A stretch of DNA of 64,000 nt from positions 1-64,000 of the forward strand of contig CANFHA010000003.1 in the NCBI GenBank assembly GCA_947446645.1, in the 5' to 3' direction. The notes under the pieces were generated by a model. It saw only the letters and a program-made list of their open reading frames with translations, did no database searches and had not been told where the DNA came from. The DNA comes from Chitinophagaceae bacterium. GTDB taxonomy: Bacteria; Bacteroidota; Bacteroidia; Chitinophagales; Chitinophagaceae. Of this stretch, positions 1 through 64,000 are shown piece after piece; within the stretch, counting starts at the first letter, position 1; each line of letters begins with the position of its first letter. Both the position numbers and the translations under genes were made by a program.

Positions 1-253
1 ATACCCTCAGTTTCATACCAGGCTCACGCTCTAAGCCATCGCCCGGTTTCAAAGTAAAAAATTAAAACTTAAAAGTAAAAATACCCTCAGTTTCATACCA
101 GGCTCACGCTCTAAGCCATCGCCCGGTTTCAAAGTAAAAAATTAAAACTTAAAAGTAAAAATACCCTCAGTTTCATACCAGGCTCACGCTCTAAGCCATC
201 GCCCGGTTTTCAAAGTAAAAAAATTAAAACTTAAAAGTAAAAATACCTTCAGC
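1..253. repeat. Tandem repeat, 80-bp unit, 3 copies plus start of a fourth
   Basis: 1-80 and 81-160 are identical; 161-242 differs by two 1-nt insertions; ATACCTTCAG at 243 begins a partial copy. The array probably continues upstream of the window. Confidence 0.97.
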
Positions 254-474
254 TTTCAGAGAGCAGGTGCAAATTACGAATTATAAGTTCATTGAAATGT
301 TAATTGCTTTTGGGTTGTTTTCTGCCGCGGCACAGATTTCATTTTTCTCCAGGCTGATAAAAGGCGTGGATAAACGGAATTTTGTTTAGGCTTATTCTCT
401 TTTCAATCATAAGATCATTAATTTTATCCCAATCAATAATCAGCAGCAAAGGCGATCATCGCTAAATTTACTTT

Positions 475-669
475 ATGGGAATTGAATTAGTGGTTATGTT
501 TTTGGCCGCAATAATGTTTGTGAGCGGCATAGTACTCATCTTTGTTTCCAAAGGGGCATGGAGGAAATTCGGCCTTGTGCTTATATTACTAGGCATCATC
601 ATTTTTGTGGTGTGTATGTTGTTCTGGCCACGGGCTAAGGAACATACCTTCATATTGCTTGGGTATTAG
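475..669 (+). CDS. Small two-TM membrane protein
   Basis: 64 aa, two hydrophobic segments, co-directional and just upstream of the Lgt-like gene. Confidence 0.6.
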   Translation: MGIELVVMFLAAIMFVSGIVLIFVSKGAWRKFGLVLILLGIIIFVVCMLFWPRAKEHTFILLGY

Positions 670-707
670 CGCCTGCCCGGGATTTTTCGTTTCATTTAAT
701 GTAGTTA

Positions 708-1481
708 TTGGCTGTGCGGTTTCCATTTACTCTACATATCGGCCAATATCCAGTTTTGCTGCATGGTCTGTTTGAGTTCGCGGGCATATTTGTGGCTTTC
801 AGATATTATGTGTGGCTACGCAAGCAGCAGGGAGATACGATATCGCAAGAGCACAGAATATACGCAATAACCGGCGCTGCACTGGGCGCTGTGATAGGCG
901 CAAGACTGGTTGGCGCTATGGAGAACCTGCCGGAATGGATGTCTGCTCCATCGGCATGGGCTTACTTTGCAGGTAATAAAACACTGGTAGGTGGCCTGCT
1001 GGGCGGCCTGGCGGGTGTGGAAATTGCTAAGAAAATAGCAGGAGAAAAGAGGAGTACCGGCGACCTTTTCACCTACCCGCTACTGGCCGGTATGATCATA
1101 GGCCGGATAGGCTGTTTTTCGGCGGGCATACATGAAGAGACTTATGGGGTGCCCAGCCACCTTCCATGGTCTATGGACCTGGGCGATGGTATAGCGCGCC
1201 ACCCGGTAACGCTATACGAGATCGTATTTTTGGTACTTTTATGGATAGGGCTTGCAAGTGTGCGGAGGCGGTTCGTATTGGATGAGGGAGCTTTGTTTAA
1301 GCTATTTATGATCGCTTACCTGGTATACCGTTTCCTGCAGGATTTTATAAAACCGGGCTGGCGGTATTGCCTGGGAATGGGAACTATACAGCTGGTGTGC
1401 ATAGCCGGGTTGCTGTACTATGGTAGATACATTATTCATCCGCGATCGCTGATCGTATCAAAACGGGGACATGCCAGTTAG
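708..1481 (+). CDS. Prolipoprotein diacylglyceryl transferase (Lgt)-like membrane protein
   Basis: Motif GRIGCFSAGIHEETYGVPSHLPWSMDLGDGIARHPVTLYE matches the Lgt core (GRiGNF..GE..G.pt.lPW...RHPsqLYE); multi-TM. Non-ATG start (TTG 708 or GTG 714). Confidence 0.85.
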   Translation: MAVRFPFTLHIGQYPVLLHGLFEFAGIFVAFRYYVWLRKQQGDTISQEHRIYAITGAALGAVIGARLVGAMENLPEWMSAPSAWAYFAGNKTLVGGLLGGLAGVEIAKKIAGEKRSTGDLFTYPLLAGMIIGRIGCFSAGIHEETYGVPSHLPWSMDLGDGIARHPVTLYEIVFLVLLWIGLASVRRRFVLDEGALFKLFMIAYLVYRFLQDFIKPGWRYCLGMGTIQLVCIAGLLYYGRYIIHPRSLIVSKRGHAS

Positions 1482-2862
1482 AAAATACACTTACTACGAC
1501 TTTACTGTTAGCCTGTGCCCAGAGTGCCTGAAGCGGATAGATGCGAAAATAGTGTTTGAAGATGGCAAGGTGTATATGCTGAAAACCTGCCCGGACCACG
1601 GATTTCATAAGGTCGTCATTGCGACAGATATAGAATACTATAAGAATACACGCAACTATAACAAACCATCCGAAACGCCGCTGAAGTTTAATAATAAGGT
1701 GCACTATGGCTGCCCCTATGACTGTGGGCTGTGTACCGACCATGAGCAACACAGCTGCCTGACACTGATAGAAATAACGGACCGGTGCAATCTTTCCTGC
1801 CCCACATGCTACGCTATGTCGTCGCCACATTATGGGCGGCACCGCACGCTTGAAGAGGTGGAGCGCATGCTGGACATAATAGTGGCGAGCGAGGGAGCGC
1901 CCGATGTGGTGCAGCTAAGCGGTGGCGAGCCTACGCTGCATCCGCAGTTTTTTGAGATACTGGATATCGCAAAGCGCAAGCCGATAAAGCACCTGATGCT
2001 GAATACGAACGGTGTGCGCATAGCGCAGGATCCGGGATTTGCAGAGCGGCTGGCTACTTATATGCCAGATTTTGAGCTATACCTGCAGTTTGACTCCCGT
2101 AGACCGCATGTGCTGGAGGCGCTGAGGGGAAAGGACCTTACGGATGTGCGGGTAAAGGCATTGGAAAAGCTGAATGAGCTGAACCTGTCCACGACTTTAG
2201 TAATAACGGTGCAGAAAGGCCTTAATGATGATGAGATAGGGTCGCTTATCGACTTTACGCTGACGCAGCGATGCGTGCGCGGCATTACCTTTCAGCCTGT
2301 GCAGATAGCGGGCAGATTTGAACATGACCCTGATAAGAACCGGATGACACTTACCGAGGTGCGGGATGGTATACTATCCCAAACGGATGTGTTTAAACCC
2401 AATGATATTATACCTGTGCCCTGCAACCCTGATGCGCTGGCTATGGGCTATGCGCTGAAGCTGAACGGTAATGTGTTTCCGCTGACGAGGTACCTGGACC
2501 CCGCGCTGCTGCTGAACAGCAGCTCGAAGAACACAATAGTGTATGAGCAGGATACACACCTGCATGAACAACTGATAAAGATATTCAGCACAGGCGTATC
2601 GGTAGATAAGGTGACGGAGGATATGCACCAGCTTTTGTGCTGCCTGCCGCAGGTGGTGGCGCCTGGTCTGGCTTATGAAAATTTATTCCGTATTATTATA
2701 ATGCGTTTTATTGATGCCTATGATTTTGATGTGCGGTCGATAAAGAAATCGTGTGTGCATATTGTGAGCAAGGACGGCAGGATAATACCCTTTGAGACCA
2801 TGAACCTGTTTTACAGGGATGAGAAGGAAAGCTATCTTAAGGAACTAACCGGAAGAGAATAA
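1471..2862 (+). CDS. Radical SAM protein of the Tes/MJ0619-like family
   Basis: CNLSCPTC (CxxxCxxC), upstream GCPYDCGLCTDHEQHSCLTLIEITDRCN motif, SGGEPTLHP; overlaps the lgt-like gene by 11 nt. Confidence 0.85.
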   Translation: MPVRKYTYYDFTVSLCPECLKRIDAKIVFEDGKVYMLKTCPDHGFHKVVIATDIEYYKNTRNYNKPSETPLKFNNKVHYGCPYDCGLCTDHEQHSCLTLIEITDRCNLSCPTCYAMSSPHYGRHRTLEEVERMLDIIVASEGAPDVVQLSGGEPTLHPQFFEILDIAKRKPIKHLMLNTNGVRIAQDPGFAERLATYMPDFELYLQFDSRRPHVLEALRGKDLTDVRVKALEKLNELNLSTTLVITVQKGLNDDEIGSLIDFTLTQRCVRGITFQPVQIAGRFEHDPDKNRMTLTEVRDGILSQTDVFKPNDIIPVPCNPDALAMGYALKLNGNVFPLTRYLDPALLLNSSSKNTIVYEQDTHLHEQLIKIFSTGVSVDKVTEDMHQLLCCLPQVVAPGLAYENLFRIIIMRFIDAYDFDVRSIKKSCVHIVSKDGRIIPFETMNLFYRDEKESYLKELTGRE

Positions 2863-2890
2863 ATAATTTGAACAGGTAAAAGCAGTTTAT

Positions 2891-3091
2891 ATGATGGATC
2901 TATTAGCTTTATTGGGTATAGTGCTGGCTGTAGTGGGTGGCCTGGCAGTGCCAATAGGCCTGGTAATTATAATAGTGGGGGCTCTTTCATCAGAGAAAAA
3001 GACAAGCAAGTTTGGTGTACGAGTGCTGCTGGTTGGGTCGGTAAGTTTGCTTTTTAGTTTCACACTTTGTTCCGTATCGTTCAAATTATGA
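2891..3091 (+). CDS. Small two-TM membrane protein
   Basis: 66 aa, two hydrophobic stretches, co-directional. Confidence 0.55.
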   Translation: MMDLLALLGIVLAVVGGLAVPIGLVIIIVGALSSEKKTSKFGVRVLLVGSVSLLFSFTLCSVSFKL

Positions 3092-3513
3092 AGAGGATAG
3101 TACAGGTTGTTTTAATGGTGATGCTTGCTGCTACGGCATTGGCTCAAAATAAGGATGAGCAGGCTATAACTAAAATGCTGGCAGCCCAGGTGGCGGAATG
3201 GAACAAGGGTAGTGTAGACGGCTATATGCATGGCTACTGGGACAGTGACAGCTTGCTTTTTATAGGGTCGGCGGGGCCGCGATATGGCTACCAGGCTACG
3301 CTGAAGCGCTACAAGGAGGCCTACCCGGATGCAGCCCATATGGGCACACTGATGTCTACGGTGGTGAGTATGAAGCGACTTTCAAAAGAGTATTATTTTG
3401 TTGTGGGCAAATGGGCGTTGAAGCGCAGTGCGGGCGATGTGGCCGGGTCTTACACATTGCTCTTGCGTAAGATAAAAGGTGAATGGGTGATTGTGAGTGA
3501 CCATAGCAGCTAA
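3088..3513 (+). CDS. Secreted SnoaL/DUF4440-like (NTF2-fold) protein
   Basis: Signal peptide MKRIVQVVLMVMLAATALAQ; DUF4440-like pattern ending KGEWVIVSDHSS. Confidence 0.75.
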   Translation: MKRIVQVVLMVMLAATALAQNKDEQAITKMLAAQVAEWNKGSVDGYMHGYWDSDSLLFIGSAGPRYGYQATLKRYKEAYPDAAHMGTLMSTVVSMKRLSKEYYFVVGKWALKRSAGDVAGSYTLLLRKIKGEWVIVSDHSS

Positions 3514-3626
3514 AGGGTATAGCCGTTGTTATCGGGTTTGATTATTCATTTATTTTCGGGATTTATACGTGCATCATCCGCAGCATGCTGTTTTTTCAAT
3601 AAATTGTGTTGCTTAAAGAATTTATC

Positions 3627-6029
3627 ATGAATAGAAGTATCCGTAAAGTTGCGGTGATAGGGAGTGGTGTTATGGGCTCGCGTATAGCGTGCCATTTTGC
3701 AGGCATAGGTGTGCAGGTGCTGCTGCTGGACATAGTGCCGCCGGCGCTGAACGATGCAGAAACTGCAAAGGGCCTGACACTGAATGATAAACAGGTGCGT
3801 AACCGTATAGTGAATGACGCGCTGCAGGCCACGCTGAAAAGCAAGCCATCAGCAGTGTATACCAGGAGTGTGGCCCAGCATATAAAGACGGGTAATATAG
3901 ATGACGACTTGCCGAAAATAGGAGACTGCGACTGGATAATAGAGGTGGTGATGGAGCGTCTTGATATAAAGCAAAAGGTATTTGACCAGGTGGAGAAATA
4001 CCGCAGGCCGGGTACGCTGGTTACTACGAATACTTCGGGTATACCTATACACCTCATGAGCGAGGGCAGGAGCGAGGATTTTCAGCAGCACTTTTGTGGT
4101 ACACACTTCTTTAATCCGCCGCGCTACCTGCGCCTGCTGGAGATAATACCAGACCCAAAAACAAAACCGGAAGTACTGGATTTCCTGATGGATTACGGAG
4201 ACCGTTTCCTGGGTAAGACTACGGTACTGTGCAAGGATACACCAGCTTTTATTGCGAACAGGGTAGGTGTGTTTGGATTTATGGCGGTATTTAAAGCCAT
4301 TCAGGACCTGGGCCTGAATGTGGATGAGGTGGATGCGCTGACCGGCCCGGTGCTTGGCAGGCCGAAGTCGGCGACCTTTCGCACGGGTGATGTGGTAGGG
4401 CTGGATACGCTGGTGCATGTGGCAAAAGACCTGCCAAAAAATGCGCCAAATGATGAGGCTAAGGAATTGTTTATAATGCCACCCTTCCTGGAGACAATGC
4501 TGGCCAATAAGTGGCTGGGCGATAAGACGGGCCAGGGTTTTTATAAAAAGGTAAAAGGAGAGAAAGGCAAATCTGATATACTGACGTTGAACCTGCAAAC
4601 CATGGAGTATGGCCCGAAGGTGAAGACGAAATTTGCGACCATTGAGGCGGCTAAGCAGGTTGATGACCTGGCACAACGACTTAAGACGCTGTATAACGGC
4701 AGCGATAAGGCGGGTGAATTTTACAAGCTGTTCCACCACCTGTTGTTTGCATATATAAGCAACCGTATACCGGAGATAGCCGATGAGTTATACAAAATAG
4801 ATGATGCGCTGAAGGCCGGTTTTGGCTGGGAGATAGGAGCATTTGAAAGCTGGGATGCCCTGGGTGTGAAGAAGGTGCTGGAGAAAATGAAGGCTGCCGG
4901 TGTGCAGGTGGCACCGTGGGTGCAGGCTATGCTGGATAAGGGTATTACCTCGTTTTATAAAACCGAAGCGGGTGTACGCAAATACTACGATATACGCACT
5001 GAGGCCTTCCAGCCTATACCGGGCATGGGGGCTTTCATACTGCTGGAGCACCTGGATGAAAAGGTAGTGTGGAAAAACAGCGTGTGCAAACTGTATGATA
5101 TAGGCGACGATGTGGTGGCGCTGCGCTGGAATACCAAAATGAACAGCATAGGCGGCGAGGTGCTGGATGGAGTGCAGAAATCTATAGCGGCTGCAGAAGA
5201 AAAATATAAGGGGCTGGTGATAGCCAATGGCGGGCCAAATTTCAGCGCCGGCGCTAATGTGGGTTTGATATTCATGTTTGCCGCTGAGCAGGAATATGAT
5301 GAGCTGGATATGGCGGTGCGCGCATTCCAGAATACTACTATGCACATGCGCTACAGCAGTATTCCGGTAATAGTGGCGCCTCATGGCCTTACGCTGGGTG
5401 GCGGCTGCGAAATGTGCCTGCATGCAGATGCGGTGCAGGCATCGGCAGAGAGCTATATAGGGCTGGTGGAAGTGGGTGTGGGCCTGATACCGGGCGGTGG
5501 CGGCACCAAGGAAATGGCGCTGCGTGCGAGTGACCGCAACATAAAGGAAGACATAGAGGTAAACTACCTGCAACAACTGTTTATAAACGTGGGTACGGCA
5601 AAGGTATCTACATCAGCACATGAGGCGTTTGAGAATTATGTGCTGCGGCCGGGCTATGATCATATTTCTATGAACCCGGACAGGCGTATAGCTGATGCGA
5701 AGCGCAATGTATTGCAGCTATGGGAGCGGGGCTATACGCAGCCTGTTGCCCGAAACGACATAAAGGTGCAGGGCCGTGGCGGACTGGGTGGCCTGCTGGC
5801 AGGTGTGCATGGCATGAGGCGCGGCAACTACATAAGCGACTATGATAAGCTGATAGCGGAGAAACTGGCCTATGTAATGTGTGGCGGCGATCTGTCGGCA
5901 CCTACCGTAGTAAGTGAGCAGTATCTGCTGGACCTGGAGCGTGAGGCTTTCCTGAGCCTTTGCGGCCAGAAAAAAACATTGGAGCGGTTGCAGAGTATTT
6001 TGACTACCGGGAAGCCGTTGAGGAATTAG
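3627..6029 (+). CDS. 3-hydroxyacyl-CoA dehydrogenase / enoyl-CoA hydratase fusion (FadN/FadB-like)
   Basis: N-terminal Rossmann VAVIGSGVMGSRIACHFAGIGVQVLLLD; C-terminal crotonase GLTLGGGCEMCLHAD...GVGLIPGGGGTKEM. Confidence 0.95.
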   Translation: MNRSIRKVAVIGSGVMGSRIACHFAGIGVQVLLLDIVPPALNDAETAKGLTLNDKQVRNRIVNDALQATLKSKPSAVYTRSVAQHIKTGNIDDDLPKIGDCDWIIEVVMERLDIKQKVFDQVEKYRRPGTLVTTNTSGIPIHLMSEGRSEDFQQHFCGTHFFNPPRYLRLLEIIPDPKTKPEVLDFLMDYGDRFLGKTTVLCKDTPAFIANRVGVFGFMAVFKAIQDLGLNVDEVDALTGPVLGRPKSATFRTGDVVGLDTLVHVAKDLPKNAPNDEAKELFIMPPFLETMLANKWLGDKTGQGFYKKVKGEKGKSDILTLNLQTMEYGPKVKTKFATIEAAKQVDDLAQRLKTLYNGSDKAGEFYKLFHHLLFAYISNRIPEIADELYKIDDALKAGFGWEIGAFESWDALGVKKVLEKMKAAGVQVAPWVQAMLDKGITSFYKTEAGVRKYYDIRTEAFQPIPGMGAFILLEHLDEKVVWKNSVCKLYDIGDDVVALRWNTKMNSIGGEVLDGVQKSIAAAEEKYKGLVIANGGPNFSAGANVGLIFMFAAEQEYDELDMAVRAFQNTTMHMRYSSIPVIVAPHGLTLGGGCEMCLHADAVQASAESYIGLVEVGVGLIPGGGGTKEMALRASDRNIKEDIEVNYLQQLFINVGTAKVSTSAHEAFENYVLRPGYDHISMNPDRRIADAKRNVLQLWERGYTQPVARNDIKVQGRGGLGGLLAGVHGMRRGNYISDYDKLIAEKLAYVMCGGDLSAPTVVSEQYLLDLEREAFLSLCGQKKTLERLQSILTTGKPLRN

Positions 6030-6035
6030 ACATTA

Positions 6036-6075
6036 AATGGCTAAATGACTGGATTGCTCAATGGCTCAATGATGA
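6036..6075 (+). repeat. Degenerate 8-bp tandem repeat (consensus AATGGCTC)
   Basis: AATGGCTA AATGACTG GATTGCTC AATGGCTC AATGATGA, 7 nt after the upstream stop codon. Confidence 0.8.
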
Positions 6076-6116
6076 GTGCGCAAGCCAGACAAATTCATTT
6101 TTTGTATCTTTAACTT

Positions 6117-6716
6117 ATGTTAGTCAATGAACCTGCTGTTGCCTATAGCAAACGAAAATATTCCATAGCAGAGTATCTCGAAATGGAGCAGGCGTCCGCT
6201 GAGAAACACGAATATTACCAAGGGGAGATATTCGCAATGGCCGGGCCTAAGTTTCAGCATGTGGTCGTTGCCGGCAATATATTCGGCCAGCTAAAAAATA
6301 AACTGAAAGGAAAGCCATGTCAACCACTCGGCAGTGATATGCGTGTGCATATTCCAAAGAATACTCTGTTTACATACCCTGATATTTCGGTTGTTTGCTT
6401 ATCGCCGGAATTTCTGAATAATGATGAATGGAATTTGCTAAATCCATCAGTAATTATTGAGGTGCTTTCGCCTTCTACAAGAAACTATTACCGTGGAGAC
6501 AAGTTTAACCTGTACCGGGATATTCTTACACTTAAAGAGTATATTTCAGTGGATTCGCAAACAATCGGCATAGAAGCGTTTTATATCAATGCGCAGGGAC
6601 TGTGGGAGTTGAGGGAACATAAGAATGCAGAGGAAACGCTCCAGTTGAAGAGCATAAAGATGGCTGTGAAGGTTGCAGACATTGATGAGGGGACAAAATT
6701 TGACTGGAGCGCATAA
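6117..6716 (+). CDS. Uma2 family (DUF820) putative endonuclease
   Basis: [29 protein letters not shown]...PDISVVC...[25 protein letters not shown]. Confidence 0.92.
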
Positions 6717-6724
6717 GAATAGAG

Positions 6725-6925
6725 ATGATAAAGCCAATACAAACAGAACAAGAATATAAGCAGGCGATGAGCCGGCTTGATGAGATATTTGATGCCAAGA
6801 GAGGTTCTAAGCAAGGAGATGAACTGGAAGTGTTGGCGATGTTAATTGAGAACTACGAAAGTGAGCATTTCGCAATTGATTCCCTTCCCGCCAACAATTA
6901 TGCTTTCCCTAAGAATACCAAATAA
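6725..6925 (+). CDS. Truncated HigA-type antitoxin N-terminal domain (no HTH)
   Basis: IKPIQTEQEYKQAMSRLDEIFDAKRGSKQGDELEVLAMLIENYE matches the HigA N-terminal domain; stops before the HTH. Confidence 0.65.
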   Translation: MIKPIQTEQEYKQAMSRLDEIFDAKRGSKQGDELEVLAMLIENYESEHFAIDSLPANNYAFPKNTK

Positions 6926-6939
6926 TAATAAGTGTTACC

Positions 6940-8799
6940 TTGCCTGATATATTTATGGGGATTGGAAAGAACATAGTGAAGTGGGCGCTGGCCTGTATAT
7001 CGGTATTGTGCGTCAATAGTATTTTGCTTGCACAGCAGGTAGGCATTGAGATGCATACCGAAGCACAGGCCGACACGGCCAAAAAAGAAGTGATCAAAGA
7101 GGTGCCGGCCATCACCGTGGAAGAGCTGGAGCAGCTTTATAACAAAAACCCCGATTCTATCTATAGCCAGTACTTGCATACCCTACTGGAAAATAAACAA
7201 TTTAAGACGGCAGAGAAGGTTGTGATCAATCAGCGCAGCCACAACCCGCAGGACCTTTCCCTGCGTGTGGACATGGGCGATGTATATGCCTGGGAGCGGC
7301 GATATGACAAGGCTAAGGTGCAATATGACAGCCTGCTGCAGATGCTGAACGGCGATGATGGACTTACGCAACGTGTTGTAAAAACATTTACTGACCATGG
7401 CAACGACGACTATGCGCTAAAGGCGCTGGAGCGGACTGCTGTACTGACCAATGCATGGTACTACTACGGTATGCCCCTGGCGCGGCTGTATGACAAGTGC
7501 GGCAGGGGAGACAAAACTATAGAGATGCTGCTGATAGCCGTGCCTGTGCAGGGCGGCAACCTGGAAACGCTGAAGACTATGCTGCTGGAGATGCTGGGCA
7601 CTGACCCTGCAAAGCTGCAGCAGATGCAGAAAGGAATTGTAAAAAAGATAAACGATGACCCGGGCAATGCTAACTATGCAGACCTGCTAACCTGGATATA
7701 CACCCAGAAAAATGACTGGGATGGTGCGCTGATACAAATAGAAGCGCTGGACGAGCGTAATAAGGAAAGCGGCAGGCGACTGATAGAGCTGGCGCGCGTT
7801 GCTGCGAATGCCAGGCAGTATGATGCAGCTGCCAAAGCCTATGACGATGTGATAGCACAGGGCAAGGAATCAGTAAACTATCTGACAGCCCGCAGTGGCC
7901 GGCTTTCTATAGCGTTTGAACTGATTAAAAACGATACGTTGCTGAAGCCAGCGGTAATTGTGGACCTGGCGAAGCAATATGATAGTTTGCTGGTGGAGTA
8001 TCCGCAGCAGTATACCACGCAGACTGCGGCAGACTATGCCATGCTGGAGGCCCAGTATGCCGGCAATGCACTAAAGGCGCTGGCGCTATTGCAACGCGCT
8101 ATTACCGAACCGGGTATAAGGCAAAATGCCGTAGGCATGTTTAAGCTGCAGATGGGCGACTACTACCTGCTTACAGGCCAGCTATGGGACGCATCACTCA
8201 TATATAGCCAGGTAGATAAAGAGTTTAAGCAGGATATGCTGGGCGAGGATGCCCGGTTCAGGAATGCGAAACTTGCTTACTACCGGGGCGATTTTGTATG
8301 GGCTCAGCGGCAGCTATCCGTGCTTAAAGCTTCTACATCCCAGCTTATTGCCAATGATGCGCTGTACCTGTCTGTACTGATCACCGAGAACGTGGAAGAC
8401 AGCAACTATGTGCCGCTGGAGCGGTTTGCAAATGCCAGCCTGCTGCTGTTTGAAAACAAGGACAAGGAAGCCGAATCGCTGCTGGACAGTATAAACAAAG
8501 CTTACCCCAAGCATCCGCTGAATGATGATATTATTATGGCACGTGCCGACCTGGCAATGAAGCACCATAACTACCTGAGAACGCTGGAACTGCTGAAAGC
8601 CTTATACGATAAGTATGGCCAGGATGTGCTAGCAGATGACGCTGTGTATAAGATGGCGGAAATATACCGCAACCAGCTGCATGATATACGGGAGGCCAAG
8701 CACTATTATGAGCAGCTGATAATAGACTACCCGGGCAGCACCTATGTACAGGCGGCACGCCAGCACCTCTACGACCTCAATAACGCAGTTTTACCATAG
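6940..8799 (+). CDS. TPR repeat protein, secreted or lipoprotein-like
   Basis: 619 aa, N-terminal hydrophobic signal, multiple TPR-like helices. Confidence 0.8.
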   Translation: MPDIFMGIGKNIVKWALACISVLCVNSILLAQQVGIEMHTEAQADTAKKEVIKEVPAITVEELEQLYNKNPDSIYSQYLHTLLENKQFKTAEKVVINQRSHNPQDLSLRVDMGDVYAWERRYDKAKVQYDSLLQMLNGDDGLTQRVVKTFTDHGNDDYALKALERTAVLTNAWYYYGMPLARLYDKCGRGDKTIEMLLIAVPVQGGNLETLKTMLLEMLGTDPAKLQQMQKGIVKKINDDPGNANYADLLTWIYTQKNDWDGALIQIEALDERNKESGRRLIELARVAANARQYDAAAKAYDDVIAQGKESVNYLTARSGRLSIAFELIKNDTLLKPAVIVDLAKQYDSLLVEYPQQYTTQTAADYAMLEAQYAGNALKALALLQRAITEPGIRQNAVGMFKLQMGDYYLLTGQLWDASLIYSQVDKEFKQDMLGEDARFRNAKLAYYRGDFVWAQRQLSVLKASTSQLIANDALYLSVLITENVEDSNYVPLERFANASLLLFENKDKEAESLLDSINKAYPKHPLNDDIIMARADLAMKHHNYLRTLELLKALYDKYGQDVLADDAVYKMAEIYRNQLHDIREAKHYYEQLIIDYPGSTYVQAARQHLYDLNNAVLP

Positions 8800-9021
8800 A
8801 TGAGCACAGACCAGAAAAACAATCCGCTGCACGGTATTACCCTTGAGGTGATGCTGAATCACCTGGTAGCAAACTACGGCTGGGAAAAGATGAACGACCG
8901 TGTGCGGATAAATTGCTTTTTTGAAAATCCGAGTATCAAGTCCAGCCTGAAATTTTTACGCGCTACACCCTGGGCGCGTAAAAAAGTAGAAGATCTGTAT
9001 CTGGAAAGTATTAATAAGTAA
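8800..9021 (+). CDS. VF530 family (DUF2132) DNA-binding protein
   Basis: [61 protein letters not shown]. Confidence 0.88.
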
Positions 9022-9129
9022 CTGAGGACTCCACAAAATAAGTCTGTTTCTCAACAATTTGCAGCTTCTGAAAAGCTGTGGCATGCCTTTTGTAATACAC
9101 TTACCAAACGAGGACTAAAACTACATTTT

Positions 9130-9318
9130 ATGAAAAAACGTACGATGAGATATTTCAGCAAAAACAGGGCTTTAAAATTATTTGAACGCCCCACACAACT
9201 TGATCTGCACACTTTCCTTAGCGCTACATTTGCCATATCTCAGAGCCGTGTAGTGAAGCAACATGTACAGAGCGTGCTTCACGAGCTGAGCATGCCTTCT
9301 TACAAGCTTAGTGCATAA
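9130..9318 (+). CDS. Small basic hypothetical protein
   Basis: 62-aa ORF followed 33 nt later by a rho-independent-type terminator. Confidence 0.55.
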   Translation: MKKRTMRYFSKNRALKLFERPTQLDLHTFLSATFAISQSRVVKQHVQSVLHELSMPSYKLSA

Positions 9319-9350
9319 ACATCTTTTTTACTATAGTTGGTAATTATATG

Positions 9351-9376
9351 ACCGGGGCTGCCCGGTTATTTTTTTG
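9351..9376 (+). terminator. Intrinsic terminator
   Basis: ACCGGG gctg CCCGGT followed by a T run. Confidence 0.75.
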
Positions 9377-9633
9377 CCTCTACCTGCCGGTCGCAGGGGT
9401 ATTACCTAAATGTATTTGCATGCAGATTGCTTTTGCAAAATAAACATCGGAAAGTCGTAATCAAAAAAAATAAATTTACCGGTAGTAAGGTAATAAAATA
9501 TGGTATATTAGCAGTTTACAAGCAATTTCTAAGCAATTTTCCATCTGTAAACTGATGATTGATAAATTTGGCTTAATTTTTGCAATAAGGTTGGTTGACG
9601 GAAAGATATACGTTATTTGTAAGGAATAATTGT

Positions 9634-10032
9634 ATGAGAAAAATACTACTATCGATAACATTTACTTTGCTATTTTTTGCAGCACAGGCCCAAAGCAGCA
9701 AGACACCAATGGAAGACATGGTGAATGCGCTGAGGATGGGCCGGGCTACAGATATGGTGAAGTACTTCGATAATTTCGTACCAATTACCATAAATAACAA
9801 CCAGCAGATATACAGCCACAACCAGGCGCAGGTAGTACTACAGGATTTCTTTGATAAGCACAGCGCCCGGGATTTTGTGATAATGGATAACGGCTCACCC
9901 GACAATACTTCTAAGTTTCTCATTGGAAGTTTCACAGAGCCATCTGGTGCTAAGTACAGTGTGTACATACTTATGAAAACCAAGGCTGGAGATTATATGC
10001 TGCAGGAGCTAAGGTTGAATAAGGAGAATTGA
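9634..10032 (+). CDS. DUF4783 family secreted protein
   Basis: Signal peptide plus MEDMVNALRMGRATDMVKYFDNFVPITINNNQQIYSHNQAQVVLQDFF. Confidence 0.8.
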   Translation: MRKILLSITFTLLFFAAQAQSSKTPMEDMVNALRMGRATDMVKYFDNFVPITINNNQQIYSHNQAQVVLQDFFDKHSARDFVIMDNGSPDNTSKFLIGSFTEPSGAKYSVYILMKTKAGDYMLQELRLNKEN

Positions 10033-10063
10033 TTTGTTTAGTTTACTTCATAAGTACAAAATA

Positions 10064-10083
10064 AGAGGACCCGAGGGTCCTCT
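10064..10083. terminator. Bidirectional terminator between convergent genes
   Basis: AGAGGACCC GA GGGTCCTCT inverted repeat between convergent CDS. Confidence 0.7.
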
Positions 10084-10106
10084 CATTTATTTAAGCTATT
10101 GGCTGC

Positions 10107-11750
10107 CTATCTCATATTTGCAATCGTTTTCCCCTTAGGGTACTTTATGGTATAGCCGAAGGGCAGTGTTTTTGTTTCATTCGCGTTCAGCGATATTGTC
10201 CACTTCATAAGCCCGGTGGTTTCGTTGTACTCAGCTGAGCCTGTCTCCTTGTCCTCAATTACAATGTCTTTGTCATTGCTTACGGGCTGCTGATCTTCTA
10301 TTACCAGGTTTATATTTTCCTTGCGGGTATTGCGCACAGATATGGTGTAGGCAAATGTTTCGCGCACATTGTTGCCTATGGTCTTCACGCTGCGCAGCTT
10401 GGTATCGCGTACGCGCTTCACCACTATCTTCTTGTCCCTGCCCAGCGATATGGTCATTGTGTCACGCACATTGCGCATATCAATATTGCCCTGGCCCACA
10501 TAGGTGCCTTCATAGAAAATATTGGTTTGTCCCGGCAGCAGGTTCAGGTCTTCCCAGTTGGTGATCTCCGCCTGCAGGAAGGCATCTTTATCCAGCTTGG
10601 GCACGGCAAAGTAGTGATAGGTGGCGGGCAGCTCATATTTCTTTATGGCTACCAGGTGCTGCTGGCCATCGCTGGGTATTGTATACGGCAAGTCTATATC
10701 AAACGAGGTGTTTACGCCCGAGTTATCAACCGATACATATTCGTTGATGGAAGATTGTTCGTCTTTCATAATGCCGGCTGCACCTTCCATCACGTCGCCT
10801 GCACTCCTTGTCTTAGAATATGCTGCCGCGGGGGCTTGTGGCATGTTGTTGTTTCTGTATACATTTTTGTACACCGGTTCGTAAAAGGCGAGGTACCATC
10901 GGTTCATAGCAGGTGCCTGCACACCTTCGTTAGGGTTGCCGGTGGATAGTGTGAGACGTACGTTGTTCCACTTCACGCCGCTGTTCTGGTAGATGTTAGC
11001 CTTGTAGTAGAGCTTTACCGGCTTGTTCACCTCGTCAGCAAATATATCGTACGTGGGTGTCCAGCCCGCGTGCGGCACTATATAGTCAATGGTTATGGCG
11101 CTGCTGGTAGACTCCTTTGCATAGAATTTCACCAGGAGCTGGCCGCCTGGCTGGTAGTCTTTTTTCTGCTCTTCATCCAGTTGCTTATTTAGCCGGGCGA
11201 TCCGTTCATCCAGTTTTTTAAGGCGTGCTTCTTCCTCTGTTCTCTGATTCAGGTAACCTTCCATTTTGCTATTTACAAGGTCCAGCATCTTAGATAGCTC
11301 TGCCACCGAGAGGCCGGTGTTTTCCCCGCTTACTTTCTGGTTGGCGGTTATTATAGCCAGTTGCTGGTTCAGCACTTTTATTTTGTTATTTACCTGGTCC
11401 TTAGTTGCGCCCAGCCACAGTATGCTGTCTTTTATCATTTTCGCTTCGGGCGAGAATATTTCTGCCTCCAGGTAATTGTTCTGAAAAGTAGCAGACTCTA
11501 TCACCACACCATTGGTTGCGTTCACCGTCAGGCTCTGGCTGTTTACGTCACCGGCCACATTGGTGAACAGTATTTCGTTCTCTCCCTTGGACAGACTTAT
11601 GTTTGCGGTGCTGGTCAGCTCTGCCCCGCTCAGGAAGACTGTTGCCTGCTCTATGTTCAGTTTTTGATGCGCCTGGGCATGGAGCAGGGCTTCAGGCATG
11701 GAAACAGAGATCAGTAAAGCAGCGGAAAATAAAAATTTGGTTTGCGTCAT
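10107..11750 (-). CDS. DUF4139/DUF4140 domain protein (mucoidy inhibitor MuiA-like)
   Basis: IEQATVFLSGAELTSTANISLSKGENEILF...YIVPHAGWTPTYDIFAD...VRLTLSTGNP. Confidence 0.9.
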   Translation of the reverse strand: MTQTKFLFSAALLISVSMPEALLHAQAHQKLNIEQATVFLSGAELTSTANISLSKGENEILFTNVAGDVNSQSLTVNATNGVVIESATFQNNYLEAEIFSPEAKMIKDSILWLGATKDQVNNKIKVLNQQLAIITANQKVSGENTGLSVAELSKMLDLVNSKMEGYLNQRTEEEARLKKLDERIARLNKQLDEEQKKDYQPGGQLLVKFYAKESTSSAITIDYIVPHAGWTPTYDIFADEVNKPVKLYYKANIYQNSGVKWNNVRLTLSTGNPNEGVQAPAMNRWYLAFYEPVYKNVYRNNNMPQAPAAAYSKTRSAGDVMEGAAGIMKDEQSSINEYVSVDNSGVNTSFDIDLPYTIPSDGQQHLVAIKKYELPATYHYFAVPKLDKDAFLQAEITNWEDLNLLPGQTNIFYEGTYVGQGNIDMRNVRDTMTISLGRDKKIVVKRVRDTKLRSVKTIGNNVRETFAYTISVRNTRKENINLVIEDQQPVSNDKDIVIEDKETGSAEYNETTGLMKWTISLNANETKTLPFGYTIKYPKGKTIANMR

Positions 11751-11946
11751 AATGCGTGATTTTTAAAGAAGAGAGCTGAAAGTTAGAAATTCCATAGGCG
11801 GGATAGGGTTGATTAGGGATAGTTAACAATAATTTATGGCTTTGGTTATAAGCATTTGTGGCCGCTTTTAGTTTTTAAGTAGCGCATGTTTATGGAATAG
11901 TAATGCTTCCTGTGTCTGTGATAGGGTAACCGATTAAATAAAAGAC

Positions 11947-12234
11947 ATGGAACAGCCAGCGATAAACCGTAATTTTGCAGCCCAAATAAACGAGATGAGC
12001 TACGAAGAAAGTAAAGAAAGACGCAGGTCGAGAAGCAGCTTTCGCACTACACTGGATGTGGGCATGGGCTTGTTTTATGTGGCTATAGGCATAGCGGTGA
12101 TGGTGCTGAGGGCTTTTGGTACTTTCCAGATACGGCCGGAGATCATTGCCTATGTACTGGGCGCTATGATGATAATAGGCGGTTGCTTCCGCTTCTATCG
12201 CGGCCTGCAGGATATTTTGCGCAACAGGAAATAG
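11947..12234 (+). CDS. Small conserved membrane protein
   Basis: 95 aa, two TM segments, own intergenic context. Confidence 0.65.
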   Translation: MEQPAINRNFAAQINEMSYEESKERRRSRSSFRTTLDVGMGLFYVAIGIAVMVLRAFGTFQIRPEIIAYVLGAMMIIGGCFRFYRGLQDILRNRK

Positions 12235-12398
12235 GAGACTCCCAAGAGCAGGAAGAGATGATGAAGTAGTGCAACATATAAGTCTCCCGCCTACCAGCTG
12301 TTACGAGTGTAGGGAAGAGGCAACCGCTGTTAAATTATTGTTACAACAGATATCAGCGATCTCTATTAGTTGAATTAATAAGTAAAATTGCGGTCCTT

Positions 12399-13307
12399 AT
12401 GCATTTGCTCAAATATGTTTTATTGTTCTTTGTTTTGACCGGTGTGCTGGTTTCATGCGAGGAAGCCCCAAAGAACCAGGATAACCTGGGCAAGGGTACG
12501 ATAGATATTTCTGTAGATGAATCGTACCGGCCAGTGATAGATGAACAGCTAAGGGTATTTGACAGCAGCTATCCGGATGCAAAGATCAATATCCACTATA
12601 AGCCGGAGGCAGAATGCTTTAAAGACTATTTTGAAAACAAGGCAAGGGTAATACTGGTAACCCGCCCGCTGACAAAAGTGGAGAAGGAACAGTGCGATCA
12701 GCAGAAGATATATACCACATCTATGAAGCTGTGCAGGGATGCTGTGGCCGTAGTAGTGAACAACAGCTCTGAAGATACGCTGCTGGATATGAATGTGCTG
12801 AAAGGCATACTCACCGGAGTGTATAAGCAGAAGTACACAGTGGTGTTTGACAACCAGGCATCGAGTATAGTGCGCTTTGTTGTAGACTCTGTGCTCAAGG
12901 GTGGCAAGCTCGGCGCAAATGTGTTTGCCGCAAAGGGTAGCAGGGATGTGGTAGACTATGTGGCTAAAAATAAGGATGCGATAGGCTTTGTGGGACTGAA
13001 CTATGTAAGTGACACTACAGACCCGAATAATACCGGCACTTTCATAAATACTGTTAAAGTTGTAGCCATGAAGAATGACAGTACCGGGGAGTTCTTAAAG
13101 CCCTACCAGGCATGGCTGGCGCTGAAAACGTACCCGCTGTACCGCAGTCTTTATTACATAAACCGGGAAAGTTATCCGGGTCTCGGCACGGGTTTTGCAA
13201 ACTTTCTTGTAGGGCAGCGTGGGCAGCTGATTTTTAAATTTGCGCACATGTTTCCTGTAAATGCAGAGATGATAGTAAGGGAAGCACAAATAACCAATCA
13301 TAAGTAA
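12399..13307 (+). CDS. PstS-like phosphate ABC transporter substrate-binding lipoprotein
   Basis: Lipobox LVSCEE; GTIDISVDESYRPVIDEQLRVF...GFVGLNYVSD; next to a TPR gene. Confidence 0.78.
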   Translation: MHLLKYVLLFFVLTGVLVSCEEAPKNQDNLGKGTIDISVDESYRPVIDEQLRVFDSSYPDAKINIHYKPEAECFKDYFENKARVILVTRPLTKVEKEQCDQQKIYTTSMKLCRDAVAVVVNNSSEDTLLDMNVLKGILTGVYKQKYTVVFDNQASSIVRFVVDSVLKGGKLGANVFAAKGSRDVVDYVAKNKDAIGFVGLNYVSDTTDPNNTGTFINTVKVVAMKNDSTGEFLKPYQAWLALKTYPLYRSLYYINRESYPGLGTGFANFLVGQRGQLIFKFAHMFPVNAEMIVREAQITNHK

Positions 13308-13348
13308 GTCACTAATTATCAAACATTAAATAACATAAACGTACTAAG

Positions 13349-14971
13349 ATGTACAACAGCAGAAGAATAATGATAATGCTTATTGCGATCGTTTTCAGCA
13401 TAAGCGCCACTGCACAATCGCTGCAGGACGGTATCAAAATGTATAACTACGAGAAGTACCAGAGTGCCGAGCGTATACTTTCGCCGCTGGCTGCAAATGA
13501 TGCTATGGCCAACTATTACCTGGGCCTTTGCCAGCTGCAGGAAGGTGATGCAGCAAAAGCAAATGCTACGTTCTCAAAATTTCCGCAGGATGCGGCCAAC
13601 TTGTCTGGCTTGGCGCGCGTGTTTTTCATAAATAAGGATGTAGCAAAGGGTATGCAGGCTGCAAAAGACCTGGCTGCAAAATCGAAGAAGAAAGAGTGGC
13701 AGGCAGAAAAATATGCAGCTGATGCCATCACCTACACTACTGGTGGCGACTATAACCAGGCTATATTCTGGTATAAGGATGTGCTGACGAAAAGCCCTGA
13801 CGATGCAGCTACACACCTGGGTTTGGGCGATGCACTGAGGAAAATACCCGGCGGTGGCGGCGATGCCATGACCAACTATGAGTCGGTAACGGAAAAGGAT
13901 GCCAAGAATTCGCTGGCATTTACCCGCATAGGCGACCTGTGGTACGAAGCGAAGAACTACCAGAGCGCACTTGATAACTATGCCAAGGCCAAGGACGCTG
14001 ACAATACTAACCCACTGCCTTACCGTGCATTGGCAAGGGCTTTCTCAAGCTCAGGCAAATTCAAGCAGGGGCTGGAAAACTCGCAGAAGTACTACGAGCT
14101 TTCGGACAAAACCCCGATGGATAAAATAAACTATGCTGAAGCGCTCTTCCTGGCTCAGAATAACTGCGAAGCAGCTAAGATGGCTAAGGATATGCTGAAT
14201 GATGTAACGGACTACAAGCAAAAGACAGAGCTGTATGGTATACTGGGCTTTGCTGAAGCTCAGTGCGGCGACTCAATAGATGCCATTAAGAATATCCGCA
14301 TTTACCTGGGCCGCCAGGAGCCTTCAAAGGTGCTGCCTACTGACTACGTAAACGTAGGTAAGCTGTTCCTGAAAATGGGTATGCTTGACTCTGCTGTAAC
14401 TTACTACAATAAGGGAATTGCTAATGACACCGGGGCGAATAAAACAGACATTTACCGCCAGATAGCAGAAGCCTTTAAAACAAGGAAAGACTATTGTAAC
14501 TCTGCTGCATGGTATGACAACCTGATAAAGGCAAATCCTGCTACCCAGCCTGCAGACTATGCATGGAGAGGTATTATGTACTACTACTGCAAGGACTACG
14601 TAAAGGCTATGAAGTCTTATAACGATTTCGAAGTTAAATATCCTGATCAGCCGTCTATACCTTACTGGCAGGGCCGTATACAGCAGGTGATCGACTCTGA
14701 CGCCGTATCTGGTGCAGCTGTTCCTTACTTCATGAAGTGGTTTGGAAAAATAGGGGATAACTACGAAAAGAAGAATGAGCTTAAGGGCCCTTATGAGTAC
14801 CTGGTTTATTATTTCTACAACAAGAAAGACAAGGAAAATATGAACATGTATAAGGAGAAGCTGAGGACCCTGGATCCTACTAATGCTAACCTGAAGGCGA
14901 TAGAAGAAATGGAGAAAAACGCTAACGCGCCTAAGAAAGCAAAAACAACAACGCCAGCTAAGGGCAAATAA
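13349..14971 (+). CDS. TPR repeat protein
   Basis: Signal peptide plus many TPR motifs. Confidence 0.88.
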   Translation: MYNSRRIMIMLIAIVFSISATAQSLQDGIKMYNYEKYQSAERILSPLAANDAMANYYLGLCQLQEGDAAKANATFSKFPQDAANLSGLARVFFINKDVAKGMQAAKDLAAKSKKKEWQAEKYAADAITYTTGGDYNQAIFWYKDVLTKSPDDAATHLGLGDALRKIPGGGGDAMTNYESVTEKDAKNSLAFTRIGDLWYEAKNYQSALDNYAKAKDADNTNPLPYRALARAFSSSGKFKQGLENSQKYYELSDKTPMDKINYAEALFLAQNNCEAAKMAKDMLNDVTDYKQKTELYGILGFAEAQCGDSIDAIKNIRIYLGRQEPSKVLPTDYVNVGKLFLKMGMLDSAVTYYNKGIANDTGANKTDIYRQIAEAFKTRKDYCNSAAWYDNLIKANPATQPADYAWRGIMYYYCKDYVKAMKSYNDFEVKYPDQPSIPYWQGRIQQVIDSDAVSGAAVPYFMKWFGKIGDNYEKKNELKGPYEYLVYYFYNKKDKENMNMYKEKLRTLDPTNANLKAIEEMEKNANAPKKAKTTTPAKGK

Positions 14972-14987
14972 TAAAGTCAATGCTATT

Positions 14988-15022
14988 AAATGGAAAAGCT
15001 GCTCATGGGCAGCTTTTTCCAT
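14988..15022 (+). terminator. Intrinsic terminator-like hairpin
   Basis: AAATGGAAAAGCTGC ... GCAGCTTTTTCCATTT. Confidence 0.65.
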
Positions 15023-15112
15023 TTACGTGTATCCAGATCAGGATTTAGCAATTTATGCTTATTTTTAGCGGGAAGCGGTGCCTGAAGCAATGTACCGATC
15101 TCCGCACACAAT

Positions 15113-16102
15113 ATGAAGATCACAAAAGCGCTTATATTCTTACCGGCTATTCTGGTGTTATTGGTCGCCGGCAGTTGCAGCAATGACAAGAAGAAACTGG
15201 GAGGGCTTACCTACGATATGGCCCGCAAATCTCTGAATGAGAAATACCCCAAGCTGCCTACTGATGAAATATTTCGCCAGGCCAGCAGCGGCAGGCTGTA
15301 CAATGAGCTAAAGGACCGGTATAGACGTGGGCTGAACGACCTGGCTATAGAGACGGACCGCGACGGCGCCAAGCTGGTGGTGGTTGTGATGTCGCCGGAT
15401 GTGGGGCGGGCATTATCGCTCTCCAATACCTCGGGCATACCGTACATTGTGCAGTTGTGCAATACGATGGGTATTGATTGCCTGGATATGACACCTATAC
15501 TGGCATCGCAGCACGCAAACTCAACAGGTCAGTCGGCATCGGAAGGCAACTTTAGCAAGGGTGGGGCGGCAGTGGTAGCCGAGCAGCTTTCTTACCTCAT
15601 GCTCACTTACGACTGTTTCAAGAACAACAAGAAATTCCCCGCCGGACCGAAACCCGAAACCTTCGGCGATGCAGAACCTAACAAGAAAGAAGTGATAGAC
15701 GAGGAAAAAGGAGTAAAGTACTACCTTACCACAAACTCGCAGGGCCTGAGGATGGACCATAACGTTACCTTCCCTAAGAAAAAGCAAACCATTTACTTCA
15801 TGGGCAATGCACAGATCTACAGCCCGCTGCTGGATGACAATTCGATCGCTACCCACATGCTGCAGGAAAAATACCCGGCCAAAGAGATTATCAATGCAGG
15901 TTACCTCAACTATACTATTGAAGACTTTGCCGGACAGTATGTAGAAAAAGGACGTTTTACCGAGCCGGATGTAGTGGTGCTGTGTACCAGCGGAGAAGAT
16001 ATATTGAGCAACTTCTTTACCCAGCGCAACCGCTTTGCAAGGTCTAAGAAGATTTACAAGCCCTCGCCTGCGGAGGAAGAGTTTTATTTACATCTCAATT
16101 AG
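15113..16102 (+). CDS. Putative lipoprotein with SGNH/GDSL-like C-terminal region
   Basis: Lipobox VAGSCSN; TIYFMGNAQIYSPLLDDNSIATHMLQEKYPAKEIINAGYLNYTIEDFAGQYVEKGRFTEPDVVVLCTSGEDI. Confidence 0.6.
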   Translation: MKITKALIFLPAILVLLVAGSCSNDKKKLGGLTYDMARKSLNEKYPKLPTDEIFRQASSGRLYNELKDRYRRGLNDLAIETDRDGAKLVVVVMSPDVGRALSLSNTSGIPYIVQLCNTMGIDCLDMTPILASQHANSTGQSASEGNFSKGGAAVVAEQLSYLMLTYDCFKNNKKFPAGPKPETFGDAEPNKKEVIDEEKGVKYYLTTNSQGLRMDHNVTFPKKKQTIYFMGNAQIYSPLLDDNSIATHMLQEKYPAKEIINAGYLNYTIEDFAGQYVEKGRFTEPDVVVLCTSGEDILSNFFTQRNRFARSKKIYKPSPAEEEFYLHLN

Positions 16103-16118
16103 GCTAAAAACCGCCAAT

Positions 16119-16661
16119 ATGGAAAACGATCTGGAACACCTCAAGTACCCCATAGGCCGCTACCAGAAGCCGGAAGCGCGCACACCCGAATTGATGCAAG
16201 AGTGGATAAACGTGCTTACCCTATTACCATCGTGGATGGATGCCTGCATAGAGAACCTTGATGAGGCGCAGCTGCACGTGCCCTACCGTGAAGGCGGATG
16301 GACTATTCAGCAGGTAGTGCATCATGTGGCAGACAGCCACATGAATGCCTTTATAAGGCTGAAACTGGCACTTACGGAAGATAACCCCACCGTGAAGCCG
16401 TATGATGAAAATGCCTGGAGCCAACTGGAAGATGTGAAGCAGGTGCCGGTGAACATATCTGTGACCATGCTGCACACCATACACCGCCGCATGGTGACCA
16501 TATTGAAGAATATGAAAGAGACAGACTGGGAGCGTACCTACTTTCACCCGCAGTACCAGAAAAGTTTCCCGCTGTGGGAGATGGTGGCCCTGTATGCATG
16601 GCATAGCCAGCACCATACCGAGCATGTAAGGCGCCTGCGCGACCGGATGAACTGGTGGTAA
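16119..16661 (+). CDS. YfiT-type bacillithiol transferase / DinB-like metal-dependent hydrolase
   Basis: LKYPIGRYQKPE...GGWTIQQVVHHVADSHMNAFIRLKLALTEDNPTVKPYDENAW...WHSQHHTEHVRRLRDRMNW. Confidence 0.93.
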   Translation: MENDLEHLKYPIGRYQKPEARTPELMQEWINVLTLLPSWMDACIENLDEAQLHVPYREGGWTIQQVVHHVADSHMNAFIRLKLALTEDNPTVKPYDENAWSQLEDVKQVPVNISVTMLHTIHRRMVTILKNMKETDWERTYFHPQYQKSFPLWEMVALYAWHSQHHTEHVRRLRDRMNWW

Positions 16662-16751
16662 GCCGTGGCTATAGAAATGGCCTGCAATTTCATTTTCAAA
16701 CGATAATTTCGGAAAATCAATACTACCTTTAACGCAATAAAATCTACCCCC

Positions 16752-17225
16752 ATGCAGGCGCAACTTCACTACTTTCTTTACTTCCACAGCATTCTCCGTT
16801 ATCTTATTTTGCTTTTTGCGCTCATAGTAGTGGTGCAGAGCCTTGTAGGCATGATGGGCAAGAAAAAATTTGAAAAAGGCAACAAAACCACCGCACTGGT
16901 ATTGCTCATCTGCTGCGACCTGCAGCTGCTTATGGGCTTTATACTTTACTATTTCAAGGTATATGCAGTGGGACTGCTGCAGGGCGGCGATGTGATGAAA
17001 GACCCCTACAAGCGTTTCTGGGCTGTGGAGCACAGCGTGGCTATGATAGTGGCTATAATACTGATACACATGGGCTACTCCATTACCAAGAAGAATATGG
17101 ATGATGACCGTAAATTCAAGCGCCTCTTCTGGTTTGTTTTCGTGGCATTGGTATTATTCGTAGCCACAATTCCGTGGGAGGGTAAGCAGGTAGTGGGCAG
17201 GCCTAATGTCCCTCATCTGAACTAG
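16752..17225 (+). CDS. Conserved integral membrane protein (cytochrome b-like annotation)
   Basis: Four TM segments with conserved His (FHSILRY, AVEHSVAM, IHMGYS). Confidence 0.65.
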   Translation: MQAQLHYFLYFHSILRYLILLFALIVVVQSLVGMMGKKKFEKGNKTTALVLLICCDLQLLMGFILYYFKVYAVGLLQGGDVMKDPYKRFWAVEHSVAMIVAIILIHMGYSITKKNMDDDRKFKRLFWFVFVALVLFVATIPWEGKQVVGRPNVPHLN

Positions 17226-17304
17226 TTCAGTGTTAAGTCAAACCGATTTTGTCTATCAACAGTTAATCAGATCATTAGTATGAATAGTACCAGACTCTTT
17301 GGTT

Positions 17305-17334
17305 TTGACTTTTGCCTTTTGACTTAATAAGAAG
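17305..17334 (+). repeat. 7-bp repeat (TTTTGAC TTTTGCC TTTTGAC) just before a start codon
   Basis: GGTTTTGACTTTTGCCTTTTGACTTAATAAGAAGATG. Confidence 0.7.
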
Positions 17335-18069
17335 ATGTTCAGGAAGATAGTGCAGCCATTTTATACAGCTTATGCCATCATTAGCTTTAGTACGGGGCTG
17401 GCTATTTTGTTTCCCTTTTTCCTGCTCATCAGCATTGGCAACAATATTGCTGCCCGCCGCACTATTTACAAGATCGTCACTTACTGGGCCAAGTCATGGC
17501 TGTGGATGAATGGCATGTCGCTAAAGATATCCGGGCCCATACCGCCTAAGAGGCGCTATGTGGTAGTGGCTAACCATATTTCTTACCTGGACACGGTGGT
17601 GGTATTCAATGGCCTGCCCGGCTATTTCCGTGCGCTGGGAAAAAAAGAGTTTTCTAAAGTGCCGGTAATGGGATTTCTGTACCGCCAGATAGTGATAATG
17701 GTAGACCGGAGCAGCGAGCACAGCAGGGCGCGCAGTATGCGCCTTATGTGGCGTGTGTTGAAAAACGAGGCGGATATTATGATCTTCCCAGAGGGCACTT
17801 TTAACGAAACCGGGAAACCACTGAAGGAATTTTACAATGGCGCTTTCCGGCTGGCTATCGATACGCAGACACCCATTTTGCCTGTTATTTTCCCCGATAC
17901 GGTAGACCGCTGGCACTACAGCCACTGGTGGAAGATATGGCCGGGGCGCAACAGGGCCATTTACCTGCCGCCCATACAGGTGGAAGGATTGCAATTGGAA
18001 GACCTTCCCGCACTGAAGCAACGGGTATATGAGGAGATGGAGGCAGCCCTTATAAAGGCGGCCGCTTAA
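17335..18069 (+). CDS. plsC: 1-acyl-sn-glycerol-3-phosphate acyltransferase
   Basis: VVVANHISYLDT (NHxxxxD) and IFPEGTFNETGKPLKEFYNGAFRLAI. Confidence 0.94.
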   Translation: MFRKIVQPFYTAYAIISFSTGLAILFPFFLLISIGNNIAARRTIYKIVTYWAKSWLWMNGMSLKISGPIPPKRRYVVVANHISYLDTVVVFNGLPGYFRALGKKEFSKVPVMGFLYRQIVIMVDRSSEHSRARSMRLMWRVLKNEADIMIFPEGTFNETGKPLKEFYNGAFRLAIDTQTPILPVIFPDTVDRWHYSHWWKIWPGRNRAIYLPPIQVEGLQLEDLPALKQRVYEEMEAALIKAAA

Positions 18070-18164
18070 TGGAGCATCCGGTAGCTGAGGAATACAATAG
18101 CACCTATCGAAACTACAAGGAACCCCAGGGTCGTCAGCAGTGAAATCAATCTATCTACACGCAT
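18066..18164 (-). CDS. 32-aa single-TM small membrane protein (not in ORF track)
   Basis: MRVDRLISLLTTLGFLVVSIGAIVFLSYRMLH*; charged N-terminus then one TM helix; its stop overlaps the plsC stop on the other strand. Confidence 0.55.
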   Translation of the reverse strand: MRVDRLISLLTTLGFLVVSIGAIVFLSYRMLH

Positions 18165-18387
18165 TGGCAAAACCAAATATCTTTATACACACAAAAAATC
18201 GAGGCAAAGGTACCCCCTGTAAGCACCGGAACAGGTTTAAAACACTTAAATTTGAATTAAAGTTGCAAAAAAGCGGATTTAATTATAAAAAATTCGGTGA
18301 AAGTCATATTTTTATCGCTTAGTAATGCGAGCGGGCTCCGTCCCGGTTTGTTTTTCTTACAAAACTTAACTTGAATAAAAGGTTTAT

Positions 18388-19131
18388 ATGCAAAAAGGAT
18401 TATTGAAAAGCACCTCAGCACTGATGGCAATATTGTTTGTTGTTTTCAGTTCTAACTCTTACGCACAGGACATTGTGAAAATTAGGAATCAGAATTTCAC
18501 GTCTTATTTCTCTAAATCACAGCATATTCCGGTACTGGTTGTTTATTCGCTGACACCCGACATGTTCAATTGCATAAAGATGAAGGGTGAGAATGGTATT
18601 AAGCTTGACACTGATCCCCAGTTGCCTGAAATTACAGATCTGAAAGACGATTACATCAACGGTTATACTTTGTTTGACAATGCACAGATGATGGCTCCGG
18701 AAGCTAACACCTGTGATAAAGATGCGTTTGTAGAAAGCTTTTACTTCACCAACGTAATGCCTATGCCTAAGGACCTGTACAAGGATCTGTGGGAAAAGCT
18801 GCAGGAAAAAGAGATCGTAAAGGCTAAGAAATTCAAGAAAGTGAAAGTGTTTGCAGGTACAGTAGGCCGCAACTGGGTAATGGGTAAGAACCACAACGTA
18901 ATAGTGCCTGAGTGGGCATGGAAAGTGATCTACATACCTAGCACCGATGAGTACCTGTGCTACCAGTTCCACAACATTCAGCCTTCTAAGCCTGACTACA
19001 ACCCAACAAATGCTAAAGACAACCTGGCTAACCACAAGGTAGATATCAATGCTATTGAGTCACTTGCAGGCGTTCACTTCGTGAATGGCGTTATATCAGC
19101 CAGCTACGTTACCGTTACTCCGAACAACTAA
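18388..19131 (+). CDS. Secreted DNA/RNA non-specific endonuclease-like (NUC1) protein with degenerate active site
   Basis: GYTLFDNAQMMAPEANTCDKDAFVESFYFTNVMPMPKDLYKDLWEKLQEK aligns with GYDRGHLAPAAD...FYLSNVSPQ...N..W..LE; DRGH replaced by DNAQ; signal peptide. Confidence 0.65.
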   Translation: MQKGLLKSTSALMAILFVVFSSNSYAQDIVKIRNQNFTSYFSKSQHIPVLVVYSLTPDMFNCIKMKGENGIKLDTDPQLPEITDLKDDYINGYTLFDNAQMMAPEANTCDKDAFVESFYFTNVMPMPKDLYKDLWEKLQEKEIVKAKKFKKVKVFAGTVGRNWVMGKNHNVIVPEWAWKVIYIPSTDEYLCYQFHNIQPSKPDYNPTNAKDNLANHKVDINAIESLAGVHFVNGVISASYVTVTPNN

Positions 19132-19134
19132 TTT

Positions 19135-19186
19135 AATAGCTCAATTTCTTAATGGCTCAATGGCTCAATGGAGTTATTGAGCCATT
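19135..19186 (+). repeat. 8-bp repeat (AATGGCTC) array ending in a perfect 11-bp stem hairpin
   Basis: AATAGCTC AATTTCTT AATGGCTC AATGGCTC AAT, with AATGGCTCAAT ggagtt ATTGAGCCATT at 19159-19186. Confidence 0.85.
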
Positions 19187-19219
19187 TGCTTTGGAGCAAT
19201 CAACAAAGCACGAAGAACT

Positions 19220-19243
19220 GAACTATTAAGCCATTGAGTCATT
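19220..19243 (-). repeat. 8-bp repeat (minus strand AATGACTC AATGGCTT AATAGTTC)
   Basis: Period-8 array overlapping the stop codon of the minus-strand gene. Confidence 0.75.
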
Positions 19244-19817
19244 TCAATTTCTTTATCACCTTCTCCATCCGTTTGTACTTAGTTGGCTGCTCCGCAAGGT
19301 CGCGCAGTCTTAATGTGAGTACTTCAATGAAAATCGCCCTGTTCTTATCATTGACCAGCGGCATGGCGTTCTCGGCATAGGTAGGTAGCTGGTTTACAGG
19401 CGCGCTGTGCAGCAGCTCTATCAGCAGGGTAAAGCAGTCATCGGCATACTGTTTCATGCCTCCCAGCCGGGTCAGTATCTTAGCGTAGTGATCTTTAGTG
19501 ATCACAGTGCCTTTCTCAGCTACAGCGGCTATTTTGCCCAGTTCGTTGTATAGTTCCGCCGGATTTTTAGTAGTAATGCAACTCAGGGCGCACATAGCAC
19601 CCCACTGCAGGCGGTTGTGCTTACTATCGAGCATGGCAATAAACTCTTTGGCGTAGCCGGCTACCAACTCCGGTTTCAGCTCACCCAGTTCGTACAGTGT
19701 CTTAATACAATCGAATTGTATGTCCTTGCTTTTGTGCCGTAGCGCATTTACCAGTTCTTTTACGCCGGCTTTATTATTATTGGCGGCAATCTGTTTTGCG
19801 AGCGCTATATTGGGCAC
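19239..19817 (-). CDS. HEAT-repeat-like protein
   Basis: NALRHKSKDIQFDCIKTLYELGELKPELVAGYAKEFIAMLDSKHNRLQWGAMCALSCI. Confidence 0.7.
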   Translation of the reverse strand: MPNIALAKQIAANNNKAGVKELVNALRHKSKDIQFDCIKTLYELGELKPELVAGYAKEFIAMLDSKHNRLQWGAMCALSCITTKNPAELYNELGKIAAVAEKGTVITKDHYAKILTRLGGMKQYADDCFTLLIELLHSAPVNQLPTYAENAMPLVNDKNRAIFIEVLTLRLRDLAEQPTKYKRMEKVIKKLK

Positions 19818-20011
19818 CTCATTTCTCTGTGGCCAAGGGCTGAGGCTAGTTTGTTTAGTACTGACATTTTTCGTTGTTTGGCAAAATTAATTAGTGAAAT
19901 CCTATGCTATTTGTAAGTAAAAGCTAAAATGGAATTGGCAGCTTTTGTTTACATAAATTATTCTGTAAATTTACTTTCTCTACGGTATAATAACTACTGT
20001 ATATCAAACCT

Positions 20012-22345
20012 ATGCTCGCGTATTTCCTTAGTAGTCCCGCTCTTATTATTGGTGTATTTGTATTATTGATCCTTCTTTGGGTGTCTGTTCTGAATGCCAA
20101 AGGTGACGAAATTGTAGTACTTGAAAGACGCTGGTTTGGTGCCGCCATGCCTGAGAACCGAACGGTGGCCAAGAGCAATGAAATAGGTGTGCAGGCGCGC
20201 ATACTTGGTCCGGGTCTTCGTTTCCTCGCACCCTTCATCTATAAAAAGAGAAAGTACAAGTTTGTAACGATACGCAAGGGTGAAGTAGGGTTGGTAACGG
20301 CCATCACCGGTGAGCCCCTGGCATCGGGCCAGCTGTTTGCTAACCCTGTGGAATGTAACTCTTACCAGGATGGAGAAGCCTTTCTGACCAATGGTGGACA
20401 AAAAGGTCCGCAGGTAGCTATTCTACCGGACGGTGAGCATAAGATCAATCCATACCTGTTTCATGTGGAGATAGTACCTGTAATAGTTATAGGCGAAGAC
20501 CAGATAGGCGAGGTGGAATCTATAGCCGGTGAGCCGTGTGCAAGGGGCCGCATCTTTGCTACCCCTGTAGATTGCGATGACTACCAGAACGCGGAAAAAT
20601 TCATTAATAATCATGGCCAGAAGGGACCGCAGGTAAGGGTGCTGGGACCGGGTAACTACCGCATAAACACCATGCTTTTTAAAGTGACCATAGAGCCAAT
20701 AGTAAATATAATGGGCGGGTATATTGGTTTGGTGACAGCAATGGACGGGGCCAGCATACCTGAGGGCAGGCTGCTGGGCAAAAAGATTGACGGCCACCTG
20801 AACTTCCTGGATGGTGAAGCATTTATCAGTAATGGCGGCGAAAAGGGCAGGCAGCTGGATGTGCTCATGCCGGGTAAATACAGGATCAATACATCCTTGT
20901 TTCGCGTAGATCCTAATCAGCCGTGGACGAGCATCAATGCAGATGAGATAGGTATTGTGACGGTTAACGAAGGACGGCCCATACTGGATGCGACAATGAT
21001 AGCCGCTGCCGAAGTGCCGTTGGATAAGCACAATAACTTCCAGGACCCGGCAGCCTTCCTGGCGGAGAATGGGCAGAAGGGCTTGCAGATACCCGTACTA
21101 CGATCAGGCAACTATGCTATAAATCCATGGTTCGCAACCATTGAAAAGGTGATGATGACCATTGTGGAAATAGGTAAGTGCGGTGTGGTAACCAGCTATG
21201 TAGGGGAGAGAGGCGAAGATACAAGTGACTCAAAAGTGAACGCGAAAATAGTGGAGAATGGTTTTAAAGGAATTTGGAAAGAGCCACTGGGACCGGGCAA
21301 GCACCCTATAAATACGAAGACCTATAAGATAGACATGGTGCCCACCAACCAGATAACACTGAGCTGGGCAGACAGCCGCAGCAGCGCCCATGAGCTGGAC
21401 TCAAACCTGAAGACCATAACCCTGCGCACGGCCGATGCCTTTAGCGTAAACATGGATGTGAACGTAATCATCCATATACCAATGGATAATGCGCCAAAGG
21501 TGATAGCCAACCAGGGCTCTATACAAAGCCTTATTTCGCAGGTGCTGGAGCCGGCTATTTCATCCCACTTCCGCAATGCTGCACAGTACATAAAAGCGCT
21601 GGACCTGTATACACAGCGTAAGGAACTGCAGGCCACGGCGAAAGCGCACATAGTGGAAGTGCTTAAGGAACACTTTATTGACTCAAAAGATACGCTGATA
21701 GCAGATGTTGTATTGCCTACAAACCTGACCAAAATAGTGTCTGATAAGCAGATAGCAGAGCAGGAAAAGATTACCTACAAAACACAGACAGAAGCGGAAG
21801 AGCAAAGGAAAATGCTGGCCAATATGAAGGCGCAGGCAGATATGCAGCCCAAGGTGGTGGACTCTGAGCGGGGCGTGGAAATATCGAAGAACGTGGCGAA
21901 CAGCGATGTGGAGCGCGCCATAGGTGCGGCCCGGGCTGTAGAGCTTACCGCAGAAGGCGCAGCTAAAGCAACCAAGCTAAGGGCCGCGGCTGAGTCAGAA
22001 GCAACCAAACTTACCGCCACTGCCCAGGCTGAGGCCACTTCGAAGGTAGGTCTTGCTGAGGCAGAGGTAATACTGGCGAAAGGTAAATCTACCGCGGAGT
22101 CATACAAGCTGCAGACAGATGCTATGGGCAAGGATATATTCGGCCAGATACAGGTGGTAGAAAAAATAGCTGCCAGCAACTTAAAGCTGATACCCGATGT
22201 GCTCATCTCTGGTGGTGGCGGCCAGGGTGGCAGCAACCTGGAAAACATGATGGGCATGATGCTGCTGGAAAAAATGAGCGGAAAGAAATTTGAGGTGGCG
22301 GAGAAGGGCCCGACCCCGGGAGATGGTAGTAGTGTAGTAAACTAG
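20012..22345 (+). CDS. SPFH/flotillin-like protein with N-terminal tandem beta-repeats
   Basis: Four ~74-aa repeats (IGLVTA..G.P...GRLLG...D...F.D.EAFI.NGGQKG.Q..VL.PG.YRINT.LF.V) plus a degenerate fifth, then SPFH region and Ala/Glu-rich coiled coil. Confidence 0.88.
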   Translation: MLAYFLSSPALIIGVFVLLILLWVSVLNAKGDEIVVLERRWFGAAMPENRTVAKSNEIGVQARILGPGLRFLAPFIYKKRKYKFVTIRKGEVGLVTAITGEPLASGQLFANPVECNSYQDGEAFLTNGGQKGPQVAILPDGEHKINPYLFHVEIVPVIVIGEDQIGEVESIAGEPCARGRIFATPVDCDDYQNAEKFINNHGQKGPQVRVLGPGNYRINTMLFKVTIEPIVNIMGGYIGLVTAMDGASIPEGRLLGKKIDGHLNFLDGEAFISNGGEKGRQLDVLMPGKYRINTSLFRVDPNQPWTSINADEIGIVTVNEGRPILDATMIAAAEVPLDKHNNFQDPAAFLAENGQKGLQIPVLRSGNYAINPWFATIEKVMMTIVEIGKCGVVTSYVGERGEDTSDSKVNAKIVENGFKGIWKEPLGPGKHPINTKTYKIDMVPTNQITLSWADSRSSAHELDSNLKTITLRTADAFSVNMDVNVIIHIPMDNAPKVIANQGSIQSLISQVLEPAISSHFRNAAQYIKALDLYTQRKELQATAKAHIVEVLKEHFIDSKDTLIADVVLPTNLTKIVSDKQIAEQEKITYKTQTEAEEQRKMLANMKAQADMQPKVVDSERGVEISKNVANSDVERAIGAARAVELTAEGAAKATKLRAAAESEATKLTATAQAEATSKVGLAEAEVILAKGKSTAESYKLQTDAMGKDIFGQIQVVEKIAASNLKLIPDVLISGGGGQGGSNLENMMGMMLLEKMSGKKFEVAEKGPTPGDGSSVVN

Positions 22346-22536
22346 TGCGTGGGGGGTAGCGTATATCAAATGTTTTAAGACATTTACTATACTCTTTCAT
22401 AGGGCCATATCATTTACGAGCAAGATCTTTTGCCAGTACCTTTTATGTGCTGGTTTGTTAACGGAACGCTGAGTAGTGTTGGTATGGAACTGGGGGTGAT
22501 TTTACTTTTATAGGTTTTCATTGACAATAAAATGGA

Positions 22537-22920
22537 TTACCAGATTGTGTTGATATCATATTTCGGGATGATTCCATCCTTCGTAATAATAGCCAGTTTC
22601 TCATATATAGCTTGAGCTATTAATATTCTATCAAAAGGATCTTTGTGATGATTGGGTAAATTTTGCAGTTTTAATAAATGTTGCCGCGTTATCGGCAGCT
22701 CTATAAATCCTGTGTCTGTGATAATATCAAAACATTCCCGAAGCGGCATTTTCAGGTCAAGCGCACCAAGCGAATGTTTTATAGTAATTTCCCATAGAGA
22801 TGCAATGCTAAAGTAACATACATTCTGAACATCAGTTATATATCTTTTAGCTGTGCCTGAAAGTTTGTTGTCGTCAAGAATTGCCCAAAGCAAAGTATGT
22901 GTATCGAGAAGAAAAGACAT
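22537..22920 (-). CDS. PIN domain toxin (VapC-like)
   Basis: LLDTHTLLWAILDDNKLS...SIASLWEITIK...DPFDRILIAQA. Confidence 0.93.
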   Translation of the reverse strand: MSFLLDTHTLLWAILDDNKLSGTAKRYITDVQNVCYFSIASLWEITIKHSLGALDLKMPLRECFDIITDTGFIELPITRQHLLKLQNLPNHHKDPFDRILIAQAIYEKLAIITKDGIIPKYDINTIW

Positions 22921-22922
22921 GA

Positions 22923-23123
22923 TTATTGATATTCTTCAAATCCGGGAATCGGTTCATCAAAGCTATCCTTAATAATTATTTTCCCTTTTGCCAGTCCTAA
23001 GGTGCGTTGCTTTTTTTCGTTTGGTTGAACTTTTAGTTTCAAAAAGGCAATAAAATCTGCGACCTCCTGTTTTAGTGAATCGGGAAGTGATGACAATTCT
23101 TTATATAACTGCGCGTCAGACAC
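22923..23123 (-). CDS. DUF2281-like VapB antitoxin
   Basis: LYKELSSLPDSLKQEVADFIAFLKLK; directly upstream of the PIN toxin. Confidence 0.88.
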   Translation of the reverse strand: MSDAQLYKELSSLPDSLKQEVADFIAFLKLKVQPNEKKQRTLGLAKGKIIIKDSFDEPIPGFEEYQ

Positions 23124-23188
23124 AATGCAATTTAAATAAAATATCTTGATTTTGCTTTACGATGTGCTTCAAGACATGCCAAGAAGCT

Positions 23189-23220
23189 GCACCATTTTGC
23201 CATCACGCCACTGAGCCATT
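23189..23220 (-). repeat. 8-bp repeat (GCACCATT TTGCCATC ACGCCACT GAGCCATT)
   Basis: Period-8 array between divergent vapB and ychF. Confidence 0.65.
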
Positions 23221-23279
23221 TTTAATACTACCTTTGCAAACATTTTCAAATTAGCATATTTCCAAATTTTCAAATTAAA

Positions 23280-24380
23280 ATGGCATTACAGGCAGGTATA
23301 GTCGGATTACCAAACGTAGGAAAATCAACATTGTTTAATGCGGTGAGCAATAGCGCCAAGGCGCAGGCAAGTAACTACCGTTTTTGTACCATAGAGCCTA
23401 ATGTGGGCCAGGTAGATGTGCCAGATGAGCGCCTTACGAAGCTGGCCGAACTGGTGCAGCCAGACCGTATTGTGCCTACAAGTTTTGAATTTGTGGATAT
23501 AGCCGGCCTCGTAAAGGGCGCCAGCAAAGGCGAAGGACTGGGCAATAAGTTCCTGGCTAACATTCGCGAGGTAGATGCTATAGTGCATGTAATACGCTGC
23601 TTTGAAGATGAGAACATACTGCGCGATGAGGGCGATATAAACCCCATAGCCGACAAAGAAATAATAGATACCGAGCTGCAGCTGAAGGACATGGAAAGCG
23701 TGGAGAAGAAGATACAGCGCGTAGAAAAAATGCTGAAAGCAGGTGATGCCAAGATAAAAAGGGCGCATGAAGTGCTGAACATCTGCCTCGCACACCTGGG
23801 CGAAGGCAAGAACATACGTGGCCTGAAGCTGGAAGGCGACGACCGCGAGGCTATAGCCGACATCTTCCTGCTTACCGATAAGCCGGTGCTGTATGTGGCT
23901 AACGTAGATGAAAAAGCATTGCTCACTGGCAACAAATACTCTGAAGCGCTGGTAAAAGCAGCTACGGAAGAAGGCGCACAGGTGATAGTAATGAACAACT
24001 CTATAGAAGCGCAGATATCAGAACTGGAAAGCCAGGAAGATAAAGAACTGTTCTTTGCAGAGTATGGTCTTACTGAGCCGGGGCTCAACCGCCTGATACG
24101 GAGCACCTACAAACTGCTCAACCTGATCACCTACTTCACTGCCGGTGTGCAGGAAGTGCGTGCCTGGACCATTCACCAGGGCTGGAAAGCGCCACAGGCC
24201 GCCAGCGTGATACATACCGACTTTGAAAAAGGCTTTATTAAGGCGGAAGTGATCGCCTACAATGACTTTGTGAACTTCAAGACGGAAGCTGCCTGCCGCG
24301 AAAACGGCAAGCTGCGGATAGAAGGCAAGGAATACTTAGTGCACGATGGCGATGTAATGCACTTCAGGTTTAATGTCTGA
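23280..24380 (+). CDS. ychF: Ribosome-binding ATPase YchF (Obg family)
   Basis: GIVGLPNVGKSTLFNA; NYRFCTIEPNVGQVDVPDERL; C-terminal TGS region. Confidence 0.97.
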   Translation: MALQAGIVGLPNVGKSTLFNAVSNSAKAQASNYRFCTIEPNVGQVDVPDERLTKLAELVQPDRIVPTSFEFVDIAGLVKGASKGEGLGNKFLANIREVDAIVHVIRCFEDENILRDEGDINPIADKEIIDTELQLKDMESVEKKIQRVEKMLKAGDAKIKRAHEVLNICLAHLGEGKNIRGLKLEGDDREAIADIFLLTDKPVLYVANVDEKALLTGNKYSEALVKAATEEGAQVIVMNNSIEAQISELESQEDKELFFAEYGLTEPGLNRLIRSTYKLLNLITYFTAGVQEVRAWTIHQGWKAPQAASVIHTDFEKGFIKAEVIAYNDFVNFKTEAACRENGKLRIEGKEYLVHDGDVMHFRFNV

Positions 24381-24415
24381 TAAATTCAAAAGCCAAAATT
24401 CAAAAAGAGATCACA

Positions 24416-25090
24416 ATGAACAGGGTTTTTCGTGCCATTTTGATTCTCTTGCTGGTGGCAGGTTCTTCTGTACTTGTGGCTATGAAAATGTCTGGTCATA
24501 AGGACAAGGCAGTTCCTGTTAGGGATCTGAAATATCATGATGCAGAGATAGCCAATATTCATAAAGTAGACACTGCTGTTTCCCTGTTGCGTGCGGGATA
24601 TGTGGTGCTGCGCATGGGTATGGGTGCGGATAGCAGGTTGCTGGCGCAGTTCAACAGGAAAAACAAAGCTTACTCCCACTGTGGCATAGTGATGATAGAA
24701 AATGGACAGCCGTTTGTATACCACAGCATAGGTGGGGAAGACAATCCGGATGAGCGCCTGAGGCGGGATCCTGCAAAAGCTTTCTTTTCTCCCCGTCACA
24801 ATTCATCACTTGCCATTATAAAGTATGACCTTGATGATGCAGGGATAGAACGGCTGCGTAGCGTGGTGCAGCACTATTACCGACAAAGGCCAAAGTTTGA
24901 CCTTAAGTTTGACCTGGGAACAGATGATAAGCTATACTGTGCAGAGTTTGTGTACAAGGCGCTCAACAAGGCTACCGGCGATACTACCTACATACAGCCC
25001 ACCACGGCTGCCGGCCTCAGGTTTGTAGCTATTGATGATCTGTTTGTGAATCAGCATGCAGGTATCGTTTGGCAAACGGCTTTTAAGTGA
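24416..25090 (+). CDS. YiiX/YebB-like NlpC/P60-type cysteine hydrolase
   Basis: AYSHCGIVMIENGQPFVYHSIGGED...KLYCAEFVYKAL. Confidence 0.82.
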   Translation: MNRVFRAILILLLVAGSSVLVAMKMSGHKDKAVPVRDLKYHDAEIANIHKVDTAVSLLRAGYVVLRMGMGADSRLLAQFNRKNKAYSHCGIVMIENGQPFVYHSIGGEDNPDERLRRDPAKAFFSPRHNSSLAIIKYDLDDAGIERLRSVVQHYYRQRPKFDLKFDLGTDDKLYCAEFVYKALNKATGDTTYIQPTTAAGLRFVAIDDLFVNQHAGIVWQTAFK

Positions 25091-25118
25091 TAACTTTGCA
25101 CACTAAAAGAAAATAGGA

Positions 25119-25625
25119 ATGAAAAAATTAATGTATTCATCTTTGGCTTTGATAATGGCTGCATTCATGCTGGTGAGCTGCAGTAAGAACACGCCTAAAG
25201 ATGTTGCATATAACTGGCTCATAGCCTACAACCACCTCGACTTTGAGGGTGCTAAAAAACTATCGACCACGGACACAAAGAACCTGATAAACTCCCTGCA
25301 GCGCCTTACCGAAAACGTGGCAGACTCCAATAAAAAGGACCTGAAAAAGATAACGGTGGATATAAAGGGTGTAAAAGTAGATGGTGATAAGGCCGTAGCC
25401 ACCTATACATCTTCAGACAATCCTGGTAAAGAGGAGACCCTGCACCTGGTGAAAGTAAATGACCAGTGGCTGGTACTGTTCACCAAAGTAGACCTGATGG
25501 GTGAAGTGCCTGAGGGCATGTACGATGAGCCGGCAAACACTACTGACAGCACGGGTGCAACAGGAGCACTGCAGGATACTTCTATGTCGGCTGATGCTAC
25601 CCGCTCAGATACAGCAAAGCATTAG
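25119..25625 (+). CDS. DUF4878-like lipoprotein
   Basis: Lipobox LVSCSK; PKDVAYNWLIAYNHLDFEGAKKLST...DNPGKEETLHLVKVNDQWLV. Confidence 0.75.
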   Translation: MKKLMYSSLALIMAAFMLVSCSKNTPKDVAYNWLIAYNHLDFEGAKKLSTTDTKNLINSLQRLTENVADSNKKDLKKITVDIKGVKVDGDKAVATYTSSDNPGKEETLHLVKVNDQWLVLFTKVDLMGEVPEGMYDEPANTTDSTGATGALQDTSMSADATRSDTAKH

Positions 25626-25690
25626 CTAAGTCAAAAGAAGCATTGAAGTCGCCTCTTCGTAAGATATCTTTTAAAAATCAGGAGGCGCTC

Positions 25691-25723
25691 AGATTTGATA
25701 ACTTTTTAAAAGTTATCAAATCT
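25691..25723. repeat. Perfect 16-bp inverted repeat with 1-nt centre
   Basis: AGATTTGATAACTTTT T AAAAGTTATCAAATCT. Confidence 0.95.
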
Positions 25724-25762
25724 TGCACCTAACAATAGTACTTTAGCATTGCATCAAGGTTA

Positions 25763-27196
25763 TTGGTTATCGCCATGCAAAATTGTTACCGGCTTTTTCT
25801 CTTGTTTATTTTAGCACTTGCGGCTTGCGACCGTGCACCTGAGGCTACTGCGTTTTTCCCGGTGCGGGTAGACAACCATTATGGTTTTATGGACCGCACG
25901 GGTAAGATGACCATAAGTCCCCAGTACTCCCAGGCCGGTTGCTTTGTAGATGGGCTGGCCCTTGTAGCTTCTGCAGACGATAAGCCGAAATGGGGGTTTA
26001 TAGACAATGCCGGCAAGTATGTTATCAATCCTCTTTACGTAGATGGTACGTCATTCAGCGAGGGTATTGCCTTTGTTGTGGCTGAAAATGGTGAACCTGA
26101 AGCGATAGATAAGACCGGTGCTGTAAAATTCAGAACTAAGGGTATACAGGCCGTAGAAGACTTTCGCGATGGGCTGGCTGCCTATAGTGTGCTTACCGCT
26201 ACGGGCGAGCGCTGGGGCTTTATCGATAAAGAAGGCAAAACGATTATTGCGCCACAATTTGTATCAGCAGGGTTCTTTTCTGATGGTCTCTGTGCCGTAT
26301 CTGATGAGCGGAACAAGTGGGGGTTCATTGATAAAAAAGGTGACCTGAAGCTAGAATATAAATACGAAAATGTATCTCCCTTTCGCAGCGGTAAAGCCAA
26401 GGTAATGCTGGATGGCAGGTGGGGGATCATTGATAATACCGGCAAGTACCTGGTGGAAGCAGAATATGACAACATAGAGATAGATGGCAGCAGCTACCTG
26501 GTGCAGGACGACAATAAATTTGGCTGGCTGGACAGAGGAGGAAAGGTGATGATAACACCCCGCTTTGATGATGCGTTCCCGTTCAACGGTAATAAGTATG
26601 CAGCAGTAAGGGATGGTGCCAGGTGGGGTTATATAAATGATGCGGGGAAAATGGTGATCGAGGCCCGGTTCGATTTTGCATTTGCCTATGATGGCGACCT
26701 GGCAGCCGTGCGCCTCAATGACAAAGAAGGGTTTATCAATGCTTCCGGCTCGATGTACATACAGCCCTCATTCGATGATTTGTCCATGGACTACTATCTG
26801 CGGGCATTTGCACATACATCTGCATTCAGCGGCATAGCTACCAACAAGAATGCTCCGCTGTTTGTGGCATACAAGTGGCTGAACAAGTTTTATCACATGG
26901 ACTTTGAAGAGGCCAAAACAGTATCAACCGACGAAACGAAGACCATGCTGGAGCAGTTTGCCGGTATGGTCAACCTTATGCCCGACTCCTCGAAGCAGCA
27001 AATGATGCGGATAAGGATAGCGGTAAAAGATCCGAAAGAAGAAGGCGACAAAGCTAATGTTGCGTACACCACATCTGACAATCCCGAAAAGCCGCAAATG
27101 CTGTATCTTGTAAAAAAGGATGAAAAGTGGCTGGTGCAGTTTTCGAAGAATGATGCAGTAGCAACTGGGAGCAGCGAAGCGCCGGAGAATAAATAG
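25763..27196 (+). CDS. WG-repeat lipoprotein with C-terminal DUF4878-like domain
   Basis: WGFIDxxGK repeats; C-terminus VAYKWLNKFYHMDFEEAKTVSTDETK...TTSDNPEKPQMLYLVKKDEKWLV is homologous to the preceding gene. Confidence 0.88.
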   Translation: MVIAMQNCYRLFLLFILALAACDRAPEATAFFPVRVDNHYGFMDRTGKMTISPQYSQAGCFVDGLALVASADDKPKWGFIDNAGKYVINPLYVDGTSFSEGIAFVVAENGEPEAIDKTGAVKFRTKGIQAVEDFRDGLAAYSVLTATGERWGFIDKEGKTIIAPQFVSAGFFSDGLCAVSDERNKWGFIDKKGDLKLEYKYENVSPFRSGKAKVMLDGRWGIIDNTGKYLVEAEYDNIEIDGSSYLVQDDNKFGWLDRGGKVMITPRFDDAFPFNGNKYAAVRDGARWGYINDAGKMVIEARFDFAFAYDGDLAAVRLNDKEGFINASGSMYIQPSFDDLSMDYYLRAFAHTSAFSGIATNKNAPLFVAYKWLNKFYHMDFEEAKTVSTDETKTMLEQFAGMVNLMPDSSKQQMMRIRIAVKDPKEEGDKANVAYTTSDNPEKPQMLYLVKKDEKWLVQFSKNDAVATGSSEAPENK

Positions 27197-27223
27197 TATA
27201 CGATACATTACTCACCAGGAAGG

Positions 27224-27255
27224 TTTTTGATTTTTGAATTTTTACTTTTGAATTT
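27224..27255 (+). repeat. 7-bp repeat just before a start codon
   Basis: TTTTTGATTTTTGAATTTTTACTTTTGAATTTGCAAGATG. Confidence 0.75.
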
Positions 27256-27260
27256 GCAAG

Positions 27261-28511
27261 ATGGCTCTAAACTACGTCTGGATAGCATTTTTTCTCATTG
27301 GCTTTGTGGTGGCTATGTTCAAGGTCATTTTCCTTGGGCATACCGGCCTGCTGTCGGAAATGCTCACCATGCTGTTCGACGCTGCCAAGAATGGTTTTGA
27401 GATATCCATTGGTCTTACCGGTGTTATGACCCTGTGGCTGGGCGTAATGAAGATAGGGGAGAAGGCAGGTGTCATCAGGATATTTGCCAAAGGTGTTGCC
27501 CCGCTCTTCAGCACGCTTTTCAAAGGTGTGCCCAAAGAAAGTCCTGCCTACGGCAGTGTGATGATGAATCTTTCTGCCAATATGCTGGGGCTTGATAATG
27601 CAGCAACACCGCTGGGCCTTAATGCTATGAAAGAGCTGCAAGAGTTGAACCCTGAAAAAGATACAGCATCTGATGCGCAGATCATGTTCCTTGTGCTGAA
27701 TACTGCAGGTATCACCCTTATCCCCACGTCAGTTATAGCCATCCGCCAGACAATAGCGCTGGAGCAGCATGTGCAGAATTTCAATGCGGCAGATATTTTT
27801 CTGCCTACGCTTATTGCCACCTTCATTGCGTTTATTTCCGGTATGCTCATTGTGGCCATGTACCAGCGTATCAATCTGCTTCGCCTGCCTGTTATTTTGT
27901 TTGTGCTTGGCTTTAGCGGGCTTATCTGGTTGCTCCACTATTCCTTATCCGGTATGCCTGCCGACAAGATGAATCAAACCATTGGCGCTATTGGCAGCGG
28001 TGTTATTCTCACTATCATTGCTTTGTTCATTACTGCCGGCATGGTGAAGCGCCAGAATGTTTATGATAATTTTATTGAGGGTGCCAAAGAGGGTTTCAAT
28101 GTCGCTATACGCATTATTCCATACCTGGTGGGTATGCTTATAGCTATCAGCGTGTTCCGTTCCTCCGGCTGTATGGATTATGTGATACACGGCATAGCCA
28201 GGGTAGTAGCCATGTGCGGCCTGCGCACTGAGTTTGTAGCTGATCTGCCTATAGCGCTAATGAAGCCGCTGAGCGGTGGCGCAGCCCGCGGACTGATGGT
28301 GGATGTAATGCGCCACTACGGTGTAGGCTCCATAGAAGGTAAGCTGGCTGCCATTATTCAAGGCTCTACCGAGACGACCTTTTATGTACTGGCCGTATAC
28401 TTTGGCAGTGTGCAGATAAAAAACACGCGTCATGCGATGGTCTGCGGCCTGGTAGCAGATATGATAGGCATTGTTGCTGCTATTGTTGTGGGGTATATGT
28501 TTTTTGGGTAG
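27261..28511 (+). CDS. Nucleoside recognition domain protein (SpmA-SpmB fusion-like)
   Basis: NLSANMLGLDNAATPLGLNAMKELQELNP...KPLSGGAARGLMVDVMRHYG...QGSTETTFYVLAVYFG. Confidence 0.9.
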   Translation: MALNYVWIAFFLIGFVVAMFKVIFLGHTGLLSEMLTMLFDAAKNGFEISIGLTGVMTLWLGVMKIGEKAGVIRIFAKGVAPLFSTLFKGVPKESPAYGSVMMNLSANMLGLDNAATPLGLNAMKELQELNPEKDTASDAQIMFLVLNTAGITLIPTSVIAIRQTIALEQHVQNFNAADIFLPTLIATFIAFISGMLIVAMYQRINLLRLPVILFVLGFSGLIWLLHYSLSGMPADKMNQTIGAIGSGVILTIIALFITAGMVKRQNVYDNFIEGAKEGFNVAIRIIPYLVGMLIAISVFRSSGCMDYVIHGIARVVAMCGLRTEFVADLPIALMKPLSGGAARGLMVDVMRHYGVGSIEGKLAAIIQGSTETTFYVLAVYFGSVQIKNTRHAMVCGLVADMIGIVAAIVVGYMFFG

Positions 28512-28644
28512 TTAGCTATCAGCTGGTTAGCCACACTACACCAGGTGCATAAATTTTCGCGTGGTATTTTTTATTTTTTTACTTTTAGACCGTATTTGCT
28601 TTATGCAAACAACAAATTATTTACTGATCCCAAAAACTAACAAC

Positions 28645-29250
28645 ATGAAAAAGACAGTTCTTACCGGCTCCGCATTGTTTATGATGCTCCTTTTGCTTGC
28701 CAGCAGTAATGTAATGGCTAAAAAGAAAAAATGGGACGACAGTGGCAAGAAGCCCCCATTTGGTGTAGGCTCTAAGACGGTGGGCGTATTTGTGGGCGTT
28801 GGCGCCACTTATTCCTACAATTATGCCGCAGGATATGTGCCGGTGCCACTGCCTGCCTTTGGTGTGTTATATGACCAGGGTATTATAAAGGCAGGCCCCG
28901 GTGTTGTGGGCATTGGCGGTATTGTTGCTGCGCAGTTTTCTTCTTACAAATATGCCGGTTACAGGGCTACATGGTCTAACTATGTAGTAGGTGTTCGCGG
29001 TACCTGGCATCTGTCTATTCTTAAGGAAAAGAACAACAAATTTGATCCATACGGCGGTGTGCTTATGGGTGTGAGGGTTTATGAATACCGCGATAACGGC
29101 TACAATATCCTTACAAAGTCAAATAAGGTCTATCCTGCAGTTGGTGCATTCGTTGGTGCCAAGTACAACTTCAAGAGGCACTTTGGCGCCTTCGCTGAGC
29201 TGGGCTTCGATATTACTTTCTTACGCGCGGGTCTGAATTTCAATTTCTAG
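28645..29250 (+). CDS. Predicted outer membrane beta-barrel protein
   Basis: Signal peptide; alternating aromatic beta-strand pattern; GAFAELGFDITFLRAGLNFNF terminus. Confidence 0.6.
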   Translation: MKKTVLTGSALFMMLLLLASSNVMAKKKKWDDSGKKPPFGVGSKTVGVFVGVGATYSYNYAAGYVPVPLPAFGVLYDQGIIKAGPGVVGIGGIVAAQFSSYKYAGYRATWSNYVVGVRGTWHLSILKEKNNKFDPYGGVLMGVRVYEYRDNGYNILTKSNKVYPAVGAFVGAKYNFKRHFGAFAELGFDITFLRAGLNFNF

Positions 29251-29283
29251 TTCAGTCAGCTGCATAAGTTTATTAAAAAAGGA

Positions 29284-29308
29284 AAAGCCCCTGTTGAGGG
29301 GCTTTTTT
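29284..29308 (+). terminator. Intrinsic terminator
   Basis: AAAGCCCC tgttga GGGGCTTTTTTT. Confidence 0.85.
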
Positions 29309-29328
29309 TATTTAGAACAGGCCAATGC

Positions 29329-29880
29329 TTAAAATTTCATAGGGATCGCTACACTGGTAAGGTCCCAGAGGAGTATAAGCTGGTCATTATTTATCACAAT
29401 GGTAAATTGTTCCACAACACTTTCTCTTACCTGCACAGGGGCCGTCACGCGTGCTACGTCATTCTTATCATTATACTTATAGGCTCCCCATTGTTTCAGT
29501 TCCTTGTTTAGTATCACCGTCCACTTGTCTTTGCCGGGTATGGTAAACAGGGTATACGTACCGGCAGCTACTTTCTTATCGCCAAACAGTACGTCTTTGT
29601 CAAAGGTGATCTCCGTAGCTTCATCAGCACCGGTGCGCCATACTTTACCATAGGCTTCCAGTCCGCCAAATATGTCGCGGCCTTTCTTATAAGGCCTGCC
29701 GTAGCTGATGGTCACATTTTTTCCCTTCACCACTTCGTGCGGTGTACCGCCGGAGCCTTTGTAGTTTCCTTTTGCGGCATTGCCTGTCTGTGCAAAGATT
29801 GAGGTGGCGCTCACCATAAGTATCAGCGCCAGCGATAATAGTTTTTTCATTTTTTTGATTTTGGTGCAAGTTAGGGCCAT
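29329..29880 (-). CDS. DUF2911 family protein
   Basis: ISYGRPYKKGRDIFGGLEAYGKVWRTGADEATEITFDKDVLFGDKKVAAGTYTLFTIPGKDKWTVILNK. Confidence 0.93.
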   Translation of the reverse strand: MALTCTKIKKMKKLLSLALILMVSATSIFAQTGNAAKGNYKGSGGTPHEVVKGKNVTISYGRPYKKGRDIFGGLEAYGKVWRTGADEATEITFDKDVLFGDKKVAAGTYTLFTIPGKDKWTVILNKELKQWGAYKYNDKNDVARVTAPVQVRESVVEQFTIVINNDQLILLWDLTSVAIPMKF

Positions 29881-30045
29881 TTGAGTATTCCTGAAGTAAA
29901 GCGACTGTTATGCACCTGATTTTAACGTAATGTACTTGATTATATGGAATCACTCTATTTTAGTGTCTGTACTGTAAACCCTCAAAAATGAGCGGCCTCA
30001 ATTGTTGGAAGCGGCCCAGGGAATAATTTTTATGCTATACATGCT

Positions 30046-30429
30046 ATGAAAAACCTAATGTTTATTGCCTGCCTGCTGTTCACATCGGTAGCCTTCGCCC
30101 AAAACGATCAGAAAGAGAAAACTGTATTTACTTATGTAGAAAAAATGCCGGAGCCGGGTTTTGATTTGCCACGGTACCTCAGCGGCAATCTTCATTATCC
30201 CGATAGTGCCCGAAGGTCTGGTATACAAGGCCGTGTTATAGTGCGCTTTGTTGTGAACGAAGATGGTCACATCAGTGATCCTAAGGTATTTAAAAGCATA
30301 GGTGGTGGCTGTGATGAGGAAGCACTTAGACTGGTAGAAAAGATGCCAAACTGGAAACCCGGTGAGCAAAACGGGAAAAAGGTAAAAGTGTACTATACAC
30401 TACCGCTTACCTTTAAGCTGGATAATTAG
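30046..30429 (+). CDS. TonB C-terminal domain (energy transducer TonB-like) protein
   Basis: YPDSARRSGIQGRVIVRFVVNEDGHISDPKVFKSIGGGCDEEALRLVEKMPNWKPGEQNGKKVKVYYTLPLTFKL. Confidence 0.93.
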   Translation: MKNLMFIACLLFTSVAFAQNDQKEKTVFTYVEKMPEPGFDLPRYLSGNLHYPDSARRSGIQGRVIVRFVVNEDGHISDPKVFKSIGGGCDEEALRLVEKMPNWKPGEQNGKKVKVYYTLPLTFKLDN

Positions 30430-30585
30430 GGCCGGCAATCAGCTGGATGCATACAGCGGTTTAGTAGGATCCTAAAAAACTAACATACTAAACGCGGATC
30501 AACGTATTGGCCCACCTCGCAAAGTGCAGCATAACTTCATTTAACCGATTTCCGATTATTTGGAGTTTACTTTTTACTTTGCATC

Positions 30586-31374
30586 ATGCTCTCACTCGAT
30601 CTCACAGGAAAGACCGCCCTCGTTGGCGGCAGCACACAGGGAATAGGCCTCGCTTCGGCGCAGGCATTGGCATCACTGGGCGCGCGCTGCGTGCTTATTT
30701 CGCGCAATGAAGAAAAGCTGAAGGCTGCGGTGGCTACACTTAGTTCTGCTGCTGGCCAGGCACATACGTATCTTATAGCCGACTATGCTAACCCGGACCA
30801 GGTGCGTGATGTGGTTACTGCTTTCGTGAAAGATAATACGGTGCATGTGCTGGTCAATAATAGCGGTGGCCCAGCTGGCGGCCCTGCCAGCAAGGCAAAG
30901 CCGGAGGAATTCCTGGCTGCTTTCAATCAGCATCTTATCTGCAATCACATCATCACCTTACTCGTGGCTGAGGGCATGAAGCGCGAGGGCTATGGCCGTA
31001 TCATCAACGTTATTTCTACATCGGTCAAGATCCCGCTCAAAGATCTGGGCGTATCCAATACTATACGGGGCGCTGTAGCGTCATGGGCAAAAACCATGGC
31101 CAATGAGCTGGGGCAGTTTGGCATTACGGTAAACAATGTGCTGCCCGGGGCCACATCTACTGAGCGGCTTGCTACCATACTGGGCAACAAATCTGCTAAA
31201 ACAGGCAAAAGCCTTGAAGAAGTAGAAAAAGAAATGACGGAAGAAGTGCCTGCCAGGCGTTTCGGCAAGCCGGAGGAAATTGCAGCCATGATCGCTTTTC
31301 TTGCTAGTCCAGCCGCAGCCTATGTCAATGGCACGTCAATTCCAGTAGACGGCGGTCGTACCGGCAGCATTTGA
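30586..31374 (+). CDS. SDR family oxidoreductase
   Basis: TALVGGSTQGIGLASAQALASLGA...VNNSGGPAGG...C-terminal PVDGGRTGSI. Confidence 0.93.
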   Translation: MLSLDLTGKTALVGGSTQGIGLASAQALASLGARCVLISRNEEKLKAAVATLSSAAGQAHTYLIADYANPDQVRDVVTAFVKDNTVHVLVNNSGGPAGGPASKAKPEEFLAAFNQHLICNHIITLLVAEGMKREGYGRIINVISTSVKIPLKDLGVSNTIRGAVASWAKTMANELGQFGITVNNVLPGATSTERLATILGNKSAKTGKSLEEVEKEMTEEVPARRFGKPEEIAAMIAFLASPAAAYVNGTSIPVDGGRTGSI

Positions 31375-31409
31375 TAAGTGGCTTATTCAGGAAAAGAGTG
31401 GGCAAAGTT

Positions 31410-31432
31410 TTTTATAATATCGCATTATAAAA
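31410..31432. repeat. Inverted repeat TTTTATAAT atcgc ATTATAAAA
   Basis: 9-bp arms, 5-nt loop, downstream of the SDR gene; AT-rich, terminator-like or operator. Confidence 0.6.
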
Positions 31433-31685
31433 CTAGGACTATATAATGCTCATAACCTGAGCGCACCATGTTTTTTGGAAAAAATCACCGATTGAGCATT
31501 GCATTTGTTATATAATTTGTTAATGGGGTGAAATTTGGATTTTTACAATTGGGAAATTTTTCATCTTTTTTTCGTGACACAAAAATGACATTATAAATAA
31601 ATTTATAACAAAAAAAGCCCTGAAACCCTCGCCAGTATTGAGGAATATTTTTTCAAAAATGTTACAAATTTTCGGGATTGTGTTG

Positions 31686-31693
31686 TAGTTTTG
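31686..31693 (+). promoter_or_regulatory. Putative Bacteroidota -7 promoter element (TAnnTTTG) for the ACIII operon
   Basis: TAGTTTTG in an AT-rich intergenic region ahead of actA; the -33 element is not convincing. Confidence 0.35.
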
Positions 31694-31738
31694 CCGACAC
31701 TTTTATATAAGGGAAAGTTAATTTTCAAATTTATTCTC

Positions 31739-33022
31739 GTGCCAGAATCAATTAAGCCATTGTATAGAATATGCTTCCGGGCCATATTCACGCTAGTTAC
31801 CGTTTTGCTTTTAGGCAATGTGCCAGCATTTGCAGACCCTGATGGGAAAGCGCTGTTCATGTCAAACTGTGCGTCGTGTCACAATCCGCTGAAGGATGCG
31901 ACAGGCCCTGCGCTGCAGAACATTGACAAGACATTCCCTGATAAGCAGTGGGGGTATAACTGGATACATAACTCTGCGAAGGTTATTGCCAGCGGCGATA
32001 AGACCGCAAATGATATCTTCAACAAGTACAACAAAACAGCAATGACTGCATTCCCTCAGCTTTCTGAAGCTGAGATAGATGCTATCCTGAAGTATGTAGA
32101 CGAATATAAAGCTCCTGTAGCTGCGGCTCCTGCAGCTGGCGCAAACAGCTCAAATGCACCGGCTGAAAGCAATGGCTGGTTGTACACCATCATTACTCTT
32201 TCCCTCCTGGTGCTCGTTATTATACTGTGGCGTGCTAACCAAAGCCTTCGCCGCGTAGCAAGTGAAAGAGAAGGTTTACCGATCGAAAAAGAAATTCCGC
32301 TTTACCGCAGCAAACTGGCTATTGCCGTATTTGCTATCCTGGTGTTTATCATGGCCGGCTACTGGTTAGTAAATGGTGCGGTGAACGAAGGCCGCCAGCA
32401 GAACTACCAGCCACTGCAGCCTATCTATTATTCGCACAAGGTGCACGCAGGTATTAACCAGATCAACTGTCTTTATTGCCACGCAGGCGCTGAAAAGAGC
32501 CGTCAGGCTATGATACCTTCTTCTAACATCTGTATGAACTGCCACAAGCAGATCAATGCATACAGCGGACAGGGCGAGCATGACCTCGTAACTGCAGAAG
32601 GTAAGCACATCAATGGTACAGAGCAGATCCAGTTGCTTTACAAATATGCAGGCTGGAATCCTGAAAAGAAAGATTACAACCGCGATGCAGCAGGCAACAT
32701 ACTAGCTACCCCAATACAGTGGGTGAAGGTGCACAACCTGCCTGACCACGTTTACTTCAACCACTCACAGCACGTAAAAGTGGGCGAAGTACAGTGCCAG
32801 CGCTGCCATGGCGACATCCAGGAAATGGACGAAGTGTACCAGTTTGCTCCGCTCTCTATGGGCTGGTGTATCAACTGTCACCGCCAGACAGAAGTTCAGT
32901 TTACCAACAACAAATACTACGATGTTTTCCAGACATACCATGACGAGATCAAGGCTGGGAAACGTACAGGTGTAACTGAAGCTGAAATGGGCGGTACTGA
33001 GTGCCAGAAATGCCACTACTAA
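31739..33022 (+). CDS. actA: Alternative complex III ActA: monoheme cytochrome c domain fused to pentaheme domain
   Basis: Six CxxCH motifs (CASCH, CLYCH, CMNCH, CQRCH, CINCH, CQKCH). GTG at 31739 is a plausible start; the ORF-track TTG at 31691 lies in the putative -7 element. Confidence 0.9.
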   Translation: MPESIKPLYRICFRAIFTLVTVLLLGNVPAFADPDGKALFMSNCASCHNPLKDATGPALQNIDKTFPDKQWGYNWIHNSAKVIASGDKTANDIFNKYNKTAMTAFPQLSEAEIDAILKYVDEYKAPVAAAPAAGANSSNAPAESNGWLYTIITLSLLVLVIILWRANQSLRRVASEREGLPIEKEIPLYRSKLAIAVFAILVFIMAGYWLVNGAVNEGRQQNYQPLQPIYYSHKVHAGINQINCLYCHAGAEKSRQAMIPSSNICMNCHKQINAYSGQGEHDLVTAEGKHINGTEQIQLLYKYAGWNPEKKDYNRDAAGNILATPIQWVKVHNLPDHVYFNHSQHVKVGEVQCQRCHGDIQEMDEVYQFAPLSMGWCINCHRQTEVQFTNNKYYDVFQTYHDEIKAGKRTGVTEAEMGGTECQKCHY

Positions 33023-33057
33023 ACTCTGCTCCTTAGTGAGACAGGAGAAATCAACTT

Positions 33058-33081
33058 TTTTGAATTTTGAATTTTGAATTT
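33058..33081 (+). repeat. 7-bp repeat (TTTTGAA x3)
   Basis: TTTTGAA TTTTGAA TTTTGAA TTT, 5 nt before the actB ATG. Confidence 0.9.
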
Positions 33082-33086
33082 GCAAT

Positions 33087-36000
33087 ATGAGTCAAAAACA
33101 ATATTGGTCGGGCCCGGAAGAACTCAATAGAATTAATTCGCAAATAGAAGTTGCGGGTGATGAGTTTAAAGAAGAGTTGCCGTTCGATCTGAGCGATGGC
33201 ATTTTTAATGCTACAACTCCCCGCCGCGACTTTTTGAAGTTCTTAGGTTTCAGCACTTTGGCAGCTACCCTGGTGGCAAGTTGCGAAATGCCGGTGCGCA
33301 GGGCTATTCCTTATGCTATCAAGCCAGAGGATATTGTACCCGGTGTGCCTAACTATTATGCTTCTACTTTTGTTGATGGTGGCGATTATTGTCCTATCGT
33401 TATAAAAACAAGGGATGGCCGTCCTATCAAGATAGAGGGTAATGAAATGTCCTCTATCACAATGGGTGGTACTTCTGCACGGGTTCAGGCATCTGTGCTT
33501 AACCTTTATGACAAGGCGCGTATCCGTCACCCGTATGCTGATGGTAACGAGGCTACATTTGACGCTATTGACAAAATGATAAAAGAAGGTATCAGCGGCA
33601 AAGCTGGTTACCTGGTTACAGCGTCTTTGCTCAGCCCTACTACAAAAGAAATTATCACACAATTCCTGGCTAAGTATACCAATATGAAGCACATCGTTTA
33701 TGATGCGTATTCATATTCAGGCATGCTGCTGGCAAATGAGGCCAGCTACGGAAAACGTACACTGCCTTCATATCATTTCGATAAAGCAAGCACTATAGTA
33801 AGTATAGGAGCTGACTTCCTTGGCACATGGATAGCGCCTATTGAATATGCAAAGGCATATGCACAGGGCCGCAAGATCAGTGCTAAGAACATGAAGCTCT
33901 CCAAGCACTACCAGGTAGAAGCTATGCACACCATTACAGGTGCTGCTGCCGACCACCGTGCTACCTGCAAACCATCTGAGATGGGCAGTGTGGCTGTAGC
34001 GCTTTATAATGCAGTAACAACGGGTGCGGCTCCTTCATTGCCAAGTGCAAATCTGAATGAGCTGGTGAAGAAAGCAGCTGCTGATCTTAAGAAAGGCAAC
34101 GGCCTGGTAGTAGGAAGCAGCAACGATGTGAACATCCAGACAGTGATCAATGCCATCAATGATGCTATTGGCGCTAATGGTGTTACGGTGAACTGGACTG
34201 TAACCAGCAACTACAAGCAGGGTGTGGACAAGGACATGGCAGACATGATTGCGGCAATGGAAGCCGGATCTGTAGGCTCGGTATTGCTGCACGGTGTGAA
34301 CCCTGTTTATGACTACCTCGACGGTAAGAAATTTGCTGCTGCCCTTGCCAAGGTGCCAGTAACTGTTTCTTTTGCTGATCGCCTTGACGAGACTGCACAA
34401 AAATGTAAGTACATAGTACCTGATCATAACTTCCTCGAAAGCTGGGGCGATGCAGAACCAAAACCTGGTTACTACAGCCTTATGCAGCCGGGTATCTCAC
34501 CGCTGTTCAAAACGCGTGCAATACAGGATTCACTGCTTATATGGGCAGGTGCAACCCAGTCTTATGCCGATTTCTGGAAAGACTACTGGATGAAGAAACT
34601 GGGTGGCCAGGAAGCGTTTGACAAAGCACTGCAGGATGGTATAGTGGAGCCGGCGGGTGAAATGGCTAATGGCGGCGCTAAGTTTGCCGGCAATATTTCT
34701 GATGCTATTGGAAAAGTGAAAAAAGGCGGCAGCGCAGTGGAGCTGGTGGTATACCAGAAGATAGCAATAGGCACAGGTGGCGCATGGAGTAATAACCCAT
34801 GGCTGCTGGAAATGCCTGACCCGATAACAAGAGCTACCTGGGACAACTACGTATGTGTATCTCCAAAGCGTGCAAAAGATCTTGATGCTGAGCTGAACGG
34901 CTTCTCTGAAGTAGACAGCAAAAAGCGCGTTATCACTATCAAAGGTAGCAATGGCTATACCGTGAACCTGCCTGTAGTAGTGGTGCCTGGTATGCACAAT
35001 GATGTGGTAGCTGTAGCAGTAGGTTTTGGCCGCGATGCTAAAGTAGGCCGCGCAGCCGCAAGCGATGCTACCAAGGGTGGCAAAAATGCCTTTCCTTTCA
35101 TGAACTTTAATGGTCTTACAATGGAGCATCATTCTGATGTTACCCTTACTAAGACTGAAGAAAAATACGATGTAGCGCTTACGCAAACGCATAATAGCTA
35201 CGAAGCCCGCCCGGTGGTACATGAGTACACGCTGGAGGAATTCCAGAAAGATCCGAATGTATTGCTGAAAGAGCGCGGCGCTGAAATAGCTGAGTTCACG
35301 CACGATCCATGGATAGAAGAAGGCAAAGAGGCGAAAGAGCCAATGCTGGACACGAACAGCGATGAAGCTTTCCGTGAGCATGGTACTATGTATACCAACT
35401 ACAAGTACGAAGGTGTGAAGTGGGGCATGTCTATAGATCTGAATACCTGTACCGGTTGCGGTGCCTGTGTTATAGGCTGTATGGCAGAGAACAATATCTC
35501 GGTAGTAGGTAAGGAGCACGTGCTGAAGATGCACGAAATGCACTGGCTGCGCATCGACCGTTATTTCAGCGGCATGCCAAACGACCCGGACACGATCCAG
35601 ACCGTTTTCCAGCCTATGTTGTGCCAGCATTGCGACAACGCACCTTGCGAAAACGTATGCCCTGTATCTGCAACCAACCACAGCTCTGAAGGTCTTAACC
35701 AGATGGCTTACAACCGTTGCATTGGTACTAAATATTGCGCTAACAACTGCCCATATAAAGTACGTCACTTCAACTGGATGGACTGGAACGGTGCAGACTG
35801 CTTCGACGACAACCTTTATGAAGATGGCCGTCGTGATGATGTCAATGATGATCTTACACGCATGGTACTAAACCCTGATGTTACGGTTCGTAGCCGCGGT
35901 GTAATGGAAAAATGTTCTTTCTGCGTACAGCGTCTGCAGGATGCCAAGCTTTCTGCTAAGAAAGAAGGTCACCCACTGAAAGATGGTGCAGTACGCACAG

Positions 36001-36227
36001 CTTGCCAGCAGGCTTGCCCAAGTGACGCAATCATGTTCGGTAACGTAAAAGATAAGGACAGCAAAATAGCTAAGCTGCGTAAAGATGAGCAACTGGAACG
36101 TACATTCTACGTACTGGAGCACATTCATACACTGCCTAGCATCAACTACCTCGCCAAGATCAGGAATACAGAAGAGATCAATGCTCTTGACGAGAACAAA
36201 AATGAGATGCTGAAGTATCACATTTAG
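33087..36227 (+). CDS. actB: Alternative complex III ActB (molybdopterin oxidoreductase-like plus Fe-S domain)
   Basis: TAT motif RRDFLKFLGF with lipobox VASC; CTGCGACVIGC, CQHCDNAPCENVCP, CIGTKYCANNCP, CSFCVQRL. Confidence 0.96.
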   Translation: MSQKQYWSGPEELNRINSQIEVAGDEFKEELPFDLSDGIFNATTPRRDFLKFLGFSTLAATLVASCEMPVRRAIPYAIKPEDIVPGVPNYYASTFVDGGDYCPIVIKTRDGRPIKIEGNEMSSITMGGTSARVQASVLNLYDKARIRHPYADGNEATFDAIDKMIKEGISGKAGYLVTASLLSPTTKEIITQFLAKYTNMKHIVYDAYSYSGMLLANEASYGKRTLPSYHFDKASTIVSIGADFLGTWIAPIEYAKAYAQGRKISAKNMKLSKHYQVEAMHTITGAAADHRATCKPSEMGSVAVALYNAVTTGAAPSLPSANLNELVKKAAADLKKGNGLVVGSSNDVNIQTVINAINDAIGANGVTVNWTVTSNYKQGVDKDMADMIAAMEAGSVGSVLLHGVNPVYDYLDGKKFAAALAKVPVTVSFADRLDETAQKCKYIVPDHNFLESWGDAEPKPGYYSLMQPGISPLFKTRAIQDSLLIWAGATQSYADFWKDYWMKKLGGQEAFDKALQDGIVEPAGEMANGGAKFAGNISDAIGKVKKGGSAVELVVYQKIAIGTGGAWSNNPWLLEMPDPITRATWDNYVCVSPKRAKDLDAELNGFSEVDSKKRVITIKGSNGYTVNLPVVVVPGMHNDVVAVAVGFGRDAKVGRAAASDATKGGKNAFPFMNFNGLTMEHHSDVTLTKTEEKYDVALTQTHNSYEARPVVHEYTLEEFQKDPNVLLKERGAEIAEFTHDPWIEEGKEAKEPMLDTNSDEAFREHGTMYTNYKYEGVKWGMSIDLNTCTGCGACVIGCMAENNISVVGKEHVLKMHEMHWLRIDRYFSGMPNDPDTIQTVFQPMLCQHCDNAPCENVCPVSATNHSSEGLNQMAYNRCIGTKYCANNCPYKVRHFNWMDWNGADCFDDNLYEDGRRDDVNDDLTRMVLNPDVTVRSRGVMEKCSFCVQRLQDAKLSAKKEGHPLKDGAVRTACQQACPSDAIMFGNVKDKDSKIAKLRKDEQLERTFYVLEHIHTLPSINYLAKIRNTEEINALDENKNEMLKYHI

Positions 36228-36342
36228 TAGCAGATAGTAAGACTAACAGGTAACAGGAACTAAAAGAATATAAAATAAGCATAGTCAGGTATCGGGAATT
36301 TTTGATTTTTGATTTTTGACTTTTGAATTTAAATAACGTGCT

Positions 36343-37815
36343 ATGCATTTGAAGTACGAGTCGTTTATAAGAGAACCATTAGTTGACGGTGATAAGACGT
36401 ATCACCAGGTGTCTGAAGACATTATCAGCCCCATTGAGCGCAAGCCGGGCCGCATGTGGTATGTAGGCTTTGTTTTTTCGCTCATATTACTGGGCTACGG
36501 TCTGTTTTCCGTTACCTGGGCGGTGTATTGGGGGCTAGGTACATGGGGTGTAAACCGCACCATAGGCTGGGGCTGGGATATCACTAACTTCGTTTGGTGG
36601 ATCGGTATCGGTCACGCGGGTACCCTCATCTCTGCCATCCTGCTGCTTTTCCGCCAGGGCTGGCGTACCGGTGTAAACCGCGCTGCTGAGGCCATGACGA
36701 TATTCGCCGTAATGTGTGCGGGCCAGTTCCCTATCTTCCACATGGGTCGTGTATGGGATGGTTTCTGGGTACTTCCACTGCCTAACACACGTGGTACTCT
36801 TTGGCCTAACTTTGACTCTCCGCTGTTGTGGGACGTGTTCGCGATCTCTACTTACTTCACCGTTTCATTATTGTTCTGGTACTCTGGTCTTGTTCCCGAT
36901 TTCGCGCTCATCCGCGATCGCGCTACTACTAAGTTCCGCAAAATGGCTTACGGCCTGGCTTCTTTCGGCTGGACGGGTACTGCAAAAAGCTGGCAGCGTG
37001 CTGAGGCCCTCTGGCTGGTACTTGCAGGTCTTTCTACACCACTGGTACTTTCTGTACACACCATTGTATCTTTTGACTTCGCCACTTCCGTTATCCCTGG
37101 CTGGCATACTACCATCTTCCCGCCATACTTCGTGGCTGGTGCGGTATTCTCCGGCTTTGCGATGGTAAATACGCTGCTGGTGCTTACCCGTAAAATTCTT
37201 CATCTTGAAGAGTACATCACTACCGGTCACCTTGAGGCAATGAATAAGATCATTCTGCTTACAGGATCCATAGTAGGTGTCGCTTACATCACCGAGCTGT
37301 TCATAGCATGGTACAGTCAGTCATGGGGCGAGCAGGCGGCATTCAAATGGCGTATCATGGGCCCATACTGGTGGAGCTACTGGGCTATGATGACCTGCAA
37401 CGTGGTATCTCCCCAGCTGTTCTGGGTGAAAAAGCTTCGTCGTAATGTACCGTTCACATTCGTAATGTCTATCGTGGTTAACATAGGTATGTGGTTCGAG
37501 CGTTTCGTGATCATCGTTACCTCTACTTACCGCGACTGGATTCCGGGCAGCTGGTCTTACTACAGCCCTACATGGCCTGAGGTTGGTTTCTACCTGGGTA
37601 CGTTCGGTCTGTTCTTTACTTGCTACTTCCTCTTCGCTAAGTACTTCCCTGTTGTGGCGGTGCATGAGATCAAGTTCGTGCTCAAGACATCAGGCGATAA
37701 CTACAAGAGGTCAATGGAGAAGCTGGAAACACAGTCCGAAGACGAGTTTATCCATATTGCCACTACACACCACGATGATGACCATGTGCTGGAAGGTGCA
37801 GGTGCACATCACTAA
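36343..37815 (+). CDS. actC: Alternative complex III ActC (NrfD/PsrC-like quinone-binding membrane subunit)
   Basis: Multi-TM NrfD family; operon position. Confidence 0.95.
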   Translation: MHLKYESFIREPLVDGDKTYHQVSEDIISPIERKPGRMWYVGFVFSLILLGYGLFSVTWAVYWGLGTWGVNRTIGWGWDITNFVWWIGIGHAGTLISAILLLFRQGWRTGVNRAAEAMTIFAVMCAGQFPIFHMGRVWDGFWVLPLPNTRGTLWPNFDSPLLWDVFAISTYFTVSLLFWYSGLVPDFALIRDRATTKFRKMAYGLASFGWTGTAKSWQRAEALWLVLAGLSTPLVLSVHTIVSFDFATSVIPGWHTTIFPPYFVAGAVFSGFAMVNTLLVLTRKILHLEEYITTGHLEAMNKIILLTGSIVGVAYITELFIAWYSQSWGEQAAFKWRIMGPYWWSYWAMMTCNVVSPQLFWVKKLRRNVPFTFVMSIVVNIGMWFERFVIIVTSTYRDWIPGSWSYYSPTWPEVGFYLGTFGLFFTCYFLFAKYFPVVAVHEIKFVLKTSGDNYKRSMEKLETQSEDEFIHIATTHHDDDHVLEGAGAHH

Positions 37816-37889
37816 GCCTGGCTATATTGCCCGGAGGTAGAATGAGGATAGAATGTTTTAATTTTTGACTTTTGAATTTTGAATTTAAA

Positions 37890-38471
37890 ATGGCTATAAA
37901 AAAATTTGCAGTAGCGGCTTACGATGACGAGGAAGTATTATTTCCTGCAGTTAAAAAAGTGCGCAAGAACGGTTATAAGATACACGATATCTATACACCA
38001 TTTGCTGTGCACGGACTCGATGAGGCTATGGGCCTGAAAGGCACCGACCTGCATATCGCCGGCTTTATTTACGGCCTTTGCGGTACATCTACAGCGGTAG
38101 GCTTTATCTCCTGGATATTCACTTCAGATTGGCCGATAATATATGGTGGTAAACCACACTTTGCACTACCAGCCTGGATCCCGATCACGTTTGAGCTTAC
38201 CGTACTGTTTGCAGCGGTAGGTATGACACTTACTTTCTGCTACCTCAACCAGATAATGCCAGGCGTTAAGAAACACGTTTTCCATCCGCGCCAGAGCGAT
38301 GATCTTTTTGTTATGGCCATAGAGATCAACAACCACACTCCGGAAAATGAAGTGATGGCCTTTTTGAAAGCTACGGGTGCAAAAGAAACAAGCGTGCAGA
38401 TGGCTGAAGAAGGCTGGTGGTACGGAAGGTGGGATAAGAAAGAAGCTTACGAAGCGCTGAACGCAGGGTAG
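37890..38471 (+). CDS. actD: Alternative complex III ActD (DUF3341)
   Basis: DUF3341-like sequence with two TMs; operon position. Confidence 0.93.
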   Translation: MAIKKFAVAAYDDEEVLFPAVKKVRKNGYKIHDIYTPFAVHGLDEAMGLKGTDLHIAGFIYGLCGTSTAVGFISWIFTSDWPIIYGGKPHFALPAWIPITFELTVLFAAVGMTLTFCYLNQIMPGVKKHVFHPRQSDDLFVMAIEINNHTPENEVMAFLKATGAKETSVQMAEEGWWYGRWDKKEAYEALNAG

Positions 38472-38559
38472 TAGGTTTGAAAAGAATTGAATAACAGCTG
38501 TAGATTGCTATTTTCCTTCTGTTGGTTGACTTTTGAATTTTGACTTTTGAATTTGAAAT

Positions 38560-39222
38560 ATGAACAAGATTAAAAGCATATTAATATTAAGCCTGGTACT
38601 CACGATCGGCCTTGTGTCTTGCGACTCAGGCAATATTCGCCGTACCCCGGGCCACATATATGCACCGGATATGACCTATTCACGTGCCTATGATGCCTAT
38701 ACTTCCAATCCTAACTTTACAGACAGCATGACCAGCCGTTTGCCGGTTACAGGTGCTATAGCACGTGGTCACCAGCTGCCTGATCACCTTAAAGAAGGCG
38801 ATACTACTGCATATAAGACCTTTACCACTTCCATGCGTTTCAACGATGGCGAGCTGAATGAAGGCCGCAGGCTGTTCAACATCTATTGCGGCATCTGCCA
38901 CGGTACTAATCTCGATGGTCAGGGTCCGCTGTATGCTAGTGGCAAGTTTGCTTCTATGCCGGCTAACTTTAAAGATCCTAAGTACCTGCACATGTCAGTA
39001 GGCCAGATGTTTGCTGCTGCTAAATATGGAAAGAACATGATGGGCTCCTACGCTGCTCAGCTCGATGCTAAACAACGCTGGATGGTGATTGCTTACATCA
39101 AGCAGTTCCAGTCAAAGAATGGCGGAGATGCATTTGCTCTGGGCGAAACAGCTGCTAAGCCAGTTGCTGATACCACTAAGGCGCCAATGATGGCAAAAGT
39201 TGAAGAAAAGAAAACAAAGTAA
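38560..39222 (+). CDS. actE: Alternative complex III ActE (monoheme cytochrome c lipoprotein)
   Basis: Lipobox LVSCDS; CGICH motif; operon position. Confidence 0.94.
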   Translation: MNKIKSILILSLVLTIGLVSCDSGNIRRTPGHIYAPDMTYSRAYDAYTSNPNFTDSMTSRLPVTGAIARGHQLPDHLKEGDTTAYKTFTTSMRFNDGELNEGRRLFNIYCGICHGTNLDGQGPLYASGKFASMPANFKDPKYLHMSVGQMFAAAKYGKNMMGSYAAQLDAKQRWMVIAYIKQFQSKNGGDAFALGETAAKPVADTTKAPMMAKVEEKKTK

Positions 39223-39256
39223 TTTTTAGAACGTATTTTAATAAAAGTCGCATACA

Positions 39257-40480
39257 ATGAATGACCGTTTTGAGATACCCGCGCGCTTAAGAAATACCAG
39301 TATGTTCCTCATCGCAGTAGGCGTGTTAACGCTGGTGGGGGGTATTGCTTGCTTGCTTATGGGCCACAATAGCACCGATGTAGATAAATCCCGTTTCTGG
39401 GCAGTGCTGCTGCATGATAGCGTATTCTTTACGCTTATTACCACTATTAGTGTTTTCGTGCAGGCTGCAGTGAGCCTGGCGCAGGGTGCCTGGCTGGTGG
39501 CTTACCGCCGCGTGCCTGAGGCTATCGGTGCCAACGTTTGGGTGTTCAGCGCCATCGCGTTCGTTGTAATGATGTTCATCGTCTTCGGTTACAAGGATTC
39601 GCATGGTATGAACCCGATCTATCCATGGGTTACTCCGGGCAATGACAAGATATTGCTGGGTAAAGCAGCATTCCTTAACAAAGGCATGTTCATCGGTTTC
39701 ACCCTGGCTTCTCTTGGCCTGTGGTCTTTCTTTGGCCGCAAATTCCGTGCTATGTCCATTGCGCAGGAGAGCGCTCCTAAAAACGATACCAAGATCTACT
39801 GGAAAGTGTTCCGCCTCTCTGCCGTATTCCTTTTTGTATACGCATTGTCGCAGATGAGCATATCACCCTGGTATTGGGTTATGAGCATCCAGGCACACTG
39901 GTACTCTACACTGTTCAGCTGGTATGCATTCGCCAGCGCATTCGTGAGTGGTATGTCACTTATCCTCCTGTGGGTAGTATACCTTAAGAACCAGGGCAAC
40001 CTGGAGCTGGTAACTAAAGAGCACATGCATGATCTAGGTAAGTTCATGTTCGCATTCAGCATTTTCTGGACGTACCTCTGGTTTGCTCAGTACATGCTTA
40101 TATGGTACTCTAACCAGCCTGATGAAACATTCTATTTCAAAATGCGCCAGCAGGGTCCATACAGCATCATATTCTATGCTAACTTCATCATCAACTTCTG
40201 TATGCCAATACTGATACTGATGGCACGCCCAAGCAAGCGTAACTACTTCACAGTTACGTTCATGGCTATGGTTATCATCTTCGGTCACTGGCTCGATTAC
40301 TTCCAGATGATTATGCCTGGTCCACTTGGTGAGAACTGGCACATCAACTGGTACGAGATCGGTATCTTCATGGGCTTTGCCGGTGTACTCATATTCAGCG
40401 TATCGCGCACACTTACCAAGTCATCCCTGGTACCGGCTAATAACCTGTTGCTGAAGGAAACAGTGGTGCATTTAAGCTAA
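39257..40480 (+). CDS. actF: Alternative complex III ActF (quinol:cytochrome c oxidoreductase membrane subunit)
   Basis: Multi-TM, operon position, ActF-like sequence. Confidence 0.93.
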   Translation: MNDRFEIPARLRNTSMFLIAVGVLTLVGGIACLLMGHNSTDVDKSRFWAVLLHDSVFFTLITTISVFVQAAVSLAQGAWLVAYRRVPEAIGANVWVFSAIAFVVMMFIVFGYKDSHGMNPIYPWVTPGNDKILLGKAAFLNKGMFIGFTLASLGLWSFFGRKFRAMSIAQESAPKNDTKIYWKVFRLSAVFLFVYALSQMSISPWYWVMSIQAHWYSTLFSWYAFASAFVSGMSLILLWVVYLKNQGNLELVTKEHMHDLGKFMFAFSIFWTYLWFAQYMLIWYSNQPDETFYFKMRQQGPYSIIFYANFIINFCMPILILMARPSKRNYFTVTFMAMVIIFGHWLDYFQMIMPGPLGENWHINWYEIGIFMGFAGVLIFSVSRTLTKSSLVPANNLLLKETVVHLS

Positions 40481-40549
40481 TACGAATATGGCCCCAGGGC
40501 TGGATTGAAAAATGTTATTTGAATTTTGACTTTTGAATTTTAATATACT

Positions 40550-41590
40550 ATGTCGGCAGTTTTAATAGTTGCATTGGTAATTCTGGTATTCGTGGTGATC
40601 TACCAGGTAGGTAAAGCCAGCGAATATGCGTTGGTGATACGCGGAGAAGAAAAGGTAAAAGCACAGGCCAACCGCGTTGTTGCATTCCTGCTGCTGCTGT
40701 TGTTCCCGCTCGGTTGCTGGGGCATCTGGTATTGTAACTCCATCTTTATGGACAGGATGCTGCCCGTTGCTGCCTGTAAGACAGGTGTGAACTACGACTC
40801 CATGTTCAATGTAACTGTGCTTGTTACCGGTATCGTGTTCTTCCTTACCCAGGGTGTTCTTTTCTGGTTTTGCTTCAAATTCCAGGCTACAGAAAAGCGT
40901 ACATCATTCTTCTTTGCGCACAACAACAAGCTGGAGCTTATATGGACAACAATCCCGGCTATTGCAATGGCAGCGCTTGTAGCTATCGGTCTTCGTAACT
41001 GGTTTGATGTTACTTCACCTGCTCCACCGGATGCTACCGTTGTAGAAGTTATGGGCAAGCAGTTCAACTGGGTTATACGCTATCCCGGTAAAGACAACGA
41101 ATTGGGAAAGCGTGATTTCCGTAAGATCAATGACGCAAATAACATCATGGGCCTTGATTGGAACGATCCGCACAACATGGATGATGTTATTGCGCAGAAC
41201 GGTGAGTTGCACGTTGTTGTAAACAAGCCCGTTAAGCTGCTCATTGGCTCGCGCGATGTGATACATGATGTGGGTCTGACGCACTTCCGCCTGAAAATGG
41301 ATGCGGTGCCAGGTATTACTACTACACTGTGGTTCACTCCTACCATCACTACTGATTCAATGAAGCTTATTACAAAGAACCCCGATTTCGTTTATGAAAT
41401 ATCGTGTGACCAGATGTGCGGTAAGGGCCACTATTCAATGCGCGGTACTGTAATAGTGCAAACGCAGGCCGACTATGATAAGTGGATGGCAAGCCAGCAG
41501 TCTTACTACGCAGGCAACGCCCCATCTGCTCCCAAAGCCGATACTGCAAAGGCAGCAAACGAAAGTGTAAAAGAAGTAACGATGAAATAA
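40550..41590 (+). CDS. coxB: Cytochrome c oxidase subunit II
   Basis: ELIWTTIPAIAMA; CuA motif CDQMCGKGHYSM. Confidence 0.96.
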   Translation: MSAVLIVALVILVFVVIYQVGKASEYALVIRGEEKVKAQANRVVAFLLLLLFPLGCWGIWYCNSIFMDRMLPVAACKTGVNYDSMFNVTVLVTGIVFFLTQGVLFWFCFKFQATEKRTSFFFAHNNKLELIWTTIPAIAMAALVAIGLRNWFDVTSPAPPDATVVEVMGKQFNWVIRYPGKDNELGKRDFRKINDANNIMGLDWNDPHNMDDVIAQNGELHVVVNKPVKLLIGSRDVIHDVGLTHFRLKMDAVPGITTTLWFTPTITTDSMKLITKNPDFVYEISCDQMCGKGHYSMRGTVIVQTQADYDKWMASQQSYYAGNAPSAPKADTAKAANESVKEVTMK

Positions 41591-41624
41591 TCGGCTAAGC
41601 TATTTAGCCACAAAAGTGCAAAAA

Positions 41625-43448
41625 ATGAATAACGAAGGAATTATCATTGACGGACCAAATGTAGCACACGGCGCAGAGTCAGCTACTGATCATCATGGCC
41701 ATGAGCATCATCAACCGCATTTTGTTTGGAAGTATATTTTCAGTCAGGATCACAAGATCATCGCCAGGCAGTTTATGGTTACCGGTATTATCTGGGCGAT
41801 CATAGGCGCATTATTCTCCGTATTTTTCCGTCTGCAGCTTGGTTTCCCTGATTCTACTTTCCCAGTCATGGAAAAATTTCTGGGTGAATGGGCTAAGGGT
41901 GGAAAGCTCTCTCCTGAATTTTATTATGCATTGATAACAATGCACGGTACCATATTGGTATTCTTCGTACTTACAGCTGGACTCAGCGGAACGTTTGCGA
42001 ACCTGCTGATACCTCTGCAGATAGGTGCCCGTGATATGGCGTCGCCTTTTATGAACATGCTGTCCTACTGGTTCTTCTTTGCTGCAAGTATCCTGATGTT
42101 TGTTTCTTTGTTTATTGAAACAGGCCCGGCTTCTGGCGGTTGGACTACTTACCCTCCGTTGAGCGCTCTTAAGGAAGCATCTATGGGGTCAGGTCTGGGT
42201 ATGGATCTTTGGCTTATGGGTATGTCGCTGTTCGTTGTGTCTTCCCTGCTTGGCGGTCTTAACTACATCTCTACTGTACTTAATATGCGTACTACCGGCA
42301 TGACGATGACCCGCCTGCCACTTACAATATGGGCGCTGTTCTTTACAGCCGTGTTGGGTGTACTTTCTTTCCCGGTTCTTTTCTCTGGTGTAGTGCTGCT
42401 GATATTCGACCGCAACTTCGGTACCAGCTTCTACCTGTCAGAAATATTCATTGGCGGAAAGGCATTACCACACGTTGGTGGTTCGGCTATCCTTTACCAG
42501 CACTTATTCTGGTTCCTGGGTCACCCCGAGGTGTATATCATCATGCTTCCGGGAATGGGTATGGCTTCAGAGGTGCTGTCTACGCATAGCCGTAAACCGA
42601 TCTTTGGTTATTTCGCCATGATCATCTCTCTTATCGGTATCACATTGCTGGCGTTCCTGGTTTGGGCGCACCATATGTTCGTTACTGGTATGAGTCCGTT
42701 CCTGGGTTCTATATTCGTACTGCTTACGCTGCTTATCGCCGTGCCATCTGCAGTAAAGGTGTTCAACTGGTTAACAACCATCTGGCGTGGTAACCTGCGT
42801 TTCAATCCGCCTATGTTGTTTGCACTTGGTTTCGTATCTCTGTTTATTTCTGGTGGTCTTACCGGTATTTTCCTTGGTAACTCTGCGCTCGACATTCACC
42901 TGCATGATACTTACTTCGTTGTCGCTCACTTCCATATAGTAATGGGTGTATCAGCGTTCTTCGGTATGTTTGCCGGTGCATACCACTGGTTCCCTAAGAT
43001 GTTTGGCCGGTTTATGAATAATACGCTGGGCTATATCCACTTCTTTATTACGTTCGCGGGTTCTTATCTTATCTTCTGGCCTATGCACTACGAAGGTATT
43101 GCAGGTATGCCACGCCGCTACTATGACTTCTCAGCCTGGGAATCTTTCAAACACTTCCAGGGTGTAAACAGCTTCATCAGCATCGTGTCTATCATTGTAT
43201 TCTTTGCACAGCTGTTGTTTGTGTTTAACTTCTTCGTCAGCATCTGGCGCGGCCGTAAAATGACTACATTGAATCCATGGGGTTCTACTACACTTGAGTG
43301 GACTACACCTATCAACCCCGGTCACGGTAACTGGATAGGTGAAATACCAGAAGTTCACCGTTGGCCTTATGACTATCGTGATGATGGTCATGGTGGCGAC
43401 TTCATCCCACAAACAACGCCATTAAGGCCGGGTGAAGAATCACATTAA
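41625..43448 (+). CDS. coxA: Cytochrome c oxidase subunit I
   Basis: FWFLGHPEVYIIMLPGMGMASEVLSTHSRKPIFGY; WAHHMFVTGM; HDTYFVVAHFHIVMG. Confidence 0.97.
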   Translation: MNNEGIIIDGPNVAHGAESATDHHGHEHHQPHFVWKYIFSQDHKIIARQFMVTGIIWAIIGALFSVFFRLQLGFPDSTFPVMEKFLGEWAKGGKLSPEFYYALITMHGTILVFFVLTAGLSGTFANLLIPLQIGARDMASPFMNMLSYWFFFAASILMFVSLFIETGPASGGWTTYPPLSALKEASMGSGLGMDLWLMGMSLFVVSSLLGGLNYISTVLNMRTTGMTMTRLPLTIWALFFTAVLGVLSFPVLFSGVVLLIFDRNFGTSFYLSEIFIGGKALPHVGGSAILYQHLFWFLGHPEVYIIMLPGMGMASEVLSTHSRKPIFGYFAMIISLIGITLLAFLVWAHHMFVTGMSPFLGSIFVLLTLLIAVPSAVKVFNWLTTIWRGNLRFNPPMLFALGFVSLFISGGLTGIFLGNSALDIHLHDTYFVVAHFHIVMGVSAFFGMFAGAYHWFPKMFGRFMNNTLGYIHFFITFAGSYLIFWPMHYEGIAGMPRRYYDFSAWESFKHFQGVNSFISIVSIIVFFAQLLFVFNFFVSIWRGRKMTTLNPWGSTTLEWTTPINPGHGNWIGEIPEVHRWPYDYRDDGHGGDFIPQTTPLRPGEESH

Positions 43449-43471
43449 TAGTACTGATTACAATCTTATAC

Positions 43472-43498
43472 AAGGCGCTCCCCGTGAGCGCCTTTTTT
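43472..43498 (+). terminator. Intrinsic terminator after coxA
   Basis: AAGGCGCTC cccgt GAGCGCCTT TTTT. Confidence 0.9.
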
Positions 43499-43932
43499 GT
43501 ATGATATCAAATATGCTGAGGAATTGCAAGTTGCTACGGCCTTAAGACTAATACCATTTGGACATCGAAATCAAGCTGCCATTTCAATAGCCCCGTTTTT
43601 AAGCCGGCGCAGAAGCGACAACCAATACGGCTTTAGCCCAAATGCGCACCGCGTGCCTTTAAAATCTACTGAGTGTAATACAGAGTGGGCCTAAAGCTGC
43701 ATTGGCTTGGTCATTTGCTTTGCCTCATGCTTCTTTGCGTGAAATGTCTCGTGCCGGACTATATTGTCCAGTGGGTATTGCCGGGCAGAAAAATGTGCCG
43801 CGGGCAAGCAAACGCAGTTACGTTGCTTGCTCTATTCGCAAGTAAGCGTATGGGAAATTGATGATATTGAGAAGCTATGCTCTTTCCTTTTCAATTACTG
43901 CAGCGGCAGGTTAGGAGGGGTAGGAGCGGTCT

Positions 43933-44436
43933 CTACTTTCCATCTTCTCCGTGCACCATCACACTAACCCCGTTTTTGGGTTCTTTCTTAGCTGGAGTAT
44001 AGGAGCTGCCTGCAGGTGTTACCGCGCCGCTGATCTTAATAAAAGGGTATGCGCCTGGTGCCGCGTTGGTAGTGAGGAGTATATCGTGTTGAAAAGAGCC
44101 CACGTCACCCTTAGCAGTATAGGTCACAGTGAGGTATGCTTTCTTACCCGGCTTTACTGGTTTGTCCGGCCATTTGCATTTCACCTTTGCCGACTCACAT
44201 TTCATGCCCGCTATTATCAGGGGCACATTGCCGTCATTAACTATTTCAAACTGGTAAGGGATGGACTCGCCGAGGGGAATGCCGCCAAAATCATGAACCT
44301 GGTCATGATTCACAAATGAAATGCCTGGTCTGTTAACACTGGCAATGCTGTTGGCGCTGGTAGGATTTTGTGCCTGGGCAAATAACTTGCAGCCGCACAA
44401 TAATAGTATACAAGCGGTGTAAATCGCTTTTTTCAT
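43933..44436 (-). CDS. DUF1573 family secreted protein
   Basis: VHDFGGIPLGESIPYQFEIVNDGNVPLIIAGMKCESAKVKCKWPDKPVKPGKKAYLTVTY. Confidence 0.9.
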   Translation of the reverse strand: MKKAIYTACILLLCGCKLFAQAQNPTSANSIASVNRPGISFVNHDQVHDFGGIPLGESIPYQFEIVNDGNVPLIIAGMKCESAKVKCKWPDKPVKPGKKAYLTVTYTAKGDVGSFQHDILLTTNAAPGAYPFIKISGAVTPAGSSYTPAKKEPKNGVSVMVHGEDGK

Positions 44437-44495
44437 AGCCTGTAATTTTAATAGCAAGATAAGAATTTTGTAAAGTACAGGGCTATAATAAACTG

Positions 44496-45080
44496 TTATA
44501 AAATTCGAGCATGATGACGGGAAAACGATGAACCAGTATGTAACGCAAATTCGAAATCATCTCTCAGCAATTGCAGCGCGCGACGCATTCTTGTCTTAAC
44601 TGTTCCCAGTGGGGTCTTGAAAGTTTTTGCAACTTCTTCCATAGTATGACCCTTGTAGTATACAAGATAAACGAGGTTGCCAAGTACTGGAGACAATGCC
44701 AATAAGCGTTTTGAGAGGCATATCTGGTCAGTCTTCACTTCGGTCACTTGTCTAGAAAGTTCCAGGCTGTTTTCTGCTGTATGTGTCTTAGTTCTCATAA
44801 TGCTTACACTGCACTTAAAATAATCGAGTGCCTTATTTTTTGCAATGTTGCGCATCCACGTGTACAGGCTGCCTTTTTTGGGGTCGTATTGATTTATGTT
44901 AAGCCATATACTTACAAATGAATCCTGCAAGAGATCCTCAGCTATGTGGCTATCATCAGTATAAGAATTGATGACAATTAATAGTGCGGTGCTGTAATTG
45001 CAATACAGGTAGTTAAATGCCTGCTGGCAGCCAACTTTTATATCGTTTACCAATTCGTCTTGGTTATAGCCACTATTCAT
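44496..45080 (-). CDS. ECF-type RNA polymerase sigma-70 factor
   Basis: AEDLLQDSFVSIWLNINQYDPKKGSLYTWMRNIAKNKALDY...VYYKGHTMEEVAKTFKTPLGTVKTRMRRAL. Confidence 0.95.
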   Translation of the reverse strand: MNSGYNQDELVNDIKVGCQQAFNYLYCNYSTALLIVINSYTDDSHIAEDLLQDSFVSIWLNINQYDPKKGSLYTWMRNIAKNKALDYFKCSVSIMRTKTHTAENSLELSRQVTEVKTDQICLSKRLLALSPVLGNLVYLVYYKGHTMEEVAKTFKTPLGTVKTRMRRALQLLRDDFEFALHTGSSFSRHHARIL

Positions 45081-45327
45081 CAGGTAGTATTTTCCGAGAG
45101 ACTAAAATTATCGTGCCAATGGAATATCGACATACTGTTGAACTATTTCCACAAAGGAATCGGGCCGCTTATGAAATATTATATGACTGAATACCAATGC
45201 CGGTAAGGGTTTCAGAAGGATCCATCTTTTTATTTTCGCTTTTTTATTTTGGATGGACAATCTAAACGCAAATTTTGGTCGTAGGTTATAGAGCTAACAT
45301 TATTGTTAAAAACTTAAATCACCATGT

Positions 45328-47091
45328 ATGCGAAAGATGAATTACTTTAAAAGACTGCGCTTATTACCTGTCTTTTTAGGAGCTATGGCGCTTGGTAGCT
45401 CGGCCTATGCCTCGAGCCACCGCGAAGCTCCATTGATTTCAAATGATCCACAGGCCGACAACACCGATCTGTATGTATTCCGAAGCCCTGATGACCCGAA
45501 TACGGTAACCATCATTGCTAATTACATACCTTTTGAATCTCCGGAAGGAGGGCCAAACTACTACACCTTCGGTACTAATGTGCGTTATGAGATACACATT
45601 AAGAACCAGGCAAGCGGTACCACAGACGATATTACTTATCGTTTCACATTCTCCCGCACAGACCAGGACACAACGACGTTTTTCAACATCCGCCTCGGTC
45701 AGCAAAATCTGAAGATGAACTATACCTGCCAGAAAAGCCTGGATGGTGGTGCTACATGGACCACTATCTATTCAGGTGGTGTAGTACCTCCAAACAACAT
45801 TGGCCCGCGCTCTATACAGAACGCAACAGTAGGCCTCGGAGCTCCTAACTATATGAGCCTTATGACAGCGGCTATCGCCACTGCATCATCTGGTGAAAAG
45901 TTGTTTTGTGGTCCTGTAGACGATCCTTTCTTCGTTGATCTCGCAGGTGCATTTGATCTGGGTAGCTTCCGTCCCGGTGGGCTGAGTACAGCCAATACAC
46001 CCAAAGATGCGCTGGCACGTTTCAATTGCCACACTATCGCTATTAAAGTGCCGATCAGTATGCTGCAGCGCAGTGGCCTCAGTGTATCGTCTGCTACTTC
46101 TATCCTCGATAGCCGTTTTGTAATAGGTGTTTGGGCTTCAGCAAGTCGCCCACAGATCAAAACCATAACTGCAAGCAATCCTGATGTGTACACAGGTGCC
46201 TGGGTGCAGGTGTCGCGCATAGGTATGCCCCTCACTAACGAGGTGATTATACCCGTAGGCATGAAGGACTACTGGAATTCGCAGAACCCTGCTAACGACG
46301 TGCAGTTCGCTAAATTCTTCAGCAATCCTGAGCTGGCGCTTTATATGGACAACTCTAAATTCGGCGGCGCAGTGCCTGCACTGAATGCACTCCGTATCCA
46401 GTCAAGCTCACTCCAGTCTTTTGACTTCCGCAATACGCACAAGGGATTATGGTCACTGAAAGGATCTTCTGCAGTTGCAGGTACAGCACTTGATAATGCT
46501 GCATTCGGCAATGTATTATTGCCCGATTCCACAAGCCCTCGCGCTGTAGATATCCTGCCGATATTCTTTACCGGCGTGCCGAATCTTGCTCCTTACCAGC
46601 TGGCTACAGGCAAGCCTACAGGCAATCCCCTGGCACATGGCAAGCCGTTTATCAACAACTTCCTGCCTACGCTGGGAGATATGCTGCGCCTGAACATGGC
46701 AGTGCCGGTAACATCGCGCACCGATCCTGCTTTTAGCTCAGAAGGTATCATTGCTGCTGCTGTCCTTGGTCTTACCAACAGCACCTACAATGCAGATACT
46801 ATGCTGCAGGCTATTCCTAACATGGACGGATTCCCTAACGGCCGCAGGCTGGAAGATGATGTAACAACCATAGAGCTACAGGCTGTGGGTGGCGTAGCAC
46901 TGGCCGCAATTGGCCTTTGGTACGATGACTATACAGTCGGCGTCACAGCTTCACCTGTTACTACTAACCTGGGCAATGTGCTGGGCTTCAATGCCGGTAT
47001 CACGCATAATGATACCACGTTCCAGTCAGCCTTCCCATATGTGCAGCAGCCATGGAGAGGTTACGATCACACATTGCAGGCAAGGTTCTAA
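45328..47091 (+). CDS. DUF4331 domain protein (paralogue 1, no T9SS CTD)
   Basis: ASSHREAPLISNDPQADNTDLYVFRSPDDPNTVTIIANYIPFE; MDGFPNGRRLEDDVTTIELQAV. Confidence 0.93.
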   Translation: MRKMNYFKRLRLLPVFLGAMALGSSAYASSHREAPLISNDPQADNTDLYVFRSPDDPNTVTIIANYIPFESPEGGPNYYTFGTNVRYEIHIKNQASGTTDDITYRFTFSRTDQDTTTFFNIRLGQQNLKMNYTCQKSLDGGATWTTIYSGGVVPPNNIGPRSIQNATVGLGAPNYMSLMTAAIATASSGEKLFCGPVDDPFFVDLAGAFDLGSFRPGGLSTANTPKDALARFNCHTIAIKVPISMLQRSGLSVSSATSILDSRFVIGVWASASRPQIKTITASNPDVYTGAWVQVSRIGMPLTNEVIIPVGMKDYWNSQNPANDVQFAKFFSNPELALYMDNSKFGGAVPALNALRIQSSSLQSFDFRNTHKGLWSLKGSSAVAGTALDNAAFGNVLLPDSTSPRAVDILPIFFTGVPNLAPYQLATGKPTGNPLAHGKPFINNFLPTLGDMLRLNMAVPVTSRTDPAFSSEGIIAAAVLGLTNSTYNADTMLQAIPNMDGFPNGRRLEDDVTTIELQAVGGVALAAIGLWYDDYTVGVTASPVTTNLGNVLGFNAGITHNDTTFQSAFPYVQQPWRGYDHTLQARF

Positions 47092-47121
47092 TCTTACACC
47101 ATCAAAACAAAACCAAAGAAC

Positions 47122-49161
47122 ATGAAAAATATTATAAACAAAATATTGGTGGCAGGGCTTATATGCCTCTTGCCGCAGGTGCAGGCCACGGCCTCATCGC
47201 ACCGCGAAGCTCCGCTTATTTCAAATGATCCGCTGGCAGACAACACGGACCTCTATGTGTTCAGGAGCCCATGCGACAGCAGCAAAATTGTGATCATTGC
47301 CAACTACATTCCTTTTGAGCATCCTGCGGGAGGGCCCAACTGGTACAACTTTGGCCAGAATATCCGATACGAGATACACATCAAGAACAAGACCACAACT
47401 ACAACGGATGACATTACGTACCGCTTCACGTTCACACAGGTGAATGAGGATACAACGACGTTCTTCAACATCCGCCTGGGCAAGCAAAACATAAAAGATT
47501 TGTATACCTGCCAGCGTAGTTTGGATGGTGGCCTCACCTGGACTACTATAAAGTCAAATGGTATAGTACCTCCGCCAAACATAGGCCCACGCTCTATACA
47601 GAGCGCAGTAGGCCTGGGTGCAGCATCATACGATGCGCTCATGATGGCTGCAGTTACCACAGCATCTACTGGCGAAAAATTATTTGCCGGCCCTGTAGAT
47701 GATCCTTTCTTTGTAGATCTTGGTGGCGCGTTTGATGTAGGTGGTTTCCGTGCCGCCGGCCGCGATGGTCTTGCTAAGTTCAACTGTCACTCCATAGTGT
47801 TGGAGATACCTATCTCTACACTGCAGAAGACAGGCCTTACAACAGCATCTGCTACCAGCATTCTCGATCCTAATTTCGTGATCGGTGTATGGGCATCTGC
47901 AAGCAGGCAGTCCATCACTACACTTAGCACTACAGGCGGCCAGCCTGCTACAGCAGGAGCCTGGGTGCAGGTATCGCGCATAGGTATGCCGCTTACTAAT
48001 GAAGTGGTAATACCTATTGGTGCAAAAGACCGCTGGAATGGTACTAACCCGTATACAGGCGATATGGCTTATCAGCCATATTTCGAAAATCCTGAGCTGG
48101 CACTATACATGGATACATCAGCCTTTGCGCTCGCTGTTCCAGGTCTGTCTGCATTGCGTATACAGGCTAATTCACTGGGTTCTTTCGACTTCAGGAATAC
48201 ACATCAGGGCTTGTTCCCGGTACGTGGCACATTAGGCGCAGTAGGTACAGCATTTGATGAGATTACAGGCTACCCCAGTTTCCTGTTGCCTGATAACCAC
48301 AGCCCACGTGCGGTGGATCTGCTGCCTATATTCTACACAGGTGTTCCAAACCTTAATCCATACCAGTTGGCTACAGGCAAAACACCGGGCAACCCGCTTA
48401 CTCCGGGTAAGCCATTCATCAACAACTTCCTGCCTACTTTCTGCGATATGATTCGCCTGAACATGGCGGTACCTGTTACATCGCGTACAGATCCTAAGTT
48501 CAGCTCGCTCGGCCTCGTTAAGGCTGCCGTGCTCGGTCTCACAGATCCTGCTTACAATACCACTACTACATTGCAGTTCATACCTAACATGGATGGTTTC
48601 CCTAATGGCCGCAGGCTGGAGGATGATGTAACCACCATTGAGTTGCAGGCAGTATCTGGCGTTGTACTCGCAGCCATAGGCCTGTGGTACGATGACTATA
48701 GCGGCACAGGTAGCCCTGTAACGCCACAGCTGTCTGGTGTACTTGGTTTCAACGCAGGTGTTACCCGCAACGATACTACGTTCAAGGCATGCTTCCCTTA
48801 CCTGCAGGATCCATGGCCAGGCTTTACCGGCTCACAGTACTCAGGCCCGGCAAGCAGCCAGACTCCTCTGGAGATAGCAAGCCTGCCGCTTACAGCACCG
48901 GTGTTTGTGATGAATGCCTATCCTAATCCGTTCACATCGCAGGTTTCATTCCGTTACAAAATGGATGTAGATGGCAAAGTGAGCATACAGGTGATGGACA
49001 TCAATGGCCGCATAGTAAATAGCATAAACGAAGGCTACAAAACTACCGGTGATTATACCACGCAATGGAATGCAGGCAGCGTACCAGCCGGCAACTACAT
49101 AGCTGTGTTATCTATCAACGGTCAGCAGATACAAACGATCAAGTTGGTTAAGGCTAACTAA
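47122..49161 (+). CDS. DUF4331 domain protein (paralogue 2, with T9SS type A sorting domain)
   Basis: Same DUF4331 motifs; C-terminal AYPNPFTSQVSFRYKMDVDGKVSIQVMDINGRIV...GNYIAVLSINGQQIQTIKLVKAN. Confidence 0.94.
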   Translation: MKNIINKILVAGLICLLPQVQATASSHREAPLISNDPLADNTDLYVFRSPCDSSKIVIIANYIPFEHPAGGPNWYNFGQNIRYEIHIKNKTTTTTDDITYRFTFTQVNEDTTTFFNIRLGKQNIKDLYTCQRSLDGGLTWTTIKSNGIVPPPNIGPRSIQSAVGLGAASYDALMMAAVTTASTGEKLFAGPVDDPFFVDLGGAFDVGGFRAAGRDGLAKFNCHSIVLEIPISTLQKTGLTTASATSILDPNFVIGVWASASRQSITTLSTTGGQPATAGAWVQVSRIGMPLTNEVVIPIGAKDRWNGTNPYTGDMAYQPYFENPELALYMDTSAFALAVPGLSALRIQANSLGSFDFRNTHQGLFPVRGTLGAVGTAFDEITGYPSFLLPDNHSPRAVDLLPIFYTGVPNLNPYQLATGKTPGNPLTPGKPFINNFLPTFCDMIRLNMAVPVTSRTDPKFSSLGLVKAAVLGLTDPAYNTTTTLQFIPNMDGFPNGRRLEDDVTTIELQAVSGVVLAAIGLWYDDYSGTGSPVTPQLSGVLGFNAGVTRNDTTFKACFPYLQDPWPGFTGSQYSGPASSQTPLEIASLPLTAPVFVMNAYPNPFTSQVSFRYKMDVDGKVSIQVMDINGRIVNSINEGYKTTGDYTTQWNAGSVPAGNYIAVLSINGQQIQTIKLVKAN

Positions 49162-49295
49162 TATACCGGATAGAATGGTTAAATATCAGGCGGATGGGCT
49201 TTTTAGGTCATCCGCTTTTTTATGTAAAAGAAATTGTTTGTAAAAAGAACATTCTTCATATCCCACTCGTATATGGTAGTACAAACCAGACCTCC

Positions 49296-50642
49296 ATGAA
49301 AAAAATTACACTTTTAATGCTGACATTACTGCTAAGCTGCAGTACATTATTTTTTACTTCCTGCTCAGAAAGGAAAGATGGCCTGCCGCAGCTGCTGGAG
49401 CGCAAAAAGGTAATGGGCCCCGAAGATGAAAAGGCAACTATAACGACCAGCTACAACAAAGCCGTAGAAGCACTGAAGCAAAACCCGGACGATCTGAAAC
49501 AGTATGTAACGCTGGCATCCGTGTTTATTTCTGAAGGCCGCATCACCGGCAACAACAGCTACTACAGCAATTCAGCTGTAAAAATGCTGAACAAAGTAAC
49601 AGAAAGCAATACCGCAAATAAGGATCTGGTATTCCAGGCGCTGAGTCTTAAGTCAGCTGTGCTGCTCAACATGCACCAGTTTAAAGATGCCCTCGACGTG
49701 GCTAAGCAGGGTGTGGCGCTCAATGACTACAATGCAGGCATTTTTGGCGCGCTGGTAGATGCTAACGTGGAGCTTGGCAACTACGATGCCGCAGTTAAAG
49801 ATTGTGACCGCATGATGACCATCCGTCCCGATCTGCGCTCTTACTCACGCGCCTCTTACCTGCGCCAGATATATGGCCAGAACCAGGGTGCAATGGAAGC
49901 TATGCACATGGCTGTGGATGCAGGCATGCCCGGAGCTGAGAGCACAGAATGGGCAAGGACAAAGCTCGGTGATCTTTACCTTAACACCGGTAATCTCGAT
50001 AGCGCATCTATCCTGTATCGGTCATCGCTTGTTTACCGTCCCAATTACCCGTATGCGCTTATGGGTATGGCGCTGGTAGAAAAGTCAAGAAAAAATTACG
50101 ACCAGGCAATCACCTATACACGCAGCGCCATAGCGGTGCTGAGTGAAGCTGCATTTGTTTCCACGCTTGCAGACTTATACGAGCTGAAGGGCGACGCAGC
50201 AAAAGCTAAAGACGCACGCAATGATGTGGTAGCCCTGCTGGAAGAAAGCCAGAAGGACGAGCCGGCAGACGCACTGGTAAAGCACAACGTGAGCCGCGAA
50301 ATGGCTACGGCTTACCTCAATGCCGGTAACCTGGACAAGGCGCTGCAATATGCAAAAACCGACCTGGCTATGCGCCCCGAAAATATTGATGCCAATGAGC
50401 TCATAGCCTGGGTATACTACCTGAAAGGCGACTATGCAAATGCGAAGACCCATGCGGACAAGATGATGGCTACCAAAACGCAAAATGCGGGCTCGCTGTA
50501 CAAGGCCGGTGTTATCTACTCAAGTGCGGGTGAACTGGCGCAGGGAAATGACCTCCTTAAAAACGCTATGGCAATCAATCCATTCATGGACCAGCGCCTC
50601 ATAAGTCAATCTAAATCTCCGGTTGTTGTAAATAAGGGATAA
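49296..50642 (+). CDS. TPR repeat lipoprotein
   Basis: Lipobox FTSCSE; TPR motifs; ORF extends upstream to 49194 but the signal-peptide ATG is at 49296. Confidence 0.85.
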   Translation: MKKITLLMLTLLLSCSTLFFTSCSERKDGLPQLLERKKVMGPEDEKATITTSYNKAVEALKQNPDDLKQYVTLASVFISEGRITGNNSYYSNSAVKMLNKVTESNTANKDLVFQALSLKSAVLLNMHQFKDALDVAKQGVALNDYNAGIFGALVDANVELGNYDAAVKDCDRMMTIRPDLRSYSRASYLRQIYGQNQGAMEAMHMAVDAGMPGAESTEWARTKLGDLYLNTGNLDSASILYRSSLVYRPNYPYALMGMALVEKSRKNYDQAITYTRSAIAVLSEAAFVSTLADLYELKGDAAKAKDARNDVVALLEESQKDEPADALVKHNVSREMATAYLNAGNLDKALQYAKTDLAMRPENIDANELIAWVYYLKGDYANAKTHADKMMATKTQNAGSLYKAGVIYSSAGELAQGNDLLKNAMAINPFMDQRLISQSKSPVVVNKG

Positions 50643-51298
50643 TGAAAAAGTATTGGATACTTCTTCTTTTGGTGCTGGGCAGTGCGCTTCCCTTATCAGC
50701 CCATGTTATCAACTATGAGCTGGATAAGATGAGCGGTAACACGGTGTTCTGGAAGTATATGCTTATCGGGTTTGAGCACATAATACCGCTTGGCTTCGAT
50801 CATATACTTTTCATCACCTGCGTCTTCTTTCTTAATTCCGATCTTAAGAAGGTTATCATCCAGGCATCTATGTTCACGCTGGCACACAGCATCACCCTGG
50901 GCCTTGCTATGTATGGCATCATCAATCCGCCATCCAATATCATAGAGCCACTTATAGCCTTATCCATCGTTTTTCTGGCTATAGAAAATATGGTGTCTGC
51001 CAGTGTAAGACCATGGCGGCTGGTGATGGTGTTTCTGTTTGGTATGGTGCATGGCATGGGCTTTGCAGGTGCACTATCGCAAATGGGCATGCCGCAATAT
51101 GCATTTGCCACCGCACTTATTAGCTTCAACATAGGTGTGGAGATAGGCCAGCTGTCTATTATCCTGCTGTTATACTTCTTGGTGTCGTCACAGTTTTCAA
51201 AATTCATCTGGTACAGGAAAAGGGTAGTGATACCCGTAAGCGTTGTCATATCGCTGGTAGCTTCCTACTGGACCATTGAGCGCATATTTTTTGTTTAA
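50642..51298 (+). CDS. HupE/UreJ-like membrane protein
   Basis: GFEHIIPLGFDHILFITCVFF...TLAHSITLGLAMYG...MVHGMGFAGALSQ; start overlaps the preceding stop by 1 nt (TAATG). Confidence 0.88.
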   Translation: MKKYWILLLLVLGSALPLSAHVINYELDKMSGNTVFWKYMLIGFEHIIPLGFDHILFITCVFFLNSDLKKVIIQASMFTLAHSITLGLAMYGIINPPSNIIEPLIALSIVFLAIENMVSASVRPWRLVMVFLFGMVHGMGFAGALSQMGMPQYAFATALISFNIGVEIGQLSIILLLYFLVSSQFSKFIWYRKRVVIPVSVVISLVASYWTIERIFFV

Positions 51299-51477
51299 AA
51301 GTTCCGACGGTTTTATTGCGAATCAAAGCTTCGAACGTGTGGGCCTATATGATTGCATTGAAAAGATATTAATTAAATCCAGTGATCAATACATCTCACT
51401 TATCATCTTCAGGGCACGTTGGTAACTCCATCCAAATTGGAGCAGACACCGGTGTGCCAGTTTTGAAAGATGTATTG

Positions 51478-51855
51478 ATGAAGAAGCTTACGTGGATAGT
51501 TTTCTTTGCCTATGCTTTGCTTATGTTTAAGCCTGTATTGCCTGTTGTATTGGATGCTTTTGCACACACCTTCTGGGAGCAGCAGCATATGCTGGTGGTG
51601 CATGAGGTCAACGGTAAATTTCATGTCCATAATGAATTGGTAAATGCGGTACAACAGTCTGAGAAAGATAAGAAGTCTGTGTCAGGTAAGTTCCAGGTCG
51701 AGGAGTGTATTGCGGTAGCACTGCTTGTTGTATGTATCGCATTAATGCCTCGGTATAGTATAAACCGGTATGCAGTCCTAAATTACTTTTTTCCATTTTG
51801 TTCCTGTGATCTGGAGGCGCCGCCCCCTAGGTTTTTTTACAATCATATATCGTGA
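51478..51855 (+). CDS. Small membrane protein with His residues and PPP-containing C-terminus
   Basis: MKKLTWIVFFAYALLMFKPVLPVVLDAFAHTFWEQQHMLVVHEVNGKFHVHNEL; between the HupE-like gene and a TonB receptor. Confidence 0.65.
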   Translation: MKKLTWIVFFAYALLMFKPVLPVVLDAFAHTFWEQQHMLVVHEVNGKFHVHNELVNAVQQSEKDKKSVSGKFQVEECIAVALLVVCIALMPRYSINRYAVLNYFFPFCSCDLEAPPPRFFYNHIS

Positions 51856-51941
51856 ATTACGCATTGGCTAGGTGGTATGTAATACCGTCAGGCTGTTTAT
51901 TGCAAGTATTTAACTGATTTATCTGATTAAAAAAACCAATT

Positions 51942-54251
51942 ATGAAAACAAAAATCATACAAAAAATAATCGTTTTGCTATTAATTATGACATCCGCTAT
52001 AGCAGTACATGCCCACACAGGCAGCATACGCGGCATCGTGTATGATGGCAATAGTCACAAGCCGCTGGAAGGCGTAAGCATATACATAAAGGCAATAGAC
52101 CAAAGCGCGGTAACTGACGTGTTCGGGAAATTTTTTCTGAAGAATATAGAACCGGGGCGTTACACGCTGGCTATAAGCCATTTAGGGTACACAAACACAG
52201 ACGAAGTAATAAAAGTAGAAGACGGTATCACTACGGATATCAATTTCAATCTTACTGCCTCGCCGGTGGAGATGAAAGCAGTATCTGTTAATGCAAAGAA
52301 GAATCTTAACCTCAGTTCTGTTAGCGGACTGGATCTTCAGCTGCGCCCGGTAAATAACTCACAAGATCTGCTGCGCCTCGTTCCCGGCCTGTTCACCGCA
52401 CAGCACCAGGGTGGGGGAAAGGCAGAACAAATATTTCTCCGCGGCTTCGATTGTGACCATGGTACCGATGTGAACGTAAGCGTTGACAACATGCCAGTGA
52501 ACATGGTTTCTCATGGTCACGGCCAGGGCTTTGCAGATTCGCACTTTATCATACCGGAATCCGTGCAGGAAGTGGACTACGGCAAAGGTCCTTACCAAAT
52601 GGATAAAGGAGACTTCTGCACCGCCGGCTATGTAGCATTCAAAACAAAGTCCTCGCTGGATAACAGTTTCGTAAAAGTAGATGGAGGGATGTATGATTAT
52701 TTCCGTACTGCCGCAGGTATAAGCTTGCTCAACAGCAAGCAGGACAGCAACGCACACCAGGATGCATACATAATGGGCGAGTATGGCTACAACCGTGGTT
52801 ATTTCGACCTCTCGCAAAACTTCAACAAGTTCAACCTCATCGGCAAGTACACTAATTACATTTCTACCGATAAGATATTTACCCTGACTCTTTCGGGTTT
52901 CAATTCTTTTTGGGATGCATCAGGCCAGATTCCTACCCGCGCAATATCAGAAGGTATTGTAGGACGCTATGGCGGACTGGATCCGGAAAGCGGCAATACA
53001 AGCAGGTACAATCTTAATCTCCAGTACTTCCAGTCTATAAACAGCAACAGCTATTACAAAAGCAACCTGTTTCTTACCTACTACACCTTTAAGCTCTATT
53101 CAGATTTTACCTATTACCTCATGGATTCTGTAAACGGCGACCAGATACGGCAGGCTGAAAAGCGCATCGTGGCCGGATATAATAATGAGTATGCCACCAG
53201 CTACACCTTTGCGAAACTGAAGATGAAAACACAGTTTGGGCTGGGTCTCCGCTACGATGACATTATGAATGACGAGCTCAGCCACACCATAGCCCGGTCC
53301 GTAACCCTCAACACCATAGCCCTTGGCGATGTACATGAGACAAATATCTACGGCTATATAAACCAGTCGGTCTATCTCCTTCCGCAATTGGTGCTGAACT
53401 TCGGTACCCGTTACGATCATTTCATACAGCAGTACGATAATAAGCTGGTGGCCGAGAATACCAACAGTACATTTAACAACGGCATGTTTAGCCCCAAGGC
53501 AGGCCTGTATTACAACTTCGGCAACAACGCCCGTATCTACTATAGCTACGGCACCGGGTTCCATACCAACGACACACGCACACTGGCGCTGGGTCAGCAA
53601 TTCGGAAGCCCTGTAATTGTCAACAACACGATACCCAAAGCATTTTCGCACGACCTGGGTGTAGTGGTTAAGCCCACCAGCAAGTTGCTGCTTTCTGCCG
53701 CCGCATGGCTCATCAACCTGCAGCAGGAGTTTAGCTATATAGGAGACGAGTCTGCCATTGACACCTCAGGTAAGACCCGCCGCTATGGCATAGACTTATC
53801 CGCCCGCTACGAAGTGCTCAAATGGCTTTACCTCGATATAGATGTCAACTATGCGCATGGCCGCTATGCAGACCAGCCTGCAGGAAACAACTACATACCT
53901 CTTGCTCCGGCATTTACATCTATAGGCGGTGCCACAGTTAAGGTTACACGCAACCTCCTTGCCAGCCTGCGTTACCGCCACATGAGCGACCGGCCGGCGA
54001 ACAATGACAACACTCGCACTGCACTCGGCTATACTGTCTATGATGCCGTGCTTAACTATCGCCTGCCGCATTACGAATTTGGTATGCAGGTGCAAAACCT
54101 GTTTAATGTAAAATGGAGCGAAGCACAATTTGATACCGAAACAAGACTGCGATATGCCAATGGCACGCTCGAGCCGCACTCATCTACCGATGTTTGCTTT
54201 ACGCCCGGCATCCCGTTCTTTTTAAAGCTGAGCGCTACGTATAAATTTTGA
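51942..54251 (+). CDS. TonB-dependent receptor with CarboxypepD_reg-like N-terminus and His-rich plug
   Basis: GSIRGIVYDGNSHKPLEGVSIYIK; plug FLRGFDCDHGTDVNVSVDNMPVNMVSHGHGQGFADSHFIIPE; barrel ending in KLSATYKF. Confidence 0.95.
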   Translation: MKTKIIQKIIVLLLIMTSAIAVHAHTGSIRGIVYDGNSHKPLEGVSIYIKAIDQSAVTDVFGKFFLKNIEPGRYTLAISHLGYTNTDEVIKVEDGITTDINFNLTASPVEMKAVSVNAKKNLNLSSVSGLDLQLRPVNNSQDLLRLVPGLFTAQHQGGGKAEQIFLRGFDCDHGTDVNVSVDNMPVNMVSHGHGQGFADSHFIIPESVQEVDYGKGPYQMDKGDFCTAGYVAFKTKSSLDNSFVKVDGGMYDYFRTAAGISLLNSKQDSNAHQDAYIMGEYGYNRGYFDLSQNFNKFNLIGKYTNYISTDKIFTLTLSGFNSFWDASGQIPTRAISEGIVGRYGGLDPESGNTSRYNLNLQYFQSINSNSYYKSNLFLTYYTFKLYSDFTYYLMDSVNGDQIRQAEKRIVAGYNNEYATSYTFAKLKMKTQFGLGLRYDDIMNDELSHTIARSVTLNTIALGDVHETNIYGYINQSVYLLPQLVLNFGTRYDHFIQQYDNKLVAENTNSTFNNGMFSPKAGLYYNFGNNARIYYSYGTGFHTNDTRTLALGQQFGSPVIVNNTIPKAFSHDLGVVVKPTSKLLLSAAAWLINLQQEFSYIGDESAIDTSGKTRRYGIDLSARYEVLKWLYLDIDVNYAHGRYADQPAGNNYIPLAPAFTSIGGATVKVTRNLLASLRYRHMSDRPANNDNTRTALGYTVYDAVLNYRLPHYEFGMQVQNLFNVKWSEAQFDTETRLRYANGTLEPHSSTDVCFTPGIPFFLKLSATYKF

Positions 54252-54576
54252 GAGTCTGGTTTGAAATAAAACCCTTCTGCGTTGTCTAATGCGGGAGGGT
54301 ATTTATTTCCACTTTTTAACCGGCAAAATGTATATAAATCTGACTGGCAGCCACACCTTTAGTTTTTCCAATGGTATTTGGGGGGAAGTGAAAATCCAAA
54401 ACAGCCGCTGCATCGTATGTTGCTGTTCAATGTAACAGCCGGTCACTTTTTGTTTAGAATGTCCGGCGGGGAAAGTACCCCACTTGCATTTTCCAATGCG
54501 GGAGGGGCTTCCTTTTTATACCTATCCTTCAATAAATTACCCGGAATTTTTAAGGAGTATCTCGTTCTACCGAATT

Positions 54577-54608
54577 GAGCTATTAAGCCATTAGGTCATT
54601 GAGCCATT
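54577..54608 (-). repeat. 8-bp repeat (GAGCTATT AAGCCATT AGGTCATT GAGCCATT)
   Basis: Perfect period 8; overlaps the 3' end of the NUDIX gene. Confidence 0.85.
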
Positions 54609-55045
54609 TTCAGTTCATCCTTCAGCACCTGCAGTGCAAAATCCAGCACCTCTTTATGGTCAAATGCCATGGCAGAAATATCCTTAATATTCACCCAGCT
54701 GGCATGCGCAGCATCATCTGCGCCCTTTACGGTGTGGTCTGCGGCGTCTACAAAAGCATAGAATACCACAGATACCGTCCGCCCTCTAGGGTCGCGGCCC
54801 GGCCTGCCAAAGGTGTGTAGTTGCCGCATAGCCTGCAGCCGCATACCGGTTTCTTCCTCCAGCTCGCGCAGGGCACCGGCCTCCAGATCTTCGTCATCTT
54901 CCACAAAACCACCGGGCAAAGCCCACATGCCCTTGTACGGCTCATTGCCCCGCTCTATAAGCAGCACCTGCCATGCCCCGTTGCTCTTGCTCAGCACAAG
55001 CGCATCAGTAGTGAGTTTTATGTTCTGAGGATACAAAAAAGTCAA
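54596..55045 (-). CDS. NUDIX hydrolase
   Basis: GMWALPGGFVEDDEDLEAGALRELEEETG (Nudix box); TTG start within or next to a 7-mer repeat. Confidence 0.94.
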   Translation of the reverse strand: MTFLYPQNIKLTTDALVLSKSNGAWQVLLIERGNEPYKGMWALPGGFVEDDEDLEAGALRELEEETGMRLQAMRQLHTFGRPGRDPRGRTVSVVFYAFVDAADHTVKGADDAAHASWVNIKDISAMAFDHKEVLDFALQVLKDELKMAQ

Positions 55046-55070
55046 AAGTTAAAAGTCAAAATCCAAAAAT
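55035..55070 (-). repeat. 7-bp repeat upstream of and overlapping the NUDIX start
   Basis: Minus strand TTTTGGA TTTTGAC TTTTAAC TTTTGAC TTTTTTG. Confidence 0.8.
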
Positions 55071-55138
55071 GAGCCAATTCTTTTCAGGACGCCACACATC
55101 GCTACCATCATGAGAATCCCCCAATCCTAAAATCCTGA

Positions 55139-56521
55139 TCAATGTTTAAACAACCTGAAGATATCCATGCCGTTCGCATACACCATCAGTGTCAGCAGCA
55201 GCACCAGGCCCACAGTGGTAGCCCGCTCCATTACCTTTTCGCTCACCTGCTTGCCGGTTATCATTTCCCAAAGCAGGAAGATCACATAGCCGCCATCCAG
55301 GCCCGGTATGGGCAGCAGGTTCATAAACGCAAGTATGATGGATATAAACGCGGTCAGCATCAGGAACTGGCGCATATCAAATTCTGATGGGAAGATCTTG
55401 CCAAAGCTGATAAGCCCGCCCACGCTCTCATGTGCCTTTATTTCCTTTGAGCCAAACATAAGCTTGAACTGCGCCAGGTAGTTGCCAAACTGTTCAAAGG
55501 TGAAGCTGAATCCCTTTCCTATAGCGCCTATAGGCCCGTAGTGTATCGTGTCAGACTTCAGGTATTTCTTATAGTCCGGCAGTATGCCAAACGCCGAGTC
55601 CTTAGGTATCGTTACCGCTACAGAGTCCAGCACATGGTTCCTCATAAAGCTTATGATTACCGGCTTGCCATAGTTGGCCACCTTCTGCTCTTCAAATTCA
55701 TTGCGGAACCCTGCCGGTTTTCCGTTTATGGCTACTATGCTGTCGCCCACATGTATGTTGGCCCGTGCAGCTATGCTCTTGTTATCTACAGAGTCAGCTA
55801 CCATAGGTATAGCCGGGGCTATAAAGCCACCCTTCTGCATCTTTATCATCTTGCCCACAGTGCCGCGGGGTATGTTCACTACTACATCTTTGCCATCGCG
55901 CACCAGCTCTATAGTGCCTGTCTGGTCCTTGCTGTAGATCATAGCCATAGGTATGCGCTCAAAGCGCTCCACCGGCTTGCCGTCTACCGACTTTATCATA
56001 TCCCCGTCGCGCAGGCCTATGCTGCGGCCCAGGCTGTCCACAGCTATGCCATACTTAGCATTGGCAGTGCGCAGGTACTCCTCACCGTATATGCTAAAGA
56101 CAGCTATATAGATAAGTATAGCCACGATCACATTCACTATTATACCACCCAGCATTATAAACAGGCGCTGGTAAGGCTTTTTGCTGCGGTATTCCCAGGG
56201 CTGCGGTGGCTGGGCCATCTGCTCCTTGTCCATGCTCTCATCCACCATGCCCGCTATCTTCACATAGCCACCCAGCGGAAACCAGCCTATACCATATTCC
56301 GTATCACCCTTCTTCTTTTTAAAGAGTGCAAAATTCAATACCCCCGAAAAAGGGAACAAGAAGTCAAAGAACAGGTAAAACTTCTCCACCCGCGTCTTAA
56401 AAAGCCGCGCAAAGAAAAAATGCCCGAATTCATGTAATGCTATAAGAAGTGATAGTGAAGCGAACAACTGCACCACCTTCACTCCGGTGCCAGACATTAA
56501 TAAGAGGGTATTTAAATGCAT
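55139..56521 (-). CDS. rseP: RIP metalloprotease RseP (site-2 protease, M50)
   Basis: ALHEFGHFFFARLF (HExxH), PDZ region, NLLPIPGLDGG. Confidence 0.95.
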   Translation of the reverse strand: MHLNTLLLMSGTGVKVVQLFASLSLLIALHEFGHFFFARLFKTRVEKFYLFFDFLFPFSGVLNFALFKKKKGDTEYGIGWFPLGGYVKIAGMVDESMDKEQMAQPPQPWEYRSKKPYQRLFIMLGGIIVNVIVAILIYIAVFSIYGEEYLRTANAKYGIAVDSLGRSIGLRDGDMIKSVDGKPVERFERIPMAMIYSKDQTGTIELVRDGKDVVVNIPRGTVGKMIKMQKGGFIAPAIPMVADSVDNKSIAARANIHVGDSIVAINGKPAGFRNEFEEQKVANYGKPVIISFMRNHVLDSVAVTIPKDSAFGILPDYKKYLKSDTIHYGPIGAIGKGFSFTFEQFGNYLAQFKLMFGSKEIKAHESVGGLISFGKIFPSEFDMRQFLMLTAFISIILAFMNLLPIPGLDGGYVIFLLWEMITGKQVSEKVMERATTVGLVLLLTLMVYANGMDIFRLFKH

Positions 56522-56525
56522 TTGT

Positions 56526-56639
56526 GTAATTAGTATTTAGTAATTAGTACTTCGTACGGGATTGAATGATGTTGTATTCTTGATAATACGCTCGTATTTG
56601 TTGGCTCACGACCATCTACTACATACTATTTACTATCTA
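56526..56639. repeat. Two period-7 arrays between rseP and dxr
   Basis: GTAATTA GTATTTA GTAATTA GTACTTC GTACGGG at 56526-56560; CCATCTA CTACATA CTATTTA CTATCTA at 56612-56639. Confidence 0.75.
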
Positions 56640-56644
56640 CCCGT

Positions 56645-57814
56645 TTAATAAATCGACAGCTGGCTCTTCTTCAGAAACTCCGCTGCATACACCCTTGCGT
56701 CTGCATCGGTCTGCTCATAGTCTTCTATGGTTGGGTGCTCTATAAAGGGCACCATCTCCATTGTTTTCTCTATCATCTCGCTCATCTCCAGGAAGCCTAC
56801 CTTGTTCTGCAGAAAAGCGTGCACCACCATTTCATTTGCCGCATTCAGCACACATGGCGCATTGCCGCCCCGGTACAGGGCCTCTTTTGCCAGTGCAAGA
56901 TTACGGAAAGTTTTATAATCGGCAGATTCAAACGTCAGGCTCGGGAAATCCTTAAAATCCAGCCGCTTCATGCTGCTGCTCACCCTTTCCGGGAAAGCCA
57001 GTGCATACTGTATCGGCAACCGCATATCCGGCAGGCCCATCTGGGCTTTTATGCTGCCGTCTATAAACTGTACCATGCTGTGTATTATGCTCTGCGAGTG
57101 TATCAGCACCTCTATCTGCTCATTAGCCAGGCCAAAGAGCCACTTGGCCTCTATCATCTCCAGCCCCTTGTTCATCAGGCTGGCGCTGTCTATTGTTATT
57201 TTGGCACCCATGCTCCAGTTGGGGTGCTGCAGCGCATGGCTCGCCTTCACATTCACCAGGTAGTTAGGCTTCCGGCCCAGGAAGGGACCGCCGCTCGCTG
57301 TCAGTATCATCTTCTCCACCTTGTTCATATCCTCGCCCACCAGGCACTGGAAAATGGCACTGTGTTCACTGTCTACCGGTATTATCGCTGCTTTTTTCTC
57401 GGCTGCGCGCTGCATTACCAGCTCGCCCGCCACCACCAGGGTTTCTTTATTGGCCAGCGCTATGCGCTTACCACCATCTATGGCTGCCAGTATGCTGTGC
57501 AGCCCGGCAAAGCCCACTATGGCGCCCAGCACAGTATCTACCGTATCCCACTGCACCACGTCCTGCAGCGCTTTTTGCCCTGCAAACACCTTTATGGGCA
57601 GCATCATCAGCGCGTCCTTTACCTCTTTATATTTGGCTTCGTCCGTTACTACTACTGCATTGGGTTTAAATTTCTTTGCCTGCTCTATCAGCAGTGCCGA
57701 ATTATGGTGTGCGCTCAACACCTCTACCTGGAACAATTCCGGATGCGCCCCGGCCACATCCAGCGCCTGCGTACCCACAGACCCTGTTGACCCCAATATC
57801 GCTATACGCTTCAT
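56645..57814 (-). CDS. dxr: 1-deoxy-D-xylulose-5-phosphate reductoisomerase
   Basis: MKRIAILGSTGSVGTQALDV; ALANKETLVVAGELV; PVDSEHSAIFQCL; ASGGPFLG. Confidence 0.97.
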   Translation of the reverse strand: MKRIAILGSTGSVGTQALDVAGAHPELFQVEVLSAHHNSALLIEQAKKFKPNAVVVTDEAKYKEVKDALMMLPIKVFAGQKALQDVVQWDTVDTVLGAIVGFAGLHSILAAIDGGKRIALANKETLVVAGELVMQRAAEKKAAIIPVDSEHSAIFQCLVGEDMNKVEKMILTASGGPFLGRKPNYLVNVKASHALQHPNWSMGAKITIDSASLMNKGLEMIEAKWLFGLANEQIEVLIHSQSIIHSMVQFIDGSIKAQMGLPDMRLPIQYALAFPERVSSSMKRLDFKDFPSLTFESADYKTFRNLALAKEALYRGGNAPCVLNAANEMVVHAFLQNKVGFLEMSEMIEKTMEMVPFIEHPTIEDYEQTDADARVYAAEFLKKSQLSIY

Positions 57815-57924
57815 ACTTATTTTATTATTATTCTGCAATGCCCAAAGATATTGAAAATCTAGCCTCCCCTCCCGAAACTTTTCCCCAAAACCCAGAGATG
57901 AAAAGTTAAAAAGCGTGGTGTAGA

Positions 57925-58095
57925 GTCTCTTCCTGGGCCTAGCCGAAGGATAAGTGTGCGTGAGAATTGTCATCCTGGGCCTAGTTGAAGGATGTGCATG
58001 CGTATTCTCATCCTGCCAGTCCCTATTATTTCGGGAAGACCTGCCGAAGGATGAGCGGGAAGGCGGGTGTCATCCTGAGCGTAGTCGAAGGGTGT
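57925..58095. repeat. Cluster of four REP-like elements (GTCATCCTGAGCGTAGTCGAAGGATG family)
   Basis: CTTCCTGGGCCTAGCCGAAGGAT, GTCATCCTGGGCCTAGTTGAAGGATG, TCATCCTGCC...CTGCCGAAGGATGA, GTCATCCTGAGCGTAGTCGAAGGGTG. Confidence 0.88.
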
Positions 58096-58407
58096 GTGCG
58101 TAGGTGTTGAAGTCATGTACTTAGCCTCATTACTACTATTAAGCATCGTTGCGTCGCACACTTCTACTTCAGTTTCGCTATTGAGCAGATTAATGAATTA
58201 GAGAAGCTTAGTGTTATTCTTGCAATCGCCGAAGAATCCATATCGAAGGAGTATACGTCGACGAATGAAGCAACATAAAAGCAAATTGTTAATGCCCTAA
58301 TTGTTTTGCAAAATAACACCATAATACGGGAAAAATACCCTTTTATAGAGTGAAAGTACTGTCTACCTTTATTCCGTAAAATCAACTAGAAATAAATCAT
58401 AAAATAG

Positions 58408-60015
58408 ATGGCAACACGAATGAATTGGAAGCGGCTACTTTCCACTAAGAGAGTAGCTGACTATACTAAGTGCGAAACAAACCCTAAAGTATCTCAACTA
58501 AGTGAACCAAGGAGCGCCTTTGAAAAGGATTTTGACCAACTAACATTCTCCTATCCATTTAGACGTCTTCAAGACAAGACTCAGGTTATTCCTTTTCCGA
58601 AATTTGATTTCGTGCACACAAGGTTAACGCATAGTTTAGAAGTTGCTTCCGTAGGAAGATCATTTGGAAAAATGGCTGCTGAAATAATATTTAGAGAATT
58701 GGATGAGGAATTTCTAAATGCAAGTAATATTTGTCGATCGGATATAGGAGCCTTAGTAGCTGCTGCTTGTTTGGCTCACGACATCGGAAACCCACCTTTT
58801 GGACATTCTGGGGAGGATGCAATTTCTTATTATTTTTTACAAAAGGACAATAATTTTAAACCAGATTTTGAAATTCATGATGGAAAGTTTTATAAAAGAA
58901 AATTTTTACCAGAAAATGATTTCAAAGAAACAGTGTTGGAATACATTCCAAGTGACGAAGAAATCAAACAAGTAAAGCGTTGGAAGGATCTCTCACAATT
59001 CGAAGGAAATGCGAATGGGTTTAGAATTATTACGGGCAATTGTGATAAATGCATAAATCCGTCACTTGCTTTAATAGGTTCTTTCACAAAATACCCTAAA
59101 GAAAGTTTTTTATTCCAAGACCCATTTGGAGATTTAGGGAAAAAAGATAAGCCTAAGAGCCAAACGAAATATGGTTTCTTTCAAGAGCAAAGAGAACTTT
59201 TTCAGTTTGTAGCAGATGAATTAGGGTTAATAAAGATTGAAAATATCGGAAGTACCGATATTGCATATAGAAGACATCCATTAGCTTTTTTAATGGAAGC
59301 TTCTGATGATATTGCTTATGGAATGATAGATTTCGAAGATGGGTGTAGATTAGGCTTGATTGATTTTGATAAAAAGTACCAAAAAATTAAGTTGAGAAAA
59401 AATGACAATAGTGTCGAAGAAATTATTCTCAATAAATCACCCAAAGAGATATTAGTTGAAATCGCCAACGTGGACGAGTCATTTGATAGTGAAAAACTAG
59501 AGTCGTTTACAGACTTTAAGCAAGCAATATCATATTTGAGGAGCAAAGTTATTAACGTGCTAATTCACCAGTGTTTTTCGGTCTTTGAAAAGGAGTACGA
59601 TAAAATTATGGTTGGAGGCTTCGACAAATCTTTAATCGACTGTATCGCACATGAAGGCATAAAGAAAAATTTGTCTTTAATGAGTGATTTAGTTCGAAAA
59701 TTTGTTTACCAATATCCGCCAGTTTTAGAAAGCGAGGCATCTGGATTTGAAGTAATGGAGCATTTAATAGGTTCTTTTGCCATAACAAGTAACATCTGTT
59801 TCTCTTGTGGCGACGAAGAAACTACGAAAGATCGGAAACTAAGAAGCTTACTTCCAGACGAATTTCAACCAATAAGTGAGAAGGAAATTGAACAACTTAC
59901 TATGCAAGAAAAGTATGAAAGGGTATTGTCTGTGTTGGATTACATCTCGGGTATGACCGATAAATATGCTATTAATCTGTACAGAAAAATAAAGGGATTA
60001 TACATTGAGAGGTAA
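58408..60015 (+). CDS. dgt: dGTP triphosphohydrolase (HD domain)
   Basis: RSAFEKDFDQLTFSYPFRRLQDKTQVIPFPKFDFVHTRLTHSLEVASVGR...CLAHDIGNPPFGHSGEDAI. Confidence 0.93.
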   Translation: MATRMNWKRLLSTKRVADYTKCETNPKVSQLSEPRSAFEKDFDQLTFSYPFRRLQDKTQVIPFPKFDFVHTRLTHSLEVASVGRSFGKMAAEIIFRELDEEFLNASNICRSDIGALVAAACLAHDIGNPPFGHSGEDAISYYFLQKDNNFKPDFEIHDGKFYKRKFLPENDFKETVLEYIPSDEEIKQVKRWKDLSQFEGNANGFRIITGNCDKCINPSLALIGSFTKYPKESFLFQDPFGDLGKKDKPKSQTKYGFFQEQRELFQFVADELGLIKIENIGSTDIAYRRHPLAFLMEASDDIAYGMIDFEDGCRLGLIDFDKKYQKIKLRKNDNSVEEIILNKSPKEILVEIANVDESFDSEKLESFTDFKQAISYLRSKVINVLIHQCFSVFEKEYDKIMVGGFDKSLIDCIAHEGIKKNLSLMSDLVRKFVYQYPPVLESEASGFEVMEHLIGSFAITSNICFSCGDEETTKDRKLRSLLPDEFQPISEKEIEQLTMQEKYERVLSVLDYISGMTDKYAINLYRKIKGLYIER

Positions 60016-60141
60016 AGCAATGCCAGTTGAATTAGTTTGTGCATAATAAAAATAGCGCTGTTGCGCGAGGCCTTGCCAGTTGACCGTAGTACAAAATAAT
60101 ATGGTTTAAATAGTTGTTGTATTTGTCTTAAACGTCCAATA

Positions 60142-60648
60142 ATGAAAATTATAGGTTTTGTTATATTGCTCTTCACCTGCCATGTGTCGCTTGGTCAGAA
60201 GATTACTATTAATGACTTAGTAAAAGTTGTAAATATGGATTGGGATCAGTTTGATACTTACGCTTTAGTCAATGGATTTGTTTTTGAAAAAAATGAGAGT
60301 ACTCCTATGAGCGTTTCTAAGTCATATTCGAAAGAAGGCCATCATGTAATGAATGAACGATCTATTACAAAGTCAATAATATTTAAAGCTTCGGAAGACA
60401 AACCTTATTTAGTAGACGTTACATATAATACAGAGATTAGTTCTGAATATCTGTTGCTAAAGAGCCAAGCAAAAGCCTGTGGTTTTATTTTTGTGGGTAC
60501 TCAAAATTATTCTAGTGGGGCCGTTGGTCTGGAGTACGAAAAGAAAAAACTTCACCTATCACTTATTCCAGGCAGAGCAACAACAAAAGATGGATATGAA
60601 ACGAGCAATCCACGTTATGAAATAGCTATTACATCTAAAGTAAATTAA
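60142..60648 (+). CDS. Hypothetical secreted protein
   Basis: 168 aa, signal peptide MKIIGFVILLFTCHVSLGQ, AT-rich context. Confidence 0.65.
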   Translation: MKIIGFVILLFTCHVSLGQKITINDLVKVVNMDWDQFDTYALVNGFVFEKNESTPMSVSKSYSKEGHHVMNERSITKSIIFKASEDKPYLVDVTYNTEISSEYLLLKSQAKACGFIFVGTQNYSSGAVGLEYEKKKLHLSLIPGRATTKDGYETSNPRYEIAITSKVN

Positions 60649-61000
60649 TTTTTCCCGGTTCATCGTTGATTTCACCAAATAAAAAGATCGCATTTGGGAG
60701 TATGCTTTGCCTACGTCCTGGAGATGGCAATCTCCCTGGTGCCACCGATGTTTCCCCATGCTAGGAATTGAACAAAATTAAAAACTTGGGATACACTCGC
60801 AATAACTTTATTGCCAAAGTATTTTAGCAACAATGTTATTGCTAAAAATATAAAGCCATTATTACAGAGGCGCTCCTCCGCGATCTTAAATACAAAACAC
60901 AAGCACTGCGCCTTCGCGCCTCTGCGAGAGATCCTTCCCCCAAAATTCCCCTCATGGCAGTGTATTTGTATACCCATCTGTAACCATAAGGTTATAGTAT

Positions 61001-61279
61001 ATGAAAAAGATATTCTTGTTTATCGCATTGGTTGCCGGCACAGTAGGTGCTTTCGCTGCACCGCAGCATCGTCACTATCGCCATCATCCACGCCCATACC
61101 ATCGTTATCAGCCCCGCAGCAGGGGCAGTGTAGAGGTGATTTTGCCCGCACCTCCGGGCAGGCCGCCATTACCACCACGCCCTCCGCGTCATGGCGGTCG
61201 CTTACCCGCACCACCATTACCACCGCATCTCGGCAATTTGCCGGCGCCACCGCGCCCGCCTATGCCGCCACACCCATAG
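61001..61279 (+). CDS. Small secreted Pro/Arg/His-rich protein
   Basis: Signal peptide MKKIFLFIALVAGTVGAFA then HRHYRHHPRPYHRY and PPRPP repeats. Confidence 0.65.
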   Translation: MKKIFLFIALVAGTVGAFAAPQHRHYRHHPRPYHRYQPRSRGSVEVILPAPPGRPPLPPRPPRHGGRLPAPPLPPHLGNLPAPPRPPMPPHP

Positions 61280-61427
61280 CAGGTAGTATAGTTATTACCT
61301 TATCACCTATCATTTTTTCGTGTTGGGCGCTATCTCCACCTGGACTACCTTTGTGCTGAAGTTAGACCATAGGGAGTAATGCCCGGCACGATTAACTATT
61401 TGCGCACCTGTGCAATTTTGACACTGC

Positions 61428-61910
61428 AAATCATTAATTATCAATACCAAAGTGTGCATTTTTTATTTTGCACACAGCTCTGGAAAACCAGGCGCAATTT
61501 ATACCGGCACAGCTAAAATAAGTGCGCAAGCGGCAAACGGGTAGGGGAGAGAGGGAAATAAAGAGGGTTTAATACGCTGTAAAAGCAGCAGCACAATTTT
61601 CCGGTACCCGCAAAAACCGGAAATTTTGAAACGCTAAACAATTGATTATCAAAACCAACCTGCGCAAAACTGTTTTTTCCAGCAACCGGAAAATGCGCTC
61701 TCAATTTTATAGATTATGGCACAAGCGGGGGTAACAATAAATGAGCACGAAGTACCCAAATAGCAACGAAGTAAATCAGCAGGAAAACAAGTGGCAATTG
61801 AATACAGTTTTCCGATACCCGCAAAAACCGGAAATTTTGAAACGACAAACCACTGATTATCAACATCAATCTGTGCAAAACTGGTTTTCCACCCAACCGG
61901 AAAATCTCAA
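61428..61910. repeat. Diverged direct repeats (~105 bp; two clear copies, one degenerate) with internal hairpins
   Basis: 61591-61696 vs 61802-61908 share TTTTCCGRTACCCGCAAAAACCGGAAATTTTGAAACG..AAAC..TGATTATCAA.A.CAA.CTG.GCAAAACTG.TTTTCCA...AACCGGAAAAT; partial third at 61428-61495. Confidence 0.85.
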
Positions 61911-62014
61911 TAGTCCAGCCAGATCCTGAAAATACCTTAATCCTGAAATCCTGATCCTTTTTTAACTTTTCGATGGGCAAATAATCCCGGTTTTTCAATA
62001 TATTTGCGTCCCGT

Positions 62015-62830
62015 ATGCGACTACGATTTATAAATTTATTATATCTGTCTCTTGTTGTGGTGCTCCTTTCCTCCTGCAGCGGATTTGAAAAGATCCGTAA
62101 AAGCAGCGATGTGAACTACAAGCTCACAAAAGCCAATGAGTTTTTCGATAAGAAAGACTACATGCACGCAAACGAGCTATATAAAGAACTGATGCCGGTA
62201 ATGAAAAGTACCCGCAACTACGAGGCGCTGTTCTATAAGTACGCATACACATTCTACTACCTGAAGGACTACGTAGAGGCATCCTACTACTTCAAGAATT
62301 TCACCGAGTATTTCCCTATAAGCAAAGATGCCGAGGAGTGCGAATTCATGAGCGCAGTTTGCCTGTACAAATACGCACCCAAGTATTCGCTGGACCAGAC
62401 CAACTCTGTAAAGGCGCTTGAAGCCCTGCAGTCTTACGCCAACAGGTACCCCAAGTCTACCCGCATGGCTGATGCCAATAAGTATATTGAGGCATCCCGC
62501 AAAAAGCTGGAGACCAAACAGGCAGATGCGGCTAAGCTTTATTACAACATCAGCCAGTTCAAAGCCGCTACTGTAGCCTACAAGAGCGTGCTCCGCAACT
62601 ACCCCGAATCACCCAATGCCGACCTGTACCAGTTCATGGTCATGAAGGCCATGTACAAGTTCGCAAAAGTGAGCATACCAGAGAAGCAGGACGAGCGTTT
62701 TTCTAATGCGATCGCCGCTTATAACGATTTAAAGGCAAGTTATCCACAATCTGCGTATCTTGCAGACGCGGAGAAGCTATACGCCGAAGCACACAATAAC
62801 ATAAAAAAGATACGCAATGAGCACAAATAG
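62015..62830 (+). CDS. bamD: Outer membrane assembly lipoprotein BamD
   Basis: Lipobox LSSCSG; TPR: YKELMPVMKSTRNYEALFYKYAYTFYYLKDYVEASYYFKNFTEYFP. Confidence 0.94.
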   Translation: MRLRFINLLYLSLVVVLLSSCSGFEKIRKSSDVNYKLTKANEFFDKKDYMHANELYKELMPVMKSTRNYEALFYKYAYTFYYLKDYVEASYYFKNFTEYFPISKDAEECEFMSAVCLYKYAPKYSLDQTNSVKALEALQSYANRYPKSTRMADANKYIEASRKKLETKQADAAKLYYNISQFKAATVAYKSVLRNYPESPNADLYQFMVMKAMYKFAKVSIPEKQDERFSNAIAAYNDLKASYPQSAYLADAEKLYAEAHNNIKKIRNEHK

Positions 62831-63137
62831 AAGATCACTGTCATCAGTGAACCCCCTGGTGGAAACACGCGATGTTATCGCGATGAAGGAAAAGACTGGT
62901 AACCTTTACGAATCTATCGTAGTGGTATCACGTCGTGCCAACCAGATCTCTGTGACCATGAAGGAAGAGCTGCACCGCAAACTCGACGAGTTTACCGTGC
63001 ATGGCGACAACCTTGAAGAAGTGCATGAGAACAAAGAGCAGATCGAGATCTCACGCATATACGAGCGCATGGCAAACGCACCGCTTCAGGCCATCACCGA
63101 GTTCAACGACGACCAGATTTACTACCGTAAAAAGTAG
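62817..63137 (+). CDS. rpoZ: DNA-directed RNA polymerase omega-like subunit
   Basis: TGNLYESIVVVSRRANQISVTMKEELHRKL; overlaps bamD by 14 nt. Confidence 0.88.
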   Translation: MSTNRRSLSSVNPLVETRDVIAMKEKTGNLYESIVVVSRRANQISVTMKEELHRKLDEFTVHGDNLEEVHENKEQIEISRIYERMANAPLQAITEFNDDQIYYRKK

Positions 63138-63153
63138 TACTAGCCTATACAAT

Positions 63154-63187
63154 AAAATAAGCTGCACCAACCGGTGCAGCTTATTTT
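63154..63187. terminator. Perfect 15-bp stem terminator
   Basis: AAAATAAGCTGCACC aacc GGTGCAGCTTATTTT. Confidence 0.9.
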
Positions 63188-63214
63188 GTCTATCAAAAAG
63201 CGCAAGTGAAGAAA

Positions 63215-63242
63215 GTCATGGTGAGCGGAGTCGAACCATGAC
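63215..63242. repeat. REP-like palindromic element
   Basis: GTCATGGTGAGCGGAGTCGAACCATGAC, same family as the cluster at 57.9-58.1 kb. Confidence 0.75.
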
Positions 63243-63281
63243 CGGCTGAATCTTATTCATAGCGCAATGAAGCAGCTGAGA

Positions 63282-63743
63282 CTACAGCCCCCACACCTCC
63301 AGTATCTGCTGGCTGTGTGTCTTGCTCTTCACCTTCTCTATTACGTGGTCTACTTTACCCTGCTCATTTATCAGAAAGGTAGTGCGTAGCACCCCCATAT
63401 ACGTGCGGCCAAACATTTTCTTTTCGGCCCACACATCATACGCCTCTATTATCTTCCGGTCCGGGTCTGCAAGTAAGGTAAAAGGCAGCTTATACTTCGC
63501 TTCAAACTTCTTGTGCTTCTGCTCATTGTCGGGGCTCACCCCCAGTACCACAATGCCTTTATCGGTAAGCGCAGAGAAGTTGTCGCGCAGGTTACAGGCC
63601 TCCACGGTACAGGTCTCCGTATCATCCTCAGGATAGAAGTACAGTACCACCTTCTTCCCCTTGTAGTCCTTCAGCGCGTGGATTTTACCGTCCTGGTCAG
63701 GCGCCAAAAATGCGGGAGCTTTGTTACCTTGTTTTAGTATCAT
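63282..63743 (-). CDS. bcp: Thioredoxin-dependent thiol peroxidase (peroxiredoxin Bcp)
   Basis: GNKAPAFLAPDQDGKIHALKDYKGKKVVLYFYPEDDTETCTVEACNLRD. Confidence 0.96.
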   Translation of the reverse strand: MILKQGNKAPAFLAPDQDGKIHALKDYKGKKVVLYFYPEDDTETCTVEACNLRDNFSALTDKGIVVLGVSPDNEQKHKKFEAKYKLPFTLLADPDRKIIEAYDVWAEKKMFGRTYMGVLRTTFLINEQGKVDHVIEKVKSKTHSQQILEVWGL

Positions 63744-63856
63744 GATTGATTATGTTTTGCGAACTATTACCTGGTTAAAATGAACAATTGTGTGCCACTC
63801 GCTACAACATTTTAAGGGCTAGGTAACACCCCCCCCTACTGTTTTTAGGAGGGGAT

Positions 63857-63889
63857 GCACAAAAAGCATTGCGAAGCAGCTTTTTGTGC
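63857..63889. repeat. Inverted repeat with 11-bp arms inside a C/G-rich context
   Basis: GCACAAAAAGC attgcgaagca GCTTTTTGTGC, flanked by CCCCCCCTACTGTTTTTAGGAGGGG. Confidence 0.85.
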
Positions 63890-64000
63890 CGGGGTGGTTG
63901 ACTCACAGCAGGTTGGCAGTACCTTAGCGCCTCTGCGAGAGATAACCTTCACGACACCCTTACCTCGTAAAGCTTAGCTCATACACAGCCTCATTCCCAT

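Follow-up and report, generated by a model that had tools for sequence, protein, structure and literature searches.

A putative lipidation cassette of Bacteroidota pairing an Lgt-like protein with a Tes-like radical SAM protein and small cysteine-bearing membrane proteins

Introduction

The locus described here raises the question of why a gene for an Lgt-like protein should overlap a radical SAM (rSAM) gene, and whether the small membrane proteins encoded on either side belong with the pair. The DNA analysed, hereafter the window, is a stretch of 64,000 nt from a Chitinophagaceae bacterium (assembly GCA_947446645.1, contig CANFHA010000003.1, positions 1-64,000, forward strand). Our reading, to which we assign a probability of roughly 55 %, is that the locus is a dedicated cassette in which the Lgt-like protein lipidates a cysteine of the small proteins, and the rSAM protein modifies the lipid tails or the conjugate by radical chemistry.

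Results

Locus layout

The module in the window consists of four ORFs:

475-669, + strand: small1, a two-helix membrane protein of 64 aa (ORF)
708-1481, + strand: Lgt-like gene, 257 aa, TTG start, with a GTG at 714 also possible (PF01790)
1471-2862, + strand: rSAM gene, 463 aa (PF04055, PF23545)
2891-3091, + strand: small2, a two-helix membrane protein of 66 aa (ORF)

The first-pass annotation of this DNA had described an overlapping Lgt-like and radical SAM pair with a small two-helix protein on either side, all on the forward strand, and the coordinates and motifs that it cited were found to be present. The Lgt-like and rSAM ORFs share an 11-nt overlap, and small2 starts 28 nt past the rSAM stop codon. 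A folded 5' leader was sought and none was found (z 0.93). The module is adjoined by a gene for a SnoaL/DUF4440-like small secreted protein (window 3067-3513); a gene of this type neighbours the module in several close relatives as well, on its upstream or downstream side, and may be an accessory restricted to this group. The window opens (1-258) with an 80-bp unit repeated in tandem, in 3.2 copies that match at 97 %.

Distribution of the module

Scanning GTDB species genomes revealed related loci, the best 80 of which were in Chitinophagaceae, Sphingobacteriaceae and other Bacteroidota, and cultured species of Chitinophaga, Sphingobacterium, Pedobacter and Niabella were among the carriers of the cassette. 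The Lgt-like gene occupied position -1 on the same strand, upstream of rSAM, in 71 of 77 clustered cases, and the neighbourhood beyond the pair was mostly ordinary and lineage-specific. Chance adjacency of the two genes was rejected, as most of the best 80 loci show this gene order. Among 398 evenly drawn Bacteroidota genomes, rSAM was present in 34, the Lgt-like gene in 36 and both in 32 (Fisher p about 2e-40, a value that ignores shared ancestry). Conservation of the pair in relatives had been named as a check by the first-pass annotation, and both the joint occurrence and the gene order upheld it. The two genomes of this draw with rSAM only were carriers of Tes or near-Tes proteins.

Within the window's genus, rSAM was detected in 10 of 35 genomes, all 10 of which had the Lgt-like gene and 9 of which had the small protein. 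Among the 25 genus genomes without rSAM, a clear-scoring Lgt-like gene or small protein was found only in G029, where an Lgt-like gene with stop codons is followed by a small-protein match, with no rSAM (locus L136, G029:C5:171122-171840); this locus is read as a decayed operon. The Lgt-like gene and rSAM were on different contigs in G094 and G337. One module-type Lgt-like gene on a long branch (L178, G077:C10:163727-164458), from a genome in which no rSAM was found, is perhaps a relic. In about 11 Chitinophagaceae loci, the gene directly upstream of the Lgt-like gene belonged to cluster c16 (L053:6629-7246, L185:3581-4225 and others), which encodes a lipoprotein-like protein of ~205-215 aa with no Pfam match and is a possible further client.

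The trio of Lgt-like, rSAM and small-protein genes was also found on plasmids of Mycobacterium branderi and M. avium and in Nonomuraea. The rSAM proteins of these actinobacterial modules had 28-29 % identity, and their small proteins end in GxCTGxNP. The small-protein motif was kept at 28-40 % rSAM identity (L126, L127, L133, L135, M. branderi, M. avium and Nonomuraea), and the Cys motif was seen also in the distant loci L131, L132 and L142-L144, in other families, and in Chondrinema and Persicobacter. Viral contigs were also scanned, and no relative was detected in them. That the three gene types co-occur across Bacteroidota and on at least three actinobacterial replicons is well supported by these sequence comparisons, and the genes very probably make up a single system.

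A different arrangement was observed at L211, L212 and L214, from Mycolicibacterium vanbaalenii and two haloarchaeal plasmids, where a methyltransferase gene comes immediately after the rSAM relative. None of these haloarchaeal and M. vanbaalenii relatives has an annotated Lgt gene as its neighbour; they pair with methyltransferases and were set apart from the module.

The Lgt-like protein

The Lgt-like protein matched PF01790 (E 1.2e-22; 80.8 bits, above the cut-off of 24.9) and fell under every lgt equivalog cut-off, with 45.4 bits vs 118.9 for TIGR00544 and 39.2 vs 334 for PRK00052. Its AF2 model had a pLDDT of 91.8, and the top Foldseek match of this model was E. coli Lgt (5azb, E 6e-8). 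In an alignment to 5azb, residues R133, R208 and Y204 corresponded to R143, R239 and Y235 of E. coli Lgt and were invariant in 19 sequences. The places of E. coli E243 and R246 were occupied by D212 and K215, and the Lys replacing R246 was invariant in module Lgt-like proteins.

The first-pass annotation had suggested that this might not be the housekeeping Lgt, proposing a search for a second canonical lgt in the genome. Such a search returned a second PF01790 protein in the same genome (G000:C5:181654-182541), which scored 116 bits vs 80 for the protein of the window. A tree of 42 Lgt proteins grouped the window protein with the module Lgts (support 100/99) and placed nine housekeeping-type Lgts on one side of a branch (99/95). 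The non-housekeeping assignment is thus supported by the better-scoring second Lgt and by the separate clades, whereas the altered residues that had been cited in its favour lost their value as an argument. The module protein reads GRIGC, vs GRIGN, and lacks the His103 of HGGL, reading LVGGL; the housekeeping-type Lgt on contig C5 reads GRLGC and FLGGL. Neither change is diagnostic because both are shared by the housekeeping-type Lgt of the same genome, and GRIGC was rejected as a marker of a divergent Lgt. Also excluded from the module, as other Lgt-family proteins, were the second PF01790 match of G033 and those of G148, G228 and G327. The module protein is predicted to be an integral membrane glycerolipid transferase, distinct from the housekeeping Lgt.

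The radical SAM protein

The rSAM protein matched PF04055 (E 1.5e-28) and the HMPTM zinc ribbon PF23545 (E 9.7e-21), and a sequence search retrieved archaeal Tes (7tol, E 2e-65). Its best-scoring NCBIfam model was TrsS (NF045646), at 327.7 bits against a cut-off of 490, and it scored 289.3 bits against the cut-off of 450 for Tes (NF045702). An identity as Tes or TrsS proper was rejected, as both scores are below the curated cut-offs. The distant module rSAMs were likewise below the Tes and TrsS cut-offs, and the TrsS cut-off was reached in none of the 398 Bacteroidota genomes.

The metal ligands of Tes used for comparison were those of PMC9433317, and residues were mapped by 7tol chain numbering with an offset of 20, checked on C9, C12, C33 and H36. 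The rubredoxin-type site of the rSAM protein (C16-x2-C19-x20-C40-x2-H43) keeps the Tes ligands, and the N-cluster (C81/C85/C88) and RS cluster (C106-x3-C110-x2-C113) were invariant in 19 relatives. In the region of the C-terminal cluster, the labile Met439 of Tes corresponds to M411, which is conserved, and Cys456 to C428; the conserved Tyr459 of Tes is I431 in the rSAM protein. Where tested, both enzymes of the module appear to retain their catalytic residues or metal ligands. An AF2 model of the rSAM protein built with 19 sequences reached a pLDDT of 56 and was set aside.

In the rSAM tree, the Lgt-linked proteins were on one side of a branch vs the Tes-type and methyltransferase-linked relatives (91/83), a grouping that is tentative because of long branches. 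The phylogeny that had been suggested as a check tentatively placed the module rSAMs apart from these relatives and not within an unrelated characterised family. The original description of a Tes/MJ0619-like enzyme stands as regards the 7tol match and the mapped ligands, but the protein is not Tes itself. By these comparisons it is assigned to the Tes/TrsS superfamily, with the iron ligands of Tes kept where they could be mapped.

The rSAM proteins at L128 (G125) and L134 (G364) are Tes or near-Tes proteins (493.8 and 441.9 bits, respectively, vs 450). These are candidates for the synthesis of membrane-spanning lipids in genomes placed in Bacteroidota.

The small TM-Cys proteins

The small proteins matched no Pfam or NCBIfam family above cut-off. 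They were present at nearly every module locus, with two to three helices and otherwise very divergent sequences. In small2, a K/R-rich loop is followed by a second helix and then by SFT-L-C60-S near the C-terminus (Cys codon 3068-3070); L54 and Cys60 were the sole invariant columns among 15 small2 homologues from closer relatives, which had 36 % mean column identity. In small1, the last charge of the K/R loop precedes Cys47 (codon 613-615) by 16 residues, and a small1 homologue at the same position in L017 keeps the Cys. Small1 is a probable divergent member of the same group, although its assignment is weaker than that of small2 because its motif departs from SFTLC, reading FVVC.

Of 156 small TM ORFs flanking the module, 135 have a Cys where their last hydrophobic stretch ends, compared with 18 of the 99 located away from the module within these loci. 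This count was unselected for Cys and is the figure to quote, because the pattern profile, of which the commonest form was LLxxGxxLLxG[FL][ST]xC[SGT], was selected for Cys. An automatic rule found small proteins at 94 of 106 loci, a low figure because the rule misses cases seen by eye (L085, L126, L127, L132, L213 and L215). No small protein was found next to rSAM at L095, L130 and L179 (the last at a contig end), nor was a small TM-Cys protein found alongside the Tes-type genes of L128 and L134. The number of small-gene copies per locus ranged from one to about four, and tandem divergent copies were seen in L025, L019 and L022; such copies suggest that the small proteins fit substrates better than subunits.

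The topology of the small proteins was derived from charge and hydropathy. A net positive charge is found ahead of the last helix, and median distances from the Cys are 17 residues to the nearest charge and 8 residues to the C-terminus. This layout appears to mimic the n-, h- and c-regions of a prolipoprotein signal peptide, shifted to the last helix. The small proteins fall outside the definition of bacterial lipoproteins (N-terminal signal peptide, lipobox and small -1 residue), and their position -1 to Cys is mostly V, T, L or I. The first-pass annotation had placed them as flanking genes, which they are, being present on both sides; however, it understated their role, as they form a conserved third component with an invariant Cys and are the most likely candidate for the substrate.

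Discussion

A proposed lipidation mechanism

According to the mechanism that we propose, the small protein would adopt an orientation with the K/R loop on the inner side and the last helix pointing outward, like a prolipoprotein signal peptide. The conserved Cys would then be at the periplasmic face, where Lgt works, and the Lgt-like enzyme would move the glyceryl-lipid part of phosphatidylglycerol onto it as a thioether. We consider this Cys the probable lipid acceptor. A cut by signal peptidase II is improbable because the small residue is often missing before the Cys; the small protein would stay whole, with the lipid on its C-terminal helix.

Radical SAM enzymes are expected in the cytosol. 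Since the Lgt active site is periplasmic and that of rSAM presumably cytosolic, both cannot act in one place, which favours a flippable lipid as the link between the two enzymes. The rSAM protein would activate a C-H bond of a hydrophobic tail, and its simplest role would be to couple the acyl-chain ends of phosphatidylglycerol before the Lgt-like enzyme uses the lipid. This would yield a small membrane protein bearing a special, possibly membrane-spanning, lipid. Acyl C-C coupling or methylation on a diacylglyceryl substrate, as suggested in the first-pass annotation, is a hypothesis; tail-tail coupling by rSAM in particular is one of several options and is put forward tentatively and with some doubt. 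It is a rather doubtful extension that a tail-joined, perhaps membrane-spanning glycerolipid on the last-helix Cys would leave the proteins covalently stapled through the bilayer, which would be a new post-translational modification.

Alternative explanations

The two enzymes may instead make an unusual free glycerolipid, such as a tetraester lipid or a diacylglyceryl on a small-molecule thiol, with the small proteins as scaffolds that hold rSAM at the membrane. Such a pathway would agree with Tes acting on free phospholipids (PMC9433317) and with Mss, which is proposed to do so (PMC13274423), as well as with PG being the Lgt donor and the small proteins being membrane proteins. However, a scaffold should conserve more than one Leu and one Cys and is not expected in one to four divergent tandem copies, and the Tes-type loci L128 and L134 were the ones with no small TM-Cys protein found beside the gene; a pathway to lipid alone therefore seems unlikely. 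We regard as similarly improbable a RiPP-like process, in which rSAM would modify the small protein in the cytosol, before membrane insertion, by a C-C or C-S bond within the peptide, and the Lgt-like enzyme would then anchor the product. Short, variable, multi-copy proteins near a radical SAM gene do resemble a RiPP organisation, and a lipoprotein-RiPP hybrid was reported from Bacteroidota (PMC12636315), but the small proteins have no leader/core pattern beyond the single Cys and are helical almost throughout, and the closest characterised relative of rSAM works on lipid tails.

The locus could also comprise an ordinary second Lgt for normal lipoproteins, beside which an unrelated radical SAM gene lies by accident. 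The catalytic arginines are kept, and the lipoprotein-like c16 gene is directly upstream in about 11 Chitinophagaceae loci. Nevertheless, this explanation is hardly credible in view of the near-perfect joint presence and absence of the two genes (p about 2e-40, ancestry ignored), their joint decay in G029 and their shared occurrence in two phyla with an rSAM identity of 28 %.

Implications of a dedicated cassette

If the reading as a dedicated lipidation cassette is true, Lgt-family Cys lipidation extends beyond N-terminal lipoboxes, and bacterial Tes-like enzymes can partner protein lipidation rather than only make free membrane-spanning lipids. Bacterial Tes homologues were noted by Zeng et al. 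and Lloyd et al. (2022), with their function not shown; the cassette provides a concrete lead for these proteins, and a caution on their use as markers of tetraether lipids. The occurrence of the cassette in cultured species makes it testable now. No Pfam or NCBIfam family describing the three-gene set was found, and a literature search for Lgt with radical SAM returned no description of it in open-licence papers, so that an earlier account elsewhere is possible.

Comparison with known systems

E. coli Lgt works from the periplasmic side with PG as its source of diacylglyceryl, and its R143 and R239 are essential (PMC4728403). The module Lgt-like protein shares the fold of this enzyme (5azb) and the equivalents of R143, R239 and Y235, and a further likeness is the location of the likely acceptor Cys, at the predicted periplasmic end of a helix after a positive loop. 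Unlike Lgt, the module enzyme is below the equivalog cut-offs, forms a separate clade, has Lys in place of R246 and is genetically tied to rSAM. The candidate Cys also differs from that of Lgt substrates, being near the C-terminus of a polytopic protein and not in an N-terminal signal peptide.

Tes, also known as GDGT-MAS (MJ0619, 7tol), binds phospholipids with polar heads and couples their tail ends (PMC9433317). It has the rubredoxin ligands, N-cluster, RS cluster, Met439 and Cys456 in common with the module rSAM, which differs in scoring below 450 bits, in having Ile for Tyr459, in its separate branch and in its other partner genes. The TrsS radical SAM (seleno)protein is the best NCBIfam match of the module rSAM, yet the match is under the 490-bit cut-off. 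Mss, the bacterial membrane-spanning lipid synthase, has a Tes-like architecture, as does the module rSAM, although the two were compared by description only. The available part of the Mss account proposes coupling of PG-type acyl-chain ends, models the binding of phospholipids with polar heads and makes no mention there of an Lgt partner (PMC13274423). The RiPP-lipoprotein hybrid of the dyb cluster combines a ribosomal peptide with Lgt lipidation in Bacteroidota; it differs in using an MNIO enzyme, the ordinary Lgt/LspA/Lnt path and an N-terminal lipobox (PMC12636315).
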